From Candidatus Iainarchaeum sp. (GTDB taxonomy: Archaea; Iainarchaeota; Iainarchaeia; Iainarchaeales; GCA-2688035): a DNA stretch of 64,000 bases. Both the position numbers and the translations under genes were made by a program. A model generated the notes under the pieces. The model was not told the origin of the DNA and made no database searches. It saw only the letters and a list, made by a program, of their open reading frames with translations. Shown one piece after another: positions 1-64,000 of this stretch (position 1 is the first letter of the stretch; the number at the start of each line of letters is the position of its first letter). Location of the stretch: NCBI GenBank assembly GCA_017610175.1, contig JAFCCO010000004.1, forward strand, positions 18,206 to 82,205. Direction: 5' to 3'.

Positions 1-1
1 C

Positions 2-784
2 AGCGGCAAACTTGATGAGATAACCTGTGAGGAAGACAATTACCTTTTGGTGCCCATTCTCGGCAGGGTTGAAACAGACAATATTTCCCTCCCGCTTTTC
101 ACAGTTGTACTCGCCGGCCTGGACGGCTTCAACCCGTGCGCAATCTGGGTTCTAATGTTTTTGCTTTCGCTGCTTATTTACAGCAAGAGCAGAAAGAGAA
201 TCCTTTTCATTGGGGGAATTTTTATTGCAACATCAGGCCTCATCTACTTCCTTTTTATGGCAGCTTGGCTGAACCTCTTCCTGTTTATTGGGTACACTGA
301 AATTATGCGCGTAATTATAGCGCTGATTGCACTCGCGTTCGGCGCAATAAACCTAAAGGACTTCTTTGCGTTCAAGAAGGGGCTTTCCCTGACAATTCCC
401 GACAGTGTAAAGCCAAAGCTTTTCAAAAAAATGCGTGACATAACAACCGCTGAAATGAGCCTTGGACTTGTCCTTACAACAGTTTTCCTCGCAGTATTCG
501 TTAATTTAATTGAGCTTGCATGCACACTTGGACTACCAGCAATTTACACAAGAATTCTTACACTGCAGAACTTCCCACCAATAATCTACTACCTTTACCT
601 TGCGGTGTACAATATTATTTATGTTATTCCACTTGCGATAATTGTCGGGGTGTTTGCGTATACAATGGGTGGAAGAAAGCTCTCTGAAAAAGAGGGTAGG
701 ATTCTAAAACTCGTTTCAGGAGCGTTGATGCTTACACTTGGACTGGTAATGCTTTTCGCACCGGAACTATTGATGTTCAGTTAA
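2..784 (+). CDS. Polytopic membrane protein, DsbD/CcdA-like, 5'-truncated by window edge
   Basis: Frame is open from base 2 (SGKLDEITCEEDNYLLVPILGRVETDN...), so the listed TTG start is probably not real. Several hydrophobic helices and an NPCA motif (GFNPCAIWVL). Confidence 0.6.
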   Translation, partial: SGKLDEITCEEDNYLLVPILGRVETDNISLPLFTVVLAGLDGFNPCAIWVLMFLLSLLIYSKSRKRILFIGGIFIATSGLIYFLFMAAWLNLFLFIGYTEIMRVIIALIALAFGAINLKDFFAFKKGLSLTIPDSVKPKLFKKMRDITTAEMSLGLVLTTVFLAVFVNLIELACTLGLPAIYTRILTLQNFPPIIYYLYLAVYNIIYVIPLAIIVGVFAYTMGGRKLSEKEGRILKLVSGALMLTLGLVMLFAPELLMFS

Positions 785-1527
785 GCAGCCATTCTGGCTT
801 TCAGGATATCAGCGGCAGTAAAAAGCTCTTCTGCCTTGTCCCATATGTTTCGTTTGCTGTAAAATTCACCCGCTGCAGCGTAGGCCCTGACAATTGTTTC
901 AGTAAATTCCTTGTTTTTGGCCGGGCCAGATCCCCTCAAAAGCCTGATTTCAGAATCCCGCGCAAAAGTTTCAAGAAGGCCAGCAACCATCCCGCTTTCC
1001 TTTTTCGGAACCGACGCAACAAGAAAACCAATCAACTGATTGCATTCCCCAAAGTTCTGTTTTCTCATCTTTCGCTTCAGCCTGTCCCACACAGCCAGAG
1101 TGCCGTCACTTAAGGCAAACCCGTGCCCCCTTCCAAACTTTGCCCTTTGCCCGATAAATTTCTCCTCTGCCGCAAGATTAAACTTTATCTTTGCCCTCTC
1201 GGCCTCAATCAATTGGATTACGCGTTTGTTTCTCTTGCCGGTAAATGCGCGGCTCATCAGGTTAGTTAATGCCCTGAACCGTTCTGCTCCACCCTGAGCA
1301 ACCTTTGGAATTGCTGCTATCTGGCGCCTGGCTTCGGCAACGGTTTCAAGCGGAAGCTGTTTTCTTGAAACAATTGGGATGCCACATTTTGCTTTTTGTT
1401 TTCGCCACTGCCTTAGCGAAACCCCTTCAGGCGGTTTGCGCTCCCGCCTTCTTCGCTCGCGTTTTCTTTCAAAAACTTGGGGGGTAATTTTTTTACCTGG
1501 TTTTTTTGGAATGGCCATGTTCTCCAA
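781..1527 (-). CDS. Hypothetical basic protein with Lys/Arg-rich N-terminus
   Basis: Long ORF fitting the gene layout; basic N-terminus (KKPGKKITPQVFERKRERRRRERKPPEG). Confidence 0.6.
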   Translation of the reverse strand: MENMAIPKKPGKKITPQVFERKRERRRRERKPPEGVSLRQWRKQKAKCGIPIVSRKQLPLETVAEARRQIAAIPKVAQGGAERFRALTNLMSRAFTGKRNKRVIQLIEAERAKIKFNLAAEEKFIGQRAKFGRGHGFALSDGTLAVWDRLKRKMRKQNFGECNQLIGFLVASVPKKESGMVAGLLETFARDSEIRLLRGSGPAKNKEFTETIVRAYAAAGEFYSKRNIWDKAEELFTAADILKARMAA

Positions 1528-1581
1528 AAAAATAATGGCGTTAGCTTGTATTTAACACTTTGCAGTTTTCGCAAAACCGCT

Positions 1582-2331
1582 TTAAAAGAATTTGTCTATT
1601 GTTGCCTGTTTCTTTTCAATGCCCTTTATTTTCGCCTTTGGATTGCCTATTTCAAACTCAAAGTTGTAGAATTCAAGACCGTTGTTCTGCAAAAGCTCCA
1701 TTGCATTCTTACCAATGCTTGGTGCAAGAAGGAGCCCGCGGCAGTTCTTTCCCTTTATTTTGGAGGCCTGCTGGACATACCTCTTAAGCTGCATGACCGC
1801 ATTGTAATCTGCCTGGCGTCTCTTAAGCTCAATTACAACAATATTCCCTTTGGCGTCCTCTGCCAAAATGTCCACAACCCCTTTTCTGAAAACCTCTTCC
1901 TGATTAAGCGGTTTTAGGCCTGGTTCCAAAAAAGAAAGGTCCTGCATTAGTTCATCACTTAGCTCGCGCTCTGAACCAAACAGCCGCAAATCAGCGGATT
2001 CCCTTATTGGATACGAGTGCAAACCGTCAACCGAGTAAAGCAGAACCTTTATTGTTTCCTTTGGATTTGTTTTCTTTGCCTGAAGCACAAGTGCAGAATC
2101 TTCAATGTTGCATGAAATGCGTGCGTCCATCATATAATTGGTCGGGCGCAGCAGCCTGTTTTGGTGAATTGCAATTGAATTGTCTCCCTTGATTAAAAGA
2201 AGCCTTTTCCCGCACGGAAGCTTGGATGCAGCCCTACCCCAGTATTCAACATAGCACTCTCCAATAACCATTAGCATGTCCTTTCGGGAGATTGCCTCCG
2301 CTATCTGTTTCTGAGCCTGCTCCAACCGCAT
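1582..2331 (-). CDS. nucS: Endonuclease NucS
   Basis: NucS-like N-domain and nuclease core (GVVDILAEDAKGNIVVIELKRRQADYNAVMQLKRYV); C-terminal QATIDKFF resembles a PIP box. Confidence 0.9.
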   Translation of the reverse strand: MRLEQAQKQIAEAISRKDMLMVIGECYVEYWGRAASKLPCGKRLLLIKGDNSIAIHQNRLLRPTNYMMDARISCNIEDSALVLQAKKTNPKETIKVLLYSVDGLHSYPIRESADLRLFGSERELSDELMQDLSFLEPGLKPLNQEEVFRKGVVDILAEDAKGNIVVIELKRRQADYNAVMQLKRYVQQASKIKGKNCRGLLLAPSIGKNAMELLQNNGLEFYNFEFEIGNPKAKIKGIEKKQATIDKFF

Positions 2332-2379
2332 GATATAAGGGATGGGGCAAAGATTTAATAAAAAGAAAGCCGTTTTTAA

Positions 2380-2664
2380 TTGCGAATGGATGCAACTGAT
2401 TTTGCGATAGGAATTGCCCTTGTTGGAATTATTGTGTGGGTGTCGATTATTGCACTCAACCTTAACGTAGCCAGTGCGGAGATTGCAGACCTGTATGTGC
2501 TCACAGCCCTTAACAAGCCGTTGATTTCAGTGGAAGAGGCTTGCCCAATTCAGGGTGGCTTTGAGCTTGTTGAGCCAAAAGGGTTTGATGCAGCACCGTA
2601 CTATATCCTGTCGGGAAGAAATGATTTCAACCAGACTTACTTCTGCTTTTATAGGAAGACCTAG
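2380..2664 (+). CDS. Small single-TM hypothetical protein
   Basis: N-terminal hydrophobic helix (FAIGIALVGIIVWVSIIALNL); gene-sized ORF in an otherwise empty interval. Confidence 0.5.
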   Translation: MRMDATDFAIGIALVGIIVWVSIIALNLNVASAEIADLYVLTALNKPLISVEEACPIQGGFELVEPKGFDAAPYYILSGRNDFNQTYFCFYRKT

Positions 2665-2984
2665 CGCTGAATGTACTTTGTGCCGGATTCAAGGCAGTTT
2701 TTTGCAATCTCAAGCTCTGATGCAATATACCCCATGTGCTCCAGGCCAACAAGCTTTCTGGACGTAATTTCCTTAATCATTTTCTCAATATTGGTTCCCC
2801 TGAATTCAACTGCCATTTTGTGGCTGTTGTTAACAAAGCCACAGCAAACCAGCCCGTTCTCCAGCTTTACCAAAAAATAGCCGTTGGGGTCCTGCCTCCA
2901 GGGAAATTCAAGGGAGTCAACCTCCACAATTTCCCTGTCCTTTGGAATATCAACCGGGTGTGATGGGCATTTTGTATCTGCCAT
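2661..2984 (-). CDS. DUF4346-like protein
   Basis: PWRQDPNGYFLVKLENGLVCCGFVNN and C-terminal half resemble DUF4346. Start moved to MADTKCPSHP so it does not overlap the upstream peptidase. Confidence 0.55.
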   Translation of the reverse strand: MADTKCPSHPVDIPKDREIVEVDSLEFPWRQDPNGYFLVKLENGLVCCGFVNNSHKMAVEFRGTNIEKMIKEITSRKLVGLEHMGYIASELEIAKNCLESGTKYIQR

Positions 2985-3019
2985 AAAATTACCACTCAAC
3001 AATTTCCGCAAAACAATAT

Positions 3020-4090
3020 TCACCGCAAAGGAATTAATTCTTTTGGCGCAGAACTCAGTTTTCTGCACTTTCTCTTTCCAATCACCACATCGTCCTCAAT
3101 TCTTACCCCAAAACCCCTGAGGTAAACCCCTGGTTCCACCGTCAAAACCATCTTGTTCAGCATGTGCTCCTTTGATTCCGGAATAAATCCCGCAGGCGAA
3201 TCATGCACATTCAGGCCAAGGCCGTGGCCCATTCCGTGAATTAATTCCTGCCCCGCATTTCTTTTGAGGAATGAGGAAACCTGCTCGAACACATTTCCCG
3301 CAGAAATTCCCTCAACGCACAGCGCTTCACCAAGGCTTTTTGCCTCGTAAACTATGTTGTAGAGGTCGCGCTGTGCCCTGGTCGGCTTTCCAACGGAGAA
3401 AACCCTTGTAAGGTCCCCGCAGTATCCCTTGAACTTTGCGCCGCAGTCGATTAGCACAGGCCCCTTTGTTATTTTGGAATCATTGGGAAAGTGGTGCGGA
3501 AAAGAGGAATGCCTTCCTGAAGCAACAATCACGGGAAATGCTATGTTGTCCTTGCTTTTTTCCCGAAGCCTAAATTCTATTTCAAGCGCAAGCTTTCTTT
3601 CAGTCATTCCTTTTCTGAAAAAGGAGGGCACTTTGCCCAGAACCCTTTCGGTTATGCGCGCGGCCTTTGCAATCCTTTCAATCTCCCACTTTTCCTTGAT
3701 TGCCCGCACTTTGGACAACTGTTCTGAAACATCCACAAACCTTTTTCCGGGAAGTGCCTTTTTGAGGCGCTTGAGCATTGCTGCAGGGTAAAGCGACATG
3801 TTTATTCCAATTCTTTTCCCGTCGAGTTCGCGGTTTAGAATTGCCTCCATCTCGCGCCTTTTCTTAACGGTTTTGATTCTAATGTTTTTTCTTTTAATTT
3901 CAGGATCCAAAACTGTGCGAACCAAAAGGGGCTTTCTTTTGGGGGCAAGAAAGAGGACGTTGTTGTCAATTTTTCCGGGCGCGATTCCCGAGAAATAAAA
4001 GAGTGACGGCTCAAACCCGCTGGGGAATGTGCGCAGCAGGATTTTGTCTACGCCTGTCTCGCTAAACAGCTGTTTTATTTTTTGCTTCAT
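3020..4090 (-). CDS. pepQ: Xaa-Pro aminopeptidase/dipeptidase (M24 family)
   Basis: M24 metal-site motifs: VLIDCGAKFKGYCGDLTRVFSVG, HGMGHGLGLNVHDSP, LTVEPGVYL, GVRIEDDVVI. Confidence 0.92.
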   Translation of the reverse strand: MKQKIKQLFSETGVDKILLRTFPSGFEPSLFYFSGIAPGKIDNNVLFLAPKRKPLLVRTVLDPEIKRKNIRIKTVKKRREMEAILNRELDGKRIGINMSLYPAAMLKRLKKALPGKRFVDVSEQLSKVRAIKEKWEIERIAKAARITERVLGKVPSFFRKGMTERKLALEIEFRLREKSKDNIAFPVIVASGRHSSFPHHFPNDSKITKGPVLIDCGAKFKGYCGDLTRVFSVGKPTRAQRDLYNIVYEAKSLGEALCVEGISAGNVFEQVSSFLKRNAGQELIHGMGHGLGLNVHDSPAGFIPESKEHMLNKMVLTVEPGVYLRGFGVRIEDDVVIGKRKCRKLSSAPKELIPLR

Positions 4091-5865
4091 TAGACCACGA
4101 GGTTTCCCTTGCGCATTATCCAGATAATTTCTTTTTTGGGGGTTTCAACCCAGATGTCAACCTTCTGCCTTGGGCAGTTGAGGACAATGTCACTGTGGTA
4201 TGTTGTTTCGCGGCTTGGCTCATAACCGGAACCAAGGGCGATGTGCATCATTTTTGCAATCTTCTCGGTTTCAATCAGGTAGCGTGAAAGCTTTGCCTTT
4301 GGGTTTGTGTTTATGGCAAACTCGCCGACCATATCAAAGTTCCTGCGGTAAGTGTTAATTATGCTTTTCGGGGTGCTCTTGCTTTTTGCAAGGATGTTAA
4401 TCATTTTCTTGGCCTCGCTTTTTCTTTTTTTAAGCGCGGCAAGAATTTTCTTCGGGCCTGAAACAACGCGGTACTTGCCATCCTTGATTTTTACAACCAG
4501 GGGATTTTTGTTCCCAATCACATAACTTTGGTCAACGTTGATTACCACATCCCCAATGTATGTCCCGTTCAGCCCGTAAGGGGTCCAGAAAACCTCCCCG
4601 CCGGGAAAGTTTCCGTAGCGCCCGCTTTTCATCTTGAATATTCCGGCCGACTCGTGCGGAGTGCTTGGGTTTACCTCTATGTCCGAGCCAAGCACAGGGC
4701 TTTTTTTCTCAAGAATTCTTGTAAGGTCAACTGTAAGTTCGGTTCTGCCCTGCTTTATTTCCTTTCCGCGAACAAACAGGGTCTTGCCTTTCTTTACAAT
4801 TGACGCAATCTTCTGGTCAATCTTTCTTAACTTGTAATAATCGATGTAGCATGTGCGAATAAAGCTTTCAAGCGGAAGCGTTCCGGTTATTGCAAACCTT
4901 GTTTGCGGTTCCCTGTTATCTATTTTGGTTTGTTCATACCAAAACGGCTTGAGGAACATTGTCCCGGGACCCTGCCACCTGCTTTTCCTGTTGGGGGTGG
5001 GGTATCCTATGGTCATTCCAAAAAAGTGCTTGCCGCCATAGCCCCTGCCGCTTACGCCAAACGCCGCCTGGTTTGGCTTGAGCTTTTCAAAGCGCATGAG
5101 TTTTGAAAGCTTTTTGAATTTTTTGAAAACAGGCTCGTTTATGTTCTTGTCATATTCGCAGCCAACAAGAGTTGATGAAAGGTCTGAAATGCGGTTCATT
5201 TTTTCAAGCTGTGACATTTTTGCAGTGCTTGAGCCAAGTGAAATCCTGGTGCATTTCTTTTTTGCGGCAATGGCCATTGCCCGGCCTATAACAAAATTGT
5301 CGAGGTAGTCATCCAGGGGGAGAAGAAGGTCCTTTTTTGTGGGAATCAATTCAAAGGAAACCGAGAAGCGTTCGCGTTTCTTGAGGGCATAGCCCTGTTC
5401 AAGGATGCGTCTGCATGTGGCAAGGGTTTCTTTCCACTTTCTTTTCTTGAACCACTTGAGTTCAAAGCCAAGCTCCCGCTCATCAAAGAAAAAATGCTTT
5501 CCTGAAGCCGTTATTAGGTGGTCGGGGGCCTTGAAAAGCTTTTCAAAGTACTTGCTTTTCGATTTTTTGTTAACTTCCTTAATGAATTCGTCCAACGCCT
5601 TCTTCTTTTGCCCTTCATCCAAAAGATAGGTGAGCCAAGTGCGCTTTAGGGCCTCAAGGCTCTCGCTTTTCTTGTCTATTACAAACAGGTTCATTTCCGC
5701 GCCCAGCTCGTGGATTGCACGGCTTAGGGGCGCAACAGAGTAGAATGCCTTTTCATTTGAGATTGGAAACTCCACAAGGCAAAGCTGTCCCTTTTTCAGC
5801 CTGCCTTTAAGGCCGTGCTTGTATGCCGCAACAGCTTTTCCAAACGCTTTTTGCCTGTATTTCAC
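4090..5865 (-). CDS. Aminopeptidase, M29-like
   Basis: GNFPGGEVFWTP and HIALGSGYEPSRETTYHSDIVLNC match M29 metal-ligand regions. Confidence 0.75.
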   Translation of the reverse strand: MKYRQKAFGKAVAAYKHGLKGRLKKGQLCLVEFPISNEKAFYSVAPLSRAIHELGAEMNLFVIDKKSESLEALKRTWLTYLLDEGQKKKALDEFIKEVNKKSKSKYFEKLFKAPDHLITASGKHFFFDERELGFELKWFKKRKWKETLATCRRILEQGYALKKRERFSVSFELIPTKKDLLLPLDDYLDNFVIGRAMAIAAKKKCTRISLGSSTAKMSQLEKMNRISDLSSTLVGCEYDKNINEPVFKKFKKLSKLMRFEKLKPNQAAFGVSGRGYGGKHFFGMTIGYPTPNRKSRWQGPGTMFLKPFWYEQTKIDNREPQTRFAITGTLPLESFIRTCYIDYYKLRKIDQKIASIVKKGKTLFVRGKEIKQGRTELTVDLTRILEKKSPVLGSDIEVNPSTPHESAGIFKMKSGRYGNFPGGEVFWTPYGLNGTYIGDVVINVDQSYVIGNKNPLVVKIKDGKYRVVSGPKKILAALKKRKSEAKKMINILAKSKSTPKSIINTYRRNFDMVGEFAINTNPKAKLSRYLIETEKIAKMMHIALGSGYEPSRETTYHSDIVLNCPRQKVDIWVETPKKEIIWIMRKGNLVV

Positions 5866-5876
5866 AGTAAAAACCC

Positions 5877-6068
5877 TTATTTTTTCTTCAACAGCGGAAG
5901 GCCTGTTATAGTGTTTTCAACAACAAGGTAACCCTCGGGAAGATCAATTCCTTCCTCCGGCTTCTTTGAAAAGAAAAACAGTTTTCCCCTTTGGTGCAGG
6001 TAATATGTTTTCCCTCTGCTGTTCTCGTGTTCGTATCCCATAAAAAAAACCTCCGAAAAAACACTCAA
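5877..6068 (-). CDS. Small conserved archaeal-type protein
   Basis: MGYEHENSRGKTYYLHQRGKLFFFSKKPEEGIDLPEGYLVVENTITGLPLLKKK; tightly spaced with the M29 gene. Confidence 0.55.
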   Translation of the reverse strand: MSVFSEVFFMGYEHENSRGKTYYLHQRGKLFFFSKKPEEGIDLPEGYLVVENTITGLPLLKKK

Positions 6069-6120
6069 TATAATTAGCCTGTTTCAATTATTAAACCTTT
6101 TCCCACTTCAAAACAATTGG

Positions 6121-7206
6121 ATGAAACGCACACTGGAAGCAAGGTTCAAAGATTTTTGCCTTGGTTTGAGCAAGAAGGATCGGGTCGCAGTACTGCACCA
6201 TTCGGATCCGGACGGATTTTGTTCAGGGCTTATTGTGATGAAAGCCATTGAAAAGCTTTCGGGAAAAAAACCTGTTCACATCGCACATTATGAGTATGCA
6301 AATGAAAAGCAGGCGCGTGAATTTGCGCGCGCAGTCAAAAAGAAAAAGCTCAACAAACTTGTTCTCGTGGATATTGCAATTGACGGAGACATTCAGCGCA
6401 AAAGAATCATCAAGCCTTTTGACCGTGCGCTGATTCTTGACCACCACAAAATTTATGAGGACTTAAACAGCGAAAAAGTTGTTTTTCTGAAGGCCGGGTG
6501 GTTTTCAAAAAAGGACCCTGCACAGTATGCATGCAGCAAATTCTGCTTTGACATGTTTGGAAAGGTAACAAATGTTAGCGCGTTCGACTGGGTGGCCTGT
6601 GTTGGAATTCTCGGGGACATGGGCTTTGAAAGCTGGAAAAGCTTTGTGAAGAAAACAATGGTGAAAAGAAAACTTAAGCTTGACCAGCTTAATTTCCTTC
6701 TCGAAATGATTGCGGCAACCGAGGTTATGGCCGGAAACAGGATGAACTCCCTGCTTAATGAATTCTACAAGGCAAAAAACCCAAAGTCACTGCTCAAAAG
6801 CAGCTTTGTAAAATATATCAAGGCAGTGAGGTGTGAAAGGGACCAGCTTGTTGCGGGCTTTGACAAAAGGGCAGAATACATCCCTGAAGTCGATTTGTTT
6901 GTTTACGAATTTGTGGTGAAAAGAGACGGAATCAAAAGCTATGTCGTGAACGAAATAAGCCAGATTCACCCGAACACAAATGTTGTTGTTATACAGGATT
7001 CAAAACGCGGGGACTTAAGAATAAGCGCAAGAAGGCAGGATTACAAGGTTAGGATGAATGAGCTAATGGAGAAGTCAATTCACGGAATTCCAAAATCAAA
7101 CGCAGGCGGGCACATTCCTGCGGCTGCCGCAAGAATTCCAAAAAAGTTTAGGGCAAAGTTTCGCGCAAATATGATTAAGGTTTTGAAGAAAATGAAAAAA
7201 AAGTAG
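6121..7206 (+). CDS. DHH/DHHA1 phosphoesterase (RecJ-like)
   Basis: HHSDPDGFCSG, LVDIAID, LILDHHK and C-terminal GGHIPAAAA (DHHA1). Confidence 0.88.
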   Translation: MKRTLEARFKDFCLGLSKKDRVAVLHHSDPDGFCSGLIVMKAIEKLSGKKPVHIAHYEYANEKQAREFARAVKKKKLNKLVLVDIAIDGDIQRKRIIKPFDRALILDHHKIYEDLNSEKVVFLKAGWFSKKDPAQYACSKFCFDMFGKVTNVSAFDWVACVGILGDMGFESWKSFVKKTMVKRKLKLDQLNFLLEMIAATEVMAGNRMNSLLNEFYKAKNPKSLLKSSFVKYIKAVRCERDQLVAGFDKRAEYIPEVDLFVYEFVVKRDGIKSYVVNEISQIHPNTNVVVIQDSKRGDLRISARRQDYKVRMNELMEKSIHGIPKSNAGGHIPAAAARIPKKFRAKFRANMIKVLKKMKKK

Positions 7207-7208
7207 TT

Positions 7209-8162
7209 TTAGCCCCTTACTTCCCTTTTTTGCGGCTCAACAAATTTCATTCCAAGCGCCTTGAAAACCTCTTCCTCGGTTTTGCCTGCAACAACTTCCT
7301 CGCCCCTAAACAGGCCGTACTCATTTAGCTTAAGCCCTTTTTTGATTGCAATTCTTCTTATGGATATGTTAAACTGCTTGCTGCCGGTAAAATAAAGAAG
7401 GGCCGCTCCCCACTGCTCGGGCTTTACCGCACGAAGGTCAACCTGAATCCCTTCGCCTGTCCTAATGCTTGACTTTGTGGACCCCTTCATTATAACCTCT
7501 GAAACAGGCTTTAGTGAAGTGAAAAGGTCCATCACTTTCTTCGGCTTGGTTGTTGAAACAAGAACATCCACGTCCCCGATTGTTGGTTTCATTCTGCGAA
7601 CCGAACCCGCAATCTCAATTCGTTTTACGGCCCTGCTTTTTTGCATCGCCGACTTGAATGTTTTGGCCGTTGCAATCGCTTCGGCAAGGGGAATTCTCCC
7701 GCCTGACTCCGCAATCGCGATGTTTTTCAAAATCTGTGCCTCACTTTTCTCACCAAAGCCCTCAAGCCCGCTTATCTTGTGCTGCTCTGCCGCTTTCTTC
7801 AAAGACTCAATGTCTTTGACCCCAAGCTTTTCAAAGAGAATCTTTATTTTTCTTGGGCCAAGCCCTGGAACGCGATTGAGTGAAGCAATGTCAACCCCTG
7901 ATTTTTTGCGAAGCTTGGCAAGGCTCTCCACCGCCCCTGTTTCAATGAACTCAATTATTTTTTGGGCGAGCGCCTTTCCAACCCCTGGAATTGCTTCAAG
8001 CGCCTTTTCTCCACCGCGCTTGTAAATTAGTTCAACCGGCTCGGGAATGTTTTGCAGGTTAATTGCCGCAGTGCGGTAAGCTCGCGGTTTCCACGCAACA
8101 TTCTGCATTTCAAGAATGTCGGCTATTTCAAAAAATATTTTTGCTAAAGCCTCATTTAGCAT
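7209..8162 (-). CDS. Family X DNA polymerase-like protein without PHP domain
   Basis: HhH motifs (IPGVGKALAQKI, VPGLGPRKIKILFEKLGV), nucleotidyltransferase AGSVRRMKPTIGDVDVLVST, C-terminal FTGSKQFNISIRRIAIKKGLKLNEYGLF; ends before any PHP module. Confidence 0.85.
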   Translation of the reverse strand: MLNEALAKIFFEIADILEMQNVAWKPRAYRTAAINLQNIPEPVELIYKRGGEKALEAIPGVGKALAQKIIEFIETGAVESLAKLRKKSGVDIASLNRVPGLGPRKIKILFEKLGVKDIESLKKAAEQHKISGLEGFGEKSEAQILKNIAIAESGGRIPLAEAIATAKTFKSAMQKSRAVKRIEIAGSVRRMKPTIGDVDVLVSTTKPKKVMDLFTSLKPVSEVIMKGSTKSSIRTGEGIQVDLRAVKPEQWGAALLYFTGSKQFNISIRRIAIKKGLKLNEYGLFRGEEVVAGKTEEEVFKALGMKFVEPQKREVRG

Positions 8163-8202
8163 AATGCAAAACCAAGGGGTTTTTTTGTATTAAATTATTG
8201 CC

Positions 8203-8472
8203 TTAATCAAATGCCTTCCTTTTTTCGAAGGTTTCCGCACACTTCAGGCTGCAGAAGCTGACCATTTTCCCGTTAATTTCCCTTTCAACTATGTGGGCAA
8301 GGTCTATTTGCTTTTTGCAGGCATTGCACTCAACCCACTTTGTGTCCTCATACCCTTCCATAAAACCCGCTTCCGCAGGGGTTATTTCACTGTCGTCAAG
8401 CTGGTCCTCTCGCTCTTCCTTGTTGTAAATGTTTTCGTCCGGGGCTTCCTCTTCCCTTTTTTTATCAGTCAT
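8203..8472 (-). CDS. Small zinc-finger (TRASH/MYM-like) protein
   Basis: WVECNACKKQIDLAHIVEREINGKMVSFCSLKCAETF. Confidence 0.6.
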   Translation of the reverse strand: MTDKKREEEAPDENIYNKEEREDQLDDSEITPAEAGFMEGYEDTKWVECNACKKQIDLAHIVEREINGKMVSFCSLKCAETFEKRKAFD

Positions 8473-8542
8473 TTCAATTCCTCCTCAAAATATGATTAGG
8501 TACAAATAGTTAATAAAAAGGGTTTGTGGTTTAATAAAGCTT

Positions 8543-9121
8543 ATGGATGTATTTGAGGCAATTTCCGGAAGAAGAACTGTCAGAATATTTCTTGAAAAAG
8601 CAGTGGGGTTTGAACTGCTTGAAAAGTGCGTTGACGCCGCACGCATTGCCCCCTCGGCAAAAAACAAGCAGGAACTTGATTTCATCGCAGTAAATAATCC
8701 CGAAACTGTTGAAAAGATAAATGCCGCCGCATTCTTCGGCGGAGTGGTTTATGAAAAGGGACGCGTTAAGGGAGAGGAACCGAAAGCGTTTATTGTAATC
8801 GTTTCAAACAAGGAAAGGGCAAGCGAAGACTACACACTTACAAACGCGGGAATTGCCGCAAACACAATTGCACTTGAGGCATTTGAATTGGGCCTTGGAA
8901 CATGCATAATGGGTGCGATTGAAAGGGACAAAATAAGGGAAATCCTTTCAGTGCCAAACGGGTTTGATATACCGCTTGCAATTGCAATTGGCTACCCAAA
9001 AGAAAAGCCTGTTATGGAAGAAGCCAAGGAAGGCAATCTAAGGTACTGGATTGATGAAAACAGCGAGATTCACATTCCAAAAAGAGCATTGAAAGAAGTG
9101 CTGCACAAGGACAGGTTTTGA
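8543..9121 (+). CDS. Nitroreductase family protein
   Basis: ISGRRTVRIF, ARIAPSAKNKQ, GIAANTIALEAFELGLGTCIMGAI, IAIGYPKEKP. Confidence 0.88.
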   Translation: MDVFEAISGRRTVRIFLEKAVGFELLEKCVDAARIAPSAKNKQELDFIAVNNPETVEKINAAAFFGGVVYEKGRVKGEEPKAFIVIVSNKERASEDYTLTNAGIAANTIALEAFELGLGTCIMGAIERDKIREILSVPNGFDIPLAIAIGYPKEKPVMEEAKEGNLRYWIDENSEIHIPKRALKEVLHKDRF

Positions 9122-9543
9122 TCAAAATGAAATTCAACAAGCTAATTCCCGAATTAAGCGTTTCAGACATTGAGAAAAGCCTCTGGTTTTACGCAGATGT
9201 TCTTGGCTTCAAAATAGAGTACAGGAGAAAGGAAGCGGGATTTGCTTTCATTTCATACAAAGGAAGCCAGCTGATGATTGAGCAGGTGAACGGGAAATGG
9301 GAAACCGGTCCCTTGGAAAAACCGTTCGGGCGGGGAATAAATTTCCAGATTGAAACAGATGAAATTGATTTGCTTGTTAATGGACTTAAGAGCCACGAGC
9401 TTGAGATTAAAATGATGCCAAAAGAGAATTGGTACCGAAAGGGAAACGAACTTGTTGGAAACCGCGAGTTTCTTGTAATGGATCCCGACGGCTATCTTTT
9501 AAGATTTGCTGAGGATCTTGGATACAAGCCAGTGCAGAAATGA
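9118..9543 (+). CDS. VOC/glyoxalase-bleomycin resistance superfamily protein
   Basis: PELSVSDIEKSLWFYADVLGFKIEYR ... FLVMDPDGYLLRFAEDLG. Confidence 0.85.
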   Translation: MIKMKFNKLIPELSVSDIEKSLWFYADVLGFKIEYRRKEAGFAFISYKGSQLMIEQVNGKWETGPLEKPFGRGINFQIETDEIDLLVNGLKSHELEIKMMPKENWYRKGNELVGNREFLVMDPDGYLLRFAEDLGYKPVQK

Positions 9544-9548
9544 CCAAT

Positions 9549-10472
9549 TCAGTAAAGCACGTCGAAAGCTTTTTTGCCCTCAATTGAAAGAAGGAAGTCA
9601 TACCGGTCGTTAACGTACTTCTGGATTTTTTCAACTTCCTCTTCGTTCACGTGCCTGAATCTTCCCTGAAGCTCAAGATATTCCTTTACAGGCTTTGGCT
9701 TTTCCACTTTCTGGTTGAATTGGAGAACGCCGTTATCTATTTCGTAAAGCGGGAAAACCCTTGTCTGGATTGCAAGCCTGCTTAATTCCATTGTGTCAGC
9801 GCTCTTGCAGTGCCAGCCAACAGGGCAGACACAGTAGGCATGCAGGAAAGTTGTGTGGTTTCGGGAAAGTGCCGTCTCAACCTTTTTTTTCATGTCAAAT
9901 AAGTTTGCAGGTGACATTGAAGCCACATAATTAAGCCCGTGTGCGGCAACAATGAATGCGAGTGGCTTTTTTGGCTCCTGCTTTCCGTGAATTTTCTTTC
10001 CATCGGGGCTTGTTGTTGTTGAAGCGTACGGGAAAGTTGCCCCGCTTCTCTGCACCCCTGTGTTCATATAAGCCTCGTTGTCTGTTGCAATGTAGGTAAA
10101 CTTGTGCCCGCGTTCCATTGCCCCGCTCAATGCGCCAAATCCAATGTCAAACGAGGCGCCGTCTCCGCCCATTGCAATGATGTTTACGCCCTCTCTTTTG
10201 CCCTGTGCAATCAATCCACGGTCAATGCCTGAGGCAATTGCCGCTGCATTTTCAAAAGCACCGTGAACCCACGGAACTTTCCAAGCGGTTTGAGGGTAGG
10301 GTGTTGAAACAACTTCCATGCAGCCAGTTGCCTGTGCAACTATTGTGTTGGAGCCCGCTGCCTTCATTATGTGCCTTAGCACAAGCGCCTCTCCGCATCC
10401 CGCACATGCCCTGTGCCCGGAAGCAAAGTACTCGTCGTAACTAATTCCCTTAACGTCCTTCACATTAACCAC
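9549..10472 (-). CDS. porB: Pyruvate:ferredoxin oxidoreductase beta subunit
   Basis: HRACAGCGEALVLRHIMKAAG; TPP-binding GGDGASFDIGFGALSGAMERGH. Confidence 0.93.
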   Translation of the reverse strand: MVNVKDVKGISYDEYFASGHRACAGCGEALVLRHIMKAAGSNTIVAQATGCMEVVSTPYPQTAWKVPWVHGAFENAAAIASGIDRGLIAQGKREGVNIIAMGGDGASFDIGFGALSGAMERGHKFTYIATDNEAYMNTGVQRSGATFPYASTTTSPDGKKIHGKQEPKKPLAFIVAAHGLNYVASMSPANLFDMKKKVETALSRNHTTFLHAYCVCPVGWHCKSADTMELSRLAIQTRVFPLYEIDNGVLQFNQKVEKPKPVKEYLELQGRFRHVNEEEVEKIQKYVNDRYDFLLSIEGKKAFDVLY

Positions 10473-11596
10473 TCTCTCTTCTGCTTTCCTGTTTCAAGGT
10501 CCAGATAAACGCTTTCCATGTGGTCCAAGGTAACATCGCGCCCTCCAAGCCCTGCAATGTACCCGAACACGTCAAGACCTGGGGCGATTGCGTTAATTTC
10601 CGTGAAAAGTGGCCCGTCTGAACCGAGGGAGATGTGCCTGTCAAGAACAGCAAGCCTTGTAAGCTTCTTAAATGCTTTTTTAAGTGCCTCAACAGGGAAT
10701 GGCCTGTAAGACCTAAGCCTTATCACCCCAACCTTCTTCCCTTTCGCCCTAAGTTCCTCTGCTTTTGCCTTTGCCGTTCCGCAGATTGTTCCCATTGCAA
10801 GAATGGCGTATTCGGCGTCATCCATTTTGTAAAGTTCAATTAGCCCGTCGCCGTAGCCTCTGCCAAAAAGCTTTTTGTAGTCAAGATTTGCCTTCTTGAT
10901 TACATCAATTGCGTTAATCATTGCGTCCTGCTGCTGTTTCTTGAAGTTCATGAAAGAGTCAGGCAGTCCGATTGGCCCGAATGTTTTCGGGTTTTTCACA
11001 TCAAGAATGTCTTCCCTCTTAAACGGGGGCAGGAATGAATCAACCTGCTTTTGTTCAGGGATATCGACATTTTCAAACACATGGGTTAATGAAAACCCGT
11101 CGAGGCACATCATCACAGGCATTTGGACATTTTTGTCCTCCGCAATCTTGTAGCACTGGATTATTGTGTCAATACATTCCTGGCTTGATTCAACGTAAAA
11201 CTGTACCCATCCCTGGTCACGGGCTGAGACCGCATCGCTGTGGTCGTTCCAAATGTTAATTGGCCCAGCAACCGCCCTGTTTGCAACAGCCATAACTGCA
11301 GGAAGCCTCATTCCACTCAAGATTGGCAAAATTTCGTACATCAATTCAAAGCCGTTGCTGCTTGTCGCGGTAAAGCTTCTTGCACCGGTAAGAATTGATC
11401 CAATAAGTGCGGATGCAGCTGAGTGCTCTGACTCAACGTGAATCATTTCGGCATCCATTTCCCCGTCAAAAATGTAGTCTGAAATCCTTTCAGGAATGTG
11501 TGTGGAAGGGGTTATGGGATACATTGGGCATACCTTTACCCTTGAAAGCTTTGCACCGAGCGCAACAGCCTCGCTTGCCTCAATAACAGTCTTCAT
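10460..11596 (-). CDS. porA: Pyruvate:ferredoxin oxidoreductase alpha subunit
   Basis: YPITPSTHIPE, HVESEHSAASALIGSILTGARSFTATSSNGF. Confidence 0.93.
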   Translation of the reverse strand: MKTVIEASEAVALGAKLSRVKVCPMYPITPSTHIPERISDYIFDGEMDAEMIHVESEHSAASALIGSILTGARSFTATSSNGFELMYEILPILSGMRLPAVMAVANRAVAGPINIWNDHSDAVSARDQGWVQFYVESSQECIDTIIQCYKIAEDKNVQMPVMMCLDGFSLTHVFENVDIPEQKQVDSFLPPFKREDILDVKNPKTFGPIGLPDSFMNFKKQQQDAMINAIDVIKKANLDYKKLFGRGYGDGLIELYKMDDAEYAILAMGTICGTAKAKAEELRAKGKKVGVIRLRSYRPFPVEALKKAFKKLTRLAVLDRHISLGSDGPLFTEINAIAPGLDVFGYIAGLGGRDVTLDHMESVYLDLETGKQKREWLM

Positions 11597-11907
11597 TTCT
11601 GCTCCAACTCCTTGCTTATTGCCTTAACCGGGCATTCCCTGAAGCAAATCAGGCATCCCTTGCAGTAGTCATAGTTTATGCGATACTTCCCGTCCTTGTC
11701 AATATAAATTGCCGCATCAGGGCAGACTCTCCAGCAGGTACCGCACTTGATGCAGGTTTTTTGGTCAATTACCGGGCGAAATGTTCTCCAGCTTCCGGTG
11801 TGGTACTTCTTGGTGTTTCCGGGAGTCCTGATTACTGCACCGGTATTAAGCGGAATTGACTCCTTGGCCACATCCCCAACTGTTTCCTTTCTGGTCACCC
11901 TTGGCAC
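11593..11907 (-). CDS. porD: Pyruvate:ferredoxin oxidoreductase delta (2x4Fe-4S) subunit
   Basis: Two clusters: CIKCGTCWRVCPDAA and CKGCLICFRECPVKAI. Confidence 0.93.
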   Translation of the reverse strand: MPRVTRKETVGDVAKESIPLNTGAVIRTPGNTKKYHTGSWRTFRPVIDQKTCIKCGTCWRVCPDAAIYIDKDGKYRINYDYCKGCLICFRECPVKAISKELEQK

Positions 11908-12462
11908 CTACTTCATCCCCTTTGCTTTTTCGTAGAGAACACGGCAGGCTTCCTTGTTGAGGCCTGCAATCTTTCCCTTTTCCGCAAAGCGTTCATCAAT
12001 TGCCTTGTTAAGTGCTTCAATTGAAACCTCGCCGGTCATTGCGGCAAATGCCCCCAAAGCCGCTATGTTTACAAACGGCTTGCCTATTACCTCAAGCGCA
12101 ACCTTTGTTATGTCAATTGATTTTGCATCAAAACCTTTGAGCCCAAGCTCAGAGGGTGTTTTGTTGCTGTTAACAATTATTAAAGCATCCTTCTTCAGTC
12201 CCTTTGTGACATCAACGTTTGCCATAAGGGAGGGGTCGAGAACAATAACGTAAGCAGGACTGTAAACGTGTGACCTGACATTAATGTGCTTGTCGTCAAT
12301 TCGTGTGTAGCTTTCAACAGGAGCCCCTGTCCGTTCAACACCAAAATTTGGAAAGGCCTGGGTGAATTTCCCGTCGTGGAAAGCGGCAATTGCCAAAACC
12401 TGGCTGCTGGTTACAGCCCCCTGTCCACCTCGCCCGTGAAAGCGAACTTCTTTCAGAACCAT
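11908..12462 (-). CDS. porC: Pyruvate:ferredoxin oxidoreductase gamma subunit
   Basis: EVRFHGRGGQGAVTSSQVLAIAAFHDGKFTQAFPNFGVERTGAPV; first gene of porCDAB. Confidence 0.93.
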   Translation of the reverse strand: MVLKEVRFHGRGGQGAVTSSQVLAIAAFHDGKFTQAFPNFGVERTGAPVESYTRIDDKHINVRSHVYSPAYVIVLDPSLMANVDVTKGLKKDALIIVNSNKTPSELGLKGFDAKSIDITKVALEVIGKPFVNIAALGAFAAMTGEVSIEALNKAIDERFAEKGKIAGLNKEACRVLYEKAKGMK

Positions 12463-12517
12463 ACACTCTAAAATAAGAGAAAAATATTATAAAGGCAAGC
12501 CACCTACATTTTTAACC

Positions 12518-12790
12518 ATGCCAAGATGCAGAATTATTGTTAAAGGGCGAGTACAAGGGGTTGGATTCAGGTTCTTTGTCTCAAGAACAGCCAACGGCAT
12601 GGGATTGAAGGGATTTGTAAGAAACCTGCCAAACGGATGCGTTGAGGCTATTGCAGAGGGAAGCAAGGAATTGCTTGAAAGATTTGTAAAACTGCTTGCA
12701 GACGGCCCGATTACTTCCTCCGTTGAAGACCTCGAAATTAAGTGGGAAGAGGAAAAAGGCGAATTTCAGGGATTTGGAATAAACTATTAA
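12518..12790 (+). CDS. acyP: Acylphosphatase
   Basis: GRVQGVGFRFFVSRTANGMGLKGFVRNLPNGCVEAIAEG. Confidence 0.95.
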   Translation: MPRCRIIVKGRVQGVGFRFFVSRTANGMGLKGFVRNLPNGCVEAIAEGSKELLERFVKLLADGPITSSVEDLEIKWEEEKGEFQGFGINY

Positions 12791-13275
12791 ACCGCCTTTA
12801 CAACAAAAGTGAGCTGGTCCTCATACTTCTTCTCACCCTGAACAAAGAGCGAAAGCTTTACTTTGTATGAACCGCTGTTTATTTCCTTGCCCGGGTTTGG
12901 CCTTATAACAAACGGGTCAAGGGTCCGTTCCGTTCCTGAAGCCATTGAATCAATTCTTCTCGATGCAGGCGAAATAATAAGGTTGCCGCTTCCAATCTCC
13001 TCAACACGCACAACCAAGGACGACTCAGTCTGCACGGACGTATTGAAAACGTTTACATTAAGCATTGAGCTGGCCGCAGCGTGCTCGGAAAGGTCAAGTG
13101 GGTTGGGGGAAAGTGAAAAGGACAACGGTTTTGGCTTGAGTGCCTCATTAAGCGAAACAAGCAGTGCAACCGCAACAATAATTGCCAAAATTGCCAGAAC
13201 AGGATACTTCAGCTGCCTGAGCGAAATGTTTATCGACGGCAGTGAAAAACTGTTGTCGTCGTCGTATATTCCCAT
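12787..13275 (-). CDS. Single-TM exported hypothetical protein
   Basis: TM helix YPVLAILAIIVAVALLVSLNEA followed by a beta-rich extracytoplasmic-like domain. Confidence 0.6.
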   Translation of the reverse strand: MGIYDDDNSFSLPSINISLRQLKYPVLAILAIIVAVALLVSLNEALKPKPLSFSLSPNPLDLSEHAAASSMLNVNVFNTSVQTESSLVVRVEEIGSGNLIISPASRRIDSMASGTERTLDPFVIRPNPGKEINSGSYKVKLSLFVQGEKKYEDQLTFVVKAV

Positions 13276-13314
13276 AGCTTAAAATAAGTGCCTTTTGCTT
13301 AATAAAAGGTTTCA

Positions 13315-14649
13315 TCAGGCGCTTTCATAGTAGTGTTTAAGTTCCCATTCGGTAACCTGGGCGCTGTAGTCCCCCCACTCCCTTTTCTTTATCGCAATAT
13401 ATTTCTCAAAAAGCTCTTCACCCAAAGTAGCCCTTACAACCTTGTCCTTGCGCAATTCCCCAATTGCCGAATTCAGTGAGTCCGGCAGGGTTTCAATTCC
13501 GCTTTCAGCCAGTTGTTTCTCGCTGAAGGAGTGGACATTTCCATCAATTGGGGTTGGCAACTCAGCCCCCTTGCTGATTCCATCCAGCCCTGCTTCAAGC
13601 ATTATGGCAAGGGCAAGATATGGATTGCAGCTCGTGTCAGGGCACCTCAGTTCAGCTCTTGTGCTCTGTTCTCTCCCTTCGCTGACCCTTGGAATTCTTA
13701 TCAGCGCGCTTCTGTTTATTTGAGCCCAGCAAATGTAAACAGGGGCCTCAAAGCCGGGAACAAGCCGCTTGTATGAGTTAACACTTGGGCAAAGAATTCC
13801 AGCCATCCCCTTGGCATGGTTTAGCTGGCCTGCGATAAAACCCTTTGCATCATCACTTAAATTATGCTTGTCAGCGGAATCAAAGAAAAGATTTTTTCCC
13901 TCTGAATCAAACAGGCTCTGATGCACATGCATCCCATTGCCCGCATCTCCAAAAACCGGCTTTGGCATAAATGACGCATAAAGGCCATGGTGGTGGGATA
14001 TGTTTTTTGCCACATGTTTGAAGGTGGAAACATTGTCGGCTGCGGTTAATGCATCGGCATATTTAAAATTAATTTCATGCTGGCCGCAGCCAACCTCGTG
14101 ATGCGAAGTTTCAACGGTCAGACCCATTGCCTGAAGTGCAAATATCATGTCCCGTCTTACATCGGTTGCAAGGTCTTTTGGGGCAAAATCAAAATAGCCC
14201 GCTGAGTCGTGCGGAATCGCTTTTTGGGAATCTTGGTCGCCCTTGAAGAGAAAAAATTCCATTTCAGGGCCTGCCATAAAATTAAAGCCCTGCTTCTTTG
14301 CTTTGTCCACCGCTTTCTTTAGGGTGTTTCGCGGGTCACAGGGGGACTGGGTGCCGTTCGGGGAGAAAACATCACACAATACCCTTACAGTGTTGCAGCC
14401 GTTGTTTTTCCAGGGTAAAACAGAGTATGTTACATGGTCGGGAACAAGGTACATGTCGGATTCCGCAAGCCTTGCAAATCCCTCTATACTGCTGCCGTCA
14501 AACCAGGCACCCTTTTCAAGCACTTCCTCCAGGCGCTCAACAGGGATTGTGACACTTTTAAGGCCGCCAAGCAAGTCCATAAACATTAGCTCGACAAGCC
14601 TGACCTTGTCAGATTTTGCTTTGTTTAACAAATTTTTTTCAACCATCAA
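13315..14649 (-). CDS. glnA: Glutamine synthetase type I
   Basis: WFDGSSIEGFARLAESDMYL, AGPEMEFFLF, NGMHVHQSLF, NRSALIRIPR. Confidence 0.97.
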   Translation of the reverse strand: MMVEKNLLNKAKSDKVRLVELMFMDLLGGLKSVTIPVERLEEVLEKGAWFDGSSIEGFARLAESDMYLVPDHVTYSVLPWKNNGCNTVRVLCDVFSPNGTQSPCDPRNTLKKAVDKAKKQGFNFMAGPEMEFFLFKGDQDSQKAIPHDSAGYFDFAPKDLATDVRRDMIFALQAMGLTVETSHHEVGCGQHEINFKYADALTAADNVSTFKHVAKNISHHHGLYASFMPKPVFGDAGNGMHVHQSLFDSEGKNLFFDSADKHNLSDDAKGFIAGQLNHAKGMAGILCPSVNSYKRLVPGFEAPVYICWAQINRSALIRIPRVSEGREQSTRAELRCPDTSCNPYLALAIMLEAGLDGISKGAELPTPIDGNVHSFSEKQLAESGIETLPDSLNSAIGELRKDKVVRATLGEELFEKYIAIKKREWGDYSAQVTEWELKHYYESA

Positions 14650-14676
14650 ATCACAATAAAAAAAGTGTTTCTAAAG

Positions 14677-14696
14677 GTTATATACTTTTTGTACAA
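14677..14696. promoter_or_regulatory. glnA promoter region with TATA-like element and TTGTACAA palindrome
   Basis: Minus-strand TATA-like gtatataacc (14677-14686) next to the perfect 8-bp palindrome TTGTACAA (14689-14696), in the divergent glnA/lrp intergenic region. Confidence 0.35.
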
Positions 14697-14786
14697 TTTA
14701 CCAAACAATACCTCTACTAAAAAGCTTTTTTTAAAACAAATGTTTAAAATTACTTCCACACAGTAAACTTTTTTGAACGATTGAAT

Positions 14787-15230
14787 ATGAAAATCGACAA
14801 AACCGACCAGGAAATAATCAACCTTCTGCTGGGCAATGCAAAACTTTCATTCAGAAAACTTGCCAAAAAAGCAGGCGTCAGTGTTGCAACTGCAATGAAC
14901 AGGGTTAAAAGGCTGGAAAAAGAGGGAATAATAAAGGGTTATTCTGCAGAGCTTGACTATGAAAAACTCGGCTACGAGTTTGACGCAATAGTCGAGGTAC
15001 GGGTTTCGCACGGAAAATTGTACGAAGTCGAGGAAAAAATTTCACAAAACCCAAATGTCACCGCAATATATGATGCAACCGGGGAATTTGACATAACACT
15101 CATATGCAAATTCAAAAACAGAAGGCAACTCAACAACTTTGTTAAATCACTGCAAACCATCAAATATGTTGAGCGAACCCTGACAAAGTTGGTGCTGAAA
15201 ACAATTAAAGAAAAGGCAATAAAGGTTTAG
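14787..15230 (+). CDS. Lrp/AsnC family transcriptional regulator
   Basis: MKIDKTDQEIINLLLGNAKLSFRKLAKKAGVSVATAMNRVKRLEKEGIIKGYSAELDYEKLGY plus RAM-like C-terminus; divergent from glnA. Confidence 0.93.
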   Translation: MKIDKTDQEIINLLLGNAKLSFRKLAKKAGVSVATAMNRVKRLEKEGIIKGYSAELDYEKLGYEFDAIVEVRVSHGKLYEVEEKISQNPNVTAIYDATGEFDITLICKFKNRRQLNNFVKSLQTIKYVERTLTKLVLKTIKEKAIKV

Positions 15231-15517
15231 GGCAACGTGAAAAGCCGATCATCGCCCTTTCCGTCAAGAATTTTTGCGCGAACTCCCGCATCAAGCCAGG
15301 CATGGGCGTAACTGTAGGCGGCAAGAGCAAGCAACAGCTTGCCATGCAGCTCAAAGTGCTTTGCGTCCTCAAAATAGTTGCGCGCCATGGAAAGAAAGTC
15401 CTTTGCACGCTTAAAATCAACTGTTCCCTTTTTTGCAATTATGCTTGCCTTTTCAAGGGCCTCCCTGGTAAGTTTCCTGTACTGCTCAACCCTTTCCTCA
15501 AGCTCGTGACTACTCAT
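15227..15517 (-). CDS. DUF357 family protein
   Basis: RAKDFLSMARNYFEDAKHFELHGKLLLALAAYSYAHAWLDAGVRAKIL. Confidence 0.8.
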   Translation of the reverse strand: MSSHELEERVEQYRKLTREALEKASIIAKKGTVDFKRAKDFLSMARNYFEDAKHFELHGKLLLALAAYSYAHAWLDAGVRAKILDGKGDDRLFTLP

Positions 15518-16271
15518 AGCCAGCCAACTCCCTCAAAGCCTCTTTCTCCTTGTCATTCAGGTCCCCTGCAATAATCAAGGACTGCGGAAAAGCGGCATAG
15601 GATGAACGCTTAAGTTCTGTTGGCTTTCCTGCCTTAATTTGTTCACTGCCGGCTCCAATCCCGTAAAGACCCACTGCAACAGATTCTGAAACAATTGGCT
15701 TGCCGCGTTTCTTTTCAATCTTTTCAAGAATGGAGAGGGCATCACCAACGCTCATATACAATTCCTTTTCCGCATCAATGTCCAAAAGGCAGAGGGTGTG
15801 AAGCCCAGATTTCTTGTTTGCCTCAATGATGTCATAAAAGGACTCTGGAGCATAATTTTTCTGGGGCGTAACAATTGTGCAGGTTCTTCCAAACTTGTAA
15901 ACGTCAAGCCCTGTGTTCCCAAGAAAATCAAATATGCTTAGGCCCGCAATTGCCTTTGACTTTATTCCCTGCTTTTTTGCATCAAGCAAAACCTGCACAT
16001 GGGTTGTGGCATTAAGTGGGTTTCCAAAAATAAGCAGTGCAACGTCCTCCTGCTTTGCCCCTTTCAGCAGAAGCTCAAACCCCTGCTCAACACCGTCGCG
16101 CTTAAGCTCAATAAACTTTTTTCCAGTGGACTTCTCCAATTCAAAAATGCTACCCTCACTGTACTTGGAGGTGTATGATTCAAAAAACACCTTGGAACAG
16201 GATTCAATTGCCTCTTTGGCCTCGATGGTAATCTGCTTTGGGTTAAGCCCTACGCCTATCAAGTAAAACAT
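15510..16271 (-). CDS. dphB: Diphthine synthase
   Basis: MFYLIGVGLNPKQITIEAKEAIESCSKVFFESYTSKY; SAM-methyltransferase motifs (LLIFGNPLNATTHVQVLLDAKKQGI). Confidence 0.94.
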   Translation of the reverse strand: MFYLIGVGLNPKQITIEAKEAIESCSKVFFESYTSKYSEGSIFELEKSTGKKFIELKRDGVEQGFELLLKGAKQEDVALLIFGNPLNATTHVQVLLDAKKQGIKSKAIAGLSIFDFLGNTGLDVYKFGRTCTIVTPQKNYAPESFYDIIEANKKSGLHTLCLLDIDAEKELYMSVGDALSILEKIEKKRGKPIVSESVAVGLYGIGAGSEQIKAGKPTELKRSSYAAFPQSLIIAGDLNDKEKEALRELAGYE

Positions 16272-16303
16272 TTTTTATCAAAAAAAATCTTAGTGGAACA
16301 GGT

Positions 16304-17953
16304 TTAAATCTTTGCCGCTGCGGCCCTGTCGGCAAAAATGCCCGCTCCAAAATGCGGTCGGAGAACTGCTGCAGGACAGCCTTTAACCCCGCCCTTCAAC
16401 GCACACCTAACCGCCTTTGCCTTGTTTTTCCCCGAAGCAAGAAGCAAAATGCTGCGGCTGTTTCCCACAATGGTTTTCAGGCCAACAGTAAGGGCCTGTG
16501 CGGGAGCAATTCCATCCTTAAAACCCCCGCCGTTTACTTTCCTCGTTTGCTTTGAAAGCCTTACAACACGGGTTGCACTTTTCGGGGAACTTCCGGGCTC
16601 ATTGAATGCAATGTGGCCGTTTTGCCCAATTCCCAGAAGGCAAAGATCAATCTTAAAATGTTTAATTGCCGATTCGTGGGCACGGCACTCCCTTTTGAGG
16701 TTGCCAATTGAACCATCCAGAAGGAAAACGTTCCTGTGCCTTGCCCTCACTTTAAGCAAAAAGTGTTTCATAAGAAAGTGGCTGAAGCTGTTTTTGTTTT
16801 CAGGAGAAAGCCCTGCATATTCATCAAGGGCAAAGAACCTCACATTTCTGAAATCAACTTCGCCCCGCTTGCTTGCACCCACAAGAAGGCTGTAAAGTTT
16901 CTTTGGGGTTTCACCCGTTGGCAAAGCAATTGATGCGTTGGGTTTTCTGTTAACAAGTTCTATTACTTTGGCGGCTGCGGCCTTGCTCAGCTCACTGTGA
17001 TTTTTGAATACCGAAACAATGGGGCTTGAATTTGAGCTGATAAATTTCATTAAGCCCTTGCCCTTTGCGGCAACAAGACCGTGCGCAACAATTGTTTTTG
17101 ATGCAACAAAGTTCCCTGCACGCATGCAGTTAAAAAGTGAGAATCTGTTCATCAGGCCAAACACAAACCCCGCATTGAATGCGTCACCCGCCCCTGTTGT
17201 ATCAACAGCCTTTGCTTTAATTGCGGGAACATCAACTGCTTGCGCCCCCTTTACAAACAGGCTCACCCCAAGCCTGCCCCTCTTCAAAATTACCGCGCCG
17301 GTCACTTTCTTAAGCAGGCTCTGCACCCTTGCAGTTTCTGAATTTCCCTTTACAATGTGCTTCAGCTCAACCTCGTTAGTGAAAAGGAAATCAATAAACG
17401 GAAAGAATTTGTTAAGCGTCCAAATGTTTGCGGTGTCAAAGCAGGTGTCAAAGCACACGATTGCTTTCTTTGCCCTAAGTTTTTTTAGCAACGGAACAAA
17501 GCCGGCGCGCAACTTCTTTAGATGATAGAAGCCACCAAAGAAAACCACGTCATCGGCGCGGACTTTTGATAAAATCCGCGATGCGACATCTGAAGCTGTA
17601 ATTCCTGAAAGGCAATTCTTTTTTGAAAGAATTGCTCTGCCCCCGTCTTGCCTGATTGATATTACACTGAATGCATTCCCTTTAGTGCTTTCCACAAGGG
17701 AGAAGCCAACGTGTGCCTTCTTCAATCCCTTTTTCAGAAATGATGTTGCAAAGTCTTTTCCAATTGCACTAACAAGCACCGGCTCCAACCCAAGCTTTGA
17801 GGCGAAGACCGAGAAGTTTGCGGCATTTCCCCCTATTGAAAAATCAAGCGAGTTAAGCGCGTGCTCTTCACCAAAAACAGGTCGGGACAAAATGCCCTGC
17901 AGGACATCCACGCAAAGATCCCCTACCGCAAAAAGCCTTCTTTCATGAGCCAT
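16304..17953 (-). CDS. Fusion: PfkB/ribokinase-family sugar kinase + glucosamine-6-phosphate deaminase (NagB-like)
   Basis: N-terminal PfkB motifs (GGNAANFSVFASKLG, VDTTGAGDAFNAGFVFGL); C-terminal NagB motifs (FALDEYAGLSPENKNSFSHF, LLGIGQNGHIAFNEPGSS, ALTVGLKTIVGNSRSILLLASGKNKAKAV) in one uninterrupted ORF. Confidence 0.9.
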   Translation of the reverse strand: MAHERRLFAVGDLCVDVLQGILSRPVFGEEHALNSLDFSIGGNAANFSVFASKLGLEPVLVSAIGKDFATSFLKKGLKKAHVGFSLVESTKGNAFSVISIRQDGGRAILSKKNCLSGITASDVASRILSKVRADDVVFFGGFYHLKKLRAGFVPLLKKLRAKKAIVCFDTCFDTANIWTLNKFFPFIDFLFTNEVELKHIVKGNSETARVQSLLKKVTGAVILKRGRLGVSLFVKGAQAVDVPAIKAKAVDTTGAGDAFNAGFVFGLMNRFSLFNCMRAGNFVASKTIVAHGLVAAKGKGLMKFISSNSSPIVSVFKNHSELSKAAAAKVIELVNRKPNASIALPTGETPKKLYSLLVGASKRGEVDFRNVRFFALDEYAGLSPENKNSFSHFLMKHFLLKVRARHRNVFLLDGSIGNLKRECRAHESAIKHFKIDLCLLGIGQNGHIAFNEPGSSPKSATRVVRLSKQTRKVNGGGFKDGIAPAQALTVGLKTIVGNSRSILLLASGKNKAKAVRCALKGGVKGCPAAVLRPHFGAGIFADRAAAAKI

Positions 17954-18008
17954 TCAGGCATTTAATAGTATAAATTTGTATTTAACCCTTTTGCAGCAAT
18001 TTTTCTGC

Positions 18009-18605
18009 ATGAAAAAGGCGTTAGTTGTGGTCGCACACCCTGATGACGAAACTATTTGGTGCGGCGGAACAATATTGTCAAATCCAGACAGGGCTTGGAC
18101 AATAATAAGCCTTTGCAGAAAAGACGACCCGGACAGGGCACCCAAATTCAAAAAAGTGTGCGCAAAACTGAATGCAAAATGCGCGATCTCAAACCTTGAT
18201 GATGAAAACGTTGAGAAGCCTGTTGCACTTGAAGAGATTAAGTCACGGGTTGAGTCAATGCTTGCAGAGCTTAATGCGGGGAGTGAATTTGATTTTATTT
18301 TCACGCACGGCGCAACCGGTGAGTACGGACACCGCAGGCACCGCGAAGTTCACCGCGCAGTTATCGAACTGCTTGGCTCCAAGAAGCTTCGCGCGCACAA
18401 AGTTCTCTTCTTCAACTACAAGTTGGACGCGAGTGACGCGTTCTGCACACCGGATGAGCGCGGCGCGGCGCATGTCGAGCGGCTCGGCAACGAGATTGCG
18501 CGAAAGAAATGTTTATTAATCACTTCAACGTATGGATTTAATGAGAAAAGCTTTGAAACGCTAAGCGCACAAAGCAAAGAAACATTTAAAGTGGTTGATC
18601 GGTGA
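18009..18605 (+). CDS. PIG-L/LmbE family deacetylase
   Basis: VVAHPDDETIWCGGTI, FIFTHGATGEYGHRRHREVHRAV. Confidence 0.9.
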   Translation: MKKALVVVAHPDDETIWCGGTILSNPDRAWTIISLCRKDDPDRAPKFKKVCAKLNAKCAISNLDDENVEKPVALEEIKSRVESMLAELNAGSEFDFIFTHGATGEYGHRRHREVHRAVIELLGSKKLRAHKVLFFNYKLDASDAFCTPDERGAAHVERLGNEIARKKCLLITSTYGFNEKSFETLSAQSKETFKVVDR

Positions 18606-18606
18606 A

Positions 18607-19746
18607 ATGAAAAGCCTTGTTTTGTATCCATATCCAATGGAACTTGACGGAGTAAGCATCCAAGGGGCAATGCTCCACCGCGGACTCGTTGAGAACGGTG
18701 TTGAGTCTCTTGAGTGCGACCGCGAAGCCGACTTTGAAAAGGAATGGGTTTACAAAAGTTTCAAGCCCGACGTCTCAATCGGAATTGGGTACTGGGGCGA
18801 CACTCCTACTATTATTGAAAATCCAATGCACCACGGAGTGACACCGGTCCCGTGGCTTAATGCGGACGGTTGGGTTGCAAACTACCACGATGTGCTTAAC
18901 GATTTGCCCCTTATTATGGTTACTAGCCACTGGGTGAAGCACACCTACAATCGCGATGGGGTGAGCAACAAAAATCTTGAAGTAATGCCCATCGGGATTG
19001 ATATGGATGAAATGAGCCCCCTGCCCAAAGACCATCAAAGCGTCCAACAGATTAGAAAAATGCTTCGCATAAAACCGGAGCAGAAAATGATTCTTACAAT
19101 AGGTGGGGACACAACAAGCAAGGGCTTCCAGGAAGTGCTTCATGCACTGGGCAAAATTGACAAGGAATTTGGCGACTGGGTTTACGTTGGCAAGAGCTGG
19201 GAATGCAGGTCACCCTACTACCATTACAAAGAGGAACTCAAGATCATGCGCGATCTTGGAATTAGGAGAAAGGTTCGTTTCCTTGACGGTCCGATGTCAA
19301 GAAATATTATGAGGGCGCTGCTTAGCGCGTGCGATATTTACGCCGCCCCAAGCAGAATCGACGGCTTCGGGATGATTCAGGTTGAGGCACAGGCATGCGG
19401 AACGCCGGTTCTCGGAATTGACAGCATGGGAATCAAAGACACGGTAATTCACAACAAAACAGGATTGCTTGCAAAAGTTGGAGAGGAAACAAAGCTTACC
19501 GAAGAGTGGGCTTACAGATGGCACGGATTCAAAAAGAAGCACAAGATTAAGTTTGACGAACCAAAAACCTTTGCGGTCAAAGCCGATGTGGACGATTTAT
19601 CAAAACACCTGCATAAGATGCTAACCGAAGATGAATTCAGGGCAAAGCTTGGAACACAGGCAAGAGAACACGTTGTCAAAAACTTTGAATACAGGCATGT
19701 TGCAAAGCAAGTTGAAAACCTGATTCAGAAAAAGCTTCATCTTTAG
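18607..19746 (+). CDS. Glycosyltransferase, GT4-like
   Basis: GGDTTSKGFQEVLHALGKI, ACDIYAAPSRIDGFGMIQVEAQACGTPVLGIDSMGIKDTV (E-x7-E region); starts 1 nt after the PIG-L stop. Confidence 0.88.
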   Translation: MKSLVLYPYPMELDGVSIQGAMLHRGLVENGVESLECDREADFEKEWVYKSFKPDVSIGIGYWGDTPTIIENPMHHGVTPVPWLNADGWVANYHDVLNDLPLIMVTSHWVKHTYNRDGVSNKNLEVMPIGIDMDEMSPLPKDHQSVQQIRKMLRIKPEQKMILTIGGDTTSKGFQEVLHALGKIDKEFGDWVYVGKSWECRSPYYHYKEELKIMRDLGIRRKVRFLDGPMSRNIMRALLSACDIYAAPSRIDGFGMIQVEAQACGTPVLGIDSMGIKDTVIHNKTGLLAKVGEETKLTEEWAYRWHGFKKKHKIKFDEPKTFAVKADVDDLSKHLHKMLTEDEFRAKLGTQAREHVVKNFEYRHVAKQVENLIQKKLHL

Positions 19747-20885
19747 AAGAAAGGAACTTTTTTTGTTGCAACACTTTCAGATGCAAGAATAAACGCACCC
19801 GCACTCCAGGCATGGTAACTGCTTCCGCCGGCCTTCCTTGTTCCGGGGTGCACCCATTCATTAAATTCCCACTTGTAATTAACGCCAAGCTTGTTGCAGC
19901 GCAAAAGCTTTTTCAACTCATGCTCTGCCCTTTCAAACCGCTCAGCCTTAACAAGCGCGGTAACATAAAAGCCCCCAACATACGGCCAGATGCCTCCATT
20001 AATATAATAATTTGGCTTTGCCGCAAGGCATTTGCTGAAATAATCCTGCCACTCCTTTGCCCCACGCCTGATTGGGGGATAAATAACGCGAACAGGATAC
20101 GGCTTGTCAATCCCCTTTTTGTCAACAAAGTCAAGAATTGATTCTGCTTCCTCTTTGCCCGCAAGGCCTCCGCAAACGGCAAGCATGTTTCCAAGGGAAT
20201 CAAACCATTTTTCCTGCTCGGTAATCCCGTCATGCCCCTTCCATCTCCAGGGAAGAAAGTAGCCGAGTTTTTTATCAAACAGGTTCACATGCCTGTGGTC
20301 CCCCATTGCGGCGGACTTCACCTTTTTTGCAAGGGAAGTTTTGTCAAACAATTTCAAAGCAGAGTAATACATTGCAATCGAGTTTACTGTGTGCCCGTAC
20401 TTGTGGGGGAAGCAATCCTGCCAGTCACTTGTCGGGTGCTGTTCAGGCAAATAGTCCTCGCCTGTGTCCTGGCAAAGCAGCCAGAAGAACGCTTTGTCAA
20501 TCTCCTTTTTTCTTTTTCTAAGAAGCGAACGGTCCTTGTAGGCCAAAGCATATGCCTTCATCCCAAGCAGCCACCAAAGTGTGCTGTCAATTGTTGCAAA
20601 AGTTGACTGCTTTCTTCTCTTGGGGTCCCAGTTGTCAACCGCGTTTGGAATCTGACCAACAGCACTCTGGTTCCTTACAAGTGTTTCAAGAGTTATGCTA
20701 AACTGGGTCTTGAACTGCTTTTCTGGGTCGGCAACGCTTGCCCCAATCAGGCCAATCATACTGTCCCTGGAAAACACCATATTGTAGCCGCCCCTGCCGC
20801 CACTTGCGTGCATTCCATGCGGGGTGCTGCATTTTTGCAGGGCAATTCTTGCCCTCTTAAGTGCTTCTTCCTGCTGACCCATCAA
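19743..20885 (-). CDS. (alpha/alpha)6-barrel glycoside hydrolase (GH100/debranching-enzyme-like)
   Basis: YNMVFSRDSMIGLIGA, DSTLWWLLGMKAYA, TSDWQDCFPHKYGHTVNS, NYYINGGIWPYVGGFYVTAL, WSAGAFILA. Confidence 0.7.
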   Translation of the reverse strand: MMGQQEEALKRARIALQKCSTPHGMHASGGRGGYNMVFSRDSMIGLIGASVADPEKQFKTQFSITLETLVRNQSAVGQIPNAVDNWDPKRRKQSTFATIDSTLWWLLGMKAYALAYKDRSLLRKRKKEIDKAFFWLLCQDTGEDYLPEQHPTSDWQDCFPHKYGHTVNSIAMYYSALKLFDKTSLAKKVKSAAMGDHRHVNLFDKKLGYFLPWRWKGHDGITEQEKWFDSLGNMLAVCGGLAGKEEAESILDFVDKKGIDKPYPVRVIYPPIRRGAKEWQDYFSKCLAAKPNYYINGGIWPYVGGFYVTALVKAERFERAEHELKKLLRCNKLGVNYKWEFNEWVHPGTRKAGGSSYHAWSAGAFILASESVATKKVPFF

Positions 20886-20909
20886 AAGAATAGATGATTT
20901 AACTAGTAT

Positions 20910-21491
20910 TTAATTATTCGCAGCTTTGAACTCGTCTTTCAGCATAGAATACAGTTTAAGGTCCTTAAAGCCGCCAAAAGCGGGATTGCATTTCTTGCGC
21001 AATACCCCCTCAAACTTAAAGCCAACCTTTTCAATCACGCGCCTGCTTGAATCGTTTCCAATAACGTGGCTGACCTGGACCCTGTTTAGTTTTAGCTCGT
21101 TGAATGCGTAATCCAGCATTATGCGGACCGCTTCAGGCATTATCCCCCTTCCCCTGTGCGCCTTGCCAAGGTGGTATGCAAGTTCAGCGCAACTGTTCGG
21201 TTTGTCAATTTTGATAAGGCCAATGTTTCCGACGGGCGTAGTCTCCCCCTTTGAAACAATCGCAAGGTCAATGCGCCCGCCTGTTTGCCTCTCTGCCTCA
21301 GATCTGCTTATGAAGTCAACCGCATGCTTCAGATTGTAGGGGTGCGGGATGTGGGTAACTTTTCCTAAATCAATTTCATCACAGCTTGCCCTAAGGGCTT
21401 CTGCATCGCTTGCACTCCAATACCTTAAGAAAATCCCTTTTCCCTCAAGTTCCACCAGCACACCTCTTGTTACTATTTTTATTCGCAACAC
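20910..21491 (-). CDS. GNAT family N-acetyltransferase (RimJ/L-like)
   Basis: ELAYHLGKAHRGRGIMPEAVRIMLDYAFNELKLNRVQVSHVIGNDSSRRVIEKVGFKFEGVLRK; GTG at 21461 is an alternative start. Confidence 0.88.
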   Translation of the reverse strand: MLRIKIVTRGVLVELEGKGIFLRYWSASDAEALRASCDEIDLGKVTHIPHPYNLKHAVDFISRSEAERQTGGRIDLAIVSKGETTPVGNIGLIKIDKPNSCAELAYHLGKAHRGRGIMPEAVRIMLDYAFNELKLNRVQVSHVIGNDSSRRVIEKVGFKFEGVLRKKCNPAFGGFKDLKLYSMLKDEFKAANN

Positions 21492-21592
21492 TTATTTTAA
21501 TATGAAAAGAAACCCTGAAAAGGAGCTTTTGCCGGTTGGAAGTTAAAGGATTTAAAGTAATGCATCCCATAATTTGTTAGCTTTCAAAGCAA

Positions 21593-21630
21593 TTTTCTTT
21601 TGGCAAAGCTTTCCTTTTTCCAAAAGAAAA
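21593..21630. repeat. 11-bp perfect inverted repeat in the tRNA-Pro 5' leader
   Basis: TTTTCTTTTGG (21593-21603) and CCAAAAGAAAA (21620-21630), ending 6 nt before the tRNA. Confidence 0.7.
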
Positions 21631-21636
21631 GGTTCT

Positions 21637-21711
21637 GGGACGGTAGTATAGCTTGGTCTAGTATTCGGCGTTCGGGGCGCCGTGACGGGGGTTCAAATCC
21701 TCCCCGTCCCA
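21637..21711 (+). tRNA. tRNA-Pro (anticodon CGG), CCA not encoded
   Basis: Acceptor GGGACGG/CCGTCCC; anticodon arm CGGCG-TTCGGGG-CGCCG (anticodon 21673-21675); T-loop TTCAAAT; discriminator A. Confidence 0.92.
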
Positions 21712-21788
21712 TTCCCGAGCTTTGGCGAGGAAACACTTTTAAAGTAGTTAGACCTTATTTTGTTAAACAGTTTTTTGGTGGGTTGGGT

Positions 21789-23492
21789 ATGAAAGGAAAA
21801 GACATCCTTAATGAGATTAGTTCCACATCCAGTGGCGAATTTTACACACCTATCCCGGAGGGCTACAAGGCGGGCAAAACCAAATATGTAATTATTACCG
21901 GCAGTGTCATGTCAGGGGTTGGAAAGGGAACCATTTCAAGCAGCCTGTGCAAGTGCCTGCAGGACCGGGGCCTGAAAGTTGAACCCATCAAGCTTGAAGC
22001 CTACCTAAACGTTGATTCCGGGACATTGAACCCATACAGGCACGGCGAAGTTTTTGTGCTGGATGACGGTTACGAAACAGACCTTGACCTTGGAACCTAC
22101 GAGCGAATGCTTGACAAGAACCTTACAAGAGACCACTTTGTCACATCAGGGCGAATTTACCAGACAATAATTGAGAAAGAGCGTGCAGGCAAGTATCTGG
22201 GACGCGATGTGCAGTTCATTCCACACGTAACAGGTGAAATCAAAAGCATTGTCAGGAACATGGCAATGAAAAGCAAGGCAGACATCATTTCAATTGAGAT
22301 TGGTGGGACAGTCGGCGATTATGAAAATATGTTTGCCCTCGAAGCACTGAGGGAACTGCAGTATGAAGAGGGCAGGGAAAACGTTTGCTTTGTAAACATC
22401 ACTTACATAATGGAACCAAAGAGTTTGGGCGAGCAAAAAAGCAAGGCGGCACAGCTTGGAATAAAGCGCCTGATTGCAATGGGAATTCAGCCGGACATTA
22501 TTGTCTGCAGAAGCCAGTCAAAACTCAAACAAAACATTCGCGAAAAAATCAGTCTCAACACAAACGTCCCGCTTGACCGCGTAATCGGAGTGCACAACGT
22601 TGAAAACATTTACTCACTGCCCTTAACACTGCGCGAAAGCGGCTTTGACCAGAGAATTCTTGAAATATTTGAAATGGACAAGAAATTCAAGGCAAACGGA
22701 AACTCCGGATTAAAGGAATGGGTTAAGAACACAAGTGTGACAAGCTCAAAGGACCCGATTGTTGTCGGGATTGCCGGAAAATACACCGAGGGCGGAGACG
22801 CCTACATCAGCATTCTTAAGGCACTTGAGCACTGCAGTTTTGCACTAAACCACCGTGTTGAAGTCAAGTGGATTGAGTCCACAAAAATTGAGAAAGACCA
22901 GATAAAAGTTGACGAGGCAATTAAGGGAGTTGATGGGATTATTGTGCCCGGGGGCTTTGGCTCAAGAGGGGTTGAGGGAAAAATAAAGGTCGCACAGTAC
23001 TGCCGCGAAAACAATATTCCATACCTTGGGCTTTGCCTGGGATTCCAAATCGCACTCATTGAATTTGCAAGAAACGTTCTGAAGCTTGAGGACGCAAACA
23101 GCACAGAATTTGAGCCAAAGGCAAAGCACCCGGTTGTAGACCTGCTCCCTGAGCAAATGGACATAGAGGGACTGGGCGGAAACATGCGTTTGGGAGGCAG
23201 AAACGTTGAAGTAAAAGAAGGGACAATTGCCTCAAGAATTTTTAACAAGGCAAAAAGTGTCAGAAGAAGGTTCAGGCACAGGTTTGAATGCAATCCGGAT
23301 TACATCAAGCAGTTTGAGGAAAACGGAATCGTGTTCTCGGGAAAGGCTCCAAAGCAACCGATTATGCAGATTTTGGAAGTTCCTTCACTCAAGTTTTTGA
23401 TGGCTTCACAGTTCCACCCTGAACTCACCTCAAGGCCGCGCCACCCGGACGAAATGTTCCTCGAATTTGTGAAGAACTGTGCTAAAAAGTAA
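21789..23492 (+). CDS. pyrG: CTP synthase
   Basis: TKYVIITGSVMSGVGKGTISSSL; glutamine amidotransferase YLGLCLGFQIALIEFARNV. Start placed at MKGKDILNEIS because the longer ORF reads through the tRNA. Confidence 0.97.
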   Translation: MKGKDILNEISSTSSGEFYTPIPEGYKAGKTKYVIITGSVMSGVGKGTISSSLCKCLQDRGLKVEPIKLEAYLNVDSGTLNPYRHGEVFVLDDGYETDLDLGTYERMLDKNLTRDHFVTSGRIYQTIIEKERAGKYLGRDVQFIPHVTGEIKSIVRNMAMKSKADIISIEIGGTVGDYENMFALEALRELQYEEGRENVCFVNITYIMEPKSLGEQKSKAAQLGIKRLIAMGIQPDIIVCRSQSKLKQNIREKISLNTNVPLDRVIGVHNVENIYSLPLTLRESGFDQRILEIFEMDKKFKANGNSGLKEWVKNTSVTSSKDPIVVGIAGKYTEGGDAYISILKALEHCSFALNHRVEVKWIESTKIEKDQIKVDEAIKGVDGIIVPGGFGSRGVEGKIKVAQYCRENNIPYLGLCLGFQIALIEFARNVLKLEDANSTEFEPKAKHPVVDLLPEQMDIEGLGGNMRLGGRNVEVKEGTIASRIFNKAKSVRRRFRHRFECNPDYIKQFEENGIVFSGKAPKQPIMQILEVPSLKFLMASQFHPELTSRPRHPDEMFLEFVKNCAKK

Positions 23493-23495
23493 GAA

Positions 23496-23669
23496 TCAGG
23501 CCTTTTCTGCCCTTTCAGGAAGCATTATTGGAATTCCATTCTCAACAGGATATGCAAGCCGGCAAACACTGCAAACTATTCTGCTTCCGGCTTGGTCGTA
23601 ATCTATTTTCCCCATGCATTTCGGGCATGCAAGAACCTCAAGCAGCTTTTGCGGAATCTCCTCTGACAT
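23496..23669 (-). CDS. Trm112-like zinc-ribbon protein
   Basis: LLEVLACPKCMGKIDYDQAGSRIVCSVCRLAYPVENGIPIMLPERA. Confidence 0.85.
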   Translation of the reverse strand: MSEEIPQKLLEVLACPKCMGKIDYDQAGSRIVCSVCRLAYPVENGIPIMLPERAEKA

Positions 23670-23798
23670 GAACAAATTGTTGCGCAAAATGTTTAAAACA
23701 AGAAACTGGCTTTTAGGTTTTAGGCTAAGAAAGCCAAAGCGCTTATTAAATATATATTATTCTTTTATTAATAGCCAAAAATAACTAAGGTTTGCCAA

Positions 23799-24950
23799 AT
23801 GACTGTTGAAAAGATTTTTTTAGAGGGAAAGGAAATTGTGCTGGTTGGAACCGCGCACATCAGCCAGAAATCAACCGATTTGGTGAAGGAAACAATCAAA
23901 AAAGAGCACCCTGACTCGGTCGGGGTGGAACTTGACAACCAGCGCTTTATGCAGTTAAGGTCCGGAAAAAAATGGCTTGAAATGGACATTGCACGCATTG
24001 TAAAGGAGGGCAAAACATATCTTTTCCTCATAAACATTCTTCTTGCAAACATGCAGCGCAAGCTGGGAAAACAGCTTGGAATAAAACCCGGAATGGAAAT
24101 GCTTGAAGCAATAAAAATTAGCGGCGAAAATGGAATCAGGGTGGAGCTGCTTGACAGGGATGTAAGAGTAACCCTGAAGCGCGCACTCATACTCACAGGG
24201 TTTTTTGAAAAGCTGAGGCTTGGGTTGGATGTTCTTTTCTCGCTTTTCCAGCAGCCGGAGCCGCTGACGGAGAAAAGCATTGAGCAACTTAAAGACAAGG
24301 ACACACTTAACGCGCTTATGGCGGAACTGAGCGTAAAAATGCCGTCGGTAAAGCGGGTTTTGGTTGACGAAAGGGACTTGTTTATTGCAACCCGCATAAT
24401 GCAAATGCACGGCAACAAGGTTGTCGCGATTGTGGGAGCAGGCCACATTGAGGGAATTAAAAAAAATTTGGGAAAAAGGGCAGACATGCGTGAGCTTCTA
24501 TCAATTCCAAAGAAAAAAAGCTTACTGCGTTTCATAAAGTATTTAGTTCCGATTGCATTGATTGCACTGCTTGGCTACGGGTTTTACACAAAGGGAGTTG
24601 CAGTTACTGCACAACTTATTCTGATGTGGTTCCTGATTAACGGGATTCTTTCGGCACTGGGAGCCTTGCTTGCAAGAGCCCACCCGTTTTCAATTGCAAC
24701 GGCTTTCCTTGCGGCGCCGTTTACTTCACTGCATCCTGCGTTTGCAGCCGGATGGTTTGCGGCGGCAGTTGAGGCAAAAATGCGGTGCCCAAAGGTAAAG
24801 GATTTCCAGGGCCTGCAGAACCTTGAGTCTTACTCAGATTTTTCAAATAACCGCGTTACACGCGTGCTTCTTGTGGCAGCGTATTCAAATCTGGGCAGCA
24901 CCATTGGAACAATTGTGGCTTTGCCCTACATTCTTTCACTGCTGGGCTAA
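23799..24950 (+). CDS. TraB family membrane protein
   Basis: IVLVGTAHISQKSTDLVKETI, VGVELDNQRF, VAIVGAGHIEGIKKNLG, C-terminal TM helices. Confidence 0.9.
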   Translation: MTVEKIFLEGKEIVLVGTAHISQKSTDLVKETIKKEHPDSVGVELDNQRFMQLRSGKKWLEMDIARIVKEGKTYLFLINILLANMQRKLGKQLGIKPGMEMLEAIKISGENGIRVELLDRDVRVTLKRALILTGFFEKLRLGLDVLFSLFQQPEPLTEKSIEQLKDKDTLNALMAELSVKMPSVKRVLVDERDLFIATRIMQMHGNKVVAIVGAGHIEGIKKNLGKRADMRELLSIPKKKSLLRFIKYLVPIALIALLGYGFYTKGVAVTAQLILMWFLINGILSALGALLARAHPFSIATAFLAAPFTSLHPAFAAGWFAAAVEAKMRCPKVKDFQGLQNLESYSDFSNNRVTRVLLVAAYSNLGSTIGTIVALPYILSLLG

Positions 24951-25274
24951 TTACATTACGCTTGAGCCAACGGCAATGTCCCTGTCAAGGGTTAGAAGAA
25001 CAACTCCGTTCTCTGAGTCGGCCGCAAGAAGCATTCCGTTGCTTTCAATTCCCGCAATTTTTGCGGGCTCAAGGTTTGCAACAACCACAATTGTTTTTCC
25101 CACAAGCTCTTCTGCACTGTAGGCAGGCTTTAATCCGGCAACAAGTGTTCTCGGAGTTTCCTCCCCAAGGTCTATTTCAAGCTTCACAAGCTTGTCTTTT
25201 CCCTCAATGTCCTCTGCCTTTGTAATCTTTGCAACTTTAAGTTCTGTTTTTTGGAATTCGTTGAATGAAATCAA
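24951..25274 (-). CDS. Stand-alone tRNA-binding (MetRS beta/Trbp111-like) protein
   Basis: FQKTELKVAKITKAEDIEGKDKLVKLEIDLGEETPRTLVAGLKPAYSAEELVGKTIVVVANLEPAKIAGIESNGMLLAA. Confidence 0.9.
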   Translation of the reverse strand: MISFNEFQKTELKVAKITKAEDIEGKDKLVKLEIDLGEETPRTLVAGLKPAYSAEELVGKTIVVVANLEPAKIAGIESNGMLLAADSENGVVLLTLDRDIAVGSSVM

Positions 25275-25286
25275 GTAACCAGCCTC

Positions 25287-25685
25287 CTATTTGATTATAT
25301 CAACTACTTCTGCATCATCATTAAAATCCTTTATTTCCCCGGAACCAATCTCAATTGCCTGGCTCTCATTAACCATGCAGTAAACCGTTTCGTTCAGCAT
25401 TACCTTGGGGTCAATAAGCACTTTAACTCCGTAAATGGAGACAGGGGGAAGAAACTCCTTTCTGTAGCCCGTAATCTCAAATGTTTCCTCTTCGTCCACG
25501 GGCTTAACCTTTTCACCGGCTGCGTTTTCAATTTTTGCAAAGTCAAGCGTGCTCGATTTAAGGGAAATTGCAAGAATTTGTGTTTCACCCGCTGCAAAAA
25601 GCCTGCATCTGATGAATATTACTCCTTTGGGAAGCAGAACAATCTTTGCCTTAAGGCCCACCGATTTAATAAAGTCCTCAACCAT
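25287..25685 (-). CDS. Conserved hypothetical protein
   Basis: Gene-sized ORF between the MetRS-beta-like gene and metK, same strand. Confidence 0.55.
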   Translation of the reverse strand: MVEDFIKSVGLKAKIVLLPKGVIFIRCRLFAAGETQILAISLKSSTLDFAKIENAAGEKVKPVDEEETFEITGYRKEFLPPVSIYGVKVLIDPKVMLNETVYCMVNESQAIEIGSGEIKDFNDDAEVVDIIK

Positions 25686-25737
25686 AGTAGCAAGAAATAG
25701 GGAAAGGAAATAAATAAAAAAGGAAAAAATACCGGCC

Positions 25738-26898
25738 TTAGAGGCCAGCGTCTTTCTTCAATGCGTCCACTCTGTCGGTCTTTTCCCAGGTGAATTCCGG
25801 AAGTTCACGCCCAAAGTGCCCGTAATTTGTTGTTTTTCTAAAGATTGGCCTTCGCAGGTCAAGCTCCTCAATTATGTTGCCTGGCTTGAAGTTGAAGTTC
25901 TTCATCACAGCTTTGTGAATCTTGCTTGCGTCAACCTTTGCGGTTCCGTGCAGATCAATGAACACACTTGTGGGGTCTGTTCCGCCGATTGCGTAACTCA
26001 GCTGAACCTCTGCCCTTGTGGCCAAACCTGCCGCAACAATGTTCTTTGCAACATATCTTGCATAGTATGCGGCTGATCTGTCAACCTTTGAAGGGTCCTT
26101 TCCTGAGAAGGCTCCGCCGCCGTGGTTTCCCACTCCGCCGTATGTGTCCTGGATTATCTTTCTTCCAGTGCATCCTGAGTCGGCAACAGGTCCCCCAATA
26201 ACAAACCTTCCGGTGTTGTTGATGTAGTAGTTGGTCTTGTCATCGGTTAGGTCGCCGCAAACCGGTTCAATTACCTTTTCCTTAATGTCTTCCCTGAGCT
26301 TTTCAAGCTCAATGTCCTCATCGTGCTGTGTTGCAAGAACTATGCTGTCAATCCTCACCGGCTTGTCTTTCTCGTATTCAACTGTAACCTGTGTCTTTCC
26401 GTCAGGCCTAAGGTATGAAAGAACATTGTCCTTTCTTGCCCTCATAAGGGTTTCAGCAAGCCTGTGCGCAAGCCTGATTGGTGCAGGCATTAATTCTTCA
26501 GTCTCAGTGCAGGCATAACCGGACATCATTCCCTGGTCTCCCGCTCCAACCTGCTCCTTTGATTCCTTTGTCACACCCATTGAGATGTCAGGGCTCTGCT
26601 CGTGGATTGATGTTAGAACTCCAACGCTCTGGTAGTCAAAACCGTACTCTGGCTTTGAATATCCAACGTCTTTTAGAACATCCCTTACGGTTTTCTGAAT
26701 GTCAATATAAGCCTTTGTGGTAATTTCACCGGTCACAACAATGAATCCCATTCCGGCCATTGTTTCACAGGCAACCCTTGCGTAAGGATCTTCGCCGTAA
26801 ATTGCGTCAAGCACGGCATCGCTAATCTGGTCACACACCTTATCAGGGTGGCCCTCAGTCATTGCTTCACTTGTAAACATATATTTTCCATTTCTCAT
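25738..26898 (-). CDS. metK: S-adenosylmethionine synthetase, bacterial/eukaryotic-type MetK
   Basis: [78 protein letters not shown]. Confidence 0.96.
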
Positions 26899-27011
26899 CA
26901 AATCACTCCATCTATTTAAAACAAACAAAAACTATATCCAAACAAGCCAAGTTAGCTTTAAAACTGAATGTTTTTTGAAAGAATTATTCCGATAAGAATT
27001 TAATTGTTCTT

Positions 27012-27587
27012 TTGCACAGTCAATGCATGCTTCCAAGCCTTTCAGAGATTAAAGCGCTCAGAAAAAGGCAGAACCTTACACAGTCACAGCTTGCCTCCTT
27101 AAGCAATGTTTCGCAGAGCCTTATTGCAAAGCTTGAGGCAGACAAGATTGTGCCAACCTATGACAAGGCAAAAAGGCTGTTTGATACGCTTGAACGGATT
27201 CACGAAGAAAGCAGCCTTGCCGCAAAGGACATTATGACCACAAAAGTGCTGTACGCCACAGAGCAGGAAAGCATCAAGTCTGCAGTCAAAAAACTTGAAA
27301 AAAACGCACTTTCACAGCTTCCGGTACTGCATAACGGGCAAAATGTCGGCCTTGTAACCGAACGCGGCCTGCTTGCAAAAATAGGCCGCGGCGGAGTGGA
27401 TGTTGACAAATGCATTGTGGAGGATGCAATGGATGACGCATGCCCCACAATTCAGGAAAATACACCCCTAAAAGTTGTTTCACAGCTGCTTGACTACAAC
27501 AATGCTGTGCTGGTTAAAAAGAAGGGCAAAATCAGGGGAATAATCACCAAATCAGACCTCCTTAAAACAATGCTAAAGGCCCGCTAA
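27012..27587 (+). CDS. HTH (Xre-type) plus paired CBS-domain regulator
   Basis: LRKRQNLTQSQLASLSNVSQSLIAKLEADKIVPTYDKAKRLFDTL; two CBS repeats (DIMTTKVLYATEQESIKSAVKKL..., DAMDDACPTIQENTPLKVVSQLL...). Confidence 0.9.
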   Translation: MHSQCMLPSLSEIKALRKRQNLTQSQLASLSNVSQSLIAKLEADKIVPTYDKAKRLFDTLERIHEESSLAAKDIMTTKVLYATEQESIKSAVKKLEKNALSQLPVLHNGQNVGLVTERGLLAKIGRGGVDVDKCIVEDAMDDACPTIQENTPLKVVSQLLDYNNAVLVKKKGKIRGIITKSDLLKTMLKAR

Positions 27588-27631
27588 ATGTCCTGAAAAG
27601 GGCAAAAACCCTATTTAAACGATATCTTTAA

Positions 27632-27658
27632 ATACTTCTACAGGAGGAAGTATATAAC
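27632..27658 (+). promoter_or_regulatory. Promoter of surface-protein operon with 7-bp inverted repeat overlapping TATA
   Basis: ATACTTC-tacaggag-GAAGTAT (27632-27653) overlapping gtatataac. Confidence 0.45.
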
Positions 27659-27707
27659 AGGGCTTAGTTAACAAGTGAAATACAGGTTGCTCTGGAGGGG
27701 TTATTCA

Positions 27708-28253
27708 GTGACAAAACACAGTCTTGCGATTCTAGCATTGCTATTGATTTGTTCAAATGTCTTGGCAAGCAGCATAGGCGTGCCCGGCACAATCTATTTG
27801 TATGAGGAAAAAAACTCAACAACAATTACAATTGAAAACAGCGAAAGCTATTCACAAAACTTTGAATTGGAAGCAATCTTTCCAACAGCCATTTCACTCA
27901 GCAGGGAAAGCGGAACAATTTCCGCAAACCGCGGCACAAGTTTAACAATCACAATCCAGCCCAGAGCAGGCCTCATCGGGCAAACTTATGAGGGGAAGGT
28001 AATTGCAACAATTGGCGAGGAAGAAATTTCAAGGCCTATGAGAATTGTTTTCAGGAAAGCAAAGGCTGCAGACAAAACACCAGCAGACCCTGAGCCATCC
28101 AACAACACAGGTTCGGCAACAACCGGATTCTTTACAGTTGCATCACCAAACGCGGTTTCAGACCTTTTGCTGAACGCGTTCCTTGGGCTTGTTGCAGCAA
28201 TTCTTTTGATTGCATTTATTGCAAGGTTTACAAAACGACTGGAGGGCCACTAA
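27708..28253 (+). CDS. Secreted protein with C-terminal TM anchor, NEW3/Ig-like domain
   Basis: GTG start preceded by GGAGGGG; signal peptide (HSLAILALLLICSNVLA); C-terminal TM LLLNAFLGLVAAILLIAFIARF. Confidence 0.7.
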   Translation: MTKHSLAILALLLICSNVLASSIGVPGTIYLYEEKNSTTITIENSESYSQNFELEAIFPTAISLSRESGTISANRGTSLTITIQPRAGLIGQTYEGKVIATIGEEEISRPMRIVFRKAKAADKTPADPEPSNNTGSATTGFFTVASPNAVSDLLLNAFLGLVAAILLIAFIARFTKRLEGH

Positions 28254-28254
28254 A

Positions 28255-30084
28255 ATGCACAAGACACTAATTTCAATGTCCCTGCTCTTGCTCGCAGCAA
28301 GCGCATTCGCTCAAGTAACAGTATACTCAGACGCAGAATCGGTTTTCATAGGAAGAAATGACTCAATCGCCGCAATCTTCACGATTGAAAACACTTCAGA
28401 TGAGGAACAGTGCCTTGATTTAAGCGGCGACACCGACAGCTATTACATTGAAATAGAACCAGGCATAACCGAAGTTTGCCTGCCCAAAAACTCACAGACA
28501 AAGGTAACCGCAAGCGTCAAGTCAATTGATGCACCTGCCGCAAACTTTGAGGCAAAATTAATTGCCGAAAACGCAAATTACACAGAAAGTGACTTTGTGG
28601 AGGTTAAAATCCTGAGCGAGCCCGAAATTGAGCTCGTTGAGTACGAAGCAGACATCTGCAGGGCGGAAGACGATTATTTCTCCGTTCTTGTAAAGAATAA
28701 CTCAAACGAACTCAAGGAAATTAGGCTCTGGGCAGACAACGAAATGCTTCTCCCATACTTTGAGCCGTCAAAATTGACACTTGATGCGTTTGAGGACAAA
28801 TACGTTAAAGTTTATGTCCACACAGGCAGAAACAGCCTGCTGGGGGATTACAGGGTAAGCCTTTTTGCAGAGGACGGAAGTATTGTTTCAAAGAAAGTGG
28901 CTTTCATCCCGGTAAAGGACTGCGAGAACGAAGAGCCCGAATTCAGCATAAGCCTTTCAACCGGCTGCACTTACGTTGACAGGGAAGACGAGGAAAGAAT
29001 CAGCTTCTCAATAAGAAACCTTGAGGACGAAGAGCTTGAACTAAGGGTTGCAATCGAAAGCGACCTTCCCGTTGACTACGACAGCAGGGTAACACTTGAG
29101 GAAAACGAGAGGAGAACGTTTAACGCATATATCAACGCAAGGGAATCGGATTACTTCGGAAGGCACGACTTTGACCTTACAGTCTGGGACCCTGAAACCG
29201 GAAAAAGCATTGAAAGAACCAAATGCATTTACGTAAGAAAAAGCAAGGCAAGCACAGTTGAACTGCTCAACAATGACATTGAAATAAGCCAGTGCTTGAG
29301 CGAAGTGTTCACGCTTCTCGCAAAAAACACTGGGGACTACGAGCTCAACTACGAAATAACAATCAACGAGGACTTCAACACAGGCTACATCAACGTAAGT
29401 GTCTCAGAGGACGAGTTTGAGCTGGGTGAGGATGAGCAAAAAGAGATCTACATCTATGTTACAACCCAGAAAGGAACCCCACTCGGAAACTACGAGTTTG
29501 ACATAATTGTAAGGCACAACGGCAAAAGAATGGAGAAAACAGCAAGGTTTAGCGTAACCGAGAAAATCGAATCGGGTGAGCTGGAAGTTGTTTCATACCC
29601 GATTCAGGTAACCGTCCCCGACGGAAACGAGCTTGCAATAGTTGTTTCACTCAGAAACGGAACCGAAGAGGATGTAACAGTTGAATCGGTGAGCCTGCTT
29701 GGCCTGCCCGCGGAATTCACAGTAAATACCGCGCACACAATATTAATTAAGGCGGGAAAAACACGCACCGTTGAGCTTGCACTTGTTTCAGGCGCAGAGC
29801 CCGGAACATACAATGCAACACTTGAGGTAAAAACAAGCGAGTTTGCCATTGTGGAAAACATTGAAATTCTTGTGCCCGAAACGGAGGAAGAAATAGACGT
29901 TCCGGCAGAAGAAGAAGAAGATGACACAGACGAACAGTTCCTTGCAGGGCTGTATACAGCAGGAGGCAACGTGCTCTACGGAATTGGAACACTTGCAATC
30001 GCACTACTGATAATCCTTTTGGCAACAAAAGTTGTCAGAAGCGTTGGAAAAAATGAAAAAGAAGTTTGGATGGGGAGGGAATAA
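28255..30084 (+). CDS. Large surface protein, multiple Ig-like (NEW3-type) repeats, C-terminal TM
   Basis: Signal peptide MHKTLISMSLLLLAASAFA; repeated 'xLxVxNxGxxExxx' beta units with periodic Cys; TM NVLYGIGTLAIALLIILLATKVV; upstream GGAGG. Confidence 0.75.
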   Translation: MHKTLISMSLLLLAASAFAQVTVYSDAESVFIGRNDSIAAIFTIENTSDEEQCLDLSGDTDSYYIEIEPGITEVCLPKNSQTKVTASVKSIDAPAANFEAKLIAENANYTESDFVEVKILSEPEIELVEYEADICRAEDDYFSVLVKNNSNELKEIRLWADNEMLLPYFEPSKLTLDAFEDKYVKVYVHTGRNSLLGDYRVSLFAEDGSIVSKKVAFIPVKDCENEEPEFSISLSTGCTYVDREDEERISFSIRNLEDEELELRVAIESDLPVDYDSRVTLEENERRTFNAYINARESDYFGRHDFDLTVWDPETGKSIERTKCIYVRKSKASTVELLNNDIEISQCLSEVFTLLAKNTGDYELNYEITINEDFNTGYINVSVSEDEFELGEDEQKEIYIYVTTQKGTPLGNYEFDIIVRHNGKRMEKTARFSVTEKIESGELEVVSYPIQVTVPDGNELAIVVSLRNGTEEDVTVESVSLLGLPAEFTVNTAHTILIKAGKTRTVELALVSGAEPGTYNATLEVKTSEFAIVENIEILVPETEEEIDVPAEEEEDDTDEQFLAGLYTAGGNVLYGIGTLAIALLIILLATKVVRSVGKNEKEVWMGRE

Positions 30085-30085
30085 A

Positions 30086-32275
30086 ATGAAAGACAAGATA
30101 ATTTTTTTAGGAATAGCAATAATGCTGATTGCAGTGGGAGTTCGCGCCGCAGAACTGAGCGGAGACTTTTCGCTTGAAGCAAAATGCGGGGAGGTAACAC
30201 CAACAATTTACGTGCTCTCAAATAACACATCAAGCACACAAACATATACAATCAGTGCAATCGGGGAAAACGCAGACTGGATTAATCTAAACGGAAAATG
30301 GATTGCATCCGACCCGCTTGAAATAACAATTAAAAAAAACTCATCCAAAGAACTTCACGCAATTATAAGCACTCAAGACTGTTACGTTGAGCCAGGCAAA
30401 TACACACTCACTGTGAAAGTTGACGGGCAAGAAACTGAAATAGAAATTGAGGTTATAAGCACAAGCAAGCTTGAACTCGAGGTTTCACCGACAGACGCAA
30501 GCATTACACAGTGCGAATCACAGGAGTTCACAGCAGAAGTTGAGAACACAGGCGAAACAGACGCATACGCAGAAATCTCTGTTTCAGGAATCCCAAGCGC
30601 ATGGGTTTCAATCAGGGAACCTGAATTCCTGCTTGAGAAAGGCGCAAAAAGGGAATTTTTATTCACAGTTGAACCCGCATGCGACGCACAGGTAATTCAG
30701 TACAAGTTCGACGTTGTTGCCGCAATAAGGAAAACATCGTTCAAGGCAACAGAGGAAATTGTAATTGACCTTGAGGACGCACAGAAAATTGCAATAACTG
30801 CAACAGATTTTAAGGCATGCATTGACTCCGCAAAAAGCGGAACAATCGAGGTCAAAAACAACGGTTTGCTTGAGGACGAGCTTGCGCTCAGCATAACAGG
30901 CGCAGGCTTTGCATCACTTGAGGAAACAAGCGTTTCACTTGAAGCAGGTGAAAGCGCATCAATTACAGTGAACTTTGAAGAGGGAGCTAACGCAGGCACT
31001 TACCCTGTAACTGTGAAAGCAAAGAGCACAAAGTTCAACAAAGAAAGCGCAGAAAACTTTGAGGTAGAGGTAAAGGACTGCTACAATGTTTCGGTTGGAA
31101 ACGTTGCCTCAAGCTTTGACGGAGAAGCAGCATGCCTTGAGGAAAACCCAAAGTATGTTTTCACACTCGAAAACGACAGCGAAAATGAGATTACAGTAAA
31201 GGCAAGCATTAAAGGAATTGAAGCAACTGTTGAGCCCGCAGAAATCACAATCTCGGCAGGGCAGAAAGCCGTTGTAGGGGCAGAAATAGACCTTGCAGCA
31301 GAAACAGCAGGGGAAAAGGAATTCACCCTACTGCTTGAAAGCGACCACTTCACAGCAGAGGAAAAATTCACACTGAAAGTGGAGGACTGCTACGCAATCG
31401 AGGTTGACTATGGTGCATTGCTTGAGCCAATCGACAAGAACGCGGACTGCGCTCCGGAGCCAATCACAGTAACTGTGACGAACACAGGCTCAAAGCAGAA
31501 CAGCGTTAAGGCGGAATTGACCGGCCCCAAGTGGGTTACAATGCAGCCAATTGCAGCCTCACTTGAGTCAGGCGAGGAAACAGGCTTCTTTGTGTACATC
31601 ACACCCCCCTACAATGTAAAGGAAGGAAAACACAGCGCCAAGCTGACTTTCCAGACAGAGGACTTTAAGGGCAGCCAGGAAATTGAAATAAACGTCTACG
31701 GGGGGCTTTACGCAGACCTTGGAAAGGCAAGCGTTTCAGCAAACAGTTCACTCGAAAACCTTCTCGAAGAGGTTGACAGGACAGTTGAAGTAAAGCTAAG
31801 CATTACAAACGACAGCAATGCATTGCTTAGGGTCGAGGACATTAACGTCCAGGGCTTCTATGCAGAGGACACATTCACCGAAGCAGTTCTGCAGCCGAAT
31901 GAAACCGTTGAAACCACAGTAAAGCTTTACCTTGGAAAGGGCTGGGAGCTTGAAGAGTTTCCTGTAACTGTGCACTTCCTAACCAACAAGGGAATTGTTG
32001 AACGGGAGATAACGGTTGACCTAAACCCCAAAGAGAAAGAGGAAGTTCAGATTGCCACAGTTGGCCTTTTCGGGCTTGCAAACGCAAGGAACGCAGTTCT
32101 TGTTGCAATAGTTGCAATAGTGATTGCCCTTGCAGTTGTGGCAGGACTAAGGCTCAGCAGGCCAAAGCCAAGCGCCACCCTTTCAAGCCTTGCAGACCAA
32201 GTCCACGCAGAGCCTGGCAAAAAGCTTGAACAGATAGGGAAGAAAAAGGTCAGAAAAAGGGCAAAGAAGAAATAA
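30086..32275 (+). CDS. Large surface protein, multiple Ig-like repeats, C-terminal TM and basic tail
   Basis: Signal peptide MKDKIIFLGIAIMLIAVGVRA; repeats starting VEVKDCYN/LKVEDCYA; TM AVLVAIVAIVIALAVVAGLRL; tail KKKVRKRAKKK. Confidence 0.75.
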   Translation: MKDKIIFLGIAIMLIAVGVRAAELSGDFSLEAKCGEVTPTIYVLSNNTSSTQTYTISAIGENADWINLNGKWIASDPLEITIKKNSSKELHAIISTQDCYVEPGKYTLTVKVDGQETEIEIEVISTSKLELEVSPTDASITQCESQEFTAEVENTGETDAYAEISVSGIPSAWVSIREPEFLLEKGAKREFLFTVEPACDAQVIQYKFDVVAAIRKTSFKATEEIVIDLEDAQKIAITATDFKACIDSAKSGTIEVKNNGLLEDELALSITGAGFASLEETSVSLEAGESASITVNFEEGANAGTYPVTVKAKSTKFNKESAENFEVEVKDCYNVSVGNVASSFDGEAACLEENPKYVFTLENDSENEITVKASIKGIEATVEPAEITISAGQKAVVGAEIDLAAETAGEKEFTLLLESDHFTAEEKFTLKVEDCYAIEVDYGALLEPIDKNADCAPEPITVTVTNTGSKQNSVKAELTGPKWVTMQPIAASLESGEETGFFVYITPPYNVKEGKHSAKLTFQTEDFKGSQEIEINVYGGLYADLGKASVSANSSLENLLEEVDRTVEVKLSITNDSNALLRVEDINVQGFYAEDTFTEAVLQPNETVETTVKLYLGKGWELEEFPVTVHFLTNKGIVEREITVDLNPKEKEEVQIATVGLFGLANARNAVLVAIVAIVIALAVVAGLRLSRPKPSATLSSLADQVHAEPGKKLEQIGKKKVRKRAKKK

Positions 32276-32299
32276 AAGAGCCCTTTTCAACTTCTTTTT

Positions 32300-33604
32300 T
32301 TACTTTGAAAGGCTGGCAAAAACCTTGTTGTCAAGCATTGCAACAGCTTCAATTAGAGAGTCTATTTGCTGCAGTGAAACTGTAATGCTTGCCTTGTGGC
32401 CTTTGTCCGCAGCAGCGCATTTGTCTGCAGCAGTTGCCTGACAAACACAAAAGCTTTGCTGCTCAGCACTAGTTCCAGTCCAGCTCAGCCCCGACCATTC
32501 GTGAACCTTTGATGCCTTGAATGCATCATAGCCTATCGTGGCCTCAGCGGTTCCGCTGCAGCCTGCATTCTTGAACAGGAAAAGCTTTGAGGTTGCTTCG
32601 CCCTTAAGGTTTGTTATTTTGAGCTTGAATGTTTCCTTGTTGATTAAGGTTACCGAACCAGAGTTCTGAGCAGGCTTTGTTTCACTACTGGCTCCAATAT
32701 ACTGAACTTGCAGGTCTGAAACAGGCGCGCCCTCTTTTATTTCAAAAAAGACGCCAGTAAATTCAATACCCTGCTGTGGAGTGTACACAATCATAACATA
32801 CTGGCCAACTGGTTTACTATTAATCATACTAAGTGCTGCTGAAGTTAAAGGCCTTGAAACCGCGGTGCCTTTGTTGACTTTGGAGTCAGAAACACCCAAA
32901 TCATCTGTTAAGTTAAACTTGTCTGCATTAAGGGTAGCCATTGCACCTTCAAGAGTGCTTCCTACCGGAAAGGCGTTTTTTGAAATGCGAAAAACGTACC
33001 CTGTGGGCAATTCTTCGTTTGCAGTGAATGAAACTGTTGCCTCTGCGGTTGAATTTTTAATAAACGGGGATGGTGAAATCGTTATGTTTGAAACAGGAGT
33101 TGAAGCTGACGGTGTTTCCCCCCTTAAGGTTGTTTTAACAAAGTCAGCATATTCTTGGTTAACCTTAATTGTAAAGTCCTTAATTTGGTTATCCTGTCCC
33201 CAATTATCAATACACGCAAATTTGATATTAATTTCTTTTCCACCACCAACATTAAAAGCAATCCATCCCGTATTGTCGCCATCAGTACAAGTAAAACTTT
33301 GCTCTTGCCAATCACTAGCGCTCTTGAGAACCGAAGCCTTATAAGATAATTCATCACCGCTTTCACCAGTCCCCTTCATAGTAAATATTTTGTCTCCACT
33401 CCCAGTGTCTACAATATTAAGCCAATTTCCTTCACCAAAATCAAGGGTCATCTTTTCACTAAAAGAGACCTCGCTAGTGCTTATTGCGTCAAACGACTTG
33501 TCATAATTAGCTGCAGCCAAAACAAAAACAGCTACCAAAATTAGACTGCAGATAAGAATTAATTTGCCCCAATTATTTTTCCTCATAAAAGCACCTAACT
33601 TCAA
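32300..33604 (-). CDS. Secreted hypothetical protein
   Basis: Signal-anchor NNWGKLILICSLILVAVFVLAAANY; beta-rich; convergent with preceding gene. Confidence 0.65.
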   Translation of the reverse strand: MKLGAFMRKNNWGKLILICSLILVAVFVLAAANYDKSFDAISTSEVSFSEKMTLDFGEGNWLNIVDTGSGDKIFTMKGTGESGDELSYKASVLKSASDWQEQSFTCTDGDNTGWIAFNVGGGKEINIKFACIDNWGQDNQIKDFTIKVNQEYADFVKTTLRGETPSASTPVSNITISPSPFIKNSTAEATVSFTANEELPTGYVFRISKNAFPVGSTLEGAMATLNADKFNLTDDLGVSDSKVNKGTAVSRPLTSAALSMINSKPVGQYVMIVYTPQQGIEFTGVFFEIKEGAPVSDLQVQYIGASSETKPAQNSGSVTLINKETFKLKITNLKGEATSKLFLFKNAGCSGTAEATIGYDAFKASKVHEWSGLSWTGTSAEQQSFCVCQATAADKCAAADKGHKASITVSLQQIDSLIEAVAMLDNKVFASLSK

Positions 33605-33672
33605 TAAATTAATCTCTTTAAGTTATATTAATACTTTCCTGCTTTTTAAAGGTTTTTATTGCGTTAAATTGG

Positions 33673-35442
33673 TTATTTGCCAAGTTCTTCCGCAATTTTC
33701 TCGCTGATTCTTGCAAGTGCCTCAAGCACGGTTTTTAGTCCCACAGGAACATCAGGTGGGTCGGGGGACGCCTTTAGCTTGACATCGAGCTTTGTTGATG
33801 CATCAGTAAGCATTATGTTAACGGCTTCATTGCCCTTTTCATAGAACTTTGCACGCACATCTATGGTGTACGGACTCTCCGCAGTCTTCAATGCAATATG
33901 GCCGCGGGGCATCTCCAAACCATCTGCCCTGTTAGGAGTCAAGCCGGAATTAAAATTTGGCCACAAAACGTAAACGTTCCCCTCAGAAGCTTCCTGCTCC
34001 GCCTTCCTAAAAGTATAGAAATCAATAATGTCGTCGTCCTTATTCCAGAGGGTCACACTGTATTGATACAAAAACTTTGACTTGGATCCGTCCTCAAAAT
34101 AGAAGCCCTGCACATTGTAAAATTGAGCACAAACATTGAACACCGCCGGCCTTTCCTCAGAAGCTTCAGGAATCTCAACTTCCTCAAGAGTTGATGAATC
34201 GCATGCAAACACAACCATAAAAGGAAGCCTTTGCTTTTCAGCCTCGGTTTCAAACTTTGCCTGAAGCGTTCCGGTGGGATAGGTCACAAAAACAAGGTAT
34301 GCCTTGTTTGCCACAAGATCTGCTTTGTTAAAGGTCAGCATGGTCTGCCCCGCAACACCTGCCTTTAGGTCAAATTGAGCGGGCTGCATTTCAAAGGCAA
34401 CATCTTTACCACCCTCAAATGATTTAACCGAAATGTGCTCCTTCAAAAGTGTGTGGTCAGAGGGAAGTGTAACTGTTACAGTTACTGCAACCTCGTCACC
34501 AAAAAGCTCTAGCATTTGTGGCTCGAGAACAAGAGTTGCCTCAATGCTTTTGCCTGCCTCAGTTACTGCCTCAACAATATCCGATTCTGCAAGGACAACG
34601 TTGGATGCGTCAAATGCAGCAAGCCTGAAGAAGTAAGTCTTCCCCGCTTCAAGCTTGTCAACAATGAAAGATGTTGCCCCCTCGAATGCAACCCATCTTT
34701 GGTTAGCAACCTTGGCATAGTCCCCTTCAAGATCAGCCCTGTTTTCGGAGTAGAAAACTCGCAGGAACTTAAGGTTTGCGTGTTCGTACTTTATCCAGCC
34801 AAGCTCTGCACTTGATTCGCCGGCAGTTGCGGCAAGACCTGCTATTTTTTCAATTGTGCCCGCTACCCTTGCCTGCTGTGTCGCCGCCGCAGCCGCCGCA
34901 GATTTTCTTTCCTGCTCTGCAATCTGCTGCAGTTCAGCTGCGGTTCTCTTTTGGGTTTGAATCACTTCACCCTCGGACTTAACCGCAGGATCCTCGGCGA
35001 TGAGAATTGTTTTGGGATAGGACTCATCAATCTGGGTTCCGCTGGAATTGAACACGTCAATTTTGTAGAAATACTTGACCTGCACTGTTTTCACATCATC
35101 CACGGTTACAGGCTTTCCAAGCCTTTGAGATGCAAGGCGCGCATAGGCCTCAAGATATGCCTGCCTGTCAACAGAGTCCTCAAAAGAAAGCTCCGCGGTT
35201 TTGCCAACCTCCTTAAACGAGCCGTCTACAAACAGGCCCTTTCTTGAAATTCCGTACTGCTTTGCGGCGTCACTGTAGGAATTCCATTTTAACGAAACCT
35301 TTCCTGCAGTGTAGGATAACTGGAATGATTCCAAAAATTTTTCCCTGGGCGTTTGTTCTGCAAAAGCAAGCGAAGAAAAAAGCAGAAGAAGCGCTGCAAT
35401 GAGAATTGCTTTACGCACCGCAACCGACCTCCGTTTCCTCAA
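33673..35442 (-). CDS. Secreted fibronectin-III-like protein
   Basis: Signal peptide KAILIAALLLLFSSLAFA; FN3-like LEAGKTYFFRLAAFDASNVVLAES; GTG at 35418 is an alternative start giving a short overlap with the upstream gene. Confidence 0.65.
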   Translation of the reverse strand: MRKRRSVAVRKAILIAALLLLFSSLAFAEQTPREKFLESFQLSYTAGKVSLKWNSYSDAAKQYGISRKGLFVDGSFKEVGKTAELSFEDSVDRQAYLEAYARLASQRLGKPVTVDDVKTVQVKYFYKIDVFNSSGTQIDESYPKTILIAEDPAVKSEGEVIQTQKRTAAELQQIAEQERKSAAAAAATQQARVAGTIEKIAGLAATAGESSAELGWIKYEHANLKFLRVFYSENRADLEGDYAKVANQRWVAFEGATSFIVDKLEAGKTYFFRLAAFDASNVVLAESDIVEAVTEAGKSIEATLVLEPQMLELFGDEVAVTVTVTLPSDHTLLKEHISVKSFEGGKDVAFEMQPAQFDLKAGVAGQTMLTFNKADLVANKAYLVFVTYPTGTLQAKFETEAEKQRLPFMVVFACDSSTLEEVEIPEASEERPAVFNVCAQFYNVQGFYFEDGSKSKFLYQYSVTLWNKDDDIIDFYTFRKAEQEASEGNVYVLWPNFNSGLTPNRADGLEMPRGHIALKTAESPYTIDVRAKFYEKGNEAVNIMLTDASTKLDVKLKASPDPPDVPVGLKTVLEALARISEKIAEELGK

Positions 35443-36013
35443 CCAAAACTATTCCTGAAAAGTAGGCGTTGGCCATACTCTGCTTTTCAACCCTAATGCT
35501 TGGAACAAAAAACAGCTCGTTTGCCTCGGGGTAAAGTGAGCGGTATTCGTTAATAGACTCTGACAAATCAATTGCGATGGCGTAAGCTTCGCCCATTGCA
35601 GTAACCGTTTCGTTCATCTTGGGCAGCAAAACACAGGTATCCCCATCCTCAAAGTTATCTGAAACCGAGAGCTCGGACGCTATTTCACCAAGCCCCCTTG
35701 ACTTAAGCTCAAGTCTGATTTTTGAGTTAAGAATTTCGATGAGTAGGAGAGCTGCTTTGGAGTCAACGCTTTCTGGAAAGGCCTCAATTCGCTCGGCTTC
35801 AGAGGCAAGCTCGGACTTGAATGAAAAAAGCTGCGCCTTTTCAGCTGTTGAAAGGTCCTCAATGTCAACATTTTCTTCAGCCGCAAGTGTGCGAATATTC
35901 AGGACCTCTTGTTCAAAGGAAAACTCTTCTCCCGCCGCAAAAAGCAAAAGTACTGCGCCAACTATGAAAATAGCTGCAATACCCAATCCGGCACTAGCTA
36001 ATTTTGAAACCAA
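35411..36013 (-). CDS. Membrane-anchored hypothetical protein
   Basis: N-terminal TM LGIAAIFIVGAVLLLFAAG; overlaps the following secreted gene. Confidence 0.6.
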   Translation of the reverse strand: MVSKLASAGLGIAAIFIVGAVLLLFAAGEEFSFEQEVLNIRTLAAEENVDIEDLSTAEKAQLFSFKSELASEAERIEAFPESVDSKAALLLIEILNSKIRLELKSRGLGEIASELSVSDNFEDGDTCVLLPKMNETVTAMGEAYAIAIDLSESINEYRSLYPEANELFFVPSIRVEKQSMANAYFSGIVLVEETEVGCGA

Positions 36014-36106
36014 AAAAATCCTCCTTTCAGCTGATAAAATAAGGGTTTGGCAATTATTAATCTTTCCGCTTTTAAAGAATTTCCGTTCACATAAGTACTG
36101 ATTTTA

Positions 36107-37036
36107 ATGGCTGAAAGCAGTATTAATTTGGCAATAATTGGCTCAGGCCCCGCAGGGATTACCGCAGGAATTTACGCCGCAAGAAAAAACCTTAGCGTGC
36201 GGGTTTTTGAGAGCGCTGCTTTGGGTGGACAGACATCGCTTGCAATCTTTGTGGAAAACTATCCCGGAACAAAGAGAATTCGCGGCTCTGAATTAATGGA
36301 CCAATGGGCAGAGCACTTGAAAGAGTTTGGGGTGGAAGTAGAGGAAGCAAACGGGATTAAAAGCGTTAAGAAGATTAACGGCGGATTTGAGCTTGTTACA
36401 GATGAAAAGGAAACCGTTAATGCAAAGGCCGTGCTGGTTGTAACCGGAACAGAAAACAAGAAGCTTGGAATTCCCGGCGAAAAAGAGCTTTACGGAAAAG
36501 GAATTTCATACTGTGCCAACTGCGACGGCCCCGTTTACAAGGGAAAGAAGGTTGCAGTAATTGGCGGGGGAAATTCGGGAGTGACAAACGGGCTGTTCAT
36601 AGAAGAAATTGCGGCAGAAACAATGCTTATTGAATTTATGCCGGAACTAAACTGCGATGAAGTTTATTTGCCAAAGCTTGAGAAAAGCAAGATTAGGGTT
36701 TTGAAGAACACGCAGGCGCTTGAAGTTAAGGGAGAAGAGCGAGTGCAGGCACTAAAAGTAAAGGACAGGGCAACAGGGAAGGAAAGCGAGATTGCCGTTG
36801 ATGGAATTTTTATCTACGTTGGGTTAGAGCCGAGGAACAGGCTTGCAAAAGAGCTTGGATGCAAGCTGGACAAGTGGGGCTTCATTGAAACAAGTGTGGA
36901 GCAGGCAAGTTCTGTAAAGGGCGTGTTTGCGGCAGGAGACATTGTTTCAGGCACTTTGGCTCAGACAGTGTGGGCGGCGGCAAGCGGTGCAAGGGCGGCT
37001 CTTGCAGCCTACGACTTCATAAAACAAGGCAAGTAG
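36107..37036 (+). CDS. trxB: Thioredoxin reductase
   Basis: IIGSGPAGITAGIYAARKNLSVRVFE, redox YCANCDG, IGGGNSGVTNG, GVFAAGDIV. Confidence 0.95.
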   Translation: MAESSINLAIIGSGPAGITAGIYAARKNLSVRVFESAALGGQTSLAIFVENYPGTKRIRGSELMDQWAEHLKEFGVEVEEANGIKSVKKINGGFELVTDEKETVNAKAVLVVTGTENKKLGIPGEKELYGKGISYCANCDGPVYKGKKVAVIGGGNSGVTNGLFIEEIAAETMLIEFMPELNCDEVYLPKLEKSKIRVLKNTQALEVKGEERVQALKVKDRATGKESEIAVDGIFIYVGLEPRNRLAKELGCKLDKWGFIETSVEQASSVKGVFAAGDIVSGTLAQTVWAAASGARAALAAYDFIKQGK

Positions 37037-37053
37037 AAAGCCTTTTATATAAT

Positions 37054-37067
37054 ATGTTATATAACAT
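37054..37067. promoter_or_regulatory. Perfect 14-bp palindrome ATGTTATATAACAT, putative RHH operator
   Basis: Directly downstream of a TATA-like tttatataata and upstream of the RHH start codon at 37075. Confidence 0.5.
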
Positions 37068-37074
37068 GTTGCAT

Positions 37075-37323
37075 ATGAAGCACTATTCTTTGGTGATTGA
37101 GCCCAGGCTTATCAAAGAAGTTGATGCATTGATTAAAAAACATGGACTCTACAGCAGCAGAAGCGACTTCATAAGGGACGCAATAAGACAGCGCTTAATT
37201 GAAATTAAGCAAATTATGGGCGAACAGCAGGAAGAAGATGAAAAATTATCCGCAAAGGAAAGGAAAGAGCAGGAAATGCTCGAGAAGGCAATAGACGAAT
37301 TCAAGTACCGCGGTGTCTACTAA
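37075..37323 (+). CDS. Ribbon-helix-helix (CopG-like) DNA-binding protein
   Basis: MKHYSLVIEPRLIKEVDALIKKHGLYSSRSDFIRDAIRQRLIEIKQ. ATGs at 37054 and 37066 are alternatives. Confidence 0.85.
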   Translation: MKHYSLVIEPRLIKEVDALIKKHGLYSSRSDFIRDAIRQRLIEIKQIMGEQQEEDEKLSAKERKEQEMLEKAIDEFKYRGVY

Positions 37324-37372
37324 CTAATTAAGCTTTTTAATGCTTTGAGACCCATTAATAGCGGGTCGGGAT

Positions 37373-38200
37373 ATGGCATTTTCAGGAAAAAAAGACAAAC
37401 ACACAGTCCTAATTCTATCCGAACAGGAATCAAGGGATTCTGGAATTGAGCTCAACAAAGAGTACGAGCTGGTTAATGCAAAAAAGGGAATCTGGCTCAT
37501 GGTTGAAACAGGCAATGCAAAGGAAACGCAGCCAAAGCCGGCTGAGGAAAAGCCTGTTGAAAAGGAAGAGCAGAAAGCCAAACCAAAAAAGAGCCCTCGC
37601 GAAGTTGAACTTGAGGCAAAGATTGTCGAAATGATTGACTCACTCCCCTTGGGTGAGCGGGTTGAGGGAAAATTCGAGGAAAAGCTCAGCGAAGAGGAAA
37701 AGCCCGTTTTTGAAGCAATGATTAAAGAGAGCCAAGTGGTGGCATTCAGGTTAAGCAACAAATACAAGAAAGCGGTTTACAAGCTTGCGGCCGAGAAAGC
37801 CGGGGCTGCGAAGGATTCAGGAGTGAAGGACGCTGAGAGAACAGGAGCCCCTGAAAAAAAGATTGAGGAATACTCTCTTGAAAAAGACGGAATCATGGTA
37901 ATCAAAAACGAGCAGAGGGCAAAAAGCATTTCAGCGCGGCTCAGCAAAGAGATTAAAGAGGGAAAAATTAAGGGAATTCGCGGATTTGACGGCGTGTTCT
38001 ATGTGGTGGAGGAGGAGCTCTACAAAAAATACAGGGAGCTCGCACTTAAGGAACTAAGGGTGAAGGAAAAACTTGCGCTCAACGACATTGCGCAAAAAAT
38101 AGGGGTCTCAAAGACTCTTGCAAGAATAGTTTGTGAATTTTTAAAGGACGAAGGCGAGATAATTGAAAAAAGCAAAGAAACCTACCAGTTCATCAGCTGA
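37373..38200 (+). CDS. Hypothetical protein with C-terminal winged-helix-like segment
   Basis: Lys/Glu-rich linker; C-term LALNDIAQKIGVSKTLARIVCEFLKDEGEIIEKSKETYQFIS. Confidence 0.65.
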   Translation: MAFSGKKDKHTVLILSEQESRDSGIELNKEYELVNAKKGIWLMVETGNAKETQPKPAEEKPVEKEEQKAKPKKSPREVELEAKIVEMIDSLPLGERVEGKFEEKLSEEEKPVFEAMIKESQVVAFRLSNKYKKAVYKLAAEKAGAAKDSGVKDAERTGAPEKKIEEYSLEKDGIMVIKNEQRAKSISARLSKEIKEGKIKGIRGFDGVFYVVEEELYKKYRELALKELRVKEKLALNDIAQKIGVSKTLARIVCEFLKDEGEIIEKSKETYQFIS

Positions 38201-38612
38201 AAAGAAAGAGTGGAAACGCACATTGATTCCGCTTGTTTCGGGAAAAGAAAATGACGACTATTTTATCAGGCGCGCAGGCGAGGGCGCGGATGAGCTTGTG
38301 CTGCTTCTGGTTGTTGACACTGCCGCAATGCCTGGCGGGTTTGGGTTTGCCGCATCAGAGATAGGGCACGGCAACGCATTAATGGAGGAAATTAAGGAAA
38401 CCGCAAAAAAGCATGTGCGCGAATGCAAGGACATCGTTGAGTGGGGGGACACCGAATCAAAAATAACCCACCTGATTCAGTTAAAAGAAATTAAGCGCGT
38501 CTTCCTTATAAAGCAGGACAACGAATTTTTTAAAAATCTTGTAAAGGCGATTGGTAAAAATACAAATGCAGAGGTTGAATTGGTTGAGCTGGAGGAAATG
38601 AAAGATGAGTGA
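38163..38612 (+). CDS. Hypothetical protein
   Basis: Overlaps the upstream gene by ~38 nt and the downstream IMPase start by 8 nt, consistent with an operon. Confidence 0.6.
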   Translation: MKKAKKPTSSSAEKKEWKRTLIPLVSGKENDDYFIRRAGEGADELVLLLVVDTAAMPGGFGFAASEIGHGNALMEEIKETAKKHVRECKDIVEWGDTESKITHLIQLKEIKRVFLIKQDNEFFKNLVKAIGKNTNAEVELVELEEMKDE

Positions 38613-39396
38613 CCTGCTTGAAGTTGCAAAGAAAGCCGCAAGGGCGGGCGGAAAGGTTGCAATGAAATATTTTGGGACAGATGTTGAATTTGAAACAAAG
38701 GAAGACAAAACATTTGTGAGTGTTGCAGACCGCGAGTCAGAGGAAGAAATCAGAAAAATTGTTAGCGCCAAGTTTCCAAAACACGAAATCAAGGGAGAGG
38801 AAGGCAGTGAAACAGGGAAAAGCAACATTGTGTGGCACGTTGACCCGATTGACGGCACAAGCAACTTCAAAAACAACATCCCCCTAAGTGCAGTTTCAAT
38901 CGGGATTGAAAAGGACGGGGAGTTTATAGTGGGAGTTGTTTACCACCCCCACGTTGACGAACTGTATCACGCTGAAAAGGGAAAGGGGGCTTTTCTGAAC
39001 GGAAAGCCAATCAAAGTAAATTCATTCACCCCGAACGAAGGGATTATTGTAATCGATTCATCCTTTCGGGGGGACAGAGTTCCAAGAAAGTACAAGGCCT
39101 TTGGGGGGATATTGAAAAGATGCTCGCGCTACAGGATGATTGGCTGCGCATCGCTTCAGCTCTGCTGGCTTGCGCGCGGAAACTTTGTTTCATCACTCTC
39201 TGACGCCATCCACTCCTTCGACTTTGCGGCAGGAGCGGTTATTGTAAGGGAAGCGGGCGGCATTGTAACCGACACGCTTGGAAACGAATTGAGCGCAGAC
39301 TCAAAAGCAATTGTTGCATCAAACAATAAAGAGAACCACAAAATGGTTGTGGACGTTACAAAACAGTTTTACAAGGGGTACAAGGGAATTGATTAA
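38605..39396 (+). CDS. Inositol monophosphatase/fructose-1,6-bisphosphatase family
   Basis: EGEEGSETG, WHVDPIDGTSNFKNNIPLSAVSIGI, SFDFAAGAVIVREAGGIVTD. Confidence 0.93.
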   Translation: MSDLLEVAKKAARAGGKVAMKYFGTDVEFETKEDKTFVSVADRESEEEIRKIVSAKFPKHEIKGEEGSETGKSNIVWHVDPIDGTSNFKNNIPLSAVSIGIEKDGEFIVGVVYHPHVDELYHAEKGKGAFLNGKPIKVNSFTPNEGIIVIDSSFRGDRVPRKYKAFGGILKRCSRYRMIGCASLQLCWLARGNFVSSLSDAIHSFDFAAGAVIVREAGGIVTDTLGNELSADSKAIVASNNKENHKMVVDVTKQFYKGYKGID

Positions 39397-40481
39397 TTTC
39401 CCTTAACAATCTTTTCGGCAATTTTCCTTTTCTTCTTTGCCTTTGCCTGGTGCTTCTTCAGCATATCCTTTAGGAAGTCCTTTGTGTACTGCTTGCACTC
39501 ACTGCAAAGCCACTTTCCTTCCCTGCACTCGTCCCAAATCCTCTGAACCTCTTTCCCATCCTCAAGGTGGAACAAAAGCAGTTCGTGAACCTTGCAGACC
39601 CCCGGGTTTCCGCCAAGCCTTCTTTGCTCTTCAAGCGTGTTCCTTCCGCCTGTAAAAGCGTTTGAAACCTTGCGGTCCAGCTCGGATTCTGAATCGTTCA
39701 GGAAAATTGCAGTGTCAGGCTGAGAGGCCGACATTTTTGAACCCTCCTTAAGCCCGCTTTGGTGCCTGAAGTAAATGAATGAAGGAACCTCCAATGGATA
39801 GGATAGGCGCTTTGCAATATCCCTCGTTAAGCGTGCATGCGGGTCCTGGTCCAAACCAATCCCGGTAATGCTCGGCATCTTTCCATCAAATTCGTCAAGC
39901 TGCCCGTGCAGAATGTCGGCGTACTGCAAAAGGTTTGCGGAAACCTTGCCCAAGTCAAGGTGCCCGTAGATTGCCTCAAACATGTTTTTGGTTATCTTCT
40001 TGCTGAGCTCAAACGCAAAGCTGTAGTAACGCCTTTCACGGTTGCTCTGCACCTTAATGTCCTTTGCGCCAACACCCAGCGCAAGTGCGTCAGCGGCATT
40101 GTCGATTGCAAATTTCTGCGCGTATGCAAGGGACCGAATCTTTTTGTCGGGCCTGCTTACATAGCCGTCTATGTCGCAAACACAGAAATAGTTTTTGGCC
40201 CCAAGTGACTTGAACAAAACAAACAGGTCAATGTCCGCTTTGTGCCCAAGATGAAACTGCCCCGAGCTTGCAATCCCTGTAATGTTTATGAACGGCTTTT
40301 TGGATTCAATTCTTGAAAGGACTTTTCCAAAATCTCTGTGTGCAACAATTATTCCGCGCGAAAAAAACCTGTGACCCATTTTGCTTCGCCAGTTTTCGGG
40401 AAACTCCGAGAGGCCAAACTGTTTGAATACGTGCTCGTAATCGCTTACTGCAGCGCTTGCCCAAGGATCTATTTTTGCCAT
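39393..40481 (-). CDS. trpS: Tryptophanyl-tRNA synthetase
   Basis: SGQFHLGHKADIDLF (HIGH), GLDQDPHARLTRDIAKRL, GSKMSASQPDTAIFL (KMSKS). Confidence 0.93.
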   Translation of the reverse strand: MAKIDPWASAAVSDYEHVFKQFGLSEFPENWRSKMGHRFFSRGIIVAHRDFGKVLSRIESKKPFINITGIASSGQFHLGHKADIDLFVLFKSLGAKNYFCVCDIDGYVSRPDKKIRSLAYAQKFAIDNAADALALGVGAKDIKVQSNRERRYYSFAFELSKKITKNMFEAIYGHLDLGKVSANLLQYADILHGQLDEFDGKMPSITGIGLDQDPHARLTRDIAKRLSYPLEVPSFIYFRHQSGLKEGSKMSASQPDTAIFLNDSESELDRKVSNAFTGGRNTLEEQRRLGGNPGVCKVHELLLFHLEDGKEVQRIWDECREGKWLCSECKQYTKDFLKDMLKKHQAKAKKKRKIAEKIVKGN

Positions 40482-40545
40482 CCATTCACCTAAATACTTA
40501 TTTATAAACTATTTAATGTAGTAATTAATAATATTTAAACCCTAG

Positions 40546-41061
40546 GTGTTGCATTTGGGAGAACTATTGCAGAACAAAGTTGTTGTCGGGGACAAAAAAA
40601 CAAAGGACACCCTGCTTCAAAAGGGATTCGGGGAAAAGAAGGGGAAGGAACTTGTTCTTGACTTAAAGGAAGCTCTTTTTCTTTTGGAGAAAGACAAGCT
40701 TGAGGTAGAGCTTGCGGGAAAAAAGCTTTCAGCCAAAAAGCTGAGGGAGTATGCTTCGGCACGCGAGGCAAAATTTTACTCAAAATTCCTTGTGTTCTCA
40801 GATTTGAGGGAGAAGGGTTTCTGCGTTAAAACAGGGTTCAAATTTGGATTCGATTTCAGGGTTTATCCCCGCGGAAAGAAACCGGGAGAGGCCCACACAC
40901 AGCAGGTTGTGAAGGTCTTTACCCAGGATGACGGGAAAAGCATGATTGAACTTAGCAGAATGGTCAGGCTTGCAGGCAACCTAAGGACTCTTTTTAGCAT
41001 AGCCGTTGTAGACAGCGAAAACGACATAAACTATTACTCAATTCAGCGAATTACGCCTTAG
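40546..41061 (+). CDS. endA: tRNA-splicing endonuclease
   Basis: YSKFLVFSDLREKGFCVKTGFKFGFDFRVYPRGKKPGEAHTQQVVKVF ... RMVRLAGNLRTLFSIAVVD. Confidence 0.93.
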   Translation: MLHLGELLQNKVVVGDKKTKDTLLQKGFGEKKGKELVLDLKEALFLLEKDKLEVELAGKKLSAKKLREYASAREAKFYSKFLVFSDLREKGFCVKTGFKFGFDFRVYPRGKKPGEAHTQQVVKVFTQDDGKSMIELSRMVRLAGNLRTLFSIAVVDSENDINYYSIQRITP

Positions 41062-41076
41062 TGCCGCTTCGCTGAA
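41042..41076. repeat. 9-bp inverted repeat spanning the endA stop codon
   Basis: TTCAGCGAA (41042-41050) and TTCGCTGAA (41068-41076). Confidence 0.6.
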
Positions 41077-41127
41077 CCCGAATTAAAAAAATAGAAAAAG
41101 TAAAAAAAAAGAAATAAACCAGAGACT

Positions 41128-41304
41128 TTACAAGTCTTCTGGCCTAACTGTCTTTCTTCCGTTTGCCTGTGCCCTTGCACATGCCTTGCCTACAACGTCA
41201 GCAACTGCTGCACTGAGTGCGTCTGGGAAGTCTCCGGCCATATTACAGCCTGCTCCCTTTACTGCTTCCTTAACTTTACTTCCAACAACTAACAAATCTC
41301 CCAT
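41128..41304 (-). CDS. Short histone-fold protein
   Basis: MGDLLVVGSKVKEAVKGAGCNMAGDFPDALSAAVADVVGKACARAQANGRKTVRPEDL; GRKTVRPEDL is the histone loop2/alpha3 signature, but the protein ends there. Confidence 0.85.
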   Translation of the reverse strand: MGDLLVVGSKVKEAVKGAGCNMAGDFPDALSAAVADVVGKACARAQANGRKTVRPEDL

Positions 41305-41454
41305 ATTATTCAACCTCCATATACTAGTTGTAAAACCGCTTTAAGCGGCTTTTTCTGCATTATTAAGAAACGCAAAGTTATTTAAATGCAAGCGAAAAAA
41401 GTGCCCAAAAACGGCAAAAAACAGGGGTTTTGGGGAAAAATGGTTGAAATGCAA

Positions 41455-41823
41455 TCAGCCTAGATGCTTTCTGACTTCTTGAACAATGCGCTCACTGCTG
41501 AACGGCTTGTGAATGCAACCGCAAATATTTATCTCCTTTAACGACTCCAGACCCCCTGATGAAATTCTCGCGGTCGACATCAAAATAAGTTTCATTTCAT
41601 TTAGATCGGAGTTCTTGGATATTTCTTCGCATACCTGCCTGCCGCTCATATTGGGCATGAACAAATCAATAAAAGCAAGGTCAAAGTGCTCGGAGCAAAC
41701 CTTCTTAATTGCCTCTTTGCCATCCAAGGCTATTGAAACAAGCACATTTTCGCCTGCCAAGGCATGGGAAACAGACTCGCAAATTGCCTGCTCATCATCA
41801 ACTACAATTATTTTCTTGGTCAT
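41455..41823 (-). CDS. Stand-alone response regulator (REC)
   Basis: MTKKIIVVDDEQAICESV, FDLAFIDLFMPNMSGRQV, GCIHKPFS. Confidence 0.92.
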   Translation of the reverse strand: MTKKIIVVDDEQAICESVSHALAGENVLVSIALDGKEAIKKVCSEHFDLAFIDLFMPNMSGRQVCEEISKNSDLNEMKLILMSTARISSGGLESLKEINICGCIHKPFSSERIVQEVRKHLG

Positions 41824-41890
41824 TCTGAAAAAAAGCCCCCCAGCTGTTATAATTATATAATTAATTCCAGGGTTAATAAGTCTTAGCAAA

Positions 41891-41937
41891 GTTTAAACAA
41901 AATAAGGTAAATGTTTAAACTAATTAAATGTTTAAAT
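41891..41937. repeat. Iterated GTTTAAAC/T elements between a response regulator and the homocitrate-synthase-like gene
   Basis: GTTTAAAC 41891-41898, GTTTAAAC 41913-41920, GTTTAAAT 41930-41937. Confidence 0.5.
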
Positions 41938-41962
41938 AACCCTTAATGTCAGAATAAAAACA

Positions 41963-43063
41963 ATGACCGGGGGGATAGAGGTCTGTGACACCACGCTTCG
42001 CGATGGTGAGCAAATGCCTGGGGTGGTTTTTTCACTCAAAGAAAAAAGAGAACTTGCAAGAGCTTCCTCCGAATTCGGGTCCAGCATAATCGAAGTCATG
42101 CCTGCGATTTCAAAAACAGAGCAAAGGCTTGCCAAAAGCCTTGCACATGAAAACCTTGCCGCAAAAATAACCGCTTCAACCCTCTCCAAAAAAGAACACA
42201 TTGAGCTTGCAACAAACTGCGATCTTGACCACATAACCCTTTTTACATCACTTTCAGACAACCATTTGAAACACAAGCTTAATATCTCCAGGGAAGAGAA
42301 CCTTTCAAAATCACTTGAAATGGTGGACTTTGCAAAGTCACAGGGGCTTGCCGTTGCTTTTGCAGGGGAGGATTCAACAAGGGCAAACAAAGAATACCTC
42401 CACAAATTCGTTAAGGCAATGGCCGGCAAAATAGATTATTTTCTCCCATGCGACACAGTGGGCTGCCTGCAACCATTTCAGACTTACAGATTCATAAAAC
42501 AACTCGTAAAAAATACAGGCAGCAAAATTGCACTGCACACCCACAACGACTTTGGCATGGCAACCGCAAACACAATTGCAGGAATAATGGCGGGGGCAGA
42601 GGTCTTCTCCGGAACGTTCAACGGAATTGGGGAGAGAAGTGGGAATGCAGCAATCGAAGAGGTGTGCATGGCATTAAAGGTTCTGCTCAAAAAAGACCTT
42701 GGGTTGAAGTATGAAATGCTTACAAGAATCTGCAACAGGGTGGAAAAGTATTCAAGGGCAAAAATGCACAAACACAAACCCATTGTTGGAAAGAATTCTT
42801 TCAGGCACGAGTCCGGCACGCACGTTGCAGGCGTGTTGAAAGATCCGTCAACTTACGAAATATTTGATCCTGCAGAAGTGGGCCAGACAAGAAAAATAGT
42901 GTTTGGCAAACACTCCGGAATGCGTGCAGTAAAAAAGATTCTGAAGGGGTCAAAGGGAAGGCTCAACAGAAAACTGCAGCTTCTGAAAAGAACCGCTGAA
43001 CGGGAGAAAAAAAGCTTTTCGGAGAGAAAGGCAAGGAAGCTAATGCTGGGGAGCTTGCAATGA
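41963..43063 (+). CDS. Homocitrate synthase/2-isopropylmalate synthase family (HMGL-like)
   Basis: VCDTTLRDGEQMPGVVFS, LHTHNDFGMATANTIAGIMAGAEVFSGTFNGIGERSGNAAIEEV, FRHESGTHVAGVL. Confidence 0.9.
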   Translation: MTGGIEVCDTTLRDGEQMPGVVFSLKEKRELARASSEFGSSIIEVMPAISKTEQRLAKSLAHENLAAKITASTLSKKEHIELATNCDLDHITLFTSLSDNHLKHKLNISREENLSKSLEMVDFAKSQGLAVAFAGEDSTRANKEYLHKFVKAMAGKIDYFLPCDTVGCLQPFQTYRFIKQLVKNTGSKIALHTHNDFGMATANTIAGIMAGAEVFSGTFNGIGERSGNAAIEEVCMALKVLLKKDLGLKYEMLTRICNRVEKYSRAKMHKHKPIVGKNSFRHESGTHVAGVLKDPSTYEIFDPAEVGQTRKIVFGKHSGMRAVKKILKGSKGRLNRKLQLLKRTAEREKKSFSERKARKLMLGSLQ

Positions 43064-43866
43064 GTAGCTTGGGCGAACTGAGAAAATTCCTGCGCCTGAA
43101 AATTGCGTTCGGAACAGCAAGCTTTGGAGTGATTGCATTTCTATTGTTCAACAACATGGGAAGCGCGATTGTCTTTCCAGTAGCAAGCATCTTCCTGCTT
43201 ACAATAGCCGGCTACTCATACAACTCAGTTACAGATGTGAAGGAGGACAGGACAAACCTTGGCCGCGTAAACAAGTTTGCGGAGGGAGCAGAGGGAAAAG
43301 CAATTGCATTTGCATTCTTTGCAGGGGGGACGGCGTTTGCATTATTTCTTGAAACTGTTGCACTGGCAGCATACCTTGCCGCTGCTTTTCTTTTCTGGGC
43401 ATACTCAAAATTCAGGGTAAAAAAAGTATTGCTCGGAAAGAACGTTTACATCTGGCTGCTTTTTGCGCTTGTTTTCCTGATTGGGACAAATGCAACTGAG
43501 CCAACCGCTGTTGGAATTGCATACTCAATTTTCTTTTCAGCGTTTATTTTTGTGCAAAGCATTATTGCGGACTTAAGAGATGTTAAGGGCGACCGCAAAG
43601 CCGGACTTAAAACACTGCCCATTGCGCTTGGGACTGCAAACGCAAAAGCATTGCTTACAGTATTTATTGTTGCGTGGCAGGTTAGCTTGCTTGCAATAAG
43701 CCCGCTGTTCTTTGTGCTCTTTGTTCCGTTCACCGCAGCAGACATATTTTTCCTGGCAAAGGGAGAGTACACAAAAGCCCACTTGTCGGGTTTTGTTGGA
43801 GCGCACGTTTTCAGCGCCTCACTTGTTTTGGTAAATTTATTCATTTATTTCGGAGGTGTTGTTTGA
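43060..43866 (+). CDS. UbiA-family prenyltransferase
   Basis: YNSVTDVKEDRTNLGRVNK and DLRDVKGDRKAGLKTLPIALG with multiple TM helices; 4-bp overlap with the previous gene. Confidence 0.88.
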   Translation: MSSLGELRKFLRLKIAFGTASFGVIAFLLFNNMGSAIVFPVASIFLLTIAGYSYNSVTDVKEDRTNLGRVNKFAEGAEGKAIAFAFFAGGTAFALFLETVALAAYLAAAFLFWAYSKFRVKKVLLGKNVYIWLLFALVFLIGTNATEPTAVGIAYSIFFSAFIFVQSIIADLRDVKGDRKAGLKTLPIALGTANAKALLTVFIVAWQVSLLAISPLFFVLFVPFTAADIFFLAKGEYTKAHLSGFVGAHVFSASLVLVNLFIYFGGVV

Positions 43867-44729
43867 TGTTTACCCATGAAACAAAGGAAGCCGGGTTCAC
43901 AAAAAAAGTTTTTCTTGCAGGAAAGAGGATAAAACCCGCAATCGGAATAATTCTTCCATTCACACTATTGCATGCGGCGCTATTCAATGTGTTCTCAATT
44001 GAATCTGTGTTTATTGCAATCGGCTTTGCTTCAATTTACCTCTTTGCAGACATGTTCAACGACTTCTATGATTTGCATGAAGACCTTAGAAACGAAAGAA
44101 AGGACAAGCTGTTGATTTCAACAGGCATGAAGAAGAGGCAAATCCTTCACATGTCCTATTTTTTCCTAGTGTTTGGAGTGACTCTGCTGTTTGGATTCTC
44201 CGCCGTGCTTGGTGCTGCCGGATTGTTTCTTGCAATTGCAGGATGGGCTTACACACACCCTTTTGTTAGGCTGAAAAAATACGAAGTTTATGGCTATGTG
44301 TTAAGCAGCACGCCCTTTTTTGCGCTTCCGTTTGCACTCTCAAGCCATTACGGGCGGGAGTTTTCCATTTCACTGGCCCTGCTGGCTGTTTTTAGTTATA
44401 CGCAGTATGTTTACATTCTTTGCCAGAAGGATGCAACAGATTTGAAGGATGATGTAAACCTGTTTCTTAAAAGAAGCAACACGGTTGCTTCGCTGATAAC
44501 CGGAGCGTTTTCAATCACGGCATCGCTTGCAATTCTTGCAGTTGCAATGTTAAGCGGCCTGCAATTACTTTTGATTGTGTGGATTGCAAATCTTGCAATA
44601 AAGCTGAAGAATCTTTCTGGAATCTACTCCAAAAGTATTGGGAGGGGAAAGAGATTCAGGCTGACAACATATGAATTCATATCGCACTATGCCTTTTTTG
44701 TTGCGGCTTTGTTAGCCGGATTTGTATGA
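43863..44729 (+). CDS. UbiA-family prenyltransferase-like protein
   Basis: ADMFNDFYDLHEDLRNERKDKLL and CQKDATDLKDDVN, multiple TM helices; 4-bp overlap with the previous gene. Confidence 0.78.
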   Translation: MMFTHETKEAGFTKKVFLAGKRIKPAIGIILPFTLLHAALFNVFSIESVFIAIGFASIYLFADMFNDFYDLHEDLRNERKDKLLISTGMKKRQILHMSYFFLVFGVTLLFGFSAVLGAAGLFLAIAGWAYTHPFVRLKKYEVYGYVLSSTPFFALPFALSSHYGREFSISLALLAVFSYTQYVYILCQKDATDLKDDVNLFLKRSNTVASLITGAFSITASLAILAVAMLSGLQLLLIVWIANLAIKLKNLSGIYSKSIGRGKRFRLTTYEFISHYAFFVAALLAGFV

Positions 44730-45722
44730 GAGAATAAGCTTTCTGGAGAACTCCTTTGAGCCAACAAATTTGAATGAGTTGTCCATCGCCCTTAGATAGC
44801 CAAGAATGTATTGTGCAATGAAGTCCCATTTGTCCTTAGCAAGTTGCATGCCGTAGGGAGGGTGTCGTATGTTGACCGAAAGGCTCTTGCCATTTTGCAA
44901 AATGTCAACTTCGCCAAAGCCGTTAAGCTGGAAGAGAAGCTTTGCATGCCTGAACCCTCCATTAAATTCTCTTGATTTGGATAGCTTGGTTTTGAAAAAA
45001 TCCTCCGAAGCTCTTGCAAGCAGTTCAAGCTTCACGCCCTTCTGTGCAATTAAGTGCGGAAGGGAAGTTTCCATAATGAACATTTTTTTGCCCAAGTAAA
45101 ATACACGGTTTTTGCGCAGCGAAACAGCCCCTGCACGAATCAGTTCCTCCAAGGATTGCTTTTTGTTGGGCCTCATTGTGTTCAGCCAATAATATTCCTT
45201 CTTGTCCTTGAGTGCTAGGTCAATTTTTTCGTTTCCGAGCGCGATTGTGTAAACTCCGCCGGTTCCATTCCAGTCAAGGTTCACAAGATTTGCTTTCTTC
45301 AAATAGTATGCTTCAACCACTCCGGTGAAAAGCCCTTTGGAGAAACTGTTTTCCCCAATGAATCTGACGAAAGGTTCGCCCTTTGTTTCAATAATTGTGT
45401 TTTCCCCGGATTTTTTTGCGTGGCATTTTTCAAGAATGCCGATTTTTTTCCAGAGCCGTTCAAGAAGGAGATTAATGCAGCTTTCAAGCGGCAAAACCTT
45501 TACAACAGACGGAGCGTAAGCATTAATCATTATGGTCATCCAGTCCCCTGCAAGCTCTTCCATCTCTTTTTCGAAACCTGCCTTTTCGCACATTTGGAAA
45601 TAGTTTGCAAGGATTTCCTCAAAGAAAAGGATGTCCCTTCTTTTTTTGCCAAAGCCCGAACTGAAAAGCGAGCCACGCCTTGACTGGACAATTTTTCTTT
45701 GGATAAAATCAGCCAATGACAT
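44712..45722 (-). CDS. Hypothetical protein in KaiC-like operon
   Basis: Long ORF 17 nt downstream of the KaiC-like gene, same strand. Confidence 0.6.
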   Translation of the reverse strand: MSLADFIQRKIVQSRRGSLFSSGFGKKRRDILFFEEILANYFQMCEKAGFEKEMEELAGDWMTIMINAYAPSVVKVLPLESCINLLLERLWKKIGILEKCHAKKSGENTIIETKGEPFVRFIGENSFSKGLFTGVVEAYYLKKANLVNLDWNGTGGVYTIALGNEKIDLALKDKKEYYWLNTMRPNKKQSLEELIRAGAVSLRKNRVFYLGKKMFIMETSLPHLIAQKGVKLELLARASEDFFKTKLSKSREFNGGFRHAKLLFQLNGFGEVDILQNGKSLSVNIRHPPYGMQLAKDKWDFIAQYILGYLRAMDNSFKFVGSKEFSRKLILSYKSG

Positions 45723-45738
45723 GCTTTGCCCCCCCTAA

Positions 45739-46416
45739 TTAGACTGCTTTCGTTTTTCCCATTCTGATACTTTTGGAATCAATAACTACGGAGTGCTTTA
45801 CAAGCGGGTCAAAATTGGTGTATCTCATTTTTGGAATTGAGAGAACTCGCAGCGGCTTTTCCCCAAAATCAAGGAATGAGAGGTGGATCACCCCATCGCA
45901 CTCAAACGCTTCGCCGTTTCCTGTATCAAAAATTCCGTTGCTTGTTTCACCAATTAAAATTGCAGAATCTGCTTTCTCTTTCAAAAGCTCCACAATTGAT
46001 GCAAGCCTTAGCCTGTAGTCTTTTTTGTCAATTGCGGAAATAAACATTTTGTTAACGTTGTCGATAACAATGCGGTTGAGTTTTGGGTATAATTTAAGAA
46101 TTTCCTCAAACCCGCTTAGTGAAAGCTTGCTTCCAAGCTTAAGGTGCCCTATCTGAAAATTATTGCCGAGAAAATCCTTTGCTTCGCGCAGTGATTCAAC
46201 CCCCTCGCACGCCCGCACAAGCTCCTCGCTTTTTTCCCCGAACGAAAGGTAATAACACTTCTCTTTTTTTCTTGCCCCGTCAAGCAGGTAGTTGAGCGCA
46301 AAAAGGGTTTTTCCAGTCCCCGGATTTCCTGAAAGCAAAATGACTGTTTTATTTGGGAATCCCCCGTTTACAAGCTTGTCAAGCCCATTTATTCCCGAAG
46401 AAACTCTTTCAGTCAT
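45739..46416 (-). CDS. KaiC/RadA-like RecA-superfamily ATPase
   Basis: SSGINGLDKLVNGGFPNKTVILLSGNPGTGKTLFALNYLLDGA; Walker B-like LNRIVIDNV. Confidence 0.9.
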   Translation of the reverse strand: MTERVSSGINGLDKLVNGGFPNKTVILLSGNPGTGKTLFALNYLLDGARKKEKCYYLSFGEKSEELVRACEGVESLREAKDFLGNNFQIGHLKLGSKLSLSGFEEILKLYPKLNRIVIDNVNKMFISAIDKKDYRLRLASIVELLKEKADSAILIGETSNGIFDTGNGEAFECDGVIHLSFLDFGEKPLRVLSIPKMRYTNFDPLVKHSVVIDSKSIRMGKTKAV

Positions 46417-46739
46417 TTAGTCCCCCCAAATTTTGGAATACCCTGGCCATTGTCCTCAAGCTCTATTAGCAGAAGCTTTTTTTCGTTTATGCCAAAAATT
46501 CTTGCCTTGACATGTTTCAAAAGCTTTGAGATGCTGCTTCGCTTTAGAACCTTGTTTGGAAGCATTATTCTGTTGCCGTTTCCAATCTTTCCGGTTGTAA
46601 GAACTTCGTTGGATTTTGAAGCAGGCAAAATCACAAGATTTTTTTCATCCTCTTTGACAAGTTCGTACTCTTCTTTTGAAACTTTAATGCTAAGAATAGT
46701 AGTTTCATCTTCCAGGGTAATAGACTTTATTTCAGCCAC
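46413..46739 (-). CDS. Hypothetical protein, coupled to KaiC-like ATPase
   Basis: 4-bp overlap with the KaiC-like gene; segment GKIGNGNRIMLPNKVL resembles AbrB-like beta units (weak). Confidence 0.6.
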   Translation of the reverse strand: MAEIKSITLEDETTILSIKVSKEEYELVKEDEKNLVILPASKSNEVLTTGKIGNGNRIMLPNKVLKRSSISKLLKHVKARIFGINEKKLLLIELEDNGQGIPKFGGTK

Positions 46740-46968
46740 AATATTATATCTTTGGCAAGATTATTTAAACATTTACTCAAATCGGTTCATAATTTGCGGA
46801 ATTTTTTCAGCCAATAGCAAGCAATTTAATAACTTGCGGGCATAATTTTATTGTGCCTTTGGTGAAGGTCCTGCAATTAGCCTGATGCAGGCAGGACAGA
46901 ATAGTTTTTATCTCATAAAAACTAAGAACCGTTATAGGTTTTAATAACCTTGGTGAACTGATTCTAGT

Positions 46969-47592
46969 ATGAAGTTTTATTTGTCTTCGTTTAGGTTGGG
47001 TAATAAATCTGTTGAATTAGTTAGGTTAATGTCGGGCAATAAAAAAATTGCTTATATTCCAAATGCGGGTGATTTTTCCAATTTGGATTGTGTTAAGAAA
47101 AGCAAGTGGGAAAAATTTGATATTAAAAGTTTAGAAGAAATTGGTTTAGTTGTAGGCTATCTTGATTTAAAGGATTTTTTTGGAAAAGTTGGTGAATTGC
47201 GAAAAAAATTGAACGATTTTGGAGGAGTATTTGTAAGAGGGGGCAACACTTTTATTTTAAGACAGGCAATGAAATTGAGTGGTTTTGACACAATCTTCAA
47301 AGAGCTTCTTAAAAGAAACGATTTTGTGTACGCAGGGTATAGCGCAGGTATATGTGTGCTGGCCCCCGATTTAAAAGCCTTGCAAATTGTTGACAGCGCC
47401 GAAGACAAGCCCTACAAAGGGCTTCAGAAAACGATTTGGAACGGCCTTGGATTCCTAGATTGCATCCTTCTCCCGCATTACAAATCCAATCACCATGAAT
47501 CGGCAGATATTGACAAAGAAGTTGAATACTGCAATAAAAACAATATCCCTTTTAAAACTCTGAGAGACGGCGAAGTAATAATTATCAAATAA
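46969..47592 (+). CDS. Peptidase E-like (S51 family) protein
   Basis: GGVFVRGGNTFILRQAM and catalytic YAGYSAGICVLAPDL; LLPHYKSNHHES. Confidence 0.85.
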   Translation: MKFYLSSFRLGNKSVELVRLMSGNKKIAYIPNAGDFSNLDCVKKSKWEKFDIKSLEEIGLVVGYLDLKDFFGKVGELRKKLNDFGGVFVRGGNTFILRQAMKLSGFDTIFKELLKRNDFVYAGYSAGICVLAPDLKALQIVDSAEDKPYKGLQKTIWNGLGFLDCILLPHYKSNHHESADIDKEVEYCNKNNIPFKTLRDGEVIIIK

Positions 47593-47616
47593 ATAGCCGC
47601 TCAAGGCAGGCTATTT
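47591..47616 (+). terminator. Hairpin downstream of peptidase E-like gene
   Basis: 8-bp stem AAATAGCC (47591-47598)/GGCTATTT (47609-47616). Confidence 0.4.
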
Positions 47617-47808
47617 TATTACCTTGTCAACCAAAAAAGGCACTGTTGTTTTTGACAACATCTCTTTTATTCATTTTGGATGACTATTATTACTTGCCGA
47701 TGATGATCTGACGATGACACTGAGCGAAAGCGATGACGACAGATGGGCGAACTGAGGCAAAAACATAGCTTTTTATTACATTTTGTTACAAATTATATTG
47801 GTGATTTT

Positions 47809-48051
47809 GTGGCCAAAGCAGTAATCGATTTTCATGAGCGTCAGGACCGTATTCTGACTATTGTAAAGGGAAAGTACGGTTTGGGTAACAAGTCCGAAGC
47901 GGCTAATTTAATTGTCTCAAAATTTGAAGAGGCGTTTTTGGAGCCTGAGCTAAGGCCTGAATACAGGGAAGAGCTTCTGAAAGTAGATAAAGGCAAGTTC
48001 GAGAAATTTTCAAGCGTTAAAAAATTAAGAGCTGAGCTTGAAGATGCATGA
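47809..48051 (+). CDS. DUF2683-like antitoxin
   Basis: HERQDRILTIVKGKYGLGNKSEAANLIVSKFEEAFLEPELRPEYREELL; GTG 47809 is a plausible start (ORF opens at 47743). Confidence 0.72.
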   Translation: MAKAVIDFHERQDRILTIVKGKYGLGNKSEAANLIVSKFEEAFLEPELRPEYREELLKVDKGKFEKFSSVKKLRAELEDA

Positions 48052-48316
48052 ATTTGAAATAAGTGTTAAGCTTAAGCGGATTCTGAAGAAGCTTGTTAAA
48101 AAAAACAGGTTAAGGTACGAAGCCGCCCTTAAGAAGATTGATGAAATATGTTCCAGTCAGAACATAGGGCACTACAAAAACCTATCCTACGATATGAAGG
48201 AATTTAAGAGAGCCCATATTCTTTCCCATTTTGTTTTAATTTTCAAATTTGATGAAAAAACCAATAAAGTCAAATTTGAGGACCTGCAGCGTCATGACAA
48301 TATTTACAGAAGGTGA
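48044..48316 (+). CDS. RelE/ParE-like toxin
   Basis: KLKRILKKLVKKNRLRYEAALKKIDEI ... HFVLIFKFDEKTNKVKFEDLQRHDNIYRR; overlaps the antitoxin by 8 nt. Confidence 0.75.
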   Translation: MHEFEISVKLKRILKKLVKKNRLRYEAALKKIDEICSSQNIGHYKNLSYDMKEFKRAHILSHFVLIFKFDEKTNKVKFEDLQRHDNIYRR

Positions 48317-48421
48317 ACCGGAATTAAACCCTCATCTTTCAACCAGGCTGGGCAAACCAGGGCCACACGTTTTTTTGCCAAAGCATTAAATTAAAAAAGA
48401 AAAGCACCTTTATTAGAATGA

Positions 48422-48982
48422 ATGGATTTGAAGAAACTTGGAAAGTATGCCGGCGGGCTTGCATTTTGTACCCTGTACAGGCTGCTGCGAATCTTTCCAA
48501 ACAACGACCCCATAATGGGGTTTGCGCTTCCCTACGCAAGGAAAAACAAGTGGTGGCAGGCTCTGTTGTTTCCGGTGCTTGCAATGGTATCATTTGACAT
48601 TATTACAATGCGTGTTGGCGTTTGGACAATCGGAACCGCCGGCACTTACGGATTGCTTGGCCTTCTTTTCTGGAAATATTTCCAAACCAAAAAGAGGGTT
48701 GGGCTGAAAACTTACGCAGGCGCAAGCATTGTAGGGGTTTTAATCTTTGATTTAATCACCGGACCCATAATGAGCAGCGCAATGTTTGGAATGCCGTTTG
48801 CAATCGCATTTGTCGGGCAAATCCCATTCACAATGGCACACCTTGCAAGCGCTACAGGATTCACGGTTCTTGTGGCGCCGGTTCTTGACCCGCAGTTGAG
48901 GGCAAGCCTGCAGGAAACATTTTATTCAAACATCAGAAAAACAGCAAACGCGGTTTCAACAATTGTTAAGGCGATGAGATGA
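48422..48982 (+). CDS. Polytopic membrane protein resembling DUF6580/ECF S-component-like proteins
   Basis: LYRLLRIFPNNDPIMGFALPYARK plus 4-5 TM helices (GTAGTYGLLGLLFW, AMFGMPFAIAFVGQIPFTMAHLASATGFTVLVAP). Confidence 0.6.
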   Translation: MDLKKLGKYAGGLAFCTLYRLLRIFPNNDPIMGFALPYARKNKWWQALLFPVLAMVSFDIITMRVGVWTIGTAGTYGLLGLLFWKYFQTKKRVGLKTYAGASIVGVLIFDLITGPIMSSAMFGMPFAIAFVGQIPFTMAHLASATGFTVLVAPVLDPQLRASLQETFYSNIRKTANAVSTIVKAMR

Positions 48983-49392
48983 AATTTTTTGAAAAAACCT
49001 TTCTTGCGGCAATTGCTTTGCTGCTTATTTCAACGGCAGGCTGTGTTCAGGAGAACGCAACCGCACCAACAGGGGCCGCAGAGGGAAATGCAGTAATCAC
49101 ACACCTGTACACCGGCACAGACGGTGGCATTATTTCAATTGAGATTATTGAGACAGAAATTGGCTCAAACGCATTTAATGCAATTAAAGAAAACGTTGAC
49201 ATTGAATTTGATGAGTTTGATTTCGGGGTAATGGTTAATTCCATTGCAGGAACCCCTGCACCCGAAGGGCATTACCTTGGCCTCTACATTAACGGGGAAT
49301 ATGCAAGCAAAGGAATTGCGGATTACACCGTTGAAGAGAACATGCTTATCGAGTGGAAAACAGAGAAAATAGAGGACTTTGGCCTGGAGTGA
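48979..49392 (+). CDS. Lipoprotein with DUF4430-like domain
   Basis: Lipobox LISTAGC; GVMVNSIAGTPAPEGHYLGLYINGEYASKGIADYTVEENMLIEWK; 4-bp overlap with the upstream gene. Confidence 0.75.
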   Translation: MKFFEKTFLAAIALLLISTAGCVQENATAPTGAAEGNAVITHLYTGTDGGIISIEIIETEIGSNAFNAIKENVDIEFDEFDFGVMVNSIAGTPAPEGHYLGLYINGEYASKGIADYTVEENMLIEWKTEKIEDFGLE

Positions 49393-49441
49393 TTCGGGTT
49401 AGGCAACGATTTTTAAACCCTATCTTTCTTCTTTAGTATGA

Positions 49442-49714
49442 ATGCCTTTTGATGAGTTCAGTTTTGTTTTAAGGGGACGCAATCGAAGAAATATCCTTCG
49501 CGCCTTTTTACAGGAGAAGATGACTGCCGTGCAGATTAGCAAGGCTTTAAGCATCCCCTCCTCAAACGTTGCGAGAAACATTGTGGAACTTAGGGACAGA
49601 AAGCTTATAGTGGCCCTTACAAAGGAAAGGAAGTTCAGATTCTACAAGATTACTCCCAAAGGCAGGAAAGTGCTTAAGGAAGTTGAAAGAATCAGAAAAA
49701 TGCTTCAAAAATAA
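49442..49714 (+). CDS. Winged-helix transcriptional regulator
   Basis: MTAVQISKALSIPSSNVARNIVELRDRKLIVALTKERKFRFYKITPKGRKVLKEVERI. Confidence 0.8.
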   Translation: MPFDEFSFVLRGRNRRNILRAFLQEKMTAVQISKALSIPSSNVARNIVELRDRKLIVALTKERKFRFYKITPKGRKVLKEVERIRKMLQK

Positions 49715-49716
49715 GC

Positions 49717-50079
49717 CTAAGCCTTAAGTATTTCGTTCACTTTTTCCAGAAATTCATCAGCACTGAATGGCTTGCGGATGTATGCAACAAGCCCCTTTTT
49801 TGAGAGCTCTTTCTTCCTTGCCTCACTAATTTCCAGCACACTGATGAATGCAACCTTTTGCTTTTTGTTTTTCTTCATTATTTTGTTGAAAACATCCCAG
49901 CCGCTTAAGTCAGGCATCATAATATCCACAAGAACAAGGTCGGGCTTTTCGCCCTGCATTGCCTTAAGGCAGTCACTTCCGTCCTTTACCGCAGTTACCT
50001 TGTGCCCCTTTTCCTCAAGCACGTGCACTATTAGGTCACGGATGTCCTTTTCGTTATCGCATGCAACAATTTTTGCCAT
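49717..50079 (-). CDS. Stand-alone response regulator (REC)
   Basis: MAKIVACDNEKDIRDLI, PDLVLVDIMMPDLSGWDV, AYIRKPFSADEFLEKV. Confidence 0.92.
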   Translation of the reverse strand: MAKIVACDNEKDIRDLIVHVLEEKGHKVTAVKDGSDCLKAMQGEKPDLVLVDIMMPDLSGWDVFNKIMKKNKKQKVAFISVLEISEARKKELSKKGLVAYIRKPFSADEFLEKVNEILKA

Positions 50080-50124
50080 AATACCACTCCTTTTGCCCCT
50101 CTAACTATTACAACCAAGCAGTAT

Positions 50125-52827
50125 TTAATCCTTACTTCGTACTTTTGGTTTGCCTGAAACGCAAGATTTTTCTGCAATCTTTTCAGCAGTAACGTTTCTT
50201 GCACTTATAAAAACCATTGGCTGCCCTACAATTGTAATTACCTTTGCATTTGTTTTAAAGTGCTGGTACTTTTTACCGTCGTGCCGGTACCTGTATTCAA
50301 GTCCGACTATTGACTTTTTGTTTTTCAGCAGCCCTGCCCAGGCCTTGACAACTGCCGCCTTGTCTTCAGGGTGAATTTGGGGAAATGAGTCCGGTCCCGG
50401 CAATTTTGACCCGAATATTTTTTTCCAAGCATTGTTGGCCCAGATAGTTTTTGCCTTAAGGTCTGTTATTGAAATCAGGTCGTGTGAACCCTCAGCCAGT
50501 TTCCTGAACTTTTCCTCACTTTCCTTTAATTGTTCTTCGGCTTGCTTTTTTTCCGTGACATCCCTAGATACCCCTTCTAACCCAATAATTTTGCCTTTTT
50601 TGTCGTATACCGAAGTGAAAGTGAATTCCTCATAAACTATATGGCCGTCTTTGTGGAATTGCCTTAACTCAAATCTCTTTGGGGGTGCTCTTCCTTTTTG
50701 CAAGTCCAGAATCATCTTTTCTATTTTTGGCAGGTCATCAGGGTGAGTTATTTTCCTGTAAAATAGAGGGTCATTGTAATAGTTTTCAGGAGTGTATCCT
50801 AAAAGTCTTTTCACAGACGGACTAATAAAGGTATATCCTTTTTCTAAATCCAGCCTGAACATGACATCCAAGGAATTAGTTATTAGAAAACTCAGTTTCT
50901 TTTCGCTTTCCCTTAATTTCTTTTCAGCCTTCTGTTGCTCGGTTACATTGTTCCCGATTGCAATCAATCCAGTGACCTTTCCATTTTTATCTTTTAGAAC
51001 TTTATCAGCCCATTCAATCTGAATTTCTTTTCCTTTTTTTGTAATAATTGGGTTAGTGTTTATTTGTGGTTTTGTTGCTTTTAATCTTCTTTTGAAAATT
51101 TTTCTAATTTTATTATAATCCTGTTTGGGCAAAAAAGTGGTAAACCAATCTTTTCCCTTTACTTCTTCTAATTTGTAGCCTGACACCTTTTCCATATACG
51201 GGTTAAACTTAACAATTTTCCCACCAGGATCTAAAACAAGCAGTATTGCTTGCGCAGTATCAATTATGCCCTCAGAAAAGTCTTTTTCTTTTTTCAAATC
51301 CTCTGCTGTTTTCTTTCTCTCAGTTATGTCCCTTGCGATTGCCATCGCAGTGTATTCGTCTGCAGATTCCCTGACTGAAACCGCAAGCTCAATAGCGACT
51401 TTTCTCCCCTCCTTTGCAAGCACGTTGGTTTCGATTGGTGTTTCAGAGAGGGTGCCCTTTCCAACAGCAATAAGGGACGCAAGCTTCTGCTCCATTTCAG
51501 AAACAGTTTTCTCGGAAAAAAGTGAAAGCACGCTTTTTCCCACCATTTCGCTTTCACTGTATCCAAATACCTGTTTTGCCGACGGGTTCCAGGTTGTGAT
51601 TATGAGACCTGAGTCAAATGAGAATATGGGGTCAACAGAGATTTGGACAATGTTTAAATACTTTTTCTCCGCCTCTTTCTTTGCCTTTACTGCTTCACCT
51701 AACCCAATTTCTTCCTTGGACATTCCTGTTCTAACAATTGCAAGCTTGAGGCTTGCAAGAACCCTGCTGAATGAATTGGAGAGTTGCTGAATTTCGTTAA
51801 CGCGGCTCTTTTCAAGTTTGACATCAAAGTTTCCCTTTGTTATTTTCTCAACAGCTTTTGAGAGCTTGATTAAGGGGGTTGAAACAACAACTGAGAGAAT
51901 GAATCCGATTATTGCGCTAATTAGCCCTGCAAACAATAGCGCAAACAAGATGAACGCACGAATTCTTTCAAAAGGCTCGAATGCTTCGCTTGAATCCCTT
52001 TTGACAACAAGCCCCCAGTCAACCAGCTCAACGTATTTGGTAACTGCAAAAACCAATTCGCCACGATAATCTCTGTATTCAATGAAAAGGTCTTCTTTCC
52101 CAAGCAGAGCCTGTGTAATTGGCACATTAAGCCATTCTTTTCCAACACGCCGGGTGAATGCGGCGTCCTTGTCAAATCTTAAGGGGGTAATAAAGAGCGC
52201 GGCGCCGTCCTCAGCCCTCATTGCAATGACTGTTTCTCCGCTTTTTCCCACCCCGCTGTAATCGCTTACGACCGAAAGAATTCTTTCAGCATCTGCCTCA
52301 ACCAAAAGCACGGCAATTGTTTTGTTTTCAGACACAATTGGCCCTGCAACCAGCAGAAGAGTTTGCCCTTCGTCCCCCTGCATTACTGTAATGCTTATCT
52401 CTTCAAGCCCACTAGTAAAAAATTCTTCGCCCTTACAGCTTTGCCCTTCCTGCATTGCATCGGTCGATACCACAACCTGCCCGTCAAAATCAATTACGCA
52501 CAATCTCCTAAACTTAGAAACAGATTCCTTTGCATCCAAAAGCAGGGTCTTAACAAACTCTTTGTCTTCAGGCTCTTCTTTCTCAAAATAAATTGAGAGA
52601 TGCTGCGAGAATGGGGAATTGATGGAAATCAGTTCAACTCCCTCAATGTAATCATTCAATGCCTCGTTAAGCCTTGCCACCTGAATTGATGAAACATATT
52701 CAAGTTCTGCATTCACACACTCCAAAGCGTTTTCCTCTGTAGCCTGCAGGATTGCAAAGCCAACAAAAGCCATGGGCACAACTGCAAGAAGCACAAATGC
52801 CACAACCAAAATTAGCCTAAGCTTCAT
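50125..52827 (-). CDS. Membrane sensor: Cache-like domain, HAMP, multiple PAS domains, no histidine kinase domain
   Basis: Two TM helices flanking an extracellular domain; HAMP; several PAS/PAC units ending ITERKKTAEDL, VTEQQKAEKKL, VTEKKQAEEQL; protein ends after the last PAS. Start moved to MKLRLILVV. Confidence 0.85.
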   Translation of the reverse strand: MKLRLILVVAFVLLAVVPMAFVGFAILQATEENALECVNAELEYVSSIQVARLNEALNDYIEGVELISINSPFSQHLSIYFEKEEPEDKEFVKTLLLDAKESVSKFRRLCVIDFDGQVVVSTDAMQEGQSCKGEEFFTSGLEEISITVMQGDEGQTLLLVAGPIVSENKTIAVLLVEADAERILSVVSDYSGVGKSGETVIAMRAEDGAALFITPLRFDKDAAFTRRVGKEWLNVPITQALLGKEDLFIEYRDYRGELVFAVTKYVELVDWGLVVKRDSSEAFEPFERIRAFILFALLFAGLISAIIGFILSVVVSTPLIKLSKAVEKITKGNFDVKLEKSRVNEIQQLSNSFSRVLASLKLAIVRTGMSKEEIGLGEAVKAKKEAEKKYLNIVQISVDPIFSFDSGLIITTWNPSAKQVFGYSESEMVGKSVLSLFSEKTVSEMEQKLASLIAVGKGTLSETPIETNVLAKEGRKVAIELAVSVRESADEYTAMAIARDITERKKTAEDLKKEKDFSEGIIDTAQAILLVLDPGGKIVKFNPYMEKVSGYKLEEVKGKDWFTTFLPKQDYNKIRKIFKRRLKATKPQINTNPIITKKGKEIQIEWADKVLKDKNGKVTGLIAIGNNVTEQQKAEKKLRESEKKLSFLITNSLDVMFRLDLEKGYTFISPSVKRLLGYTPENYYNDPLFYRKITHPDDLPKIEKMILDLQKGRAPPKRFELRQFHKDGHIVYEEFTFTSVYDKKGKIIGLEGVSRDVTEKKQAEEQLKESEEKFRKLAEGSHDLISITDLKAKTIWANNAWKKIFGSKLPGPDSFPQIHPEDKAAVVKAWAGLLKNKKSIVGLEYRYRHDGKKYQHFKTNAKVITIVGQPMVFISARNVTAEKIAEKSCVSGKPKVRSKD

Positions 52828-54937
52828 TGCCCACCCCCTTGCTTTTTTTGGGCTTGCCCTTGCCTGCCTTGTTTTCTTCCGCTTTTTTGGCCGGCTCTGC
52901 GGGCTTCTCTGTTTCAAATATTTTGCGAATCCTTGAGAGGATTTCCCCCGCCTGCTCATCGCTTAAAACCCCGCTGCTTTGCAGTTCAGCCACATAGTCT
53001 GAAAGGGACTTGTACCTTAGTCCCTTAACCCTTATCTGCTCAAACTCCTCGTCCCCAAGTGCACCAAGGTATTCGACAAAAACCTGCCTGATTTTCTTTT
53101 CCACATCCTCTTTGGGTGAGAAAAGCAGCTTGATTGGCAGGATTTCCCTAACCGGTTTCAGAGGGACGGTGAAGTAGAAAGTGCTTCCCTTCCCCTTCTC
53201 GCTCTCCACCCAGATTTTTCCGCCCTGGGACTCAATTATGCCGCGGCAGATGGTAAGCCCAAGCCCTGTTCCCCTGAATTTTCTGTAAATTGTCTGCTCT
53301 TCCTGGAAAAATGGCTCGAAAACCCTGGCAAGGTTTTCAGGCAAAATGCCCGCCCCCTGATCCTTTACACTGAATGCGATTCCGCTTCGCTTCAGTTCTG
53401 CCTTAATTGTTATTGTGCTTTTGGGAGGGGAAAACTTTTTTGCATTGTTTACAATGTTTCGCAGAACCTGCATTGCCCTGTCGGGATCAACCTCAATTTT
53501 GGGAAGCTTGCCAACTTGGAGGTTTAGTTTAATCTGCTTTTCAGGCAGGAAGGCATCCATTTCCTTAACCAAGTCTTGAACGGGGGCTGTTAGGCTTGCG
53601 TGCACAAAGTTGAACTTAAGCCTTGCCGCCTCAATTCTTGATATTTCAAGGAAGTCAAAAATTATCTTGTCAAGGCGGGTTGTGTTTCTAAGAATTATTT
53701 CCAAAGAATCGCGCTGCTTCCTGGGGATTTTCCCAAAGTAACCCTCCAAAAGCATCTGCAGCTGCGCCCTCATCGGAGTCATCGGGCTTCGCAGTTCGTG
53801 CGAGGTTATGGAGAGGAATTCTGTTTTTGCCTTCTCCAGCTGTTTTCGCTGCGACTCCATTTTATCAAGTGCCGAGGTTGTTTTGTTAAATGCATTCCCA
53901 AGCTGCTCCATTTCATCGCCTGTCCCTATATTGACCCTTGTGGAAAAATCCCCCTGCTCAACCTTTTCGGTTGCGTCGTGAAGCTGCTTCAATGGCTCGG
54001 AAAGGGATCTTGCAAAGAACCATGTTGCGGAAACCGAAATTATCAGAACAATCAAAAGCACAAGAAGAACCTGGTTGCGCAGCTCAAACACCAAGCCAAA
54101 AACAACCTCCTCCGGAATGTGAACCAACAGAACCCAATCGTTTCCCTCAAAATCAAGGTGCCCTTGTTCGCGTGCAAACACAGCCATGTAAGGTATCTCA
54201 TCATGTGTGTGCCTGCTTCCCCTGCTCTCACCCTCAACAAACTGAATCTCGCTTGGGTATGTAAAGAAAATGTTTTCAGTAAGTATTCCCCTCTGGTTGT
54301 GGTTTGAAAACAGGATTAGGCCGTCGCTGTCAATTAAGTCAATCAGTATTGATTCCTCTATTTCCTTTCCATCCCCTTTTGCAACATCTGAAATTATTTC
54401 AAAAAGTCTTGCAAGCGGAACTCTTGAAACAACCAGGCCAAAGGCTTCATTGTTTTCATCCCGTACCTTTGCCGCAAAGTAAAGCATGGTGTCATCCAAC
54501 TGCTCGGAGCGGTAGAAGCCAATTGGACTGTCTTCCCCGCGCGCAACATCCCTCCAGTAGCCTGAGGCAGAGTGCTGCCCCCCAAGCCCGATTCCTGTTG
54601 TGCCCGCAACCCTCACTCGGTTGAGGTCAAAGAGGGTGATGGACGAATAAGTTTTGTAAATGTCCCTGTAGAAAATCAGGCGCTCAGTTATTTCCTTTGG
54701 CGTTGAGTCCCTTGAGGCTATTATGTTATCAGTTGACATAACCTGTATGTCTGCACGCCTTTCGTAGAGGGTTCTGTCGAGCTTGTCAATGGTTTGAACT
54801 GCACGGCCCTCAAACTCCCCAATTATTTTCTCTTCAAGAATCTCAATTGACGCACTGTAAATCGGAAAGAAGACGGCGATGCTTGTAAACAGCACAAGCC
54901 CCACAAGCAAGGCAACAAGTTTTGTAGCAAACTTCAT
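52817..54937 (-). CDS. Cache-HAMP sensor histidine kinase with C-terminal extension
   Basis: TM-Cache-TM-HAMP, HisKA LSITSHELRSPMTPMRAQLQMLLEG, HATPase GAGILPENLARVFEPFFQEE ... GTGLGLTICRGIIESQGGKIWVES; extra ~110-aa C-terminal region. Confidence 0.93.
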   Translation of the reverse strand: MKFATKLVALLVGLVLFTSIAVFFPIYSASIEILEEKIIGEFEGRAVQTIDKLDRTLYERRADIQVMSTDNIIASRDSTPKEITERLIFYRDIYKTYSSITLFDLNRVRVAGTTGIGLGGQHSASGYWRDVARGEDSPIGFYRSEQLDDTMLYFAAKVRDENNEAFGLVVSRVPLARLFEIISDVAKGDGKEIEESILIDLIDSDGLILFSNHNQRGILTENIFFTYPSEIQFVEGESRGSRHTHDEIPYMAVFAREQGHLDFEGNDWVLLVHIPEEVVFGLVFELRNQVLLVLLIVLIISVSATWFFARSLSEPLKQLHDATEKVEQGDFSTRVNIGTGDEMEQLGNAFNKTTSALDKMESQRKQLEKAKTEFLSITSHELRSPMTPMRAQLQMLLEGYFGKIPRKQRDSLEIILRNTTRLDKIIFDFLEISRIEAARLKFNFVHASLTAPVQDLVKEMDAFLPEKQIKLNLQVGKLPKIEVDPDRAMQVLRNIVNNAKKFSPPKSTITIKAELKRSGIAFSVKDQGAGILPENLARVFEPFFQEEQTIYRKFRGTGLGLTICRGIIESQGGKIWVESEKGKGSTFYFTVPLKPVREILPIKLLFSPKEDVEKKIRQVFVEYLGALGDEEFEQIRVKGLRYKSLSDYVAELQSSGVLSDEQAGEILSRIRKIFETEKPAEPAKKAEENKAGKGKPKKSKGVGNEA

Positions 54938-54938
54938 T

Positions 54939-55244
54939 CTAGCCTGCCTCCATCAAAGTGCCCACAATTGAAGCCTCAAGAGCTTCACGCGGAATTTTTG
55001 TTCGCTTTGGCATTATTTCCATTGCCTCTTCACGGTTTGAAATTGCAAATTCCCTTGCCTCAAAAAGTGACTTAACGATTGCAGTTATTTCAGGTTTTCT
55101 TTCATCCAAAACAGATGGCCGGAATGCAAGAACATCGGCAATTATTCCGGAAACATCCCTTGCTGTCCCAATCATATTATAGGCTTGCGCGATGGCCTGT
55201 GATTTTGCTGGGTCCCCAAGCACTGCAACAAACTGCCTGTTCAA
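54939..55244 (-). CDS. Fragment resembling the C-terminal part of an NMT1/SsuA-type ABC substrate-binding protein
   Basis: DVSGIIADVLAFRPSVLDERKPEITAIVKSLFEAREFAISNREEAMEIMPKRTKIPREALEASIVGT; starts TTG directly after the upstream REC stop; stop is 1 nt from the HK ATG. Confidence 0.55.
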   Translation of the reverse strand: MNRQFVAVLGDPAKSQAIAQAYNMIGTARDVSGIIADVLAFRPSVLDERKPEITAIVKSLFEAREFAISNREEAMEIMPKRTKIPREALEASIVGTLMEAG

Positions 55245-55604
55245 TCAAGTCTCCCCAACAATTTTTGAAACCCGCTCAAGCAGTTCCTTTACGTCAAACG
55301 GTTTCTGAATAAAGTCAACAACGTTTGCACTGCCGAGAAGCTTTTCCTTCTCGGCTTCAGTCGGCCTTACTGCCGTAAGGTATGCGACCTTAATGCCATT
55401 TAGCTTCGGAATGATTTCCCCAACAGGTGTCCCCGGCATCATAACGTCGAGAAGGATGAGTGCGGGAGTAAATCTCTTGATTTTCTCAAGGCAATCGTCG
55501 CCGTTGATTGCGGTAACAACCTCAAAACCGCCGCTTTCAAGAACAATTTTGATTGTTTCAAGAATATCCGGCTCGTCGTCAACAACCATAATCATTTTAG
55601 ACAT
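55245..55604 (-). CDS. Stand-alone response regulator (REC)
   Basis: MSKMIMVVDDEPDILETI, FTPALILLDVMMPGTPVG, FIQKPFDVKELLERV. Confidence 0.92.
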   Translation of the reverse strand: MSKMIMVVDDEPDILETIKIVLESGGFEVVTAINGDDCLEKIKRFTPALILLDVMMPGTPVGEIIPKLNGIKVAYLTAVRPTEAEKEKLLGSANVVDFIQKPFDVKELLERVSKIVGET

Positions 55605-55894
55605 CTCCGCCCCCCCTTTAATAAATCAAATAAATAGAATTAGTTTTTGTGCTATATTAAGGTTTCCTTGCGTGCAAATAGAAAAAAAGGAGCTGAATTC
55701 CGGGGGCGAGGGCAGGCAAAAAACCTTTTTCAAAATCCTTTACCAACCCCCAATGTAAATTGTTTAAACTTATATATAAAGCTTATGTTTTTGATAGCTT
55801 TTTTGATAGGAAGATACTTAATTTTGGCGGGAAATATTTAAGGAAGTATTTTAAACAACAAAGAACAATTATTGGTCAAAAGAAAAGCAGGTGA

Positions 55895-56269
55895 ATGAAA
55901 TTGGCGAAAAAGGTTTTGATTGTCGACGACGAAGATGATGTTTGCAGCACAGTAAAGGAAATGGTGAAAAACAACGGCTTTGAGGCCGAAACAGCGAAAA
56001 GTGCCGAAGAGGCACTTGAAGTGCTTAAGCATAAAAAATTCGATTTGGTGCTAATGGATATTTACATGCCAGGCATGGCCGGAACAGAGGCTGTGGAGGC
56101 AATGAGGGACGACCCAAAGCTCAAGGACCAGAAGGTTGCGTTCCTCACGGTCGCAAAGGTGGTGGATGTTGGAAAGGAACTTATTGAAAGACTTAAGCCA
56201 GCCGATTACATCCAAAAACCTCTTGACTTTGAGGACTTCTCCAAAAGGCTGAAAAAGCTTCTCGAATAA
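55895..56269 (+). CDS. Stand-alone response regulator (REC)
   Basis: KKVLIVDDEDDVCSTV, FDLVLMDIYMPGMAGTEAV, YIQKPLDFEDFSKRL. Confidence 0.92.
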   Translation: MKLAKKVLIVDDEDDVCSTVKEMVKNNGFEAETAKSAEEALEVLKHKKFDLVLMDIYMPGMAGTEAVEAMRDDPKLKDQKVAFLTVAKVVDVGKELIERLKPADYIQKPLDFEDFSKRLKKLLE

Positions 56270-56357
56270 ATAAAAAAAGCACAATTATTCTCACTATCAA
56301 TTCCCTGCAAAAGGCAATAGGAAAACTATAAATATACTAATTCTCTAATAGAATAGA

Positions 56358-58190
56358 ATGAAATCGAACAAGGGGCTCATTCTGCTAGCCACCGCATTGG
56401 CTTTCCTGATTTTTGCACAGAATTCATTGGCCGCACCCATTTGCGGAAACGGCGTTTGCGAGGGCTCGGAAAATATGTGCTCCTGTGCCGCCGACTGCGG
56501 GGACTGCGAAGCCTATGGAAGCGACTTCAGGTGCAAAACATTTACCTGCGAGGACAACAAATGCGTTGAGATTGTTGCGCTTGACTGCTGCGGAAACAAC
56601 CTGTGCGAGGACAGCGAAGACTTTACGATTTGCCGCCCGGACTGCCCAACCCCTAAAGAATTTATTTTAACCCCGCTCTGGGAAGACTACTACCTCAGGG
56701 GCGAGGCTGTAAACCTCAAGATTCAAATCGACGCGGATTCGGTTCGCGCAATCGGGGCGGATGTGACAAGCAGCGGCATATTTGGCGAGCTCGAAATGTA
56801 TGATGACGGAAACCACGGGGACGAAGAGGCAAGCGACGGAATCTTCTCAAACTCGTTCACAATCACAAGGGACATGAATGAAGGGACACATCCAATAACA
56901 TTTAATGTCGGCATGCTTGGAACCGAAACGGCTGGAATTGCAGAGCTTGATATAACCCCAAGGCTTGACCTTGAAATAAACTCAGACCGCATGAACTATT
57001 TTTTGGGCGAAACCGTCAAGCTTGACGGAAAGGTTGCAAGACGAGGCAGCCCGATTATAACAGGGATTGAAATCAGAACATACAGCAATGAAAAAATGAT
57101 TTCATATGCCTACGCCGAAAGCAACTTCAAGGGGGAATATGCAACAGCTGTAAGGCTTGCAACAATCGATCCCGCCGGGGAGTGGTTCATTTCCGCAAAG
57201 GCAAGGGACGAGTTCAACAACTGGCAGGAAAGCTGGACGCAAATCAATGTTGAAAAGCCGCTGCTAAGCAACTTTTTGCGCATAAGCCTCAACCCAGAAC
57301 TCACCGGTTCGTTTCGGCGGGGCGGGGAATTGAAGGTTACGGTTGATATCGCAGACACAAACAGCGACCCAGTCCTCTCGGCAAACGTTGAGCTTGTTGC
57401 GCCCAACGGGGATCGGAAAAAATTGGGGGAGATTAGGCCGGGAACCTACTCCGGAATTTACACAATCCCCTGGAAATTTGGGTCGGGACAGCAGCGATTT
57501 GAAATAGTTGCAAAAAAGCAGGCCCAGCCAATCCAAATGGAGGGAAGCCTTCCATTCATTGTGCCAATTGAGGAAACCGGTTTTATCACAGAATTAATCG
57601 AACCAAAGCAAAGCACGTTCATGCTCGGCGACGACATTGAATTCAGAATCAAAATGAACTACCCGTCCGGCGAGGCGGTGACCGAATCAATTGTAAACGC
57701 AACAATTAACGGCACAAGCGTTGAAATGCAGGCAGTTGGAGAGGGCGAATACAGAACCGTGTACTTTGTGGGCGACAGAAGCCTGAAGAAGGTTGAATTT
57801 GCATTCAATGCAAGTGACGCATACGGAAACGTTTCCGACAAAAGCGTTGAGCTTGAAGTGTCGGGCGTTTCACTAAACTATTACGCAATGCGCTTTCCCA
57901 GCCTGTTTTATGCAATCCTGTTTGCAGGGGGGCTTCTTGCCGTGCTGATAGTTATTTCAAAGCTTGAAACATACACCCTTGAAAACCTGAAAAGGAAGGA
58001 AATTGAATTGCGCGCAGAAAAGAAAGACATTGAAACACGTTACTTTAAGCTTGGAACGCTTGAGCCCGAAACGTTTGAAAAAATGCGCAGCAAAATAAAG
58101 CCGCAGCTCGAGGAAGTGCGTGAAAAAATCCTAAAAATGGAAGAATCCCTTGAAAAGAGGAAAAAAGTATTCGGGAGAAATAAGAAATGA
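56358..58190 (+). CDS. Surface protein: Cys-rich N-terminus, Ig-like domains, C-terminal TM and coiled cytoplasmic tail
   Basis: Signal peptide GLILLATALAFLIFAQNSLA; ICGNGVCEGSENMCSCAADCGDC...CCGNNLCEDSEDFTICRPDCPTPKEFILTPLW; TM LFYAILFAGGLLAVLIVI; charged helical tail. Confidence 0.8.
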   Translation: MKSNKGLILLATALAFLIFAQNSLAAPICGNGVCEGSENMCSCAADCGDCEAYGSDFRCKTFTCEDNKCVEIVALDCCGNNLCEDSEDFTICRPDCPTPKEFILTPLWEDYYLRGEAVNLKIQIDADSVRAIGADVTSSGIFGELEMYDDGNHGDEEASDGIFSNSFTITRDMNEGTHPITFNVGMLGTETAGIAELDITPRLDLEINSDRMNYFLGETVKLDGKVARRGSPIITGIEIRTYSNEKMISYAYAESNFKGEYATAVRLATIDPAGEWFISAKARDEFNNWQESWTQINVEKPLLSNFLRISLNPELTGSFRRGGELKVTVDIADTNSDPVLSANVELVAPNGDRKKLGEIRPGTYSGIYTIPWKFGSGQQRFEIVAKKQAQPIQMEGSLPFIVPIEETGFITELIEPKQSTFMLGDDIEFRIKMNYPSGEAVTESIVNATINGTSVEMQAVGEGEYRTVYFVGDRSLKKVEFAFNASDAYGNVSDKSVELEVSGVSLNYYAMRFPSLFYAILFAGGLLAVLIVISKLETYTLENLKRKEIELRAEKKDIETRYFKLGTLEPETFEKMRSKIKPQLEEVREKILKMEESLEKRKKVFGRNKK

Positions 58191-59386
58191 ACCGAAAAGT
58201 GCTTGTTTTGATATTATTTATTGCACTGCTTGCAGCCAACGCAAGTGCGTTCTGGATAAACACAGACAAGGAGTCATATGAAAAGGGCGAAGCGATAAAA
58301 GTCACAACAGATTCGGCAGAGCCAATAAGTGTGGAAATTTACAAGGGGCGCGCGGTAATTGCAACAGGAAAAACAGAAGCCGATGGAAACGGCGGGAAAT
58401 TTACTTACAGCACACTTTTCAGCGATCCGCCAGGGGAATGGACTGTGCGCGGAACAGACGGATCAAGGGCCGCAAGAAAAAAAATAACAATCAACACGCC
58501 GCAGCAGGGCGCATATCTTATTATCACAATTTACTCACCCTCTGAGGGAGAGTACAAAAGGTCAAGGGAGCTTGAGACAAGCATTGAAATTACAGACCTT
58601 GGAAAAACGGCTTTGGGAGCCAATGTTTTCCTATACGGAGTGCACGGCAAAAAAATTGAAATGGAGCAAACAGGGCCGGGGCGATACTTTTACAAGTACG
58701 TGCTTCCGTTTGATGCACCGCTTGGGGAAACCTCAATCACAATAGCAGCACAGCTTGGAAGCGGTGAAACCGCAAAAGGCGGGGAGCACACACTCCGCAT
58801 TAATGTGCTTGAAACCCCTATCCTAATTGAAGTGCTTCGCCCAACGGCAATGGAAATCCCACTTGGAACAAAAACAGAGATTGTTGTAAGGCCGACTTAC
58901 TTCAACGGCCTGCCTGTTGATGAGTCAACTGAAATTTACGCAAGGGTTGACGGCGAATTTGTGCCGTTTGAAAGACAGGCAAACGGAGAATACCTGGCAC
59001 TCTATGCTCCACAGGAAACAGGTGAGCTAAAAATTGAAATCGAGGCACAGGACAAGGGAAAGAACTTAGGAAGCAAACGTGTCACAACAATTGTAGGCAG
59101 GGAATTTGAGCACCTGCTGAGAAAGTACGGCCTGATAATAATCCAGCTTGTTGTGCTTGCAATTATCCTTATTCAAATCTTTCGCTCAAAATTCATAAAG
59201 GGGTTCTGGATAAAGCAGCTTGAGAAGAAGCGCGACAAGTTCAAGGACAGGCTCAGGAGACTGCAGGAAAAATACTATAAAAAGGGAACGATTTCCGTTA
59301 AAACCTTTGAAAAGGAATCAGCCAAATACAAGCACACAATTACAGAAACAGAGGAAAAGATTAAAGCCCTTAAGGGGAAGAAATAA
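58187..59386 (+). CDS. Surface protein: Ig-like domains, C-terminal TM and coiled cytoplasmic tail
   Basis: Signal peptide VLVLILFIALLAANASA; TM LIIIQLVVLAIILIQIF; tail LQEKYYKKGTISVKTFEKESAKYKHTITETEEKIKALKGKK; 4-bp overlap with the upstream gene. Confidence 0.8.
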   Translation: MNRKVLVLILFIALLAANASAFWINTDKESYEKGEAIKVTTDSAEPISVEIYKGRAVIATGKTEADGNGGKFTYSTLFSDPPGEWTVRGTDGSRAARKKITINTPQQGAYLIITIYSPSEGEYKRSRELETSIEITDLGKTALGANVFLYGVHGKKIEMEQTGPGRYFYKYVLPFDAPLGETSITIAAQLGSGETAKGGEHTLRINVLETPILIEVLRPTAMEIPLGTKTEIVVRPTYFNGLPVDESTEIYARVDGEFVPFERQANGEYLALYAPQETGELKIEIEAQDKGKNLGSKRVTTIVGREFEHLLRKYGLIIIQLVVLAIILIQIFRSKFIKGFWIKQLEKKRDKFKDRLRRLQEKYYKKGTISVKTFEKESAKYKHTITETEEKIKALKGKK

Positions 59387-59419
59387 AAAAGGCAAGGAAG
59401 CAATAATTAGAGTGATTAC

Positions 59420-60343
59420 ATGGGATTGATTGGAAACCTGAAAAAAATGAAGCCTACGAAACTTTCGAAAAAAGACGTTCAAAAGCTTAAGGGCGGAGAG
59501 CGCGTTCCGGAAATAAAAAAGGAACGCTTTGCAACACACGAAGAGATTAAATCCTTTGAAAAGGAAGTAAAGGACGCAAAGGCAGGCACGGCAAAAGCCC
59601 GCGAAAAGAAAAAGGGCAAAACTTTACCCACAAGAGTAAGCGGTTTTGACAAGCTAATTAAAAACGGCGGACTCACAAGAGGGTCCACCATACTGATTTG
59701 CGGCGGGGCGGGGACAGGAAAAACTACTTTCTGCATGGAATCGATTTACAACGCGGCATTGAACGGCGAACGCGCAATATACCTTTCGCTGGAGGAAGAA
59801 CCCGACAAGCTCAAAGAACACATGCTTGACAACTACGGATGGGACTTCAACAAGCTCGAGCGGGAGGGAAAGATTTCAATCCTCAAATACGACCCACTCA
59901 AAATCGCAAGAAGCGTTGAAGCATCAATTCTTGGCGCAAGGGAAGAGCTTGAAATCGAGTTTGAGGAATTTGAGCTTCCATTCAAGCCGGACAGGGTTAT
60001 CGTTGACTCACTTTCCGCACTCTCCATCGCATTCGGAAGCAAAAAAAACTACAGGCGATACATTCGCTACCTCTTTGAAAAGCTTGAGGGCTACAACTCA
60101 ATAAACTTTGTCCTAACCGAAACCGAGCAAAACCCAAAAACATACAGCCGCGCAGGAATTGAAGAGTTCCTTGCCGACGGGGTTGTTGTTCTCTACAACA
60201 TACAGTCAAGCAACACAAGAACAAACGCAATTGAAATACTCAAGCTTAGAACCTCAAAGCACGAGAAAAAGATTGTGCCCTTTGAAATAACCGCAAGAGG
60301 CATTGAAATATACCCCAACCAACAGGTTTTCAGGGAAGACTGA
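59420..60343 (+). CDS. KaiC-like ATPase with charged N-terminal extension
   Basis: TRVSGFDKLIKNGGLTRGSTILICGGAGTGKTTFCMESIYNAALNGERAIYLSLEE; Walker B PDRVIVDSLSAL. Confidence 0.92.
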   Translation: MGLIGNLKKMKPTKLSKKDVQKLKGGERVPEIKKERFATHEEIKSFEKEVKDAKAGTAKAREKKKGKTLPTRVSGFDKLIKNGGLTRGSTILICGGAGTGKTTFCMESIYNAALNGERAIYLSLEEEPDKLKEHMLDNYGWDFNKLEREGKISILKYDPLKIARSVEASILGAREELEIEFEEFELPFKPDRVIVDSLSALSIAFGSKKNYRRYIRYLFEKLEGYNSINFVLTETEQNPKTYSRAGIEEFLADGVVVLYNIQSSNTRTNAIEILKLRTSKHEKKIVPFEITARGIEIYPNQQVFRED

Positions 60344-60464
60344 TTAAAATACCCCACCATCCACAAAAGCCAATGGTTGGGTTTAAAATCTGTTCGCAGC
60401 AGCAAATAATCAACACTTTTTAAGTGGCAGATTAAGTAATTTTTGGGTTAAAGGGGGATTTTCT

Positions 60465-61214
60465 ATGGATGAGAACGAAAAATTGAAAACTGAAAGTGCA
60501 GAAAACGAGCAGGAAACACAAGTTACAGAGCAATCCGGCGAAGAAAGCACAATTCAGGAAAAAGAGCTCCCTTTTCCAAGGGCAACAGTAACAAACAGGC
60601 TCAGGGACAACCTAAGCAAAGGAAAGCAAATAAAGGGCCAGGTAAAGGACGAAATGAACATCTGGATTGGCAAAATGATCCAAAGAATTGCCGAAAAGAT
60701 GGACTCACAGCCCTACACATTTGTAAACTACGACATGCTCAAAGAAGCAATTGCACCCTACGAGGGAATCAATGAAATTGACAAGGAGCGCAATTCACTC
60801 TCAGGCGGACTGAAGAAAATCCAGGCAGACTGCGACGCACTGATTGAGGAAATCGACAAAAGCGCAAAGAATCAGGTCGCCTCACTCAAGCTTGAAGCAG
60901 ACAAGCTTCCGTTCCCAAAGGCAACAATCACAAACAAGCTCAGAATGCACCTCACAGAAGGAAAGCAAATAAAGGGCCCTGTTAAAAGGGGGCTGAACAT
61001 CTGGGCGGGAAACGTTCTCAAAAGGGTTTCAGAAAAAATGAACTCCTTTCCCTACAATTATGTGGATGGGGGAATGTTCAGGGAATCAATCGAAATCTAC
61101 GAAAGCATTGGCGAGATAGAAATGGAGAAAGTAAGAATAATCAAGCAGCTTGAAGCCGTAAAGCTTTCGTGCGACGTTCTCATAAGCGAAGTTGAAAGGA
61201 AGTTTGTAAAGTAA
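60465..61214 (+). CDS. Hypothetical protein with two tandem ~100-aa modules
   Basis: LPFPRATVTNRLRDNLSKGKQIKGQVKDEMNIWIGKM.. (from 60567) and LPFPKATITNKLRMHLTEGKQIKGPVKRGLNIWAGNV.. (from 60906), 113-aa period. Confidence 0.8.
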   Translation: MDENEKLKTESAENEQETQVTEQSGEESTIQEKELPFPRATVTNRLRDNLSKGKQIKGQVKDEMNIWIGKMIQRIAEKMDSQPYTFVNYDMLKEAIAPYEGINEIDKERNSLSGGLKKIQADCDALIEEIDKSAKNQVASLKLEADKLPFPKATITNKLRMHLTEGKQIKGPVKRGLNIWAGNVLKRVSEKMNSFPYNYVDGGMFRESIEIYESIGEIEMEKVRIIKQLEAVKLSCDVLISEVERKFVK

Positions 61215-61218
61215 AAAA

Positions 61219-61250
61219 GCAGGTTCAAAACCTGCATCCCACCCTTTTTT
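61219..61250 (+). terminator. Hairpin plus T-run terminator
   Basis: Perfect 7-bp stem GCAGGTT-CAA-AACCTGC (61219-61235) followed by TTTTTT. Confidence 0.6.
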
Positions 61251-61300
61251 CCAAACGCAATTAATTTAAACCAGAACGCACTTTATCTTTAGTGATTAAA

Positions 61301-61990
61301 ATGGCTGAAGAACTTCACGTGGTAAAAACAGGCACTCCAGGCCTTGACGAAATGTTCGCAATAAACGGGTTCAGGAGAAATATGAGCGTGCTCGTAAGCG
61401 GAGAGCCCGGAGCAGGAAAAAGCATTGTGGCAATGCAGTACATTTACAACGGTGCCCGCCTGTACGGCGAAGGCGGAGTCCTTGTCACATCAGAGCAAAG
61501 CATTGAAAAGGTTCGCGAGATAGGAAAAAGCCTTGGAATGGACTTCCAGCAGTTTGAAGAAAGCGGACTGGTTACCATAATGAAAATCCCGATTGCAATG
61601 GGAGCCGAAATGACCCCGGACTCATTGCTAAACGCAATCAAGGACCCGTCAGTCCAAAGGATTGCAATCGACTCACTGACACCGTTTGAATTCCTTGCGC
61701 CAAGCGAAAAGGAATTTCGCGTAAAAATTCTCTCATTTGTTGAAACCGTTGCAAAGCACGACGTAACAATGCTTGTTACAGCGGAAAAAAAGAAAACAGA
61801 CTTTGAAAGTGTGGAGTTCTCGGCAGAGGACTTCCTGTTCGATGGGCTGATTCTGATGGGAAGGCTTAGGAGTGCAGCCGGATTTGAGCGCGTGCTCAGC
61901 ATAATCAAAATGCGCGGAACCGCCCACTCAGAGGAACTGCGCCCAATCAAAATCACAAACACAGGCCTTGTGGTTGAGAACATAGAGTAA
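61301..61990 (+). CDS. KaiC-like ATPase
   Basis: TGTPGLDEMFAINGFRRNMSVLVSGEPGAGKSIVAMQYIYNGARLYGEGGVLVTSEQ. Confidence 0.92.
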   Translation: MAEELHVVKTGTPGLDEMFAINGFRRNMSVLVSGEPGAGKSIVAMQYIYNGARLYGEGGVLVTSEQSIEKVREIGKSLGMDFQQFEESGLVTIMKIPIAMGAEMTPDSLLNAIKDPSVQRIAIDSLTPFEFLAPSEKEFRVKILSFVETVAKHDVTMLVTAEKKKTDFESVEFSAEDFLFDGLILMGRLRSAAGFERVLSIIKMRGTAHSEELRPIKITNTGLVVENIE

Positions 61991-62271
61991 TAAAGAAACT
62001 GCTTTTGATTGTGCCCCCGGGCGAGGCAAACTATTTTGGATAAGAGAACGGATTAGCGTCAGAGTTATTTAAGCCCACAAAACCTTGTTTCCGAAGAAAC
62101 AGCCCTATGAAACTTAAATAATTCCCCCGCCAATCCAATAATATACAGTGCCCAAAGTTGTATTTAAGCGTTTCTATTTTGATAATTAGTTCGATAGCAC
62201 AGCGCAAGCGCAAAATTCCGCAAAAAACCCAATAGAAAGGAATAAATAAATGAAATAAGTTATTAGAAAAG

Positions 62272-64000
62272 ATGAAACTCGTTAAACTGACTTTTTTGCT
62301 ATGCCTCATTAGCTTAGCAAGCATTGTGCACGCCGGAGCCCCGCCGGGACTTGCTGCTTCAACTGCAAGCGTTTACCAAAGCAGTTCAACAACACTGGGA
62401 AGCGGAACACCGGTTTGTTTGAACCAAAATATTGCTTCTTCAGACAGCACCTGTTCAGGGCTGTTTACCAAAGGATTCACTTATAGGTGGGAAATTGTGT
62501 ACGAGAACACAAACGGTGGAGACCTAACAATTACACAATTGGACATGGAAAAGAGTTACGGATCAGGACAAGGCATTGGCACAGGAACAATTATCGGATG
62601 CGGCTGCGATGATGATGGAACTCCCCGCCCCGGAACAAGCAATAATGTGGGTATAGATCTCGAATGCGCCTACAGTGGCACGAACCAGTGTGTACTGCAA
62701 ACAGGTGGAGATACTGACACATTTTACTATGTTGTAACAATTGGAAGCGATGCAGCAAACGACACCGACAACAAATTCAAACTATATACTGCAGGAGGAA
62801 ACAAGGCTTCAAAAAAACTCGGCATGAACTTTTCAACCTGCGGAAACAATTCAATCGGGGGTGCGGAAACCTGTGATGGAACAGACTTGGATTCACAAGA
62901 CTGCACCAATTTAGAATTTGGAGGGGGAACGCTTGCATGCGACTCAAACTGCTTCTCATTTAACACAAGCTCCTGCACCCCAGCAGCAGTGTGCGGAAAC
63001 AATTCAGCAGAAGATGGAGAATTGTGTGACGGCACAGACCTAAACTCAGGAACATGTGTAGGAAAAGGGTTTGATGGCGGAACACTAGCATGCGCTGCAG
63101 ACTGCGAAGCATATGACACAAGCAGCTGCATAACAAGCGCGGTCTGTGGAGACAATACCGCAGAAACACCAGAAGTTTGCGACGGAACAGACTTGGATTC
63201 ACAAACATGCATAGGACTCGGATACGATAGCGGAACACTTGCATGCGCAGGAAACTGCCTAGCATACGACACAAGCTCGTGCACAACAAACGCAGTATGC
63301 GGAGACAACACAAAAGAGGGTAGCGAAGTCTGTGACGGAACAGGTTTGGACAGTGAAACCTGTGTATCCCAGGGCTTTGCAAGCGGGTCGCTTGCATGTG
63401 AATCCGACTGCACAGCATTTGACACAAGCCGTTGTGCCGGCTGTTCAACTGAATGCGACAACAGCTGTGACAGTATAAGCTGTTTCGGAATAGACCCTGA
63501 CTGTGACAGCTCAGGAAATGCAACACAGGAATGCTGCGGAAACAATGCCTGCGAAGGAGACGTTTTGGAAAGCTGCAGTAGTTGCGCAAGCGATTGCGGT
63601 GTTTGCCCGGAAGGAGGAATTACCCCTTCAGCAGCAAGATGCGGGGACGGAATTTGCACTGCGCCGGAAAACAGGTGCAACTGCATTTCAGATTGCGGAA
63701 CATGCGGGGGAGCTGTTCCCGACAAACTTTGTAAAACATTTAATTGTATAAGCGGAGCCTGCCAGCCGCTTGCAGACCTTTTATGCTGCGGAAACGGACT
63801 GTGTGAGGACGGGGAAGACTTCAAAATCTGCTCGCTTGACTGCGACAACCCAAAAGACTTCATTCTCACCCCACTTTGGACACAATACTACCTCCGCGGA
63901 GAAACAGTTAACCTACTCCTGCAGGTGAACGCGGATTCTGTTGAGGCAAAGGGCGCAACCGTAAAAGCCACAGGAATCTTTGGAGAACTTACATTATACG
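62272..64000 (+). CDS. Cys-rich surface protein, 3'-truncated by window edge; paralog of the 56358 gene
   Basis: My translation is open from ATG 62272 to the window end and is missing from the ORF track because no stop is present. Signal peptide VKLTFLLCLISLASIVHAG; four Cys-rich repeats; then CCGNGLCEDGEDFKICSLDCDNPKDFILTPLWTQYYLRGETVNL, matching the upstream paralog. Confidence 0.88.
   Translation, partial: MKLVKLTFLLCLISLASIVHAGAPPGLAASTASVYQSSSTTLGSGTPVCLNQNIASSDSTCSGLFTKGFTYRWEIVYENTNGGDLTITQLDMEKSYGSGQGIGTGTIIGCGCDDDGTPRPGTSNNVGIDLECAYSGTNQCVLQTGGDTDTFYYVVTIGSDAANDTDNKFKLYTAGGNKASKKLGMNFSTCGNNSIGGAETCDGTDLDSQDCTNLEFGGGTLACDSNCFSFNTSSCTPAAVCGNNSAEDGELCDGTDLNSGTCVGKGFDGGTLACAADCEAYDTSSCITSAVCGDNTAETPEVCDGTDLDSQTCIGLGYDSGTLACAGNCLAYDTSSCTTNAVCGDNTKEGSEVCDGTGLDSETCVSQGFASGSLACESDCTAFDTSRCAGCSTECDNSCDSISCFGIDPDCDSSGNATQECCGNNACEGDVLESCSSCASDCGVCPEGGITPSAARCGDGICTAPENRCNCISDCGTCGGAVPDKLCKTFNCISGACQPLADLLCCGNGLCEDGEDFKICSLDCDNPKDFILTPLWTQYYLRGETVNLLLQVNADSVEAKGATVKATGIFGELTLY
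62839..63450 (+). repeat. Four tandem 153-bp (51-aa) Cys-rich coding repeats
   Basis: Units start at 62839, 62992, 63145 and 63298; consensus CGxNxxxxxExCDGTxLDSxTCxxxGFxxGTLACxxxCxAxDTSSCxxxAV. Confidence 0.92.

Follow-up and report, generated by a model that had tools for sequence, protein, structure and literature searches.

A single gene on the minus strand of the analysed stretch of DNA (hereafter the window, 64,000 nucleotides of contig JAFCCO010000004.1 of Candidatus Iainarchaeum sp.), lying at positions 16304-17953, encodes a protein of 549 amino acids in which a PfkB-type sugar kinase is joined to a NagB-type deaminase. With a probability that we put at roughly 0.6, the fusion is a bifunctional hexosamine 6-kinase/hexosamine-6-phosphate deaminase recycling an amino sugar to fructose-6-phosphate. 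Its parts belong to known families, of which their joint architecture within a conserved gene module represents a novel variation. Should the proposed function be correct, archaeal amino-sugar entry would proceed with kinase and deaminase on one polypeptide, in archaea with tiny genomes where neither a ROK nor an ADP-dependent hexokinase is recognisable. The de-N-acetylase, GT4 glycosyltransferase and glycoside hydrolase conserved in the same module point to an amino-sugar compound of these cells that has yet to be described.

Architecture and conservation of the fusion

The reading frame runs uninterrupted from its ATG start, and Pfam assigns PF00294 to residues 7-293 (E 4.7e-36, 125 bits, profile positions 4-295 of 302, exceeding the gathering score) and PF01182 to residues 321-534 (E 1.2e-21, 78 bits against a cut-off of 27). 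An AlphaFold2 model gave confident folds for both halves (mean pLDDT 91.8, pTM 0.78), connected by a linker of residues 294-316 (17006-17074, minus strand) that is helical at residues 298-308. A preliminary description of this DNA had proposed one ORF joining a kinase to a NagB-type domain, and both its coordinates and its architecture were borne out, the minus strand being the element missing from that reading; the motifs that it had singled out, VDTTGAGDAFNAGF, LDEYAGL and GHIAFNEPGSS, were all found in the ORF. The genome in question comprises 1.24 Mb in 34 contigs and is 90% complete, and the preliminary description had itself raised the prospect of an ORF joined by the assembly. An assembly-made or chance join was ruled out by the same fusion being present, intact and full-length, in 11 other independent genomes.

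The search for the fusion covered 143 relatives and was then extended to 75 genomes of the order and 87 of the phylum, all of one class. Full-length, stop-free relatives sharing 34-57% identity over about 545 amino acids were recovered from seven genomes of the window genome's own family, f1 (G001, G007, G011, G013, G015, G016, and G017), and from four of a second family of the same order, f15 (G031, G049, G060, and G067). With two further copies cut off at contig ends (G006 and G009) and one in two pieces and frames (G043), the fusion-bearing genomes number 15 in all, including that of the window. No fusion outside f1 and f15 was detected among the 87 phylum genomes or among 389 relatives reaching across the archaea. 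Bacterial coverage consisted of the PLSDB plasmids, where no match covered more than 80% of the fusion query, and a scan of genome contigs, which yielded an unrelated kinase only. A literature search retrieved no paper describing the fusion.

Both halves are under purifying selection. In two close pairs, the Nei-Gojobori method gave a dN/dS of 0.07 and 0.19 over the kinase half, and of 0.15 and 0.14 over NagB, low values showing that selection has maintained each of them.

A conserved four-gene module and its split forms

The fusion lies at one end of a four-gene module. Divergent from it is a gene for a PIG-L/LmbE-family de-N-acetylase (18009-18605, plus strand; PF02585), in which the AHPDDE and His motifs are invariant in 18 aligned members and for which no PDB match was obtained at E 0.001. 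This gene overlaps by 11 bp that of a GT4 glycosyltransferase (18595-19746, plus strand; PF00534), whose closest solved structure is the MshA-type 3c4q, followed by Tll1590 (6kih), with sucrose-phosphate-synthase-type structures further down. Convergent with the GT4 gene is one for a putative GH100-like (alpha/alpha)6 glycoside hydrolase (19743-20885, minus strand), whose match to PF12899 (49 bits) spans no more than part of the profile; its best fold matches by Foldseek were Anabaena InvB and InvA (TM 0.72, with an rmsd above 5), and its TSDW and FNEW motifs are invariant in the alignment.

The window has the complete four-gene order, as do G011, G013, G016, G015 (with the GT4 gene in two pieces), G001, G017, G060, G031, G067, and G043, and the same order is present in G004 and G010 with a kinase only in place of the fusion. 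The flanks of the module differ between the two families, consisting of a methyltransferase gene and often pyruvate oxidoreductase genes in f1 and of GH130 and GT4-fused genes in f15, which points to the four genes being a functional unit. The f15 neighbours (L047:8826-11006 and L049:98-1189) encode a GH130 enzyme and a GT4 protein extended by a long C-terminal portion. This pair also occurs in Sphingomonas plasmids beside genes for mannose-6-phosphate isomerase and mannose-1-phosphate guanylyltransferase; given this mannose-linked cluster, they were regarded as an adjacent system outside the module.

In the kinase tree, the module kinases form one clade (support 98/98), within which the fused f1 and f15 proteins constitute a subclade (96/87). 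The kinases of G004 and G010 fall inside the fused subclade, having been kept while the NagB half was lost, and that of G055, where kinase and NagB are split, falls inside the f15 group. The NagB tree resolves three groups, namely the f1 fusions, the module NagBs of f15 and f18, and the NagB-PIG-L proteins together with bacterial sequences. A single fusion event followed by losses would fit these placements, the root of the tree being unsure.

The split forms are informative in their own right. A separate orthologous kinase is encoded in eight genomes, seven of which carry a NagB elsewhere, the exception being G014, a genome only 78% complete. By the logic of gene fusion, this pairing of the separate halves, together with the 15 fused genomes, supports an enzyme of two linked steps; the retention of the kinase without a NagB half in G004 and G010 was counted against it. 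The separate NagB stays in the module in G034 and G055, the kinase being encoded elsewhere, and in G002, G008, G012, and G014 the separate kinase gene adjoins the GH100-like gene and is co-oriented with it. The unfused NagB of G034 (L070:5212-6588), positioned beside the PIG-L and GT4 genes at the module site, may show the arrangement that preceded the fusion.

Residues and likely substrates of the two halves

The kinase domain (residues 7-293; 17075-17935, minus strand) was read by aligning it with seven E. coli kinases of the PfkB family. The catalytic D257, within DTTGAGDAF, aligns with D255 of RbsK and D256 of PfkB, leaving the GxGD motif with its anion hole intact, and the substrate-side residues D16, N43, and N46 are likewise preserved. 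Foldseek matched this half to ribokinases, and the ribokinase-family assignment of the preliminary description is upheld by PF00294, motif, and fold alike. At the columns of Lys27, Arg90, and SGSLPxG in E. coli PfkB, the kinase half carries E, A, and GGHLKKL, and it therefore lacks both Arg90 and SGSLPxG, the two features common to PfkB and FruK. The absence of these phosphosugar positions indicates that the kinase probably acts on a free sugar rather than on a phosphosugar such as fructose-6-phosphate. Glucosamine, another hexosamine, and a second sugar that the GH100-like hydrolase would set free are all possible substrates as judged from the sequence.

Some guidance is offered by FrlD, the PfkB-family fructoselysine 6-kinase of E. 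coli, which has in common with the kinase half the GD.C.D and GGNAxN motifs of the sugar pocket and an equally placed His. FrlD phosphorylates an amine-bearing sugar at position 6, and the likeness was for this reason counted in favour of a hexosamine 6-kinase, albeit with a low overall identity, no stable grouping in the tree, and FrlB as the partner of FrlD. On the opposite side, a literature search turned up no PfkB-family enzyme characterised as a glucosamine kinase. The bacterial homologues of the kinase are located in generic sugar-transport loci or in contexts bearing no annotation.

The deaminase domain (residues 317-547; 16313-17005, minus strand) retains D377, N445, H447, E452, and K511 at the positions of D72, D141, H143, E148, and K208 of E. 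coli NagB, the Asn at position 141 being shared with the NagBs of Priestia and Paracoccus. Its best PDB match, both by sequence and by fold, is the monomeric glucosamine-6-phosphate deaminase NagB of B. subtilis (2bkv; TM 0.93 to the target, rmsd 1.3), a standalone enzyme of the same length and fold with the same catalytic Asp, His, and Glu and also Asn at position 141. A 6-phosphogluconolactonase was rejected on the grounds of this fold and of an NCBIfam pgl score (56.7 bits) far below that of nagB (196.1 bits), in agreement with the preference for a deaminase expressed in the preliminary description. The equivalents of D72, H143, E148, and K208 are kept in every module NagB read that far, and this half looks catalytic.

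A stricter assignment to glucosamine-6-phosphate, also made in the preliminary description, fared less well, standing as to NagB likeness and catalytic residues but failing on two other points. The score of 196.1 bits does not reach the cut-off of the nagB equivalog TIGR00502 (236.9 bits), and G476 occupies the position of Arg172 of E. coli NagB, a residue that we take to contact the substrate phosphate and that is present in B. subtilis NagB. Whether fused or separate, each of the 17 module NagBs carries a residue other than Arg here (G, K, V, or Q), in contrast to the 12 non-module NagBs compared (nine from the same archaeal order and three bacterial), every one of which has kept it; Arg172 is thereby retained in the NagB-PIG-L copies of the very genomes that encode module NagBs, and NagBs of another archaeal family have it too. 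The missed cut-off and the consistent loss of Arg172 weaken the claim of a strict glucosamine-6-phosphate deaminase and were counted against the preferred explanation. Coupled with a kinase specificity that cannot be read from sequence, the loss of Arg172 suggests that the substrate may be a hexosamine other than glucosamine. The module-specific disappearance of a binding residue of NagB also makes for a direct test of a change in substrate choice within an enzyme family.

A proposed route, its alternatives, and its parallels

In the preferred reading of a bifunctional kinase/deaminase, the GT4 enzyme and the PIG-L protein would build or trim a glycoside containing an amino sugar, with the PIG-L protein exposing the amine, and the GH100-like hydrolase would cut the glycoside to free the amino sugar. 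The kinase half would then use a nucleotide donor to phosphorylate O6 of the free hexosamine, which is most likely glucosamine, and the NagB half would deaminate and isomerise the resulting hexosamine-6-phosphate to fructose-6-phosphate and ammonia. Consecutive steps of amino-sugar entry had already been envisaged in the preliminary description, and the catalytic residues of both halves and the selection acting on them speak for this; glucosamine is a candidate substrate of the kinase. To our knowledge, GT4 and GH100-like partners are absent from the known routes of glucosamine entry, which was counted against the proposal.

The genome leaves the fusion kinase few rivals for hexosamine entry, as no ADP-dependent GK/PFK could be detected in it, nor any recognisable kinase of the ROK type. 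Two other clear PfkB proteins are encoded, one ribokinase-like and the other resembling nucleoside/ribose-1-phosphate kinases, and GlmS is present for the reverse direction. The same genome further encodes a second NagB, fused to PIG-L (G000:C20; L066:7476-9056, and 1339-2919 of L002), with orthologues in several relatives, which ties deacetylation to deamination. NagB is thus joined to the enzyme of a neighbouring amino-sugar step twice in one genome. This NagB-PIG-L (LmbE) protein, similar to NCBIfam PRK02122, differs from the kinase fusion in having its partner at the C-terminal rather than the N-terminal end, in belonging to a separate NagB clade, and in keeping Arg172.

The loss of Arg172 bears upon two of the alternatives. 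The deaminase may have shifted to another amino-sugar phosphate, for instance galactosamine-6-phosphate, mannosamine-6-phosphate, or that of a modified hexosamine, with the kinase matching it; this sub-case of the preferred explanation is somewhat unlikely, the confinement of the loss to the module NagBs being set against catalytic residues and a best profile that are those of glucosamine-6-phosphate deaminases. AgaI of E. coli, formerly regarded as a galactosamine-6-phosphate deaminase, likewise has no Arg172. It is nevertheless a poor guide, since galactosamine use by E. coli requires neither AgaI nor NagB (PMC3668189). A catalytically dead NagB half, acting as a binding or regulatory domain for the kinase, would accommodate both the missing Arg and the kinases persisting alone in G004 and G010, but is the least probable of the readings considered in view of the conserved D72, H143, E148, and K208 and a dN/dS of about 0.15; the preliminary description had contemplated such a loss of catalysis, and these observations speak against it.

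The remaining alternatives concern the kinase and its place in the route. GH100 invertases release fructose, and it is conceivable, if unlikely, that the two halves work in parallel, the kinase being a fructokinase or other hexokinase for the second sugar of the hydrolase and the deaminase taking the amino sugar, so that both would deliver fructose-6-phosphate. The hydrolase is nearest to GH100 invertases in fold and sequence, the GT4 enzyme matches structures of the sucrose-phosphate-synthase type and BshA-type enzymes about equally well, the kinase has 3hj6, a structure annotated as a fructokinase, as its second-best match in the PDB, and the separate kinase adjoins the hydrolase gene in four genomes. 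However, the kinase reads GGNAAN where 3hj6 has GGSPAN, it is the deaminase and not the kinase that remains in the module in two genomes, and likeness to invertases does not establish the specificity of a putative hydrolase. An analogous order of steps exists in other amino-sugar routes, tagatose-6-phosphate kinase acting after galactosamine-6-phosphate deaminase, and a genome with no detected ADP-PFK could accommodate a PfkB-type 6-phosphofructokinase converting the fructose-6-phosphate formed from glucosamine-6-phosphate to fructose-1,6-bisphosphate. Such an order is highly improbable here, the aligned module kinases lacking the phosphosugar-kinase residues of E. coli PfkB (K27, R90, and SGSLPxG) and the NCBIfam 1-PFK/pfkB scores not exceeding 44.5 bits.

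A bolder version of the preferred explanation, and a distinctly doubtful one, holds that the module is responsible for both the synthesis and the recycling of an intracellular glycoside of an amino sugar, one new to archaea, such as a de-N-acetylated disaccharide resembling sucrose or mycothiol. The fusion would then serve as its dedicated salvage enzyme, Arg172 having been lost because the substrate is not glucosamine-6-phosphate.

Among known systems, the nearest working parallel is the chitin route of Thermococcus kodakarensis (Dac, TK1764; GlmA, TK1754; GlmD, TK1755; cited in PMC6579819), with a deacetylase, a glycoside hydrolase (a glucosaminidase), and a glucosamine-6-phosphate deaminase in series, all of them products of separate genes. 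In this archaeon Dac is of the PIG-L type, the deaminase of the SIS type, and the kinase ADP-dependent, and the route is not known to include a GT4 enzyme or a fusion. In plasmids of Deinococcus peraridilitoris and Deinococcus sp. QL22, the gene for a GH100-like hydrolase has that of a ROK kinase as its neighbour, or else is accompanied by genes for a PfkB kinase and a beta-N-acetylglucosaminidase, with no fusion and no PIG-L or GT4 gene annotated in the stretches read.

Elsewhere in the window, the gene at 7209-8162 encodes a DNA polymerase of family X (beta-type) that has thumb, palm, and helix-hairpin-helix domains. The CTP-synthase-like ORF listed at 21600-23492 begins upstream of a tRNA-Pro (cgg) gene at 21636-21712 and overlaps it, its true start probably being downstream. 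Adjacent large sensor genes at 50125-54937, one multi-PAS with HAMP and the other a histidine kinase with Cache/HAMP, are notable for an archaeal genome of 1.24 Mb.
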